Positions 1 through 41,183 of a stretch of 41,183 nt of DNA are shown piece after piece (the first letter of the stretch is position 1; each line of letters opens with the position of its first letter). A program made the translations under genes and the position numbers. Source of the stretch: an uncultured Flavobacteriales bacterium (lineage in GTDB: Bacteria > Bacteroidota > Bacteroidia > Flavobacteriales > BACL11). Where the stretch lies: contig CASIBH010000019.1 of NCBI GenBank assembly GCA_949372805.1, forward strand, positions 1 through 41,183, written 5' to 3'. The notes below the pieces were generated by a model. That model did not search any database. It worked only from the letters and a program-made list of their open reading frames with translations, and had not been told where the DNA came from.

Positions 1-237
1 TAACTTAGTAAACCTTGGGATTAAATTAGCTTGTAAAGCATTTCCAAAAGTAAATTGAGAAAAGAAATCAGTAATAGTTTTTAAAATTAGATAACTCGCA
101 TAAATTAGAGATGAGCCAAAAAGAAAAGCAAGAACTAATTCTCTGAAAAATCCAAGAATTTTCTTTAAGATATTAGATGAAAATAAAAATGAAAAGTCCT
201 TTAAAGATTTAGATAAAAAAGACTTAGAATTAATCAC
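1..237 (-). CDS. MurJ/MviN-type polysaccharide or lipid-linked precursor flippase (N-terminal part)
   Basis: An open frame runs leftward from a GTG at 237 to the window edge, giving 79 residues. A stop lies just upstream in this frame and no ATG is available, so GTG is the likely start, 8 bases after the ugd stop. The part seen has a short polar N-terminus, then KKILGFFRELVLAFLFG and, further on, GNALQANLIPRF, which resemble the first helices of the MurJ/MviN branch of the MOP flippase superfamily (LGF-x-R-(D/E) then a small-residue FG). Proteins of this family move undecaprenyl-linked intermediates across the inner membrane. Being last in an operon with two sugar dehydrogenases and a Wzz-like protein, it more likely serves the exported polysaccharide than lipid II, but the fragment alone cannot decide. 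Confidence 0.6.
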   Translation of the reverse strand, partial: MINSKSFLSKSLKDFSFLFSSNILKKILGFFRELVLAFLFGSSLIYASYLILKTITDFFSQFTFGNALQANLIPRFTKL

Positions 238-245
238 AGTATAAT

Positions 246-1565
246 TTACTTAACTCCAATTTGGGAATAATTAAATCCTATTGTATTCATATAATCATGA
301 TTGAATTGGTTCCTACCGTCAATAAAAACATTACCATTCATTAGATTAATCATTCTATCAAAATCAGGACTTCTAAATTCTTTCCATTCAGTAACTAGTA
401 TTACAGCATCAGATTTTTTAAGAGCATTGTATTTATTATCAAAATAATTAATCTTAAGCCCTTCTAAATAAAATTTTGCCTCATAAATAGCTTGAGGATC
501 ATATGCGTTAACTACAGCACCTGCTTTAACTAGTGATTTAATTAAATTTATTGAAGGGGCTTCTCTCATATCATCAGTTTCTGGTTTGAATGAAAGTCCC
601 CAAATTGTAAACTTCTTACCACTTAATTCTTTTCCGAAATTTTTTACAACTTTTGCAAATAACACATCTTTTTGTAAATCGTTAACCTTTTCTACGGCGC
701 TTATTAAATTTGGATAGTAATCATTTTTATTTGCAATATTTATCAAAGCTTTAACATCCTTAGGAAAACAACTTCCACCATAGCCACAGCCTGGATATAT
801 AAATTTATATCCAATTCTTGAATCAGATCCAATACCATTTCTAACTTGATTCACATCGGCACCAACTTTCTCACAAATATTTGATATTTCATTTATGAAT
901 GATATTTTTGTTGCTAGCATAGCGTTGGCAGCATATTTAGTCATTTCAGCAGATCTAATATCCATTGAAATAAACCTATTAGAACTAACGGTAAATGGAG
1001 AATAAAGAGCTTTCATAACTTTAATTGAGTCTTTATTACTTGCGCCAACCACCACTCTATCGGGGTGCATAAAATCTTTTATTGCTGCACCCTCTTTTAA
1101 AAATTCTGGATTAGATACAACATCAAATGTTAAATTAGATTTTCTTAAGTCCAAGGATCCTTGAATAGTTTCTCTAACTTTATCAGCTGTTCCAATTGGA
1201 ACGGTTGATTTATCAACAACAATTATATGATGATTTATGTTTTCTCCAATAGATTTAGCTACATTTAATACATATTGCAAATCAGCACTACCATCATCAC
1301 CCATTGGGGTCCCAACTGCAATAAAAACAACTTCAGCATTATTTAACGCATCACAAATATTGGTAGAAAAAATTAATCTTTCTTTCTTAAAATTATTAAT
1401 AACTAGAGAATCTAAACCAGGCTCATATATTGGGACTTTACCATTTTTTAAAGAATTAATCTTTTTCTCATCAATATCAATACAAATAACATCATTACCC
1501 ATTTCAGCAAAACAAGCAGCTGCCACTAAACCAACATATCCAGAACCAATTACTCCAATTTTCAT
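246..1565 (-). CDS. ugd: UDP-glucose 6-dehydrogenase
   Basis: This 439-residue protein should oxidise UDP-glucose to UDP-glucuronate with two NAD+ in the cytoplasm, supplying an acidic sugar for polysaccharide. The N-terminus carries the Rossmann motif GSGYVGLVAAACFAEMG, the middle carries NPEFLKEGAAIKDF and the catalytic-cysteine motif YGGSCFPKD with Cys266, and the C-terminal UDP-binding domain has FKPETDDMREAPS and VTEWKEF. Length matches bacterial UGDs. Start is ATG, 7 bases after the stop of the Wzz-like gene. The neighbours (a second sugar dehydrogenase, a chain-length protein, a flippase) point to capsule or exopolysaccharide. The substrate assignment is family-based; a related hexose dehydrogenase cannot be fully excluded. 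Confidence 0.93.
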   Translation of the reverse strand: MKIGVIGSGYVGLVAAACFAEMGNDVICIDIDEKKINSLKNGKVPIYEPGLDSLVINNFKKERLIFSTNICDALNNAEVVFIAVGTPMGDDGSADLQYVLNVAKSIGENINHHIIVVDKSTVPIGTADKVRETIQGSLDLRKSNLTFDVVSNPEFLKEGAAIKDFMHPDRVVVGASNKDSIKVMKALYSPFTVSSNRFISMDIRSAEMTKYAANAMLATKISFINEISNICEKVGADVNQVRNGIGSDSRIGYKFIYPGCGYGGSCFPKDVKALINIANKNDYYPNLISAVEKVNDLQKDVLFAKVVKNFGKELSGKKFTIWGLSFKPETDDMREAPSINLIKSLVKAGAVVNAYDPQAIYEAKFYLEGLKINYFDNKYNALKKSDAVILVTEWKEFRSPDFDRMINLMNGNVFIDGRNQFNHDYMNTIGFNYSQIGVK

Positions 1566-1572
1566 TTTTTAA

Positions 1573-2406
1573 TTATTTTAATTCTCTTACAAAAGAAAAT
1601 AACAAACCAAATAAAAGACTAATAAAACCTCCAAGAATTGACCATATTAATAAATCTCTTTCTGTTTTATTAGTTTTTGCAAAATCTGTAACAAAAACTA
1701 GTGGTGTCAACAATAGTTGATTAGTTCTAATTTCTTCTTTTAATTGAGCAAGAGAAATTATTTGATTACTAATAGTTTTGTCATCTTTCCCGCTAATAAT
1801 ATTAACAGAACTTAGATCTAAACTATTACTTGAAGCATTCATTCTCATTGTAGAAAGTACACTCATTTCAGATTTAATATCATCTATTAGTGATTCATTA
1901 GATTCAAGATATTGATTATGGTAATCTTTAATAAAACCATTATTATTAAAGTAATTTATTAATCCTGATTGAACTGATTCTATAGCATTATTATCAAAAA
2001 CAGACAATCTAACTTCAAATTTATTTAAGGCATAAAACTTTTCATTCATATCTTGCTGATATAATTGCTCAGCCTCAATACTTTTAATACTTTTAGATTC
2101 ATCAAGTGTTAGATTTAACAAAGAAGAAATTTCAGAATAATCCTTATTTGAAATATTAATTTGCAGATGATTTATTAAATCCACAGCAGTTCGTTGACTT
2201 AATTCTTCTAGTTGCTCAATTCTTTCATACTCAGCAATACCAGACATACATATAGCCTGAGTTTCGAAATAGGAAGGCTTTATATTTTGATAAATAATTA
2301 CAGAAATAACACCAAAAAATATAAAACCAAATAAAATATTTTTATTTCTTGATATAAAATTTACAAAATCCGTAAATGTTTGTTTTAAGTTAATTTCTTC
2401 AGTCAT
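1573..2406 (-). CDS. Wzz-like polysaccharide chain-length determinant protein
   Basis: This is a 277-residue inner-membrane protein with the two-helix plan of Wzz/polysaccharide co-polymerases: a short cytoplasmic N-terminus, a first membrane segment at about residues 25-44 (ILFGFIFFGVISVIIY), a periplasmic region of roughly 200 residues predicted to be mostly helical, and a second segment near 250-272 (LIWSILGGFISLLFGLLFSF) ending in a short basic tail. Such proteins set the length of polymer made by Wzy. No cytoplasmic tyrosine-kinase domain is fused. Sequence similarity to named Wzz proteins is low by eye, so the call rests on topology and on its place between two nucleotide-sugar dehydrogenase genes. 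ATG start, 10 bases after the upstream gene. Confidence 0.7.
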   Translation of the reverse strand: MTEEINLKQTFTDFVNFISRNKNILFGFIFFGVISVIIYQNIKPSYFETQAICMSGIAEYERIEQLEELSQRTAVDLINHLQINISNKDYSEISSLLNLTLDESKSIKSIEAEQLYQQDMNEKFYALNKFEVRLSVFDNNAIESVQSGLINYFNNNGFIKDYHNQYLESNESLIDDIKSEMSVLSTMRMNASSNSLDLSSVNIISGKDDKTISNQIISLAQLKEEIRTNQLLLTPLVFVTDFAKTNKTERDLLIWSILGGFISLLFGLLFSFVRELK

Positions 2407-2416
2407 TTTTTTATTT

Positions 2417-3661
2417 TTAAAATTTCCATGTAGAAAAATTATACATATTCTTTATATCCAAAAGTACAAGATTTTCATTAGAGATTAGTTTAAAATCATT
2501 AATTGTATAGTTATAGAACTCATCATGCGATACTGCTGCTATTATAGCATCATACTTTTTTGAAGATTTAAACGGGTTTTCTATTAAATTATTATGATTA
2601 GTATTTAAAAGCGGATCATATATATCAACCAAACATTCTAAATCATTTAAGCCTGATAATATTTTCTCAACTTGAGTATTTCTGATATCATTACAATTCT
2701 CTTTAAATGAGTATCCCAATATTAAAATTTTTGATTTAAGTATCTTCTTATTGTTAATTAGTAATAGCTCTTTCGTTTTATTAACTATATACATAGGAAT
2801 AGAATTATTAAGCTCTCTAGATTTATTAATTAAGTCCGGTAAATATCCAAGTTCTTTAGACTTATAAATCATATAATAAGGATCAACCCCAATACAGTGA
2901 CCTCCAACAAGACCAGGTTTAAAGTCTAGAAAATTCCATTTTGTTCTTGAAGCTTCAAGAACATCGGAAGTCGATATATTTATATTGTCAAATATTATAG
3001 CTAATTCATTCATTAAAGCAATATTAACATCTCTTTGGATATTTTCAACAACCTTTGATGCCTCAGCAACTCTAATTGAAGAAGCTTTAAATGTACCAGC
3101 TTCAATAATTTTGCTGTATAAATCATCAACTATTTTAGCTGTAACAATATTAGAGCCACTAGTTACTTTAACAATATTATTTAACTGTTTAGAACTATTT
3201 CCAGGATTAATTCTTTCTGGGCTATAACCGCAATAAAAATCTTTATTATAAACCAAAGCAGAAATACTTTCTAATATAGGAACACAAATCTCTTCTGTGA
3301 CACCTGGATAAACAGTAGATTCATAAATAACTATGTTATCTTTTTTTAAAAATTTAGAAACAAGTAAAGAAGCTGAATTAATATAGGATAAATCGGGTAA
3401 GTTATTTTCTTTAACAGGAGTAGGAACGGTGACAATATATATATCACATTCTGCTAAATCATTTTCATTAAAAGTAAATTTTAATAATTCATTTTTTTTG
3501 ATCTCAACCTCTAAATTACAATCATATTGTCTGTTTAATTCATCTATTCTATTTACAGAAATATCAAAAGCAACAGTTTCGTAAAATTTACTAAAACTCA
3601 TTGCAAGAGGTAAACCAACGTAACCTTGCCCGATTATTGCTATTTTATAATTTTGTTCCAA
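2417..3661 (-). CDS. Nucleotide-sugar dehydrogenase, TviB/WecC/WbpA group
   Basis: This 414-residue enzyme belongs to the UDP-glucose/GDP-mannose dehydrogenase family but differs from the nearby ugd. It has the Rossmann motif GQGYVGLPLAMSF, the motif STVYPGVTEE, GYSPERINPG, and the catalytic motif GGHCIGVDPYY with Cys256, a pattern typical of enzymes making UDP-N-acetylhexosaminuronates (TviB, WbpA, WecC). Which N-acetylhexosamine is used cannot be told by eye. It starts with TTG, the only start codon compatible with the conserved N-terminus, and that codon lies 4 bases from the A/T flank of a terminator hairpin. It is the first gene of the polysaccharide operon; no TAnnTTTG promoter box was seen in the gap before it. 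Confidence 0.85.
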   Translation of the reverse strand: MEQNYKIAIIGQGYVGLPLAMSFSKFYETVAFDISVNRIDELNRQYDCNLEVEIKKNELLKFTFNENDLAECDIYIVTVPTPVKENNLPDLSYINSASLLVSKFLKKDNIVIYESTVYPGVTEEICVPILESISALVYNKDFYCGYSPERINPGNSSKQLNNIVKVTSGSNIVTAKIVDDLYSKIIEAGTFKASSIRVAEASKVVENIQRDVNIALMNELAIIFDNINISTSDVLEASRTKWNFLDFKPGLVGGHCIGVDPYYMIYKSKELGYLPDLINKSRELNNSIPMYIVNKTKELLLINNKKILKSKILILGYSFKENCNDIRNTQVEKILSGLNDLECLVDIYDPLLNTNHNNLIENPFKSSKKYDAIIAAVSHDEFYNYTINDFKLISNENLVLLDIKNMYNFSTWKF

Positions 3662-3666
3662 ATTTA

Positions 3667-3690
3667 AAAAAGCCCCGTATGGGGCTTTTA
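3667..3690 (-). terminator. Rho-independent terminator after gldN
   Basis: A perfect 9-base-pair stem, AAAAGCCCC (3668-3676) and GGGGCTTTT (3681-3689), closes a 4-base GTAT loop. Read on the minus strand it is followed by a run of T. It lies 22 bases after the gldN stop and ends the T9SS operon. It also sits only a few bases before the TTG of the nucleotide-sugar dehydrogenase gene, so the polysaccharide genes may depend on readthrough or on a promoter not recognised here. Confidence 0.85.
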
Positions 3691-3711
3691 AGAAATTATT
3701 ATTTTAAAAAA

Positions 3712-4611
3712 TTAATATTCCCAAAGATCATGCTCAATATTAAAAATATCAGCTTTTATTCTTTCAGCTTCTAAAAGAGCATCAAGACCAACCATATATT
3801 CATTAATTCTTCTATTCATGACATTAGCCTCCATAGTAATTGTGCTATTAAACATTCTTTTCCAAAACACATCATCATAAGTTCTTCTTTCAGCATCATT
3901 TTTTACTGAATTAAATACTTCTGCATTTATTAAAACTTCTCTTGCTTCAGGAAAGTAAACCCAAAAAAGTGGAGAAAAACTTCCAGTTAATCTTCCATTG
4001 ACTTGATCTCTATCCTCTTGTAATGGGGCAATGCCTAAAATTCTTACGTCCATAGTAGATTTTTGTTTGTCAAAAAACCACTCTTCTTTTAATCTCCATT
4101 TTTTCACTGAATTTCTATCAAACTGAGATGTTTCAAGAATTGTTGTTTTTGCATCTTCAGGATCAGCTCCTGCAGCTACAGCATCCCAATCTATAACTTC
4201 AATTAATTCTTCTTTAGCACCACCAATACTTTTTATCTCATCCTGAGACATAGGTTCTCTAAATTCATCATCCATTGCAGCATTACCATAGGCAGTTATA
4301 CTTCCTTCTTTAATAGCTGAATAAATAACATCTATAAGACTTTTTCTATCATTAGTAGTAAAACCAACGCCATCATTTTCAGGGTAATAAAAAGGATGAT
4401 TAATTTTTTCTCTTAGATCAATCTCTCTCCATACTTTTCTTGACCACATAACATCTGCCTCTCTAAGGTGAGTATATTGTCTAACATTTTTATTTAAGAC
4501 TTGTTCTTTTTTATAAACAGAATTCATTTCATCAACACTCAAAACATCTTGAGCAGAAGCTGAAATAGATATTGTTAAAAAACATATTGATATAGCGATT
4601 ATTTTTTTCAT
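3712..4611 (-). CDS. gldN: T9SS ring/gliding protein GldN (PorN)
   Basis: This 299-residue protein begins with a clear signal peptide (MKKIIAISICFLTISISASA, then Q) and is the last gene of porP-gldKLMN. The family works in the periplasm with the lipoprotein GldK, forming the ring-shaped part of the type IX secretion system beneath the outer membrane. Visible family features are HLREADVMWSRKVWREIDLREK near residue 48 (an N-terminal block common to GldN), the NHPFYYPE segment, and a C-terminal block with FWVYFPEAREVLINAEVFN and DDVFWKRMFNSTI. It is separated by 11 bases from gldM and followed by a strong terminator. It is slightly short for the family as I recall it. Assignment is supported both by sequence and by gene order. 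Confidence 0.93.
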   Translation of the reverse strand: MKKIIAISICFLTISISASAQDVLSVDEMNSVYKKEQVLNKNVRQYTHLREADVMWSRKVWREIDLREKINHPFYYPENDGVGFTTNDRKSLIDVIYSAIKEGSITAYGNAAMDDEFREPMSQDEIKSIGGAKEELIEVIDWDAVAAGADPEDAKTTILETSQFDRNSVKKWRLKEEWFFDKQKSTMDVRILGIAPLQEDRDQVNGRLTGSFSPLFWVYFPEAREVLINAEVFNSVKNDAERRTYDDVFWKRMFNSTITMEANVMNRRINEYMVGLDALLEAERIKADIFNIEHDLWEY

Positions 4612-4622
4612 AATTTCTAATT

Positions 4623-6317
4623 TTATTTAATTTCTAAAACTAGTGGATCTAATGCTCTTTCAGCAGTATTTTTAGCATCAACTCTTTTAGCTTTAATATT
4701 GGATATTGTAATAGTGTTTCCTGATTTAGTATTCTTTATAACATTAATCATCTTATCATTAAATGCAGGGCCTTTGGTGTCTTCCTTCATTTGTTCTCCT
4801 TTATACATACCGGTTAACCTGTATGATGTAATAACATATCTAACTCCTTTAAAATCAAAATCTTTTAGTTCAGCTAAAACACCACCTGAGTTAACCATTC
4901 TCATTTTTTCAATCATCATAGTTCCTCCTGCTTCACTAGCAAACTGAATTTTAGCTTTTGGAGGGGGAACTTCTTTTACTCTAAATTCAACAGAACCCAT
5001 CTTTGATTTTTTTCCATCAATTTTTGCATATAACGTAACCATAGCTTTTCCCTTTTTATTAGGTCTAGCAATGTATTCTCCAATATTTTTCTTAGTCGAA
5101 ACGAGTTTACCATTAGTAAGAGAAGCAGTTATATCACCTGCTGAAAAACCAGGAACAGAAATTTTAAGAGGATTATCAACTTCAAGATAAAGAATATTCA
5201 TATTAACAGGAGAAACTACTGCAGTTTTATTAGCAACTAAATAACTTCCTCTAAAAGGGTAAGTCTTAGTTCCAGTCTCGGTTTTCATAGCCACTAAGCC
5301 TCCCCATTCTTGCAGGCCAGCAGTAGAAGTTCTTCGACTAAACATTCCTTTACCATTAATAACCTTAACTGTATCAAAATCACCTATCATCTCATATTGT
5401 CCTGGAGCAATAGAATCATAATCTCCAACATAAATAGTTGGGTCTTGAGTTGTATCTTTAGCAGAAATGAAAATTTGTGATCGAAAAGAATCACCTTTTA
5501 ATATAAAAGTGGAAGTAGGAATTTGAATTGCTTCGGCAGAGGTAAATTTTAAAGAACCAGCATCAATGTTCTCTCTAAGTAATTTTATGATATCTGCTTC
5601 AGTATTTCTAACATCAGATTGCATTTTTGACAGCAAAGTTAAAGCACCAACTGAAGGCATATCTTCAAAATTATAAACCTCCCAACTGATTTTAGCAGAT
5701 TGACCAGATAATCTTTTATCAGCCGTTGTAAGAGCCGAATTTATATTAAACTTTAAAACATCGTTATCACCAGCAACTTCAATTAATTTTTCTCTGTAAT
5801 CTTTGATCAAATTTTTAAGATCGAGGGCTTTTCCTGAATTTACTAATAATTCTCCAGAAGACTCCCTATTTTCTTTATTACTTAAATTAGCAATACTTAA
5901 TTTCTTTTTTTCCTTTGACAAATCAGACCATGGGAGCTCTGTTCTATTTCCTTCTATAACTTCACCCTCAAGATCTGTATACTGACCTAAATAAACTTCT
6001 TTATCTGCAAGAAGAACAAGATTATACTTTAATTCCTGAATATAATCTACAAGAGCATCGGCTTCCTTCTTAATTGATAATGCTTGATCTCTGAATGGTC
6101 CTGCTTTAACAGGATTTAGTTCAGCAGCAGCGGTAAAGGCATTATAGGTTTCATTATTTTTTGCAGAAAAATTATTTGTTGTTCTAACAACACCAGTATT
6201 TACTTCAAAAAATGAATTTAAGACTTCTTTTGAAACATTTAACGCAAGTAATGCTGTAAGCACTAAATACATCATATTAATCATCTTCTGCCTTGGTGAT
6301 AAGTTTCCTCCAGCCAT
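4623..6317 (-). CDS. gldM: T9SS motor/periplasmic shaft protein GldM (PorM)
   Basis: This 564-residue protein has the GldM start MAGGNLSPRQKMINMMYLVL followed by a single membrane helix (about residues 13-32) and the segment SKEVLNSFFEVN. The rest is periplasmic: helical and then beta-rich domains, the last containing RYVITSYRLTGMYKGEQ and ending DPLVLEIK. In the family, a GldM dimer sits within a GldL pentamer; proton flow through GldLM drives the shaft, which contacts the GldK/GldN ring to energise secretion and gliding. It is somewhat longer than the about 515 residues I recall for characterised GldM/PorM. It lies between gldL and gldN with short gaps (31 and 11 bases), so the three genes are almost surely co-transcribed. 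Confidence 0.95.
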   Translation of the reverse strand: MAGGNLSPRQKMINMMYLVLTALLALNVSKEVLNSFFEVNTGVVRTTNNFSAKNNETYNAFTAAAELNPVKAGPFRDQALSIKKEADALVDYIQELKYNLVLLADKEVYLGQYTDLEGEVIEGNRTELPWSDLSKEKKKLSIANLSNKENRESSGELLVNSGKALDLKNLIKDYREKLIEVAGDNDVLKFNINSALTTADKRLSGQSAKISWEVYNFEDMPSVGALTLLSKMQSDVRNTEADIIKLLRENIDAGSLKFTSAEAIQIPTSTFILKGDSFRSQIFISAKDTTQDPTIYVGDYDSIAPGQYEMIGDFDTVKVINGKGMFSRRTSTAGLQEWGGLVAMKTETGTKTYPFRGSYLVANKTAVVSPVNMNILYLEVDNPLKISVPGFSAGDITASLTNGKLVSTKKNIGEYIARPNKKGKAMVTLYAKIDGKKSKMGSVEFRVKEVPPPKAKIQFASEAGGTMMIEKMRMVNSGGVLAELKDFDFKGVRYVITSYRLTGMYKGEQMKEDTKGPAFNDKMINVIKNTKSGNTITISNIKAKRVDAKNTAERALDPLVLEIK

Positions 6318-6348
6318 CTATTTTTTCTTTATTAGTTTAATTAACTGA

Positions 6349-7008
6349 TTAATTATTGTTATTTGGATTCATTGCATTAAGCATATTTCCATAAACTTTA
6401 TTTAAGGCCTCTAGATTATCAGCTAAACTTGCAACTTGCTGCTGGAATTTTTTAGAATCATCAACAGATGATTGTAAATTTTGTAAAAACAATGTAGTTG
6501 CTTCCATTTGTTGATTTGAAGTTTGAAGTTGTAATTCGTATAATGAATTTAAAGCATTCATATTTTTAACACCTTCTTGAATTTGACCATTATACTCAGA
6601 AATAGCTGACGCAGCAGCAACAGTTTCATTTAATTGCTTTGCAGATTCTCCAAAAGATCTTAAACCTTCATTTAAACTTTCAATTAATTCATTATCAATC
6701 TTAGCTTTTTCTAAAGCATCATCTAATTGTTGAGAAGGTCTTTTATTTCCATCGTGCATATTAGCAAGTTCAGGGTAAACAAGTGACCAATCAGTTTCAA
6801 CTGGAGGTTTTTCAAAAGCTGAGAAAAAGAAAATTATTGCTTCAGTCGTTAATCCAATAGTTAGAAATAAACCAGCAAAAGGCCAATGCTCAATTTTAAA
6901 TAAAGCTCCTATAATTACTAATGAGGCACCCCAACCATATAATTTAGGCATCATAACTTTATACCAACTTGCATCTGTAATATTAGATAATTTGTCTACA
7001 AAACTCAT
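6349..7008 (-). CDS. gldL: T9SS motor stator protein GldL (PorL)
   Basis: This 219-residue inner-membrane protein has two N-terminal transmembrane helices (about residues 24-39 and 43-64) and a long cytoplasmic, probably coiled-coil tail. The start of the membrane region WYKVMMPKLYGWGASLVIIG, the loop KIEHWPFAG (Glu40, His41) and Glu56 in TTEAIIFFFSAFE are the recognisable GldL features; the second-helix glutamate is the residue associated with proton transfer in the GldLM motor. The cytoplasmic part is rich in Gln, Asn, Ala and Leu with heptad-like spacing and ends in an Asn run. ATG start, 48 bases after the gldK stop, with a weak hairpin in between that could lower transcription of gldLMN relative to gldK. 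Confidence 0.95.
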   Translation of the reverse strand: MSFVDKLSNITDASWYKVMMPKLYGWGASLVIIGALFKIEHWPFAGLFLTIGLTTEAIIFFFSAFEKPPVETDWSLVYPELANMHDGNKRPSQQLDDALEKAKIDNELIESLNEGLRSFGESAKQLNETVAAASAISEYNGQIQEGVKNMNALNSLYELQLQTSNQQMEATTLFLQNLQSSVDDSKKFQQQVASLADNLEALNKVYGNMLNAMNPNNNN

Positions 7009-7045
7009 TTCTTATTTTTTTAAAGATTAATTTATTTTATTTTTT

Positions 7046-7071
7046 AAAAAAAAGATTTATTGAAAATCTTT
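7046..7071 (-). terminator. Weak hairpin with T-run at the gldK stop (possible attenuator)
   Basis: On the minus strand, AAAGATTT (7071-7064), a 5-base loop and AAATCTTT (7058-7051) form an 8-base-pair A/T-rich stem that runs straight into five more T. The gldK stop codon (7057-7059) overlaps the stem and loop. The stem is weak, so partial termination or 3'-end protection between gldK and gldL is more plausible than full termination, since gldLMN have no obvious promoter of their own. Confidence 0.35.
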
Positions 7072-8361
7072 TTTATCTCTTCCAAGAAAGTCAATAGCAC
7101 ATCTAAAGCCAATATAACTTTTTGCAGTATCTTGGTATTCGAATGATCTAGTGCTGTTTTGAATGAAATAAGCGATATCTTTCCAAGAACCTCCTCTAGT
7201 TACTTTTCTCTTTAGCACTTGATGATCTTCTTCTGAAGCGTTATAATGATAATCCATATTCATATCATGAGAATAACTAAATGCAGATTCATCAAATGCA
7301 TTTGATGTCCATTCTGAAACATTTCCTGCCATATCAAAAAGACCAAAACCATTAGGATTATATGAACCAACTTTAATTGATTTAATACCACCATCAGCAG
7401 TGTAATTACCTCTTAATGGTTTAAAGTTTGCTAAAAAACAACCTTTATTGTTTCTCGTGTAAGGACCTCCCCAAGGGTAAGGGGATAAATCTAACCCACC
7501 TCTAGAGGCATATTCCCATTCAGATTCAGTTGGCAGCCTAAAATCTGGAAGTATAGGTTGTTTAGATGCTTTTCTAAATTTATTGATCATAAGAGTTCTC
7601 CATTTTGTAAAGGCAACAGCTTGTTTCCAAGTTATTCCAACAACAGGATAATCATCAAAAGCACTATGAGAATAATAATTCTTAGTATATGGCTCATTAA
7701 AAGAATAAGCATAATCATGCATCCATACAAGAGTATCAGGATATACAGCTAACTCTTCGGTTGATAAAAACTCACTTCTGTCTCTACCACCAGTAGCATC
7801 ATTTTCTCTATTTTCCTTAATAGCAGCATCTTGAAGATCAAGATTTTGGTATTTATAAATAAATTTTCTAGTATCAAATTCTCTTTGACTATTAAATCTT
7901 TCTCTTGATGACACATACATATCATCTTCTAAAATCTCTCTAACTTCTTGATCATTCCATCTAATTTTTGTTTTCCAATTAATTCTTGGTTGATCTAGGA
8001 AGTTTCCAAATTGATCTTCTTCAATCAAATGCCCCTCAATACCAGCCTCTCCTAAAATTAGATGAGCTAGAGAATCTCTAACATAATTTGTAAATTGTCT
8101 GTATTCATTATTAGTAATTTCTGTTTCATCCATATAAAAAGCACCAACAGATACTCTTTTTGCAGCAGAAACATTAGCAAAAGGAACATCTTGATCAGAA
8201 GGACCCATAACAAAGCTTCCTTGTGGAATAAAAACCATCCCATAAGGATCAGTAGGGTTCCAAGCATCACGCTTTTGAACTCCTACAAGCTCTCCATTAC
8301 CAGATTGTCCACAAGAAGAAAGCAGACCAACAATTGAACTAATTAATAATATTTTTTTCAT
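7057..8361 (-). CDS. gldK: T9SS/gliding lipoprotein GldK (PorK), FGE-sulfatase fold
   Basis: This 434-residue lipoprotein has a type II signal with lipobox LSSC (Cys17) and a formylglycine-generating-enzyme/sulfatase-modifying fold across about residues 40-425. Visible blocks are GMVFIPQGSFVMGPSD, FYMDETEITNNEYRQF, PVVGITWKQAVAFTKWRT, LPTESEWEYASRGG, GLFDMAGNVSEWTSNAF, RGGSWKD and YIGFRCA. In the T9SS the protein is structural: with GldN it forms the ring attached to the outer membrane, and no enzymatic role is established. Its long insertion around residues 100-210 is usual for GldK but not for enzymes of the fold. It follows porP by 45 bases and is followed by a weak hairpin before gldL. 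Confidence 0.94.
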   Translation of the reverse strand: MKKILLISSIVGLLSSCGQSGNGELVGVQKRDAWNPTDPYGMVFIPQGSFVMGPSDQDVPFANVSAAKRVSVGAFYMDETEITNNEYRQFTNYVRDSLAHLILGEAGIEGHLIEEDQFGNFLDQPRINWKTKIRWNDQEVREILEDDMYVSSRERFNSQREFDTRKFIYKYQNLDLQDAAIKENRENDATGGRDRSEFLSTEELAVYPDTLVWMHDYAYSFNEPYTKNYYSHSAFDDYPVVGITWKQAVAFTKWRTLMINKFRKASKQPILPDFRLPTESEWEYASRGGLDLSPYPWGGPYTRNNKGCFLANFKPLRGNYTADGGIKSIKVGSYNPNGFGLFDMAGNVSEWTSNAFDESAFSYSHDMNMDYHYNASEEDHQVLKRKVTRGGSWKDIAYFIQNSTRSFEYQDTAKSYIGFRCAIDFLGRDKKDFQ

Positions 8362-8406
8362 AATTATTTTTATTTTTCATTACAAAGAATGAGTTAAACA
8401 AATATT

Positions 8407-9315
8407 TTATAAGAATCTTGGATTCTTGTATTTTTTAAGTTGATTTTCCACTTTGATTTTAAAGTCATATCCTAACATAATCTCTATACTATTTTTATTA
8501 ATGTCACTAAAAACAAGATCATATGCTATTCCCATTTTTAAATCCTCAATAATTTCTGCTCCTGTTAAAATAACTAAACCTTCATCTAATCTGTAGCTAA
8601 GTCCTCCCCATAGCTTATCATTATAAATCAAGTTAGTATTAATATCAAGCTGAGATGTAGTTCCGTCAGATTTTAAATAAATGGAAGGATTTAGTGATAG
8701 TGTAGAACTAATTTGGTGATAAAGACCCGTAATCAAAAAATAATGTTGTGATAATTCATAAGATGTATTATCAGATCGTTCTATACTAGGGTTATTAACA
8801 TGACTTGTTGAAAGACCAAAGTAAGCATCTTGAGTGTTGAAATAAACACCAAAACCTAAGTCAAATGCACTTCCAGAAATACTTTCATTTGGGATTGCCA
8901 CATCTCCACCTGATGCAGGATTTAATAATGATCCATCAAGACCACTTTGGATAATACCTAAATTTAAACCTAATCCAAGTTGACCAGAACCAACTTGAGT
9001 TCTGTAAGCATAACTAAGTGAAACTGATGTATTTTCAAATTGAGCAATTTCATCAGAGATAATACTTAAACCTAACCCTCCATTTAGTGCGCTAACAGGA
9101 AGGTGTCCACTAATATTTGTAGTTTTTGGAGCTCCCTCAAACCCAGTCCACTGAGACCTAAAAAGTCCAATAAGTGATATAGCTTGATTACTACCTGCAT
9201 AAGCTGGGTTGTTTGCTAGTTTATTAAACATATTCTGACTAAACTGAGCATCTTGTTGAGCAACAACAAAAGTAGTAGAGTAGCAAAATAAAACAAGAAG
9301 AAATATTTTTTTCAT
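8407..9315 (-). CDS. porP: T9SS outer-membrane protein of the PorP/SprF family
   Basis: This 302-residue protein has a signal peptide (about 19 residues, cleaved before QQDAQFSQ) and the family N-terminus QFSQNMFNKLANNPAYAGS, followed by GLFRSQWTGFEGAP. The rest is a string of amphipathic beta-strands expected to form a 14-strand outer-membrane barrel, ending in a short basic tail. PorP/SprF proteins act at the outer membrane in type IX secretion, and some partner specific surface proteins such as SprB. Several paralogues normally occur per genome; the call porP rests on its place directly before gldK, the same order as porPKLMN of Porphyromonas. A TAnnTTTG box lies about 57 bases upstream. 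Confidence 0.88.
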   Translation of the reverse strand: MKKIFLLVLFCYSTTFVVAQQDAQFSQNMFNKLANNPAYAGSNQAISLIGLFRSQWTGFEGAPKTTNISGHLPVSALNGGLGLSIISDEIAQFENTSVSLSYAYRTQVGSGQLGLGLNLGIIQSGLDGSLLNPASGGDVAIPNESISGSAFDLGFGVYFNTQDAYFGLSTSHVNNPSIERSDNTSYELSQHYFLITGLYHQISSTLSLNPSIYLKSDGTTSQLDINTNLIYNDKLWGGLSYRLDEGLVILTGAEIIEDLKMGIAYDLVFSDINKNSIEIMLGYDFKIKVENQLKKYKNPRFL

Positions 9316-9371
9316 ATGGTTTAAAAAGTTAACTAACTATAATTTTTTGCGCTAAATTAAGCAATTTTTAA

Positions 9372-9379
9372 CAAATCTA
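9372..9379 (-). promoter_or_regulatory. Candidate -7 promoter box for the porP-gldKLMN operon
   Basis: TAGATTTG on the minus strand fits the Bacteroidota consensus TAnnTTTG exactly. No TTG occurs at the usual 17-23 base spacing upstream, so the -33 half is weak. It would give a leader of about 50 bases before porP. The 146-base gap that holds it (9316-9461) has no other clear feature. Confidence 0.45.
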
Positions 9380-9461
9380 AGAATACGAAAGTAGATAAAT
9401 TAACTCTAAAGCTCTCTAAATACATGTGAATTAAAAACTTAACTTAATAAAAATAACCCCT

Positions 9462-10619
9462 CTAACTAAGTTTATTGAAAGTTTTAATCCACCTCTCAGG
9501 AACCTCACCTTTATTAGCAAGTTCGTAATCTGAATATGAGCATGCTACATAAAAACAATCTAATTCGTTATGTGATGCAGATTTAAAAGGAACCCCCATC
9601 CACCAGCGACCACTTAGATTACTTTTATAAAATATAATTTCATTTTTACCATCTTCAAATGTGACAGTATATTTTATACAGTTTTTAATATTTGGATTTA
9701 ATTCATTTTTTCTAGCCCGATAACCAAGTAAAAAATACCAAATCATTTGAGCAATTAATTTGGCAGTTTGACTATCTCCATCGAGTTTTTGATTATATTC
9801 AGAAATAGCAATACAACTAATCTTATCACTAATACCAGCATACCTCATTAACTTACAAGCCTCTTCACCATTAAAGCCATTTGGAGAACTATAACAATTA
9901 GCTGGAGCAAAAATATTTTGTACTGACGAGAGATCAAAGCTTAGAAAGTCAGTATTCCTCATTACTGGCTCAATATTTTCAATAGCAGATTTCACTTCAC
10001 CCAATCTAATAGCATCAAAAGATAGAGACTCTAGCATTTCTAGAGCCAAACTAGAAACATAATAACTTTGATAACCAATATTTGAATAATTAAAAAGATG
10101 GTTTGGTTTTGTATTAAGAATCTTTCCAAGGTAAGATTTATTTGAAAGAATATCCTTTTCATTACCAATATCAAATGAGCTATCTACAACACTAAATGAA
10201 ATTGTTTTATCCAATTTAGAATATGCTTTATAAACGGCATAAGAGATATCTTGCCCTCCATTTATTACCAGAGGAATTATCCCATTGTAAACAAGCTCTC
10301 TGATAACATTTTGTATTATTTCAAAGGACTCTTTTCTATTTTCTGCGAGCTTAAGATCACCTAAATCACATATTCTAGGTTTGTTGTCAATGTGTAAATC
10401 ATATAATTCCTTTCTGATTTTACACGATTTAGAATAACTATTATTATCAGATCCATTGTACTCATTTACACTTAGAATTGCAATTTCACAAAATTTTACA
10501 TCAGGAAATTTTTTTGAAGAATGAAAATCAATGTTTGTTCCAATTTGAGTTACCAACCAATCACTATTTAAAAACAAACTATCATCATTAGGATGAAAAA
10601 AAGATTTTAAATCTAGCAT
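9462..10619 (-). CDS. Degenerate arginase/formimidoylglutamase-family protein
   Basis: This 385-residue protein has the layout of the ureohydrolase (arginase/agmatinase/HutG) fold and is often labelled formimidoylglutamase in flavobacteria. The family needs GGDHS, DAHxD and DxD to bind two manganese ions. Here the corresponding segments are NGGQDIS (121-126), VDSSFDIG (Asp146, Asp150) and LSFDLSSV (Asp229), so both histidines and some aspartates are replaced. The fold-typical APANCYSSPNGFNGEEA segment remains, and an extra C-terminal part of about 100 residues with GRWWMGVPF is present. No signal peptide. Catalysis as a ureohydrolase is doubtful; a structural or regulatory role is possible but unproven. 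It lies 15 bases after topA and is probably co-transcribed with it. Confidence 0.75.
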   Translation of the reverse strand: MLDLKSFFHPNDDSLFLNSDWLVTQIGTNIDFHSSKKFPDVKFCEIAILSVNEYNGSDNNSYSKSCKIRKELYDLHIDNKPRICDLGDLKLAENRKESFEIIQNVIRELVYNGIIPLVINGGQDISYAVYKAYSKLDKTISFSVVDSSFDIGNEKDILSNKSYLGKILNTKPNHLFNYSNIGYQSYYVSSLALEMLESLSFDAIRLGEVKSAIENIEPVMRNTDFLSFDLSSVQNIFAPANCYSSPNGFNGEEACKLMRYAGISDKISCIAISEYNQKLDGDSQTAKLIAQMIWYFLLGYRARKNELNPNIKNCIKYTVTFEDGKNEIIFYKSNLSGRWWMGVPFKSASHNELDCFYVACSYSDYELANKGEVPERWIKTFNKLS

Positions 10620-10634
10620 GATTAAATTATTTTA

Positions 10635-12950
10635 CTATTTTTTTTTATTATTCTCCATCAAATTTAAACAATCTTCTCGAGTCAGTGACTTAGGATCAAC
10701 GTCTTTAGGGATTTTTACATTAATTTTTTTACCCTTATCAGGAGTAACTTGAATAAACACACCATATCTTCCATTTAAAACTTGCACATGTGGACTCCCT
10801 TCAAAATTAGCAACTAATCTATCTTTATCGGCTTGTATTTTAATTTCAATTAATTCAATAGCTCTTTCTAAAGAAATTGTTAAAGGATCTTCATTATCAT
10901 CTTTTTTTATAGAAGTAAATTTACCGTCAAACCTTAAGTAAGGACCAAAACGACCAATAGCAGCTACGATATTTTCTTCTTTATAAACACCAACAACTCT
11001 AGGCAAATCATATAATTTCATTGCTTCTTCAAGAGTAATTGTTTGAATTGTCTGCCCTTTAAGCAAAGAGGCATATTTAGGTTTTGGAGCATCTTCATCT
11101 TCGCTTTTCTCACCTAAAACTACCATTGGTCCAAAAGGACCAATTCTTGCATATAAATTTTTTCCTGATTTGGCATCAACACCTAACAACCTTTCCCCTA
11201 ATGCTTTTCCAGCAGAATCTGAAACTACATTTACTTTATCATGAAATCCTTTATAAAAATTAGCAATCATTTCATTCCAAACTTTTTTTCCTTCTGCAAT
11301 TTCATCAAATTCATTTTCAACACTTGCAGTAAAACTATATTGCATCACATCATTAAAATTTTCAAGTAAAAAATCAGTTACAACAATTCCTATATCAGTT
11401 GGAAATAACTTATTTTTTTCTGCTCCTGTCATTGAAGAGATCTCTTTTGCTTCAAGTTGGTTATGTTTAAGCTCTATTACTTTTGATATTCTTTCATACC
11501 CATCTCTTGTATCTTTCTCAACGTACCCTCTCTTTTGAACAGTTGTAATAGTAGCAGCATATGTCGAAGGTCTTCCAATCCCTAATTCTTCCATTTTCTT
11601 AACAAGGCTAGCCTCAGTATATCTAGCAGGATGTCTTGTGAATTGTTCGGATGCAAGACCATCTTTTAATTCTAACTTCTCACCTATTTCAAGTTTTGGC
11701 AAAACACCTTTTTCTGATTGAATTTCATCATCTTTTCCTTCCAGATAAACTTTCATAAACCCCTCAAATGTTATAATCTCCCCTCTAGCTATTAAATTAT
11801 CAGATGAATTAGAAAGACCCACAGTAACAACAGTTCTATCGATTTTCGCATCGGACATTTGAGAAGAAATAGTTCTTTTCCAAATTAAATCATAAAGTTT
11901 TTGATGAGAAGAATCTCCATCAACATGTTTATTTTCCATGTAAGACGGTCTTATAGCCTCATGAGCCTCTTGCGCGCCCTTAGCTTTACTTGAATATGTT
12001 CTTCTTTGGGAATACTCCTGACCATACAATTTAGTAATTTGATTTTCAGCTGCATCCAATGCATCTTGAGATAGATTTACACTATCTGTTCTCATGTATG
12101 TTATTTTTCCTTGCTCATAAAGTTTTTGAGCAACCATCATTGTTTGATTAACTGAAAAACCTAGTTTTCTAGAAGCTTCTTGTTGTAGAGTAGATGTTGT
12201 AAATGGTGCTGTTGGAGATTTCTTAGCAGCTTTTTTCTCTAAATTTTTTATAATATAATCAGCATCTTTACAACTCAACATAAAGCCATTTGCCTCATCA
12301 TATGTTTTAAATCTTTTTGGATGCTCTGTTTTAATCACCTCTCCGCTTTCATTAAGCAAATAAATAACTACTTTAAAATCTGAAGTAGATTGAAAATTTG
12401 TAATTTCTTGCTCTCTTTCAACTATTAATCTTACAGCAACAGATTGCACCCTACCAGCTGATAGACCTTGTTTTACTTTCCTCCAAAGAACTGGAGACAG
12501 CTCAAAACCAACTAATCTGTCCAAAACCCTTCTAGCTTGCTGAGCATTCACTAAATTTATATCTAGCGTTCTTGGATTTTCAACTGCCTTTAAAATTGCT
12601 TTTTTTGTTATTTCATGAAAAACAATTCTTTTTGTTTTTGTAGCATCAAGTTTTAATGCTTCAGTAAGATGCCAAGCAATAGCCTCTCCCTCTCTATCCT
12701 CATCTGTTGCCAGCCAAACAGTATCAACTTTTTTAACAGCACTTTTAAGGACACTAACAACTTTTTTCTTATCCTCAGAAACTACATAGTTAGGTGCAAA
12801 ACCATTTTGAATATCAATAGACATACCACCTTTAGATGGAAGATCCCTTATGTGACCAATACTTGATTCAACAATAAAATCTTTACCTAAGTATCCTTGT
12901 ATAATTTTCTTTTTGGCTGGAGACTCAACAATAACTAAGTTTTTAGACAT
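10635..12950 (-). CDS. topA: DNA topoisomerase I (type IA)
   Basis: This 771-residue enzyme relaxes negative supercoils by single-strand cleavage. The TOPRIM domain is at the N-terminus (NLVIVESPAKKKIIQGYLG, and DEDREGEAIAWH near residue 82), the cap/hinge motifs follow (VNAQQARRVLDRLVGFELSP, GLSAGRVQSVAVRL), and the catalytic tyrosine is Tyr285 in ITYMRTDSVNLS. RPSTYAATI and GRFGPYLR blocks are present. The C-terminal part shows repeated TopoI-C-like units (GPFGPMVVLGE, GRFGPYLRFDGK, GRYGVFIQV) and no four-cysteine zinc fingers, as is common in Bacteroidetes. ATG start. It is the first gene of a two-gene minus-strand unit diverging from miaB. Confidence 0.97.
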   Translation of the reverse strand: MSKNLVIVESPAKKKIIQGYLGKDFIVESSIGHIRDLPSKGGMSIDIQNGFAPNYVVSEDKKKVVSVLKSAVKKVDTVWLATDEDREGEAIAWHLTEALKLDATKTKRIVFHEITKKAILKAVENPRTLDINLVNAQQARRVLDRLVGFELSPVLWRKVKQGLSAGRVQSVAVRLIVEREQEITNFQSTSDFKVVIYLLNESGEVIKTEHPKRFKTYDEANGFMLSCKDADYIIKNLEKKAAKKSPTAPFTTSTLQQEASRKLGFSVNQTMMVAQKLYEQGKITYMRTDSVNLSQDALDAAENQITKLYGQEYSQRRTYSSKAKGAQEAHEAIRPSYMENKHVDGDSSHQKLYDLIWKRTISSQMSDAKIDRTVVTVGLSNSSDNLIARGEIITFEGFMKVYLEGKDDEIQSEKGVLPKLEIGEKLELKDGLASEQFTRHPARYTEASLVKKMEELGIGRPSTYAATITTVQKRGYVEKDTRDGYERISKVIELKHNQLEAKEISSMTGAEKNKLFPTDIGIVVTDFLLENFNDVMQYSFTASVENEFDEIAEGKKVWNEMIANFYKGFHDKVNVVSDSAGKALGERLLGVDAKSGKNLYARIGPFGPMVVLGEKSEDEDAPKPKYASLLKGQTIQTITLEEAMKLYDLPRVVGVYKEENIVAAIGRFGPYLRFDGKFTSIKKDDNEDPLTISLERAIELIEIKIQADKDRLVANFEGSPHVQVLNGRYGVFIQVTPDKGKKINVKIPKDVDPKSLTREDCLNLMENNKKK

Positions 12951-12963
12951 GTGTTTTTTTTTG

Positions 12964-12971
12964 CAAATTAA
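12964..12971 (-). promoter_or_regulatory. Possible -7 box for topA
   Basis: TTAATTTG on the minus strand matches TAnnTTTG at all but the second position and lies 13 bases before the topA start. No convincing -33 TTG is seen at normal spacing. Confidence 0.3.
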
Positions 12972-13050
12972 AGAAAGATTTTTGTAAATAAAAAAATGAT
13001 TTTAGGCCTGATTTAAATTATATTATTATATAATATATATATTTAATCTA

Positions 13051-13063
13051 TGACATATTGTCA
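13051..13063. repeat. Short inverted repeat in the topA-miaB gap
   Basis: TGACA (13051-13055), a 3-base spacer and TGTCA (13059-13063) form a 13-base dyad, placed just upstream of the miaB -7 box where a dimeric regulator or the RNA polymerase would bind. A related half, TGACATATT, recurs before groES at 17176-17184. No known regulator is recognised. Confidence 0.35.
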
Positions 13064-13071
13064 GTTTTTAT

Positions 13072-13079
13072 TACTTTTG
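13072..13079 (+). promoter_or_regulatory. -7 promoter box for the miaB operon
   Basis: TACTTTTG is an exact TAnnTTTG match, 16 bases before the miaB ATG at 13096. The -33 half is not obvious. The predicted leader is only about 10-13 bases long. Confidence 0.5.
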
Positions 13080-13095
13080 GACTTTTAAATTGAAT

Positions 13096-14547
13096 ATGAA
13101 TATTGAAACATTACTAACTAAAAAAATTGATGAGGATAAGCAAGGTAATGTCTTAGAAATTAATAATTCTAAAAAAGGATCAAAAAAACTCTACATAGAA
13201 AGTTATGGCTGTCAAATGAACTTTGCAGACAGTGAAGTTGTTGCATCAATTTTATTGAAAGAAAATTTTAGTACAACAAAAGATATTACAAAAGCAGATT
13301 TAGTTTTTGTTAATACATGCTCAATTAGAGATAAAGCAGAGCAGACTGTAAGAAAAAGATTAGAACTTTATAATTCAATTAAAAAAACATCAAACCCATC
13401 AATGATTGTGGGAGTACTAGGCTGTATGGCTGAGCGATTAAAAGAAAAATTTTTAGAAGAAGAAAAATTAGTTGATATTGTTGTGGGACCAGATTCATAC
13501 AGAGATCTTCCCAATTTAATAAAAGAAGCAAATGATGGCAGAAAAGCTGTCAATGTAATTTTATCTAAAGAAGAGACCTATGCAGACATTAGTCCAGTAA
13601 GATTAGGTAGTAATGGGGTCACTGCTTTTGTCTCTATAACAAGAGGTTGTGACAATATGTGTACTTTTTGTGTTGTCCCATACACAAGGGGCAGGGAAAG
13701 AAGCCGAGATCCAGAAAGTATTTTAAATGAATGTAATAATTTATTTAAAGATGGGTATAGAGAAGTAACCCTTCTTGGACAAAATGTTGACTCATATTTA
13801 TGGTATGGAGGCGGTCCAAAAAGAAGCTTTAAAAAGGCAACATTTGAACAAAAAGAAAATGCAGTTAATTTTGCACAACTATTAGAAAAAGTTGCACAAA
13901 TAAATCCAAAATTAAGAATTAGATTTTCAACTTCAAACCCTCAAGACATGATGGATAGTGTAATTGATGTAATTGCAAAATTCAAAAATATTTGCAACTA
14001 CATTCATTTACCGGTTCAGTCAGGAAGCAGTAAAATTTTGGAGAAAATGAATAGAGGATACAACAGGCAAGAGTACATAAACTTGATTGATAAAATTAAA
14101 ACTAAAATCCCTGATTGTACAGTGTCAATGGATATGATAATAGGTTTTTGTGGAGAAACAGAAAAAGATCATTTAGAAACATTAAGCTTGATGGATTATG
14201 TTAAATATGACTATGGTTATATGTTTAAGTATTCTGAACGACCAAATACAGCTGCATCACGAAAATTTAAGGATGATATTAGCGAGGAAGTAAAACAAAG
14301 AAGATTAGTTGAAGTAATAGCCAAACAACAAAAACAATCACTTGAAAATAATAAAAAAAGAATCAATCAAACATATGAAGTTTTAATAGAAGGCACTTCA
14401 AAAAAATCTCAATTACACTATTACGGAAGAACAACTCATAACTGCGTGGTAGTTTTTGAAAAGAACATGTTAAATCCTGGCGAATATGTAAAAGTAAAAA
14501 TACATGACTGTACAGCAGGAACATTAAAAGGTAAAGTTGTAAAATAA
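13096..14547 (+). CDS. miaB: tRNA-2-methylthio-N6-dimethylallyladenosine synthase
   Basis: This 483-residue radical-SAM methylthiotransferase adds the methylthio group to i6A37 of tRNAs that read UNN codons. The N-terminal MTTase domain has its three cluster cysteines in YGCQMNFADSE, NTCSIRDKAE and LGCMAERL; the radical-SAM domain has CDNMCTFC (Cys185, Cys189, Cys192), preceded by VSITRG and followed by VVPYTRGRERSR; a TRAM domain closes the protein (about 415-480). An upstream in-frame TTG at 13090 exists, but ATG at 13096 is preferred because the TAnnTTTG box sits close before it. It leads an operon in which the sigma-54 activator starts directly after its stop. Confidence 0.97.
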   Translation: MNIETLLTKKIDEDKQGNVLEINNSKKGSKKLYIESYGCQMNFADSEVVASILLKENFSTTKDITKADLVFVNTCSIRDKAEQTVRKRLELYNSIKKTSNPSMIVGVLGCMAERLKEKFLEEEKLVDIVVGPDSYRDLPNLIKEANDGRKAVNVILSKEETYADISPVRLGSNGVTAFVSITRGCDNMCTFCVVPYTRGRERSRDPESILNECNNLFKDGYREVTLLGQNVDSYLWYGGGPKRSFKKATFEQKENAVNFAQLLEKVAQINPKLRIRFSTSNPQDMMDSVIDVIAKFKNICNYIHLPVQSGSSKILEKMNRGYNRQEYINLIDKIKTKIPDCTVSMDMIIGFCGETEKDHLETLSLMDYVKYDYGYMFKYSERPNTAASRKFKDDISEEVKQRRLVEVIAKQQKQSLENNKKRINQTYEVLIEGTSKKSQLHYYGRTTHNCVVVFEKNMLNPGEYVKVKIHDCTAGTLKGKVVK

Positions 14548-15714
14548 ATGGATATTAAAACTTCAAAACAGAGATTTGGCATCATAGGAAATAATATTTT
14601 GCTAAACAGAGCAGTTAAGGTTGCGCTGCAAGTTGCTAAAACTGATATTTCTGTTCTAATCAGCGGTGAAAGTGGAACTGGAAAGGAAACAATTCCACAG
14701 ATCATTCATCATAATAGTAATAGAAAACACAATAATTTTATTGCTGTTAACTGTGGTGCTATACCAGAAGGAACAATAGATAGTGAGCTTTTTGGGCATG
14801 AAAAAGGAGCTTTCACTGGTGCAAATGAAACAAGAAAAGGATATTTTGAAGCAGCAAATAATGGAACTATATTCCTTGATGAAATTGGTGAGCTTCCACT
14901 CTCATCCCAAGTAAGACTTTTAAGAATTCTTGAAAATGGCGAATATATAAAGGTAGGCTCATCTAAGTCTCAAAAAACAAATGTTAGAATAATTGCCGCT
15001 ACAAATATTAACATGCAGGAAAATGTTAAAAAAGGAAAGTTTAGAGAAGATTTGTATTACAGATTGAATACAATTAGTATCCATCTACCGCCACTTAGAA
15101 AAAGAAAAGATGATATTAATTTATTATTTCGGAAATTCGCAAATGATTTTGCAGAGAAATACAGCACTCCTCCTGTAGAGCTTGAAAAAGATGCTGCAGA
15201 GCTACTTCAAAATTATTATTGGCCGGGAAATGTGAGACAATTAAAGAATTTTGTAGCACAAATTTCAGTTATTGAAAAAGAGAGAAATATTTCATTAGAA
15301 AATCTCAAATCACATTTACCAGAAAACATATCAACAACACCTGCTATTTTTAATGATGAGGAAAAAGCAGATATTTCTGAAAGAGAAATTTTATACAAAG
15401 TTCTCTTTGATATGAAAAAAGACCTTAGGGATCTTAAAAAGATAACATATAATCTGATTAACGATAATCAAAATAATAACTCAAAAGAAAGTACAAAAGA
15501 TATTTTTAATGAAATTAAAGATACAGCTCCAAATGAAGTTATAAAGGAACAAAACATAATAGAAATTGAAGAAAACCTTTCACTTATGCAACAAGAAAAA
15601 AAATTAATTATTAAAGCTTTAAACAAACATAAAGACAGAAGAAAAGATGCAGCAAAAGAGCTTGGCATTTCTGAAAGAACTCTTTATAGAAAAATTAAAG
15701 AGTTTGAAATTTAA
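14548..15714 (+). CDS. Sigma-54-dependent transcriptional activator (AAA+ plus Fis-type HTH)
   Basis: This 388-residue protein activates RpoN promoters by ATP hydrolysis. The AAA+ domain starts near residue 10 and has Walker A GESGTGKE (40-47), the sigma-54 contact loop GAFTGA (87-92), Walker B TIFLDEIGEL and the sensor segment VRIIAATN, then YYRLNTISIHLPPLRKR and NYYWPGNVRQLKN. A polar linker of about 80 residues leads to a C-terminal Fis-type helix-turn-helix, KDAAKELGISERTLYRKIKEFEI. There is no receiver, GAF or PAS domain, so no input domain is visible. Its ATG follows the miaB stop with no gap, and lptE starts 1 base after its own stop. Targets are unknown; a sigma-54-like promoter lies before groES. 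Confidence 0.93.
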   Translation: MDIKTSKQRFGIIGNNILLNRAVKVALQVAKTDISVLISGESGTGKETIPQIIHHNSNRKHNNFIAVNCGAIPEGTIDSELFGHEKGAFTGANETRKGYFEAANNGTIFLDEIGELPLSSQVRLLRILENGEYIKVGSSKSQKTNVRIIAATNINMQENVKKGKFREDLYYRLNTISIHLPPLRKRKDDINLLFRKFANDFAEKYSTPPVELEKDAAELLQNYYWPGNVRQLKNFVAQISVIEKERNISLENLKSHLPENISTTPAIFNDEEKADISEREILYKVLFDMKKDLRDLKKITYNLINDNQNNNSKESTKDIFNEIKDTAPNEVIKEQNIIEIEENLSLMQQEKKLIIKALNKHKDRRKDAAKELGISERTLYRKIKEFEI

Positions 15715-15715
15715 C

Positions 15716-16210
15716 ATGATTAAATCAATTACAATATCATTCTTATTATTATGCAGTTCATGCGGAATTTATTCTTTTAGTGGATCTTCAATTCCTTCTG
15801 AGGCTAAAAGTATATCTATTGATTATTTTGAAAACAATGCTCTTACAAAACAACCTATACTAAGCCAAATTATTAGCGAGAAATTAAAAGATTTTTTTGT
15901 GCAAAGAACAAATCTTCAATTAGAAAATCAAGATGGAGATTTACACTTTAGCGGAGAGATAACTAAATACGAGATTAAGCCCATGTCAATTAATTCAAAT
16001 GAAACCGCCGGGCAAAATAGACTAACAATTTCTATCAAAGTTAAATACAGTAATCGCTTTCAATCTGAAAATAATTTTGATCAAACTTTTAGCAGATATA
16101 AAGATTTTGACAGTAACTTAAATTTAAATGTTATTGAGGAAGAATTAATAGACGAGATAAGCAAACAGCTAATTGATGATGTTTTTAATAAATCCGTCGT
16201 AAATTGGTAA
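15716..16210 (+). CDS. lptE: LPS-assembly lipoprotein LptE
   Basis: This 164-residue outer-membrane lipoprotein should plug and assist LptD in inserting LPS into the outer leaflet. I chose ATG at 15716, one base after the preceding stop, because it gives a lipoprotein signal MIKSITISFLLLCSSC with Cys16; the longer TTG-started frame would overlap the activator gene and bury the signal. The mature part GIYSFSGSSIPSEAKSISI, the central DLHFSGEITKYEIKP and RLTISIKVKYSN match the LptE pattern seen in Bacteroidetes (alpha/beta fold with a repeated strand). Its end overlaps the start of the next gene by 7 bases, indicating translational coupling. Confidence 0.87.
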   Translation: MIKSITISFLLLCSSCGIYSFSGSSIPSEAKSISIDYFENNALTKQPILSQIISEKLKDFFVQRTNLQLENQDGDLHFSGEITKYEIKPMSINSNETAGQNRLTISIKVKYSNRFQSENNFDQTFSRYKDFDSNLNLNVIEEELIDEISKQLIDDVFNKSVVNW

Positions 16211-16848
16211 GAAATAATACAATAGAAAATGCATTATTGAATGTGAGTTCAATTGATGAAAATATGGTAACTAATTTAAATCAAATTATAAAAAAATACC
16301 CTTATTTTTCATCAGCACATATTCTTCTAAGCAAAGGATTAAAAAATATTGATAGTATACGATTTAATCATAAAATCAAAATTGCCGCAGCATATTCAGA
16401 AAATAGAAAAGTTTTATTTGATATAATTTCTAATAATAATTTTACTATTGAAAAAGTAGAACCACTACAAACTAAATCCAATATAGAAGTACTTAATTTT
16501 TCAGAAAATGAGATGCATTCTTTTTCAGAATGGTTAGCAATTACTAAAGTATCTAAGATAAAAAGATTAAAAGTTGACGAAAAAGAATTAATAGATAATT
16601 TTATTGATCTCAAACCGAGTATTAAAATAAATAAAGACAAAAAATTCTTTAAACCAACAGAAAATGCTAAGAAAAGTTTAGAAGAAAACACAGAAATTGT
16701 TACTGAAACTTTGGCTAAAGTTTATCTAGTACAAGGACATTTTGAAAAAGCAATTTATGCATATGAAAAATTAAAATTGAAATTTCCACAAAAAAGTGGT
16801 TTCTTTGCAGAACAAATTAAAATAATTTTAGAAATAAAAAATAAATAA
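16204..16848 (+). CDS. Flavobacterial TPR-like protein between lptE and secG
   Basis: This 214-residue protein of unknown function is recognised from its block KYPYFSSAHILLSKGLKN followed by AAAYSENRKVLFDII, which I recall in flavobacterial proteins at this position, and from a C-terminal TPR-like unit (LAKVYLVQGHFEKAIYAYEKLKLKFP). The middle (about 75-155) is Lys-rich and weakly conserved in look. No signal peptide or membrane segment is seen, so it is probably cytoplasmic. The start is taken as TTG at 16204, overlapping the lptE stop; the next in-frame ATG (16264) would remove the first 20 residues. secG starts 1 base after its stop. A role in envelope or Sec function is suggested only by position. 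Confidence 0.7.
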   Translation: MVRNNTIENALLNVSSIDENMVTNLNQIIKKYPYFSSAHILLSKGLKNIDSIRFNHKIKIAAAYSENRKVLFDIISNNNFTIEKVEPLQTKSNIEVLNFSENEMHSFSEWLAITKVSKIKRLKVDEKELIDNFIDLKPSIKINKDKKFFKPTENAKKSLEENTEIVTETLAKVYLVQGHFEKAIYAYEKLKLKFPQKSGFFAEQIKIILEIKNK

Positions 16849-16849
16849 C

Positions 16850-17164
16850 ATGTATACTATTTTTGCAATACTAATCATAATCACTTCTATCCTTTTAGTT
16901 CTTGTAGTATTAGTTCAAAACCCTAAAGGTGGAGGACTATCATCTTCTTTTGGTGGCAGTGGAAATCAAATTATGGGAGCAAAAAAAACTACAGATTTTC
17001 TTGAAAAAGCAACTTGGACTCTTGCGATAACTTTAATTTCATTAAGTTTATTATCAAACTTTTCTATACCTAGAAATAGTTCAGAGGATTTACAAGAAAT
17101 TAAAGCACAAGAACAAATTGATGAAGTAGTTATTCCAAACCTACCATCAAATCCAGTTGAATAG
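16850..17164 (+). CDS. secG: Preprotein translocase subunit SecG
   Basis: This 104-residue inner-membrane protein has the SecG plan of two hydrophobic helices (about residues 2-21 and 53-72) joined by the conserved loop VQNPKGGGLSSSFGGSGNQI. SecG assists SecYEG and SecA during export. The acidic tail after the second helix is longer than in E. coli SecG but common in Bacteroidetes. ATG start, 1 base after the TPR-like gene; it is the last gene of the miaB operon. 89 bases separate it from groES, and that gap holds a separate promoter candidate rather than a clear terminator. Confidence 0.95.
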   Translation: MYTIFAILIIITSILLVLVVLVQNPKGGGLSSSFGGSGNQIMGAKKTTDFLEKATWTLAITLISLSLLSNFSIPRNSSEDLQEIKAQEQIDEVVIPNLPSNPVE

Positions 17165-17200
17165 AAAAAAACTCATGACATATTAACATAAAAAAGTTTG

Positions 17201-17216
17201 TGGCATAATTTATGCA
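17201..17216 (+). promoter_or_regulatory. Sigma-54-like (-24/-12) promoter element before groES
   Basis: TGGCATAATTTATGCA contains GG (17202-17203) and GC (17214-17215) separated by exactly 10 bases, with TGGCA and TGCA contexts as in the RpoN consensus TGGCAC-N5-TTGCA. Transcription would begin near 17227, about 27 bases before the groES ATG. The same bases form an imperfect inverted repeat (TGTGGCATAA / TTTATGCACA), so a dimeric repressor site is an alternative. No CIRCE element is present. A degenerate vegetative promoter (TTTG 17197-17200, N18, TTCCTTTA) also overlaps. Confidence 0.5.
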
Positions 17217-17253
17217 CATTCCTTTAATAGTTAACAATTAAAATTCAAAATAT

Positions 17254-19186
<1,933 letters not shown>

Positions 19187-19202
19187 TTTTTTTCTATAAC
19201 TT

Positions 19203-19233
19203 AAAAAAGCCTGCTGATAGCAGGCTTTTTTTT
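19203..19233. terminator. Bidirectional terminator between groEL and ftsZ
   Basis: AGCCTGCT (19208-19215), loop GAT and AGCAGGCT (19219-19226) form a GC-rich stem, flanked by A6 on the left and T8 on the right that extend the pairing. It can end the groESL transcript on plus and the dcw transcript (ftsZ stop at 19248) on minus. Confidence 0.93.
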
Positions 19234-19247
19234 GAATTAAATTATTT

Positions 19248-20894
19248 CTAGTCAACATTATCATGTAAAAATTTATTACTGTTCTGCAAACCTTCTTTGT
19301 TTAAAGAAAGACGAGACAATTCATTTTCAGATGAATGTGTGTTTTTTTCAAGTGTTACATTACTTCTTTTGTATGCCGGCTCATTTTCGAGCTTGGTTAG
19401 GCCAGAAGGGGTTCGTAATTTAATAGAAATCTCACGTAATCTATTTTCTCTTTCCCTTGCTTCAACTCTCATAGAATTAGCATTAGTTAGTGTTTCAGTA
19501 TCAGAATTTAAAATAATTTCATTGTCATTGGATTCATTTTGTATATCTTCTTCAGAATTTAGAATATCAGAAATAAACTCTTCAGAATTTTCCTCCTCTA
19601 TTTTCTCATCTAAATCTAAAGATATAATAGGCATTGCTTCTTCAGGTTCTTCATCCTCTAATTCAAGAACAATTTTTTCTTCAACTAATACACTAGCTTC
19701 TACATTTTGATATTCTTTATCCTTAAAAGAGGATAAATTATTTTGATATTTGGTTTCACTATAATCTTGTAGTGAATCTTCTTCTAAAGATAGTGTTTGT
19801 TGCACATTTGAAGAATCAGTTTTTTCATTTATAAAATTATTTTCTAGTTTTTCTTCATCTTTTGAAAAATCACTACTTTCTAAATCTATTGTAATTGGAT
19901 CATTGACTCTTTTAGTTTCAAATCCTGTAGCAATAACTGTAACACTTACAGCACTTCCTAAATCAGGGTCAATTCCAATACCTTCTATTATATTAACATC
20001 TCTTCCTGCTGCTGATTGAATCTTATTTTTAATTTTACTTAACTCTGACATTTTGATTTCATCATCACCTGAGCCAGTGACAATCTTTAAAAGCACTTGT
20101 TCTGCCCCATAAATTTCATTATCATTTAATAGAGGTGAGTCTAATGCTTCAGTAACAGCCTCAATCGCTCTATTTTCTCCTGTAGCTTGAGCCTGACCCA
20201 TTACAGCTGTACCACTATTTTCAAGTACTTTTCTTGCGTCATTTAAATCAATATTAACTAAAAGGTGCTGAGAAATAACTTCAGCTATACCTTTGGTAGC
20301 AGTATTAAGTACTTCATTCGCTTTACCAAAAGCTTGAGTTAATGTTAGATCACCATAAACCTCAATTAGTTTATCATTATTAATTATTAATAATGTATCA
20401 ACCTGTTTTTTTAATTCCTCTAAGCCTTCTTTAGCGTACTGCTTTCTATAACCTCCCTCATTTGTAAAAGGGTGAGTTACTACGGCAATAGTCAATATTC
20501 CTTTTTCTCTTGCTATTTCTGCAATGACGGGCGCTGCACCTGTTCCTGTACCACCACCCATTCCAGCAGTTATAAATAACATCTTAGTATTAGCATCAAG
20601 TAGTTCATTAATTCTATCAGCACTTTCTTGAGCAGCTTTCATTCCTACATCAGGATTAGATCCAGCTCCTAGTCCTTCAGTTAAATTTTCTCCTAATTGA
20701 ATTTTTGTAGGAATTGGACTAGCTTCCAATGCTTGTAAATCTGTATTACAAATCACAAAGTCTACTCCTTTAATACCATGCTCAAACATGTAATTAACTG
20801 CATTACTTCCACCTCCTCCTACGCCCATAACTTTAATCTGTGATGATTGATTTTTAGGAAGTTGAAATTCAAATTCTGTCTCTATTATGCTCAT
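19248..20894 (-). CDS. ftsZ: Cell division GTPase FtsZ
   Basis: This 548-residue tubulin homologue forms the Z ring. The GTPase core (about 20-335) has KVMGVGGGGSNAVNYM, the tubulin signature GGGTGTGAAP (113-122), and NIDLNDARKVLENSGTAVMG. A long, very acidic linker follows (about 335-460, with runs such as EDEEPEEAM and EEENSEEF), then a basic stretch and the C-terminal tip NKFLHDNVD, which I recall as the flavobacterial FtsZ tail and which probably contacts FtsA or other membrane anchors. It is the last gene of the dcw cluster, 17 bases after ftsA, and faces a strong terminator. Confidence 0.98.
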   Translation of the reverse strand: MSIIETEFEFQLPKNQSSQIKVMGVGGGGSNAVNYMFEHGIKGVDFVICNTDLQALEASPIPTKIQLGENLTEGLGAGSNPDVGMKAAQESADRINELLDANTKMLFITAGMGGGTGTGAAPVIAEIAREKGILTIAVVTHPFTNEGGYRKQYAKEGLEELKKQVDTLLIINNDKLIEVYGDLTLTQAFGKANEVLNTATKGIAEVISQHLLVNIDLNDARKVLENSGTAVMGQAQATGENRAIEAVTEALDSPLLNDNEIYGAEQVLLKIVTGSGDDEIKMSELSKIKNKIQSAAGRDVNIIEGIGIDPDLGSAVSVTVIATGFETKRVNDPITIDLESSDFSKDEEKLENNFINEKTDSSNVQQTLSLEEDSLQDYSETKYQNNLSSFKDKEYQNVEASVLVEEKIVLELEDEEPEEAMPIISLDLDEKIEEENSEEFISDILNSEEDIQNESNDNEIILNSDTETLTNANSMRVEARERENRLREISIKLRTPSGLTKLENEPAYKRSNVTLEKNTHSSENELSRLSLNKEGLQNSNKFLHDNVD

Positions 20895-20911
20895 ATTATT
20901 ATTTTTTAAAT

Positions 20912-22213
20912 TTAATTAATATCTTCTTCAAAAAACTGTTTCATTCTATCTATAAAACTTCCACCTTTAGTAGAACCTTCAACAATAGAATCTTCTGATA
21001 CAGTAACTTTGGAATCATTTTCTATATTTTCACTATTATTTTTAATCTTTTCAAAACCTTTAAGAACTAATCCAACTCCTGTAGAATACATTGGACTTGT
21101 AACTTTATCCTTTGAATCATTGCCTAAATGTTCATTTGGGTAACCAATTCTTGTTTCTTTTCCTGTAATAAAAGAAACTAATTGTGGTAAATTTTTTATT
21201 TGAGAACCTCCTCCTGTTAAAACAATTCCCGTCATTAATTTATTTTCATAACCTGAAACCTTAATTTCATGATATACTAAATCAATAATCTCTTCCATTC
21301 TAGCTTTGATAATTTCCGATAAATTTTTAAGAGCTATTTCTTTTGGATCTCTTCCTCTTAATCCTGGAATTGAAACCATGACATTTTCTTGATCATCAGT
21401 ATACATCGAGGAACCAAACTTCACTTTTAACAACTCAGCTTGCTTTTCTAAAATTGACAAACCAGTTTTTATATCTTGCGTAATAATATTCCCTCCAAAT
21501 GGTATTACAGCAGTGTGTCTAATTATTTTATCAAGAAAAATAGCTACATCGGTTGTTCCACCTCCTATATCTATTAAAACAACTCCTTCTCTTTTCTCAT
21601 CATCATCAAGAGTTGCTACAGCAGAAGCAAAAGGCTCCAAAATTAATTCTTTAGGATTAAGACCTGTTTTCTCAACACATCTCATAATATTTCTTACTGC
21701 TCCTACTTGAGCCGTAATAACATGGAAATTTGCCTCTAACTTAACTCCTGCCATTCCCTTAGGATCTTGGATACCGTCAATACCATCAACTGTATATTCT
21801 TGTGGAATAACATGTATAACCTCCTCACCTGGAATAGTTATAAGTTTAAACATATTATCCTTTAATTTATCGATATCATCTTGACCAATTTCAATTTCTA
21901 CATTATCCCTAACAATTTGCCCTCTATGCTGTAAACTTTTAATATGTTGGCCGGCAATACCAACAATAACATCTTTGATTTTAAAATCAATTTTAGATTG
22001 GGCTTGTCCTAGAGCAATTTTAATTGATTCAACTGTCTTGTCTATATTAGCTACAATACCTCGAGAAACTCCATTTGATGGAGCTTTTCCAGTAGATAGA
22101 ATTTCAATTTTATTAAATTTATTCTTCACACCAACAATAATAGAAACCTTTGTTGTACCGATATCTAAACCGACTACTATTTGATTATTATGATTTAATT
22201 CTTTTGTTTGCAT
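20912..22213 (-). CDS. ftsA: Cell division protein FtsA
   Basis: This 433-residue actin-fold ATPase tethers FtsZ to the membrane. It shows the phosphate-1 motif VGLDIGTTKVSIIVG, the 1C (SHS2) domain after it, the phosphate-2 motif GVVLIDIGGGTTDVAIF, and the adenosine motif GIVLTGGGSQIKNLP. The C-terminal FIDRMKQFFEEDI is the expected amphipathic membrane-targeting helix, after a disordered acidic/Asn-rich linker. ATG start, 3 bases after ftsQ. Confidence 0.97.
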   Translation of the reverse strand: MQTKELNHNNQIVVGLDIGTTKVSIIVGVKNKFNKIEILSTGKAPSNGVSRGIVANIDKTVESIKIALGQAQSKIDFKIKDVIVGIAGQHIKSLQHRGQIVRDNVEIEIGQDDIDKLKDNMFKLITIPGEEVIHVIPQEYTVDGIDGIQDPKGMAGVKLEANFHVITAQVGAVRNIMRCVEKTGLNPKELILEPFASAVATLDDDEKREGVVLIDIGGGTTDVAIFLDKIIRHTAVIPFGGNIITQDIKTGLSILEKQAELLKVKFGSSMYTDDQENVMVSIPGLRGRDPKEIALKNLSEIIKARMEEIIDLVYHEIKVSGYENKLMTGIVLTGGGSQIKNLPQLVSFITGKETRIGYPNEHLGNDSKDKVTSPMYSTGVGLVLKGFEKIKNNSENIENDSKVTVSEDSIVEGSTKGGSFIDRMKQFFEEDIN

Positions 22214-22216
22214 GTA

Positions 22217-22933
22217 TTAATTTTTTGAACAAATTATTTGATCTTCAAATGCTAGATTAATTTTACTATAAAATTGCCATCCTTTTTTAGGAATAATTTT
22301 GGTATAAAACATTAATAACTTATTAAACTTTATATCGATATTATTAAAGTTTCCAAAGAGAATTTCATTATTACCGATTCTTGGGATTAAGATTATTTCT
22401 GAATTATAATCAATATATATCTGCCCTATTAAAGATTTCAAAAATTCATTACTATTAATATATTTAGATAGTTCACAAAGGGAAGATTGCTGAGTAAACC
22501 GAATATTACCGCTAGCGACTAAACTTCTAGATGTAAAATCACTAGAAAAAGGCATTAAGCTACAATCATCAGTAATATAATATGTTGTATCATTTGTTAA
22601 TATTCGTAAAAGGGGGTTTCTTGTTTTAATATTTAGAGAAACACCATTTGACAATTCATAAAAAACTTGATTATTTTTAATATATGGATTATCATTTAAT
22701 GCTAATTCTATAAGCTGAAGATCAAATGATGTTGAGTCAGAATTAAATGAAAAATCATCTTTTAAATACTTTCGCAAAATATCTTCTGTAATGAAATTTT
22801 GGCTAATTGAATCAATATGAATTTTTGATATTGAAAATTCATCTTTATTAAAACTAACAGAAGTAAAAGAGATTAAAGTGATAAATAAACAAATTATGAA
22901 TACCCACTTAAATATTTTGATTATTACTGCCAT
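22217..22933 (-). CDS. ftsQ: Cell division protein FtsQ/DivIB
   Basis: This 238-residue protein has a single N-terminal membrane helix (about residues 7-27), a periplasmic POTRA-like region (FSISKIHIDSISQNFITEDILRKYL) and a beta domain (about 95-225) with LKSLIGQIYIDYNSEIILIP. The family links the divisome parts FtsL/FtsB and FtsI/FtsW in the periplasm. Sequence is divergent, as usual for Bacteroidetes, so the call also rests on the place between murC and ftsA. Its ATG shares one base with the murC TAA. Confidence 0.87.
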   Translation of the reverse strand: MAVIIKIFKWVFIICLFITLISFTSVSFNKDEFSISKIHIDSISQNFITEDILRKYLKDDFSFNSDSTSFDLQLIELALNDNPYIKNNQVFYELSNGVSLNIKTRNPLLRILTNDTTYYITDDCSLMPFSSDFTSRSLVASGNIRFTQQSSLCELSKYINSNEFLKSLIGQIYIDYNSEIILIPRIGNNEILFGNFNNIDIKFNKLLMFYTKIIPKKGWQFYSKINLAFEDQIICSKN

Positions 22934-24357
22934 TAGTTTAACATATGTTTTATTGGCTCTACCAAACTACTAATATCTCCTGCACCAAGTGTAACTAAAA
23001 CATCAATTTTATTTTTACTTAAAACATCTAAAACTTCAGATGTATCACAAATTTGTTTTTTATCATTTGAGCAGAAATCTAAAATCATATTAGAATCAAC
23101 TCCAATAATAGGCTGCTCACGAGCAGGAAAAATATTAGTAATAATTAATTCTTCAGCTAAATTTAGTGATGATGCAAATTCCTGGGCAAAATCTTTTGTT
23201 CTTGAATATAAATGCGGTTGAAAAACAACAGTAAGCTTTCTTTTAGGAAACAGCTCCTTAGCAGCTAAGAGTGTCATCATTATTTCTTTTGGATGATGAG
23301 CATAATCATCTATATAAACATTTTTTACTGAATCTATATGAACATCAAACCTTCTAGAAATTCCTTTAAAAACATTTAAGCTTTTTACAATTTCATTAAT
23401 ATCAATCTTTAAAATCATACAAACTGTAATGGCAGCTAAGCTATTACTAAGATTATGCTGGCCAGGCATGTGTAAAACAAAATCATTAATATAGGCGATA
23501 TCTTGTGATAATAATTTCTTTGCCTGATTACTTAACTGAATATCAAACTTTATAGAACTACCAATTCTTATGTTTTTTTTAGCATATACATCGGATTTTT
23601 TTTTACTTGAATATGTATATTTATTTAGGTGATTAATATCCTTAAAGTTTTCACTAATATTTTCTTCTAAAACTAAACTGCCTCCACTTTTAATTTGTTT
23701 TGAGAATTTATGAAATGCAGATTTAATATCATCAATATTTTTATAGGTATCTAGATGATCATTATCAATAGATGTTATAACAGCAATATCTGGATAAAGC
23801 TCAAGAAAGGATTTGTCAAACTCATCAGCTTCCAGCACCAAAACATCTGAGCTATTTAAATTATTTTGGTTTTTAGAATGGATAAAATTTGATTTATAGT
23901 TACGGCTTAATCCACCGACAAAGCTTGTTATATTAATATTAGATTCTTTAAGTAAACATGTTAATAATGCTGAAGTAGTTGTTTTTCCATGTGTGCCAGC
24001 AATAGCAATAGTGAAGAAGTTTTCAGAAATCAATCCAAGAACAACTGATCTTTTTTTCACAAGAAAACCTTTAGAATTAAAAAAAGAAAGTAATGAGTTA
24101 TTTATATTAATAGCAGGGGTATAAACAACTAAATTATCAGTATTGTTTTTTTGAAAAACATGTGGAATAGAATTAATATCATCATCAAAAAAAACCTCTA
24201 TCCCCTCTGATAGCAGCTCATCAGTAATAACTGTTTGATGCTGATCATATCCAAAAACATTTTTATTTTTTGAATTAAAAAATCTAGCTAAAGCACTCAT
24301 ACCAATACCACCAACACCCAAAAGTAAAATATTTTTATATTTCTCTATTTTACTCAT
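22933..24357 (-). CDS. murC: UDP-N-acetylmuramate--L-alanine ligase
   Basis: This 474-residue ligase adds L-alanine to UDP-MurNAc. The N-terminal UDP-binding domain has ILLLGVGGIGMSALARFF, the central ATPase has AIAGTHGKTTTSALL, then the Mur motif VLEADEFDKSFL, HNLSNSLAA, and in the C-terminal domain DDYAHHPKEI and FQPHLYSRTKDF. Length and order are standard. It overlaps murG by 8 bases and ftsQ by 1, showing tight coupling within the dcw operon. Confidence 0.97.
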   Translation of the reverse strand: MSKIEKYKNILLLGVGGIGMSALARFFNSKNKNVFGYDQHQTVITDELLSEGIEVFFDDDINSIPHVFQKNNTDNLVVYTPAININNSLLSFFNSKGFLVKKRSVVLGLISENFFTIAIAGTHGKTTTSALLTCLLKESNINITSFVGGLSRNYKSNFIHSKNQNNLNSSDVLVLEADEFDKSFLELYPDIAVITSIDNDHLDTYKNIDDIKSAFHKFSKQIKSGGSLVLEENISENFKDINHLNKYTYSSKKKSDVYAKKNIRIGSSIKFDIQLSNQAKKLLSQDIAYINDFVLHMPGQHNLSNSLAAITVCMILKIDINEIVKSLNVFKGISRRFDVHIDSVKNVYIDDYAHHPKEIMMTLLAAKELFPKRKLTVVFQPHLYSRTKDFAQEFASSLNLAEELIITNIFPAREQPIIGVDSNMILDFCSNDKKQICDTSEVLDVLSKNKIDVLVTLGAGDISSLVEPIKHMLN

Positions 24358-25453
24358 TTAGTAGGTTTAAAGCAATCTCTGCTATAGTATTAGATGAATT
24401 ATGCACTTCTAATTCTTTAATATTTTTACTTAAATTATTTTGCAACGTCTTGTTATTAATAAGTGAATCAATTGTACTTACAAGTTTATCATTTGCTTGG
24501 CTATCATTTACTAGCAGCGCAGCATTTTTATTAACTAGTGATTGTGCATTTTTATATTGATGATCTTCAGCAACATTTGGCGATGGAACTAAAATTACAG
24601 GTTTACCAATACAACACAATTCAGAAATTGCAATAGCTCCTGCTCTAGAAACAATTATATCACATACCTTATAAGCTAAATCCATTCTATTAATAAATTG
24701 ATAATTTTTAATAGTTTTAATATTGACCGATGAGACTATTTTATTTGCTTTATTGTCAAAAGAAATACCAGTTTGCCAAATTAAATTTATTTTATTTTTC
24801 TTAAAAAAATTAATACTATTACTAATTGCAAGATTTATTGTTCTGGCGCCAAGACTCCCACCGATGACAAGAACTGTACATTGGTTGTTATCTAAATTAA
24901 AAAAATCATACCCTGTTTCTTTTGAAGAACTAAAATTACTAATATTCTCTCTAATTGGATTTCCTGTAAATAAGAGTTTATCTTCTTTAAAGAATCTATT
25001 CATTTTATCATATGCAACACAAATTTTATTCACATATCGAGACAATATTCTATTAGTTATTCCTGGATAAGAATTCTGTTCCTGAATAAGTGTAGGGATG
25101 TTGCACTTCGAAGCAACATATAAAATTGGACCACTTGCAAATCCACCAGTGCCAATAACTAAATCAGGCTTAAAATCTTTAATTATAAAATAAGAAGAAA
25201 TAAGACTTATAAATAATTTGATAGGAAATAAAAAATTATCAATTGTAAACCTTCTCTGAAAGCCACTGATCCATAACCCCTTAATATTATATCCGTTGCT
25301 AGGGATTTTTTCCATTTCCATCTTATTCTTGGCACCAACAAAGAGAAATTTAATGTTTTTGTTTTTTTTCTCAAGGGATTTCGCAATAGATAATGCAGGG
25401 AAAATATGCCCTCCCGAACCACCTCCACTAATTATTACTTTAAGCTGTCTCAT
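24350..25453 (-). CDS. murG: UDP-GlcNAc transferase (lipid II synthase) MurG
   Basis: This 367-residue GT-B glycosyltransferase converts lipid I to lipid II on the inner face of the membrane. It has the N-terminal G loop SGGGSGGHIFPALSIA, VIGTGGFASGPILYVA, a second G loop VIGGSLGARTINLAI, and the UDP-GlcNAc-binding C-domain motif SRAGAIAISELCCIGKPVILVPSP, with DHQYKNAQ following. The start ATG overlaps the ftsW end by 14 bases. Confidence 0.97.
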   Translation of the reverse strand: MRQLKVIISGGGSGGHIFPALSIAKSLEKKNKNIKFLFVGAKNKMEMEKIPSNGYNIKGLWISGFQRRFTIDNFLFPIKLFISLISSYFIIKDFKPDLVIGTGGFASGPILYVASKCNIPTLIQEQNSYPGITNRILSRYVNKICVAYDKMNRFFKEDKLLFTGNPIRENISNFSSSKETGYDFFNLDNNQCTVLVIGGSLGARTINLAISNSINFFKKNKINLIWQTGISFDNKANKIVSSVNIKTIKNYQFINRMDLAYKVCDIIVSRAGAIAISELCCIGKPVILVPSPNVAEDHQYKNAQSLVNKNAALLVNDSQANDKLVSTIDSLINNKTLQNNLSKNIKELEVHNSSNTIAEIALNLLNE

Positions 25454-26576
25454 AATTTCTGTCAGTTGAATCTCTACTAATACTTAATACTATTCCTATT
25501 GTTATACATGTAAATAAAATTGATGTCCCACCCATGCTTATTAGTGGAAGAGTTTGACCCGTTACTGGGAAAACACCTACAGCAACAAGCATATTTATAA
25601 ATGCCTGAAGAACAAGACTAAACATTAATCCAATAGATAATAAACCACCAAATAAACTAGAAGTTTTAGAGGCAATAACAATAGATCTCTGCAATAAAAT
25701 CAGGTATAATAATATTGGTAAAAAACCTCCAATTATCAAACCATATTCTTCAACCATAATAGCATATATAAAATCAGAAGATGAATAAGGCAATATATTT
25801 CTTTGAGTACTTTTACCAGGACCTAATCCTGAAATTCCACCATTATATATTGCCACCATAGCTTGTCTTTGCTGATAATCCTTATTTAAATCACTTCCAT
25901 CTGTTTTAATAAAATATGCATCAACTCTGCTTATCCATGTGGAGGATCTAGGCATTATTTTATTAACTGATTCTGGGAAAAACTTAGCTGAGGAATATAA
26001 AATCAAAGATAAAAATATAGCAGCGCCACAAATTCCAAGAATAAATTTACTTCTAACTCTAGCAATAATCATTAACACAAGACCATTAATAAACACTAAT
26101 ATAGCTGTAGATAAATTATTTGGTAAAATCAGTATACTTACTAACACCAGAGGAGCTAAAACATACAAAAAAAGATATTTAAAGGATTTTATTTCCTCTC
26201 TATATTTACTTAACTGCCTAGCCATAAATATTAAAACTGCTAGCTTTGCTATATCAGATGGTTGAAACTGCATACCTCCAAAGGATAACCATCTGGAAGC
26301 TCCATTTACATTTACACCAATTACCATAACCAAAATCAATAATACAAGACTTAAGAAATAGATAATCATCCCAATATTGGCAAAATATTTAAATTTAATT
26401 TGATGTACTTGATATAAGCAAAATATACCTAAAATGATTCTAATTAAATGACCAAAGAAGTAATTAGCCCCTGCAGTACTATAGACTAAAAGAACAGATA
26501 AAAATGACAATATAATTACTGTTCCCCAAATCCCTCTATCTCCTTGAAAATTAATATTTTTTATAAAATCAGGCAT
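25440..26576 (-). CDS. ftsW: Septal peptidoglycan glycosyltransferase FtsW (SEDS)
   Basis: This 378-residue protein has about ten membrane helices. As a SEDS protein it polymerises lipid II at the septum together with FtsI. Visible motifs are GASRWLSFGGMQFQPSDIAKLAVLIFMA, GISGLGPGKSTQRNILPYSSSDFIYAIMVEEYG (broken by helices) and FPVTGQTLPLISMGGTS near the C-terminus, which hold the conserved residues of the family. It lies between murD and murG, as is usual. Confidence 0.96.
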   Translation of the reverse strand: MPDFIKNINFQGDRGIWGTVIILSFLSVLLVYSTAGANYFFGHLIRIILGIFCLYQVHQIKFKYFANIGMIIYFLSLVLLILVMVIGVNVNGASRWLSFGGMQFQPSDIAKLAVLIFMARQLSKYREEIKSFKYLFLYVLAPLVLVSILILPNNLSTAILVFINGLVLMIIARVRSKFILGICGAAIFLSLILYSSAKFFPESVNKIMPRSSTWISRVDAYFIKTDGSDLNKDYQQRQAMVAIYNGGISGLGPGKSTQRNILPYSSSDFIYAIMVEEYGLIIGGFLPILLYLILLQRSIVIASKTSSLFGGLLSIGLMFSLVLQAFINMLVAVGVFPVTGQTLPLISMGGTSILFTCITIGIVLSISRDSTDRNYETA

Positions 26577-26584
26577 TTTTTATA

Positions 26585-27901
26585 TTATAAGCTTCTAACT
26601 TGTTTTTTAAATTCATAACCTCTTTCTTCAAAATTTGAGTACATATCAAAACTTGCACAAGCTGGAGATAAAAGAACAGTATCGCCAGAATTAGAAATAT
26701 TATAAGACATTTCAACAGCTACTTTCATATTAACTGCCTCATATATATCAGCAACAACATGCTTAAATGAAGATTTAATCTTATCATTATTTTCACCAAG
26801 ACAAATAATTGCTCGAACATTATCATTATTAATAATTTTTTTAATTTCGGAATAATCATTTCCCTTATCAACTCCACCGACAATCCAAACACATTTTTTA
26901 TGCATACTTTCCAGTGCATACCATGATGCATTTACATTAGTTGCTTTGGAGTCATTTATAAAGTCGATTCCATTCACTGTAAGAACATACTCTAATCTAT
27001 GCTCAACATTTTCAAAATCAATTAATGATTGTCTAATAATGGTATCAGAAACATCAAATACTCTCGCTACCATAGCTGCAGCCATTGAATTGAATGTATT
27101 ATGTTTTCCTTGTAATGCTAATTCCTGTATTGTCATTTTATAATTATTTATGTTAATATTAATTTTATTCTGATGGTAGTAACCTCCTTCATTAATTTTA
27201 TTAGTAAAAGAAATTGGTAACTTCTTTGCGTTTGTATCTATAAAATCTAATTGGTCCTGATTATATATTAAGTAATCTTGTTCATCTTGGTTAGATGTTA
27301 TTCTTAATTTAGAAGCTTTATAATCAGAAAATTTATTATTATATCTATCTAAATGATCAGCAGTAATATTTAATATTACAGCTACATTTGGTTTAAATTT
27401 AATAATATCATCTAGCTGAAAACTGCTAACTTCGAGCACAATATAATTGTAATTCCTGACGGCAATTTCTTTAGAAAAACTCACGCCAATATTTCCGGCT
27501 GTTAAAACATTATATCCTGCATCTTTTAATATCTTAGAAATTAAAAGAGTAGTAGTTGTTTTGCCATTTGTTCCTGTAACTGCAATAATTTTTGCTTTAG
27601 TATATCTTGATGCGAATTCAATCTCTGAAATTATTGGAACCTTAAATTCTTTAATTTTTTTAATAATATTAATTGAAGAAGAAATCCCTGGGCTTTTAAT
27701 AATTAAATCAGACTTGATAATTTTTTGCTCCGAATGACCATTTTCTTCCCATGAAATATCATTCTTTATAAGAATCTTTTTAGTTTCTGAATTAATATAT
27801 TTAGAATCTGAAACTAATACATTATAATTTTGTTTTGACGCTAAAATTGCTGCACCTAAACCACTTATACCAGAACCCAATATGACAATGTTAGATTTCA
27901 A
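26585..27901 (-). CDS. murD: UDP-MurNAc-L-alanine--D-glutamate ligase
   Basis: This 438-residue ligase adds D-glutamate. It has the N-terminal Rossmann-like NIVILGSGISGLGAAIL, the ATPase motif [39 protein letters not shown], and the C-terminal INDSKATNVNASWYALE and VLLSPACASFDMYSNFEERG. It starts with TTG, placed directly after the mraY TAA; this start is firm because it puts the conserved glycine loop 8 residues in. A weak start codon here may lower MurD output relative to neighbours. Confidence 0.96.
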   Translation of the reverse strand: MKSNIVILGSGISGLGAAILASKQNYNVLVSDSKYINSETKKILIKNDISWEENGHSEQKIIKSDLIIKSPGISSSINIIKKIKEFKVPIISEIEFASRYTKAKIIAVTGTNGKTTTTLLISKILKDAGYNVLTAGNIGVSFSKEIAVRNYNYIVLEVSSFQLDDIIKFKPNVAVILNITADHLDRYNNKFSDYKASKLRITSNQDEQDYLIYNQDQLDFIDTNAKKLPISFTNKINEGGYYHQNKINININNYKMTIQELALQGKHNTFNSMAAAMVARVFDVSDTIIRQSLIDFENVEHRLEYVLTVNGIDFINDSKATNVNASWYALESMHKKCVWIVGGVDKGNDYSEIKKIINNDNVRAIICLGENNDKIKSSFKHVVADIYEAVNMKVAVEMSYNISNSGDTVLLSPACASFDMYSNFEERGYEFKKQVRSL

Positions 27902-29116
27902 TTATCTTAGTTTTAGAGTTACAATTGTTATCACAGCTAAAAGAATTCCTACAATCCAAAACCTTGTAACAATTTTACTTTCATGAATGCCTAATAGTTG
28001 GTAGTGATGATGAAGGGGAGCCATTTTAAAAACCCGCTTTCCTATTCCAAATTTTTTCTTTGTATATTTAAAGTAACCGACTTGAAGAATTACTGATAAA
28101 TTTTCAATTAAGAATACTCCACAAAGAATTGGAATCAATAGTTCTTTTCTTACTAAAATTGCTACAACAGCAATTATTCCTCCTAAAGCTAAACTACCTG
28201 TATCACCCATAAAAACTTGTGCAGGATAAGAGTTATACCATAAAAACCCAATACAAGAACCAACAAATGCAGACATGTAAATTACTAGCTCACCAGAATA
28301 TGGTATATACATTATATTTAAATAATCTGCAGCTATTATATTTCCGGAGACATAACAAAAAACAGCTAATGTTATTCCTATAATTGCTGAAACTCCCGTA
28401 GCTAAACCATCGAGCCCATCAGTCATATTTGCTCCATTTGAAACAGCGGTAATTACTAAAACTACAACTAGTACGAATAAAATCCAAGCATATTTACTCA
28501 TACCATCTCCCATCCAAGATGTTAATTTTTGATAATCAAACTCATTATTTTTTAAAAATGGGATTGTAGTTTTAGAAGATTTCTGAGCTACTTCTATAAA
28601 TTCATAATTTTGCTGACCATTTGAACTAACAAGTTTTTCTTTAACAACTATTTGATTATTGAACACCATTACTAGAGCAACAATTAAACCAATACCAACC
28701 TGCCCTAAAATTTTAAATTTTCCAGCTAAACCTGCTTTATCTTTTTTAAAGACTTTAATATAATCATCAACAAAACCAATTATCCCTAACCAAACAGTTG
28801 AAAAAATCATAATTAGAATATAAATATTATCTAGTCTAGCAAATAAAATTGTTGGAATCAAAATCGCTGATAAAATGATGAGTCCACCCATAGTTGGAGT
28901 GCCTTTTTTATTTTCTTCTCCATCTAAGCCTAGCTTTCTAACATCTTCACCTATCTGCATCTTTTTTATAAATCTTATAATCTTTCCTCCAAAAACAAGA
29001 GAAACTAACAATGATGTCATTATTGCAAGTGCTGACCTAAAAGAAATATATTGAAATACACCTGCACCAGGTAAATTATAATTGTTTTCTAAGAATTCAA
29101 ATATGTAGTAAATCAT
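27902..29116 (-). CDS. mraY: Phospho-MurNAc-pentapeptide transferase MraY
   Basis: This 404-residue integral membrane enzyme makes lipid I from UDP-MurNAc-pentapeptide and undecaprenyl phosphate. Motifs are [35 protein letters not shown] (aspartate pair), [12 protein letters not shown], and [11 protein letters not shown] with the end [12 protein letters not shown] loop of about 60 residues around 155-215 (with [14 protein letters not shown]) makes it longer than E. coli MraY; longer forms are usual in Bacteroidetes. It lies 4 bases after murE and abuts murD. Confidence 0.97.
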
Positions 29117-29120
29117 TTCT

Positions 29121-30575
29121 TTAATTTTTTATATTATTAAATATCTCCTCCTTATCATCAAAAAGTATTTTAACACCATTTTCATCTTGATACTTTTCAT
29201 GTCCCTTTCCTGAAATCAATATGACATCATTTTTTTTTGCTAAAGCAAAAGCTGTTTTTATTGCAGAACTTCTATCGTCTATAACTAAAATTTTTTCATT
29301 TTCTCTTTCTTCTAAGCCTTCAAGCATATCAGAAACTATTTGCTCTTGTTTTTCATTTCTAGGATTATCTTTTGTAACAATAACTTTAGAACTATACAGA
29401 CAAGCTTGCATAGTCATTTTAGCTCTCTTAGAACGATCTCTATCGCCTCCACATCCAAAAACAGTAATTATTGATTGAGACTTAGAGGAAATATTTTTAA
29501 TTGTTTTCAAAACATTAGACATTGCATCATCAGTGTGTGCATAATCAAGAATAACAAAAACTTCTTTTTGCGATTTAAAAACTTCAAACCTTCCTTCTGC
29601 TGGTCTTAAAAGGGTGAGTGATGTAATAATTTTATCATCTGTAATACCAAACAAATGCGCTGTAGCAAAAGAAGCTAAAATGTTATAGGCATTAAATTGA
29701 CCAATTAATTTAACCCAAAATTGAATACTATCAATTTCAAGTAACATTCCATCAAAATGATTTTCTATAACTCTGCATTTAAAATCTGAATTTGACTTTA
29801 AAGAATATGAAAATTTTTTTGCATTAGTATTTTGAAGCATTATTAAACCATTCTTATCATCTTTATTTGAAATAGCAAAAGCTTTTGAAGATAAATTAGA
29901 AAAGAATTGTTGTTTAGCATCAATATAATTTTTGAATGTCAAATGATAATCTAAATGATCATGAGTAATATTTGAAAAAACACCTGCATCAAACTCAAGA
30001 AATGAAATTCTCTTTTGAACAACAGCATGAGAACTAACCTCCATAAAACAAAAGGAGCATTGCTCTGTAACCATTTGAGATAAAAGATTATTTATTTGAA
30101 GAGGGTTTGGGGTAGTATGAGTACTATCTATAGTCAAATCACCAATTTTATTCTCAATTGTAGAAATAACACCTACTTTAAAGCCACATCGAGTGAATAT
30201 TTGATAAAGAAGATTAACGATTGTTGTCTTTCCATTTGTACCAGTAATTCCAACTAATTTAATCTTTGAAGAAGGGTTATCATAAAGGTTACTTGAGATA
30301 ATAGACAAAGTATGGCTTGTGTCTTTTACAGTAATATAAGTAACTGAATTAATTAAATTGTCTGGTTGATTCTCACATATAATTACTGAAGCACCATGAT
30401 CAATTGCTTGCTGTATAAAATCATGACCATTACTAGAGACCCCTTTAATAGCAATAAACAAATCATTGGTTTTGACTTTTCGTGAATCAAAACATATATT
30501 GGTAATTAATCTTTCTTGTTGACCTAAACACAAAACAACATTGACTTTCTTAATTAATTTAGATAAACTTATCAT
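29121..30575 (-). CDS. murE: UDP-MurNAc-tripeptide ligase MurE (meso-diaminopimelate type)
   Basis: This 484-residue ligase adds the third amino acid of the stem peptide. It has [17 protein letters not shown] at the N-terminus, the ATPase motif [16 protein letters not shown], the substrate segment [22 protein letters not shown], and [13 protein letters not shown] at residues 403-406 (VTKDNPRNE) is the motif that selects meso-diaminopimelate over lysine, so the peptidoglycan is expected to be of the mDAP type. Its start overlaps the ftsI stop by 4 bases (ATGA). Confidence 0.97.
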
Positions 30576-32671
30576 GAGGCAATTAAATTTATTTTCATAC
30601 CTAAATCAAATTCTTTACCCTTTTCAAGTGATTGATATTTAATTTTACCTTTACCTTTAAAAGTAACTTGTAAACCTGCATTTTCAAGAAGAAATACTGC
30701 ATCTGAAATAATCATTCCATATAAACTAGGAATTTTATTTCTATCCAAATCATTATTAATATTTCTTAATCTTAAATTGATTTGATTATTTTTTTTGTCT
30801 GCTACTGACCATTGTGATTGCTGAGCATTAAAAGGAATATTTAATTTTTCTAAAACATTATGTAAATCATTACTAAAGCCATTACTAACAAATGGTAGAC
30901 TTTCTTTTTCTATTTCATTATCAATAGATTGATGTAAAGAAATATCTGAAGCAAATACTTTATCAGATATTTCTTTGAATATAGGCGCAGCTACATCGCC
31001 GCCATAAAAACCATTCTTTTTTGGATTATTTACAAGTACAATACAAGAATATTTTGGTTTGTCAGCAGGAAAAAAACCAATAAATGATGCTTGATACTTT
31101 TTGATATTTTCCTCACCATTTTCAGTATTAATTTCACTTAATCCATAATCTAACAATGTCGTACTTGTCTTACCTGCTATTTTATAGTTTGTGTTTTTTA
31201 TTGATTTTGCTGTTCCTTGATCAACAACTTTAATAAGAAAGGGCAAAATCTTATCAATTGAAGATTTTGAGCAAATTGCTGGGTTGATAATCTCAATATT
31301 ATTTTTAGAAATAACCCTTCCTCCATTCGTGACTGATGTTGTAAAAAGAGGCTTGACCATTACTCCTTGATTTGCAATTGCATTATAAAATGTAAGCATG
31401 TGCAAAGGAGTTAATCTCAAGGAATACCCAATAGACATCCAAGGAAGAGTAACACTATTCCACTGCTTAGTACCTGGCTTTTTTATAAGTAAACTATTTG
31501 GATATGGCAATTCAATATCAAGAGGGGTGCATAAACCCATTTTATATATTCTATCAATAAATAACTGAGGTTCATCTTTATAATACTTATTTACAACTTT
31601 AGAAATTGCGACATTGGAAGATTTAACAAAAGCCTGACCCAAGGTAATTTTACCATAGCCTCCTTTTTTTGAATCTCGCATTATTTTGTCAGAAAACTTA
31701 TGTGTTCCATCTTCAGTATCTATGGAATCAGTTAACTGGAAAAATGAATCCTCCAATCCAGCTAAAATAGATGCTAACTTAAATGTTGAGCCAGGTTCTG
31801 AGTGTTTGGCAATTGCATGGTTATAGTTTTCATCAAAAGACCCATCCTTATTTTTCTTTAAATTTGAAACAACCTTTAAATGACCAGTTTGCACCTCCAT
31901 TAATATTACTGTACCCCAATCAGCATCATGCTTCACAAGGGCACTACTTAAAGCTTGATGTGCCACATCTTGCATGTCAATATTAATTGTAGAAACGATA
32001 TCACATCCTATTTGAGGACTAAGGTTTAGGTCTGAATCTTCATCTCTGTAAAGATTCTTTCCAATTTTTTGTTTTAGCTGTAAACCATCTAATCCAGATA
32101 ACGTTTTATTGTAAGCTCTTTCCAGCCCTATGGGATTAGAATTTCGAAGAAGACCAATAGTTCTTTTTGCTAAGATGCCAAATGGATTTTCACGGTTTGC
32201 TCTTTTTTCAGCAATTAAGCCACCTTTGTTTTTGTCTAACTTCAGAATAGGCAAACCCTTTAGTTCCTTTAATTGATTATAAGTAACCTTATTTTTTAAT
32301 TTCAAATATTTACTATTTCTATTTGATTTAAGAAATTTAAGATATTCATTTGAACTTTTATCTTTAAACAAATTAGAAAGACCAAAAGCAAGTGAAGATG
32401 ACTCTTTTACAAAAATTTTATCTTCAATTACACTAAGATCTAAATAAACATTATAAAGAGGCATTGAGATAGCCAACAAAGATCCATTATCAGAAAAAAT
32501 ATTACCCCTAGCAGCTGAAAGAGGCACAAAGCTTGGAGTATTTATCTTGCTTATTTGAGGCTGTAAAGTTTGAATAAATAAAATCTTCATAACAATAACA
32601 ACAGCCAAACCACACATGACTAGATATAAAAATATAGCTCTTATATTTGTTTTTTTAATTTTATTACTCAT
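30572..32671 (-). CDS. ftsI: Septal penicillin-binding protein (FtsI/PBP3) with a C-terminal PASTA domain
   Basis: This 699-residue transpeptidase has one N-terminal membrane helix (about 12-32), a PBP dimerisation domain, a catalytic domain and a PASTA domain at about 640-699 (IPSLYGMIISDAVFLLENAGLQV split across it). Catalytic motifs are STFK with Ser295 and Lys298, SSN at 351-353, and, where KTG is expected, Lys501-Thr502-Ser503 (AGKTSTTL). The Gly to Ser change is seen directly as codon AGT at 31163-31165. The rest of the protein is intact and in its normal operon place, so it is unlikely to be decayed. It overlaps ftsL by 8 bases and murE by 4. Confidence 0.95.
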   Translation of the reverse strand: MSNKIKKTNIRAIFLYLVMCGLAVVIVMKILFIQTLQPQISKINTPSFVPLSAARGNIFSDNGSLLAISMPLYNVYLDLSVIEDKIFVKESSSLAFGLSNLFKDKSSNEYLKFLKSNRNSKYLKLKNKVTYNQLKELKGLPILKLDKNKGGLIAEKRANRENPFGILAKRTIGLLRNSNPIGLERAYNKTLSGLDGLQLKQKIGKNLYRDEDSDLNLSPQIGCDIVSTINIDMQDVAHQALSSALVKHDADWGTVILMEVQTGHLKVVSNLKKNKDGSFDENYNHAIAKHSEPGSTFKLASILAGLEDSFFQLTDSIDTEDGTHKFSDKIMRDSKKGGYGKITLGQAFVKSSNVAISKVVNKYYKDEPQLFIDRIYKMGLCTPLDIELPYPNSLLIKKPGTKQWNSVTLPWMSIGYSLRLTPLHMLTFYNAIANQGVMVKPLFTTSVTNGGRVISKNNIEIINPAICSKSSIDKILPFLIKVVDQGTAKSIKNTNYKIAGKTSTTLLDYGLSEINTENGEENIKKYQASFIGFFPADKPKYSCIVLVNNPKKNGFYGGDVAAPIFKEISDKVFASDISLHQSIDNEIEKESLPFVSNGFSNDLHNVLEKLNIPFNAQQSQWSVADKKNNQINLRLRNINNDLDRNKIPSLYGMIISDAVFLLENAGLQVTFKGKGKIKYQSLEKGKEFDLGMKINLIAS

Positions 32672-32981
32672 GAAAATCGATTATTCTTGGTGGATTATTT
32701 GAAGAATTAAGCCCTTGAGCCTTTACAAGACCTTCAATTTCTGATCTTTTATAAACTTTCATAAGTTCGGATTTGGTATTTACATATGTCAATCTTAAGC
32801 TAGTAATTTGTCTTTCAAGTTTAAGAGATTCTTTAAGCAAAGACTCTGCATTAAAAGAAAGTCTAATATTTAAAAGCAGAAGTAGTATAATCAAAAAGAG
32901 AAAAGGAAAATAATTCTGACTTTCCTTTTTTGAGAAAAAATCACCCTTTAGCACTGATAAAATTGATCTATTTTTTGACAT
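32664..32981 (-). CDS. ftsL: FtsL-like cell division protein
   Basis: This 105-residue protein has a cytoplasmic N-terminus, a membrane helix (about residues 25-43, FPFLFLIILLLLLNIRL) and a periplasmic coiled coil (SLLKESLKLERQITSLRLTYVNTKSELMKVY split by heptads), the FtsL/FtsB-type layout. It matches the Bacteroidetes FtsL-like group, helped by its place between rsmH and ftsI. I use ATG at 32981 (MSKNRSIL); the frame extends to a TTG at 32999, deeper into rsmH. It overlaps rsmH by 14 bases and ftsI by 8. Confidence 0.88.
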   Translation of the reverse strand: MSKNRSILSVLKGDFFSKKESQNYFPFLFLIILLLLLNIRLSFNAESLLKESLKLERQITSLRLTYVNTKSELMKVYKRSEIEGLVKAQGLNSSNNPPRIIDFHE

Positions 32982-33888
32982 AAGCAATTTTTTCTGCAAC
33001 TCTCATTTTTGCGCTGGTAGCTCGATTATTGAATGTGCACTCATCCGAGCTTGGAACAATAACATTTTTATTTATTTGATTAAACACTTTGGATATATTA
33101 CCAAAGAAATCTTTCTCAACAACACCATCTGTATTACCTTTCTTAAAAAGATTCTTCACTATTTTATCCTCAAGAGAATGATAAGATATAACAACAATTC
33201 TACCACCTGGGTTCAATAATTTAGTTGCAGAATTTAACATATCCTTTAAAGCATTGATTTCATCATTAACTTCAATTCGGATTGCTTGAAAAACTCTAGC
33301 AAGAAATTGATTTCTTTTTTTTACTGGAGACAAATTTTCTGCAATAAGAATCAATTCAGTTGTAGTTAAAATATTTTGTTCTTTTCTAGCATTTACAATT
33401 TGCTTAGCTAGTTTTCTAGATTGAGTAATATCCCCATAGATATAGAACATATTAGCCAATTGCTCTTCAGAATAGTTATTAATAATTTCTTTTGCATTTA
33501 GATTAGAATCAATATTCATTCTCATATCTAACTCACTATCGAACCTCAAAGAAAAACCTCTTGCAGCAGTATCAAACTGATGAGAAGACACCCCTAGATC
33601 CGCTATGACACCATCAATTTTCTCAATACCTTCTAACTTTAAGAAGTTTTTTAAAAATCTAAAATTAGCTTTGATCAATTTAAAATTACTTGACTCTATA
33701 TTATTTGCTGTTGCATCATGATCTTGGTCAAAAGAATATAGTCTGCCATTTTTTAAAAATTTTAAAATTTCTTTAGAATGACCACCACCACCAAAGGTCA
33801 CATCAACATACACACCATCGGGTTTTAAATTTAAACCCTCTATACTTTCTTTAAGTAAAACTGGACTATGGTATGTCATTGGCGACAT
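32968..33888 (-). CDS. rsmH: 16S rRNA (cytosine1402-N4)-methyltransferase RsmH (MraW)
   Basis: This 306-residue SAM-dependent enzyme methylates N4 of C1402 in 16S rRNA. It has HSPVLLKESIEGL, the SAM motif VDVTFGGGGHSKEIL, the DLGVSSHQFDTAARGFSLRFD block, ARVFQAIRIEVNDEI, and GGRIVVISYHSLEDKIVKN near the end. Two starts are possible, ATG at 33888 or at 33879 (MTYHSP); the second fits the usual family start better, though both give the same core. It overlaps mraZ. Confidence 0.97.
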   Translation of the reverse strand: MSPMTYHSPVLLKESIEGLNLKPDGVYVDVTFGGGGHSKEILKFLKNGRLYSFDQDHDATANNIESSNFKLIKANFRFLKNFLKLEGIEKIDGVIADLGVSSHQFDTAARGFSLRFDSELDMRMNIDSNLNAKEIINNYSEEQLANMFYIYGDITQSRKLAKQIVNARKEQNILTTTELILIAENLSPVKKRNQFLARVFQAIRIEVNDEINALKDMLNSATKLLNPGGRIVVISYHSLEDKIVKNLFKKGNTDGVVEKDFFGNISKVFNQINKNVIVPSSDECTFNNRATSAKMRVAEKIAYVKK

Positions 33889-34333
33889 TATTACCCATAA
33901 CCTCTTCAGTTAATGAACCAAAATCTTTTAATGAATTAGCAACAGACTCTTCATATTGTTCTTTATCCCAAACTTCAATAATATTTACTGAGGAAGACAA
34001 AACAATCTCCTTATCTAAGGATGCAAAAGCAATCAAATCTTTAGGAATTAATAATCTAGAAACACTATCAATATTTATAATTTTAAGACCAGACATATAA
34101 GATCGTATAAAATCATTATTCTTTTTTACAAATCGATTTAACTTATTAACCTCAGAAATAATTTTATTCCATTCCGACATAGGATGTATCTCTAAACACT
34201 TATTAAAGACACTTCGCTTAACTACAAAGCCATCATTTACAAAAGGTGTCATTTGTTTTTTTAAAGCAGACGGAAGCATAACTCTTCCCTTTGCATCTAC
34301 CTTACATTCATATGTTCCAAGAATATTGATCAC
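33866..34333 (-). CDS. mraZ: Transcriptional regulator MraZ
   Basis: This 155-residue protein has two SpoVT/AbrB-like MraZ domains: GTYECKVDAKGRVMLPSALKKQ at the N-terminus and IINIDSVSRLLIPKDLIAFA in the second half, each with the DxxGR/DSxSR-type turn. MraZ forms ring-shaped oligomers and represses its own dcw operon. The start is GTG at 34333; an upstream ATG reads into a stop after four codons. Three TGGG-type repeats at 10-base period lie 33-58 bases upstream, which fits autoregulation. Confidence 0.96.
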   Translation of the reverse strand: MINILGTYECKVDAKGRVMLPSALKKQMTPFVNDGFVVKRSVFNKCLEIHPMSEWNKIISEVNKLNRFVKKNNDFIRSYMSGLKIINIDSVSRLLIPKDLIAFASLDKEIVLSSSVNIIEVWDKEQYEESVANSLKDFGSLTEEVMGNNVANDIP

Positions 34334-34350
34334 TCTATTGATTTTTCATG

Positions 34351-34358
34351 TAAATATA
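34351..34358 (-). promoter_or_regulatory. Candidate -7 box of the dcw operon promoter
   Basis: TATATTTA on the minus strand matches TAnnTTTG except at the last base. It lies 17 bases before the mraZ GTG and just downstream of the MraZ-type repeats, so repressor and polymerase would compete for the same face of the DNA. Confidence 0.4.
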
Positions 34359-34366
34359 CAAAATAA

Positions 34367-34391
34367 CCCCACTTTTTCCCACTAACACCCA
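34367..34391 (-). promoter_or_regulatory. MraZ operator: three TGGGN repeats at 10-base spacing
   Basis: On the minus strand the sequence reads TGGGT, 5 bases, TGGGA, 5 bases, TGGGG (34391-34387, 34381-34377, 34371-34367). This is the exact TGGGN-N5 direct-repeat pattern known for the E. coli MraZ site. It lies directly upstream of mraZ, so dcw autoregulation is expected. The divergent hydrolase gene begins 102 bases away and could be affected too. Confidence 0.85.
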
Positions 34392-34466
34392 CTTTGTTGA
34401 TAACTTTTAACATTAAATAAAATGCGTATTGACGTTACTTTGAAAGTGATTTAATAATAATTTTTG

Positions 34467-34474
34467 TTAATTTG
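34467..34474 (+). promoter_or_regulatory. Weak -7 box for the hydrolase-engB unit
   Basis: TTAATTTG matches TAnnTTTG in all but one position and lies 18 bases before the hydrolase ATG. A TTG (34440-34442) lies 24 bases upstream of it, slightly beyond the usual 17-23. Confidence 0.3.
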
Positions 34475-34492
34475 TAAATAATAAAAACATCT

Positions 34493-35242
34493 ATGGTTAA
34501 GTCAAGTGGAGATTTTACATACTTAGAAGAAGGATCTGGAAAACCTATCATACTACTTCATGGCCTTATGGGCGGTGTAGAGAATTTTGGCGAGATGGTT
34601 GACTTTATCTCCAATGACTATAAAGTTTACGGCTTAGATTTAAAGCTGTTTGAAACACCAATTCTAAAATGTTCTGTAAAAAACAAAGCAAACTATCTTC
34701 ACAAATTTATGAATCACATAGGAGTTGAAAAAGCTACTTTAATTGGAAACTCAATGGGAGGTCATATCGGTTTAATATTTATGAAACTTTTTCCAGAAAA
34801 AGTAGAATCATTAATCCTTACAGGTAGCTCTGGACTGTATGAAAGTGCAATGGGAGATACTTTTCCACGAAGAGGAGATTATGATTACATAAAAAGAAAA
34901 ACCGAAGAAGTTTTCTATTGCCCAGAAGTTGCTACAAAAGAATTAGTCGATAGAGTTTTTGACATTGCAAATAAAAGAGAATCAATTATTAGACTTCTGG
35001 CATTTGCAAAATCTGCTATTAGACACAATATGGCAAAAGATCTTCCCCTTTTCAATGTTCCAACTTGTTTAATATGGGGGAAGTTTGATAAAGTAACTCC
35101 TCCACATGTAGCTGAAGAATTTAATAAACTACTTCCTGATTCGACATTATATTGGGTTGATAAATGTGGACACGCACCCATGTGGGAACACCCCAAAGAA
35201 TTTAGTAAACACGTACTTACTTTTCTAAAAGATAGATTCTAA
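34493..35242 (+). CDS. Alpha/beta-fold hydrolase
   Basis: This 249-residue cytoplasmic protein has the alpha/beta-hydrolase plan: oxyanion segment GKPIILLHGLMGG near residue 16, nucleophile elbow GNSMGG with Ser87, an acid in the strand segment LIWGKFDKVTPP (Asp about 203), and the catalytic histidine in VDKCGHAPMWEHP. The substrate cannot be predicted; family members include esterases and C-C bond hydrolases. It lies divergent from mraZ and 4 bases before engB, so the two are probably co-transcribed. I recall a hydrolase at this place in other Flavobacteriia, but its role there is not known to me. Confidence 0.85.
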   Translation: MVKSSGDFTYLEEGSGKPIILLHGLMGGVENFGEMVDFISNDYKVYGLDLKLFETPILKCSVKNKANYLHKFMNHIGVEKATLIGNSMGGHIGLIFMKLFPEKVESLILTGSSGLYESAMGDTFPRRGDYDYIKRKTEEVFYCPEVATKELVDRVFDIANKRESIIRLLAFAKSAIRHNMAKDLPLFNVPTCLIWGKFDKVTPPHVAEEFNKLLPDSTLYWVDKCGHAPMWEHPKEFSKHVLTFLKDRF

Positions 35243-35246
35243 ATAA

Positions 35247-35846
35247 ATGATGATTAAAAAAGCAGAATTTGTAATTAGTAATACTGATTACCGATTATGT
35301 CCAAAAGAAAATTTACCAGAATACGCTTTTATTGGACGATCAAATGTTGGAAAATCATCATTAATTAATGCGTTAGTTAACAATAAGAAACTTGCAAAAA
35401 CATCCAGCACACCTGGAAAAACTCAACTCATAAATCATTTCATAATTAATGACCAGTGGTTTCTTGTAGACCTACCGGGATATGGTTATGCCAAAACCTC
35501 CAAAACACAAAGAGCATTATTTCATGAAATGATAAGCAACTATCTGCTAAACAGAAGTTCCTTAGTAGCACTGTTTGTTTTAATAGATTCACGACATAAA
35601 CTACAAAATATTGATAATGAATTTATGATATTTCTAGCTGAAAGTCAAATTCCATTTGTAATTGTTTTTACAAAAACTGATAAACTAGGAAAAAATATTC
35701 TTAAAAAAAATACTGATAATTTCAGAAAAGAGATGTTAAAAAGTTGGGAAGAAATCCCAAAAATATTCCTAACTTCTTCCGAAACTAAAGAAGGTGTTAT
35801 AGAAATTACAAAATATATTACCAAACTCAACTTAAATCTTAAGTAA
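35247..35846 (+). CDS. engB: Ribosome biogenesis GTPase EngB (YihA/YsxC)
   Basis: This 199-residue GTPase acts in assembly of the large ribosomal subunit. It has G1 GRSNVGKSS (30-38), the G2 threonine in [15 protein letters not shown]3 [12 protein letters not shown], and G4 TKTDK. Length is normal. Two adjacent ATG codons begin the frame. Its TAA (35844-35846) directly abuts the reversed TAA of gldC, so the convergent genes share no gap and no terminator hairpin with a T-run is visible. Confidence 0.96.
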
Positions 35847-36167
35847 TTAAAGGATTTTTGTCTCCTTTGCAAAGAAACCACAATAATCTCTTAAAGCTTC
35901 TGCCAACTTACTTTGACCAGTAGATTTTTCAAGAGATGTTGCCATACTCATCATATTTTGATGGTAAAGAATAAACATATCATTTACTGGCATATCTTTT
36001 GTCCAGATATCTACTCTTAAAGTTTCTTTTTTCGTCGCATCCCATGCTGCTACCATTAAAGCCTTTAAGTTAATATCACCTCCTTCCTCGTTATCAGAAA
36101 TCATATTAATATTTAACGGCAAATTATTTTCATCAAGTTCAACTTCAAATTTTAAAATCTGTTTCAT
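35847..36167 (-). CDS. gldC: Gliding motility protein GldC
   Basis: This 106-residue cytoplasmic protein matches GldC through ILKFEVELDENNLPLNI, the middle block LKALMVAAWDATKKETLRVDIWTKDMPVNDM and the end ALRDYCGFFAKE. GldC improves gliding in Flavobacterium johnsoniae but its biochemistry is unclear; it has no signal peptide. It forms a two-gene unit with gldB, whose stop overlaps its start by 4 bases (ATGA). Confidence 0.92.
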   Translation of the reverse strand: MKQILKFEVELDENNLPLNINMISDNEEGGDINLKALMVAAWDATKKETLRVDIWTKDMPVNDMFILYHQNMMSMATSLEKSTGQSKLAEALRDYCGFFAKETKIL

Positions 36168-37144
36168 TTTTTCGGCTTGTATTTAGACTGTGTTAAAATA
36201 TTATTATAATCAGTGTTTTGCATCAATTGTGCAAAAGAAATATTTTTATTATTTTTCATATAGCTCTCAATAATATTACCACCAATAAAATAGGCAATTC
36301 TTCCTGGAGAGTTCTTAGGCATGCCTTTAGAAAAAGGAGAATAATCCAAATATGACCTGTAATCATTCTCTTTTGAAGAGAAAAGTAAATTATTTTCTAT
36401 AAAATAAGACCAAATTAAAAATTCATTTTCCTTACACCAAATTAATTGATTATTACTAAATCGTAGTTTAGTTGATTTATTAAATTTTGGCAATATTTTA
36501 TTTAAAAAAAACATAATCTTTCCTTTATAAATAATTTTTGCTAAAAATATACTTTCTCTATCATATAATTCAAAATCTCTATTAAATAAAGATTCAAAAA
36601 TGTTAGGGATCATAAATTTCGTTTGTTTTTGAAACTTCAAGTATTCTGGATTTCCAAGTCTATCATAAAAAACACTATTTTCTCCCAAATAAAAATCTAA
36701 ACCAATTGCAACTATAGAATCATAGGAAATTACCCCATAATTAAAACCACTAAACATTGTTATAAAATGGGGTGTTTGTTTTTCTGGAAGCAAATTGTTG
36801 TAATTGATTATTGCACTACTAAGCTGGTTTTCATAAATAGAAAAATCAGCGAAATTTTTACTAATTGAATCATAAACTTCGCGCATATCCGGATGATCAA
36901 CAAAATCAAGCACACTATTTCTAAATGTACTGTCGTCAGAATTGGTAAACAGAAGATTATTAAAATAATCTCCAAACACTCCTAATTTTTTATCCCAAAT
37001 ATCTTTTTTTTCAGTGAAATTATCTGCTTTAGAGCTAAAAAGAGAGTTTTCGAACCTATATACAGTCAAATTATTCTTGTCTTCTAAATTAGCACTACAA
37101 CCAATTAACAACAGAAAAAAAAATAAAGGAAAAATATAATTCAT
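36164..37144 (-). CDS. gldB: Gliding motility lipoprotein GldB
   Basis: This 326-residue lipoprotein has the signal MNYIFPLFFFLLLIGC with lipobox LIGC and Cys16. ATG at 37144 is chosen because the frame's earlier GTG (37165) would add seven residues before the signal and would lie upstream of the promoter box found here. Blocks such as YGVISYDSIVAIGLDFYLG, FMIPNIFESLFNRDF and FIGGNIIESYM (with G-R-I-A-Y before it) fit GldB, which is required for gliding and type IX-dependent functions and has some likeness to metal-dependent peptidase-like folds in later family descriptions. It is followed by gldC. Confidence 0.88.
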   Translation of the reverse strand: MNYIFPLFFFLLLIGCSANLEDKNNLTVYRFENSLFSSKADNFTEKKDIWDKKLGVFGDYFNNLLFTNSDDSTFRNSVLDFVDHPDMREVYDSISKNFADFSIYENQLSSAIINYNNLLPEKQTPHFITMFSGFNYGVISYDSIVAIGLDFYLGENSVFYDRLGNPEYLKFQKQTKFMIPNIFESLFNRDFELYDRESIFLAKIIYKGKIMFFLNKILPKFNKSTKLRFSNNQLIWCKENEFLIWSYFIENNLLFSSKENDYRSYLDYSPFSKGMPKNSPGRIAYFIGGNIIESYMKNNKNISFAQLMQNTDYNNILTQSKYKPKK

Positions 37145-37174
37145 TGCCACAAATGTAAGAAACACTTACCTTTG
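37144..37174 (+). promoter_or_regulatory. nadE promoter (TTG-N20-TACCTTTG)
   Basis: TTG (37144-37146), 20 bases, then TACCTTTG (37167-37174) match the consensus in sequence and spacing. The nadE ATG is only 10 bases further, giving a leader of about 5-7 bases. Its -33 half overlaps the gldB start codon. Confidence 0.65.
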
Positions 37175-37180
37175 CAACAA
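37150..37180 (-). promoter_or_regulatory. gldB promoter (TTG-N20-TACATTTG)
   Basis: On the minus strand TTG (37180-37178), 20 bases, then TACATTTG (37157-37150) fit both halves of the Bacteroidota vegetative consensus. The -7 box ends 5 bases before the gldB ATG, so the mRNA should have almost no leader. The element interlocks with the nadE promoter on the other strand. Confidence 0.65.
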
Positions 37181-37184
37181 GATT

Positions 37185-37958
37185 ATGAATACAAAAAGTG
37201 TAATATCACATATTGAAAATTGGATTAAAGAATATCATATTTCATCTTTAACTGACGGCTATGTAATTGGTGTTTCAGGAGGCATTGATTCTGCCGTAAC
37301 CTCCACATTAATTGCTAAAACAGGGATTCCGCTATTGTGCGTAGAAATGCCCATACATCAAAACACGATCCAAAGCCAAAGATCTTCTAATCATATAAAG
37401 TGGCTAAAGAATCAATTTCCAAACGTTAGTTCTTTTGAAACTAATTTAAGTGGGACCTTTGAAACTTTTAAAGCTGAACACACCAATACAAATCAAAGAA
37501 CAGAATTAGCTCTAGCTAATACAAGAGCAAGATTAAGAATGATAAGCTTATATTATTATGGCCAAATTAATAATTACTTAGTTGCAGGAACTGGAAATAA
37601 AATAGAAGATTTTGGAATTGGTTTTTTTACAAAATATGGAGACGGAGGAGTTGATCTAAGTCCAATTGCTGATTTAAAAAAATCTGAAGTTTATTTAATA
37701 GGTCAGGAATTATGTATTAATAATGAAATTTTATTGGCACCTCCAACTGACGGACTATGGGGAGATGACAAAACAGATGAAGATCAGATAGGAGCTTCAT
37801 ATCCTGAACTTGAATGGGCAATGGAGTTTAGTGGAGATGAAAAAAAATTAAGCAAAAGACAAGCGGAAGTTCTAAATATTTTCCAAAATTTCAATAAGAA
37901 AAATAGACATAAAATGATTCCTATACCTGTCTGCAACATACCTAAGTCATTGAAATAA
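37185..37958 (+). CDS. nadE: NAD+ synthase, ammonia-dependent type
   Basis: This 257-residue enzyme amidates nicotinate adenine dinucleotide to NAD+. The ATP-pyrophosphatase P-loop SGGIDSA is at residues 31-37. Further family blocks are LALANTRARLRMISLYYYGQ, VAGTGNKIEDFGIGFFTKYGDGGVDLSPIADLKKSEVY and PPTDGLWGDDKTDEDQIGASYPELEWAM (each read in parts). There is no N-terminal glutaminase domain, so ammonia is the expected nitrogen source. It shares a divergent promoter region with gldB. Confidence 0.96.
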   Translation: MNTKSVISHIENWIKEYHISSLTDGYVIGVSGGIDSAVTSTLIAKTGIPLLCVEMPIHQNTIQSQRSSNHIKWLKNQFPNVSSFETNLSGTFETFKAEHTNTNQRTELALANTRARLRMISLYYYGQINNYLVAGTGNKIEDFGIGFFTKYGDGGVDLSPIADLKKSEVYLIGQELCINNEILLAPPTDGLWGDDKTDEDQIGASYPELEWAMEFSGDEKKLSKRQAEVLNIFQNFNKKNRHKMIPIPVCNIPKSLK

Positions 37959-38003
37959 AATAAATTACTTAAATTAGCAGTAATACTAATTTAAATATAA
38001 ATT

Positions 38004-38348
38004 ATGAAAAAAATAGAAACCCCACTTACATGGGCTTTAGGAATTATATCTATATTATTAATTACACTTATTTCTTCAAACTCGACTGTTAAAGATTATA
38101 ATTTAGGCAACGCCTCTGCAAATAACAACAATGATTGGAACTTAGTACATGAACATAAAGCAAAAGAAAGCACTGATTTTAGCTTATTAAAAACCTATGG
38201 AGTATGGGGTGATGAAAACTGTAACTCAGCAGAAACAATTTCTCAAGGATTGATAGATTTTGTAGAAGACACATTTGATTTAACAAATAACGAAGCAAAA
38301 GAATTATTACAATTAGAATCTGATTTAGATACAATACCTATTAAATAA
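38004..38348 (+). CDS. Small membrane-anchored protein of unknown function
   Basis: This 114-residue protein is not recognised. It begins MKKIETPLTWALGIISILLI, giving one N-terminal membrane helix (about 8-25) or an uncleaved signal, with a short Asn-rich linker and an acidic region outside the membrane (WNLVHEHKAKESTD, YGVWGDENCNSAETISQGL, then a helix-rich end with ELLQLESDLD). One cysteine is present at about residue 73. It starts 45 bases after nadE and stops 6 bases before the convergent lnt gene. Length and composition look like a real coding sequence, but function is open. Confidence 0.65.
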   Translation: MKKIETPLTWALGIISILLITLISSNSTVKDYNLGNASANNNNDWNLVHEHKAKESTDFSLLKTYGVWGDENCNSAETISQGLIDFVEDTFDLTNNEAKELLQLESDLDTIPIK

Positions 38349-38354
38349 ATATTT

Positions 38355-39905
38355 CTATTTTAATTTTACTTTAACAAACATTAAGAGAAGAAATATACTA
38401 GAAGTAAAAGAAGATATTCTACCAATATAATCACCAAATTTATTGTAGAAAGTTTTTATATTATTGGTTGACACTTCTATATCTATTGCTACCTTTTCAT
38501 TCCAATCAGAAAATGCAATCACTTCCCCTCGACTATTAATAACTCCAGACTGACCAGTATTAGCACATCTAATTATAGATTTTCGCTGTTCTAGAGCTCT
38601 TAATTTTGAATAACTAAAATGTTGTTTATATCCAGAGGTATTCTTCCACCAACCATCATTGGTTATTATGCACATAAGATCAAAATCTTTTGATTTATTT
38701 AAATCTCCAAAAATAGATTCATAACAAATCAGTGGCAATAGATTTAATGTATCAAAAGAAAACACATCAAGATAATTATCGCTACCTAAAGAACCACTAA
38801 CTCCACCTAAATTAACAGATAGAGAAGAAATATTATTAAGTAAAAATGGGAATGGAATTTTTTCAGCTCCAGGTACTAATTTCACTTTGTGATAAATATC
38901 AATCTTTCCAAGATTAGAAATAAAAATTGCAGAATTATACACATCGTACCAAAGATCTTGTGTTCTAATCTGTCTTGCTGTAGAACTTATGTCATCAATT
39001 GAGTTGAATCTTTTAAATGTAGTGGCACCAAGTAAAATATTTAATTTGGGGAAATCTCTCTGAAGCTTTTCTAATTCTTTTAAACTATATGAGTATTCAA
39101 TTTTACTTTCCCATAAACTTTCTAAAAGAGCAGTTTCAGGACCAATCAATAAATCAGTTGTACTATCTAACTTAGTTCTTGCTAAATCAACAAAATCTTT
39201 TAATTGCTGCTTGTAACCTAAACTAAACTTATCTGTATAGGGGTCAACATTTGGTTGAACAATTACAATTTTTTTTGTGGCTATAATAGTTTCATTATAT
39301 TTTTTTGAAATAACTTGAGAAGCTAAAATTGGAGCAAACAAAACAATAGCTAATACCAATAAATTTTTCTTAATTTTAAAATTATTTAAGAATACAAAAA
39401 ATAAAATATTAGTCAACAAAACCCATATAGAACCTCCTAAAACGCCAGTATATTCATACCAATTGATGAGATACAAGGATTCTGAAAAACAATTCCCTAA
39501 GGTTAGCCAAGGCCATGAAAGATCCCAATTTAAATGTAGATATTCCATGGAAACCCAAAAAATCACCAATGATAAATAACCTAATCTTATTCCTAAGATG
39601 TTTTTTGATTTATGAAATAAATAAAAAACAAATGACATTAAAAATGAATTAATCAAAAATGCCATTATAGCTCCAAAAAGAGTAGCATAATAAACCCAAT
39701 AGGTTGTAAGAATATTAAATATTAAGAATGTTAAAAAAGACAACCAAAAAACTTGTCCACCCGCTTTTTCATAATTCTTTTCAAAATCTTTCAGCACAAA
39801 TAATAAAGGAACAAAAGCGAAGAAAATAAAATAACTAAAACCAGCTACAGGCCAAGAAACACTTAGAAGCAGTGCAGATAAAAAGCAGAAGATATAATTT
39901 CTCAT
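38355..39905 (-). CDS. lnt: Apolipoprotein N-acyltransferase
   Basis: This 516-residue membrane enzyme adds the third acyl chain to lipoproteins. The first half has several membrane helices (starting MRNYIFCFLSALLLSVSWP), and the periplasmic nitrilase domain has the catalytic triad Glu in LLIGPETALLES, Lys in IYHKVKLVPGAEKIPF, and Cys394 in PLICYESIFGD; WWKNTSGYKQHFSYSKLRALE and RCANTGQSGVIN follow, then a last membrane helix. I chose ATG at 39905 because it starts the first helix directly; the frame also allows ATG at 39926. The lipoproteins GldK, GldB and LptE in this window are natural substrates. Confidence 0.94.
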   Translation of the reverse strand: MRNYIFCFLSALLLSVSWPVAGFSYFIFFAFVPLLFVLKDFEKNYEKAGGQVFWLSFLTFLIFNILTTYWVYYATLFGAIMAFLINSFLMSFVFYLFHKSKNILGIRLGYLSLVIFWVSMEYLHLNWDLSWPWLTLGNCFSESLYLINWYEYTGVLGGSIWVLLTNILFFVFLNNFKIKKNLLVLAIVLFAPILASQVISKKYNETIIATKKIVIVQPNVDPYTDKFSLGYKQQLKDFVDLARTKLDSTTDLLIGPETALLESLWESKIEYSYSLKELEKLQRDFPKLNILLGATTFKRFNSIDDISSTARQIRTQDLWYDVYNSAIFISNLGKIDIYHKVKLVPGAEKIPFPFLLNNISSLSVNLGGVSGSLGSDNYLDVFSFDTLNLLPLICYESIFGDLNKSKDFDLMCIITNDGWWKNTSGYKQHFSYSKLRALEQRKSIIRCANTGQSGVINSRGEVIAFSDWNEKVAIDIEVSTNNIKTFYNKFGDYIGRISSFTSSIFLLLMFVKVKLK

Positions 39906-39925
39906 ATGTTTTACAAATATTATCA

Positions 39926-39933
39926 TATTTTTG
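39926..39933 (+). promoter_or_regulatory. -7 promoter box for pssA-purS
   Basis: TATTTTTG matches TAnnTTTG exactly and ends 5 bases before the pssA ATG, so the transcript would start at or close to the start codon. No TTG at normal -33 spacing was found. Confidence 0.45.
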
Positions 39934-39938
39934 CTTAA

Positions 39939-40655
39939 ATGAATACTTTAAAAAGAAATATACCAAACTTTATAACTCTGTCTAATTTATTATGTGGGAT
40001 TATTTCAATAATTTTTTCCTTTGAAAACAATTTAGTTTATGCAGGTACTTTTGTTTTTATTGGAATTTTTCTTGATTTTTTTGATGGATTTTTTGCTAGA
40101 ATCTTAAAAGTAGAAAACAAGTTTGGAGTTGAGCTTGACAGCATGGCAGACTTAATTACCTCTGGATTAGCTCCAGCATTTATATTGTTTCAAATTATTA
40201 GAGCACAAACTGAAGGAAATATCCATTTTAACCTACCATTTTCACTTATTTCTTTAGTTGCATTTACGATACCCATTTCTTCAGCAATTAGACTTGCCAA
40301 ATTTAATCTTGATGAGAATAAAAAAGAAGGTTTTATTGGTCTTCCTACCCCAATGACGGCTACTTTTATTGCCGCCATACCATTTATTTATCTTCAAGAT
40401 CATTATTTCTTTTACGATAGCATAACATTCTTATGTCTTACTGCTATTATATTTTCAATACTTCAAATAAGTACAATAAAATTATTTTCTTTAAAATTTA
40501 ACGTTAAGTATTTTACTTTTGACACGCTCAACATATTTAGAATTTTAATTTTAATTTTTTCTACCACATTATTTTTGTTATTTAATTTTTCATCCATCCC
40601 TTTTATTGTAATTTTGTACATAATTCTATCATTAATAAATAATTTTTTAAAATGA
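39939..40655 (+). CDS. pssA: CDP-diacylglycerol--serine O-phosphatidyltransferase
   Basis: This 238-residue membrane enzyme joins CDP-diacylglycerol and serine to form phosphatidylserine, the precursor of phosphatidylethanolamine. It carries the complete CDP-alcohol phosphatidyltransferase motif DGFFAR, then G, then DSMAD (D-G-x2-A-R-x8-G-x3-D-x3-D) near residues 49-71, within helices, preceded by IPNFITLSNLLCGI. About seven to eight membrane helices are seen. The last bases overlap purS by 4 (ATGA). Confidence 0.94.
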   Translation: MNTLKRNIPNFITLSNLLCGIISIIFSFENNLVYAGTFVFIGIFLDFFDGFFARILKVENKFGVELDSMADLITSGLAPAFILFQIIRAQTEGNIHFNLPFSLISLVAFTIPISSAIRLAKFNLDENKKEGFIGLPTPMTATFIAAIPFIYLQDHYFFYDSITFLCLTAIIFSILQISTIKLFSLKFNVKYFTFDTLNIFRILILIFSTTLFLLFNFSSIPFIVILYIILSLINNFLK

Positions 40656-40903
40656 AATTCATAGCAGAAATAGATGTAATGCCAATAAAATCCTTGCTAG
40701 ACCCTCAAGGAAAAGCAGTAAGTGCCAGTATGGGTAATGTAGGACTTTCTGAAATTAAAAATGTTCGAATTGGTAAACATGTTACATTAGAAATTGAAGC
40801 AAAAAATATGGACATGGCTAAGAACAAAGTTGATGAAGCTTGTAAAAAAATGCTTTGCAATCTTATAATGGAATCTTATACATTCAAATTAAAAGAGGTT
40901 TAG
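40652..40903 (+). CDS. purS: Phosphoribosylformylglycinamidine synthase subunit PurS
   Basis: This 83-residue protein fits PurS, the small dimeric bridging subunit between PurL and PurQ in purine synthesis: AEIDVMPIKSLLDPQGKAV, then GNVGLSEIKNVRIGKHVTLEIE and a C-terminal helix. purL and purQ are not nearby. Its presence would imply a split, three-part FGAM synthase unless it is redundant. It overlaps pssA by 4 bases, an unusual functional pairing. It converges with lptB. Confidence 0.88.
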   Translation: MKFIAEIDVMPIKSLLDPQGKAVSASMGNVGLSEIKNVRIGKHVTLEIEAKNMDMAKNKVDEACKKMLCNLIMESYTFKLKEV

Positions 40904-40911
40904 TTTTTTAA

Positions 40912-41183
40912 TTAACCCCTAAGCTTAAAATTTTCACCTAAATAAACACTTCTTACCTGTTCATCTTGAGCAAGCTCCTGTGAGGTTCCTTGTTTTAAAA
41001 TAGCTCCCTCAAACAATAGGTATGACCTATCAGTTATAGATAGCGTTTCATGTACATTATGATCTGTGATTAATACGCCAATATTTTTTTTCACTAATTT
41101 TTTCACAATACTTTGAATATCTTCAACTGCTATAGGATCAACTCCAGCAAAAGGTTCATCTAATAAAATAAATTTTGGATCAG
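40912..41183 (-). CDS. lptB: LPS export ABC transporter ATPase LptB (C-terminal part)
   Basis: The frame enters from the right edge (codon phase offset of two bases) and yields about 89 residues without a start. It opens with Walker [22 protein letters not shown], then the H-loop [13 protein letters not shown], and ends [14 protein letters not shown], the typical LptB tail. LptB powers LptFG in extraction of LPS from the inner membrane, fitting lptE in this window. Walker A and the signature motif lie outside the window. Confidence 0.93.

Follow-up and report, generated by a model that had tools for sequence, protein, structure and literature searches.

The groESL operon of this uncultured Flavobacteriales bacterium raises the question of which sigma factor transcribes it and which regulator would control that step. 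Within the window (the whole stretch of 41,183 nucleotides that was analysed), groES (Cpn10; 17254-17535, + strand; PF00166, 1.8e-33) and groEL (Cpn60; 17552-19186, +; PF00118, 2.2e-81) lie downstream of secG (16850-17164, +; PF03840, 3.2e-21), and the gap between secG and groES contains the intergenic element TGGCATAATTTATGCA at 17201-17216 on the + strand. A sequence-only reading of this DNA had proposed a sigma-54 promoter here, with GG and GC exactly 10 bases apart. This spacing was found as described (GG at 17202-17203, GC at 17214-17215), and the element agrees with the GG-N10-GC pattern of sigma-54 promoters, being TGGCAY-N5-TTGC-like. When the start point is taken about 12 nt beyond the C of the -12 box, the usual spacing to +1, transcription is predicted to begin at 17227 (+); the groES ATG (17254) follows approximately 27 nt later, the distance already given by the earlier reading. 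Directly 3' of groEL, at 19200-19236, a hairpin (AAGCCTGCTGATAGCAGGCTT) followed by a T run is likely to be the intrinsic terminator of the operon.

The bare motif is not rare in 41 kb: allowing one mismatch, 20 matches were observed in the window against 16 expected. For the tighter pattern TGGCAYNNNNTNTG, 13 copies were counted in the 1.17-Mb assembly, of which the one before groES is the only intergenic copy; at this density, about 0.0005 chance copies are expected per 89-bp gap. Despite the frequency of the bare motif, a chance match at groES was ruled out because the element is conserved in relatives. A perfect dyad within the element, GCATAA-T-TTATGC, was considered as an operator; it is not conserved in relatives and was taken as a coincidence. 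Judged from the sequence, its conservation and a counterpart in F. psychrophilum whose transcription start has been mapped, the element is with high probability a genuine and functional sigma-54 promoter.

This conservation was established on 137 groES upstream regions from Flavobacteriales, a few of which represent the same genome taken from two collections. A TGGYA sequence was present 38-85 bp before the groES ATG in 131 of them; among the remaining six, one (L081) has TGGYA further out, one (L143) is masked by N and four are without it. A TGGYA-type -24/-12 element thus precedes groES in 132/136 readable regions and in all 16 families sampled, which supports the sigma-54 reading of the locus; the sequences are related and these counts are not independent. 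Since the alignment was anchored on the TGGYA (TGGCA) box, the columns downstream of it provide independent evidence: they read Y-A-N-T-T-T-N-T-G, with an invariant G at -12. The comparison of related upstream regions suggested by the earlier reading therefore showed that the order as a whole keeps the GG and the G at -12. The next base, the C of the GC pair, varies more and is often replaced in Flavobacteriaceae, giving GA or GT.

In the family of the window, the site was present in 30 of the 34 genomes with a readable groES; no groES sigma-54 site was found in G001 and G002, which belong to the same genus as the window, or in G013 and G036. Both G001 and G002 retain groESL and the activator gene described below, and rpoN is intact in G002. 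In G001 (L008/L284), the groES site is altered by point changes (TAGTATATTTCATACA) and the TGACA upstream of it is kept; nothing recognisable is left at this position in G002 (L010/L285). As these are the closest sequenced congeners, the sequence comparison indicates that the groES sigma-54 site is not indispensable.

The sigma factor itself is encoded almost throughout the group. rpoN was detected in 53 of the 60 genomes searched and in all 33 relatives that are at least 90% complete; it was not found in the assembly to which the window belongs, which is 64% complete. In G001 and G002, rpoN has asnS as its neighbour, and asnS is likewise missing from this assembly, so that an assembly gap is likelier than a true absence of rpoN. 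In a similar manner, rpoN appears frameshifted in G001, where asnS and another nearby gene are broken in the same way, and an assembly error was considered likelier than a loss of sigma-54. Apparent frameshifts interrupt several genes of that region (L180, G001:C9:45000-59000), asnS and rpoN among them; this suggests an error-prone assembly and not the loss of genes.

The sequence-only reading had also drawn attention to a sigma-54 activator gene 2.7 kb upstream on the same strand, and this hint holds up. The gene (14548-15714, +) starts 2.7 kb and ends 1.5 kb from groES, and encodes a 388-aa sigma-54 activator (bEBP) with matches to PF00158 (4.9e-69, 231.8 bits) and PF02954 (2.1e-12, 47 bits). 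The AAA+ domain begins at residue 12 and carries GESGTGKE, FLDEIGELP and GAFTGA; it is followed by a lid, a variable linker and a C-terminal Fis-type HTH, and the Pfam domain scan of the 388 residues revealed no N-terminal sensor domain. These motifs are strongly conserved among the linked orthologues, as is the HTH sequence RK.AA.ELGISERTLYRKIK in 72 sequences, nearly all of them groESL-linked orthologues. The protein is the only strong PF00158 match in its own assembly, and there is at most one such protein per genome throughout the family, which leaves no other activator available. Furthermore, the gene adjoins groES in nearly all genomes of the family that have both on one contig.

The activator is the second gene of the miaB-activator-lptE-secG operon. 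It is preceded by a miaB-like methylthiotransferase gene (13096-14547, +; PF00919, PF04055, PF01938) and followed by an lptE-like gene (15717-16210, +; PF04390, 1.1e-15), an uncharacterised ORF with one weak TPR match (16204-16848, +; PF13174, below its cut-off) and secG. Upstream of miaB, a sigma-A type -7 box, TACTTTTG (TAnnTTTG; 13072-13079, +), adjoins the palindrome discussed below. The same arrangement is seen in relatives, in which the box is commonly TATCTTTG.

A palindrome, CTGACA-N3-TGTCAG, was found in full or in part upstream of the groES -24 box, with on average 9.5 of 12 positions matched against 6.6 in shuffled sequences. In the window, the candidate operator (UAS) before groES, ATGACATATTAACAT (17175-17189, +), is degenerate (8/12): it starts 26 bp before the TGG of the -24 box, its first half is intact and its second half is degraded. 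A second candidate copy, ATGACATATTGTCAG (13050-13064, +; 11/12), is located upstream of the miaB-activator operon at a position conserved in relatives, where it abuts or overlaps the sigma-A promoter of that operon. Among miaB upstream regions, 48/55 score at least 10/12, compared with 1/1650 shuffles, and within 1.01 Mb of groESL loci all 29 palindromes with at least 11/12 directly precede either groES or the miaB-activator operon. In G001 and G002 the palindrome before miaB is kept though the groES site is gone. In G045 the activator gene lies away from both miaB and groES, yet a palindrome still precedes it.

The distances between the palindrome and the TGG cluster at 26, 37, 47 and 57 bp, giving a vector strength of 0.94 at a period of 10.5 bp, a value that is descriptive and not a test, as the 26-bp arrangement of most genomes is shared by descent. 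In most genomes the end of the palindrome is at most about 12 bp from the -24 box, and in the window its centre is at approximately -45. This is unusually near the promoter for a looping activator, and it is the feature that sits least easily with the model.

Other genes of the family carry the same combination. A pattern made of TGACA followed by a -24/-12 element was searched family-wide and the matches, which come from related sequences, were sorted by hand. The non-coding ones precede groES, lon, dnaK, htpG or a small gene (approximately 100 codons) located before lon or htpG. The second half of the operator, which the search did not demand, was present at 22 of the 27 non-groES targets against 2 of the 20 coding matches, a contrast that is indicative, given the relatedness and manual sorting of the matches. 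Under a strict pattern, groES had appeared as the sole sigma-54 target of the window's own genome; this was rejected when a slightly looser pattern detected a sigma-54 site at htpG (L211, G000:C8:50487-50545), whereas the lon and dnaK sites were seen in relatives. Two operator-like copies, CTGACATTTTTTCAT and TTGTCA, are found upstream of this htpG (G000:C8:48500-51500). The small gene encodes a conserved protein of 93-101 aa (L217, L222, L229, L186, L192, L208) and is the first gene after the sigma-54 site, directly before lon in some genera and before htpG in others. No Pfam match was obtained for the two members scanned; it could be an adaptor or a regulator that is co-expressed with these genes.

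The comparison of sequences shows a conserved promoter, an operator, a single activator per genome, a target set in common and, in the symbionts described below, co-loss; from these we infer the binding of the activator to the operator, the opening of the groES promoter, the autorepression and a heat or misfolding signal. The sigma-54 holoenzyme would wait at 17201-17216 as a closed complex. The sensor-less activator would bind CTGACA-N3-TGTCAG a few helical turns upstream, at 17175-17189, and use ATP to open the promoter complex. It would also bind the better-matching copy (13050-13064), where the sigma-A promoter of the miaB-activator-lptE-secG operon lies; there, it would most likely repress its own operon and thus close a feedback loop. 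It would in addition drive lon, dnaK and htpG, which likewise serve proteostasis. We consider this model, taken as a whole, to be very probable.

On these grounds the product of 14548-15714 is most likely the sigma-54 heat-shock regulator of these bacteria. Our guess, by analogy with other heat-shock regulators, is that the signal could reach the sensor-less activator through titration by a chaperone. A wider proposal is about as likely as not, namely that in Flavobacteriales at large the groESL-linked sensor-less activator would be the master regulator of the heat-shock response, through promoter-proximal, helically phased operators and autorepression, and that keeping this chaperonin switch would explain rpoN in insect symbionts of 0.3-0.6 Mb.

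The closeness of the operator to the -24 box, nearer than classical enhancers, would also suit a sigma-54 promoter whose palindrome serves another regulator, for instance a repressor, the neighbouring activator working without it; some sigma-54 activators are indeed able to act without specific DNA binding. This arrangement is rather unlikely, as the palindrome stays with the activator gene even after a change of gene order, marks the activator operon in most relatives and stands in helical register with the -24 box, and as the HTH of the activator is strongly conserved. HrcA with its CIRCE operator and RpoH-type sigma factors are the common schemes of groESL control in other bacteria. Here, they are extremely improbable: a search of the window that tolerated up to 3 mismatches gave no CIRCE inverted repeat, in accordance with the earlier reading, which had seen none, and the sigma factors reported for F. 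psychrophilum are limited to sigma-A, a single sigma-54 and seven of the ECF type (PMC9723704).

The sequence-only reading had itself named a competing promoter, the degenerate TTTG-N18-TTCCTTTA that overlaps the element, from which sigma-A would transcribe groESL, the GG/GC pair being coincidental. Sigma-A of Bacteroidota does use TTTG/TAnnTTTG boxes, and the two congeners that keep groESL without the sigma-54 site imply that another promoter can serve. However, no columns of the TTTG/TAnnTTTG boxes are conserved around the element, whereas those after TGGCA and the -12 G strongly are, and in F. psychrophilum the mapped groES start belongs to a sigma-54 motif (PMC9723704). We thus regard sigma-A transcription from this promoter as very unlikely. 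Transcription by sigma-54 under the neighbouring activator is the preferred reading, and it can be compared with known systems.

The window activator shares its architecture, a sensor-less AAA+ domain plus a Fis-type HTH, with PspF of Escherichia coli, which represses its own sigma-70 promoter. Unlike PspF, it has no psp genes beside it, its neighbours being miaB, lptE, secG and groESL; its inferred targets are cytoplasmic chaperones and proteases, and its operator lies far closer to the -24 box. The groESL3 operon of Bradyrhizobium japonicum is activated by NifA in a nitrogen-fixation context, whereas the operon studied here is the only groESL found and its proposed activator is sensor-less. 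The B. japonicum operon is likewise a set of chaperonin genes with an RpoN-dependent promoter (PMC4842269).

A closer parallel is provided by F. psychrophilum, in which the transcription start map places groESL, lon, dnaK, grpE-dnaJ, htpG, skp and clpB under a sigma-54 motif (PMC9723704). There, groESL, lon, dnaK, grpE-dnaJ and htpG are served by -24/-12 promoters (SM4, cluster B254), as proposed here for groESL, lon, dnaK and htpG in the family of the window, and the promoter of the activator and lptE genes is of another type than sigma-54 (SM5). That 2021 paper predicts three activators and leaves open which of them serves which cluster, and the passages of its main text considered here describe no operator (PMC9723704). 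Here, the shared palindrome and the single-activator family name one candidate. A 2025 survey of sigma-54 regulons found the COGs of GroES/GroEL, DnaK, GrpE and ATP-dependent protease enriched among predicted Flavobacteriia targets; in the passages considered, neither an activator assignment nor an operator was found, unlike here (PMC12316311). The sigma-54 promoter of groESL has therefore already been published for the order and is not new in itself, and its novelty is modest; the parts worth following are the activator assignment and the symbiont pattern. With one candidate protein and one operator for the whole target set, the heat-shock regulator of a large group becomes directly testable.

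The symbiont pattern was observed in the family of G051, represented by 41 genomes, mostly of 0.2-0.6 Mb. rpoN is present in 28 and the activator in 29 of these, with near-perfect co-loss. Among the genomes with groES, the groES site (score of at least 11) was found in 26/28 with rpoN and in 0/11 without it (p=5e-8), the latter being concentrated in few genera, so that they stand for a few independent losses and not for eleven. G069 (L234) and G073 (L246) have kept rpoN and the activator and show no clear groES sigma-54 site. In many symbiont genomes of 0.6 Mb, TGGCAYNNTTTNNG has no match apart from the groES site, and in G051 (344,793 bp) no other non-coding match comes with an operator; the strong palindrome that G051 has at position 256021 is inside a coding sequence and was set aside.

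The retention of rpoN was called unusual in the Walczuchella paper, which tentatively linked it to nitrogen (PMC3971599). Chaperonin expression is a simpler reading of this retention than a nitrogen role. As the only consistently retained site precedes groESL, it offers a candidate answer to why tiny insect symbionts keep rpoN. In the 0.6-Mb symbionts (L236-L260), the half-sites of the operator are swapped in most cases (ATGTCATAATGACAT), a few genomes having the usual order (ATGACATAATGTCAT); because both orders occur, the identity of the middle base in the TGNCA half-site may not matter.
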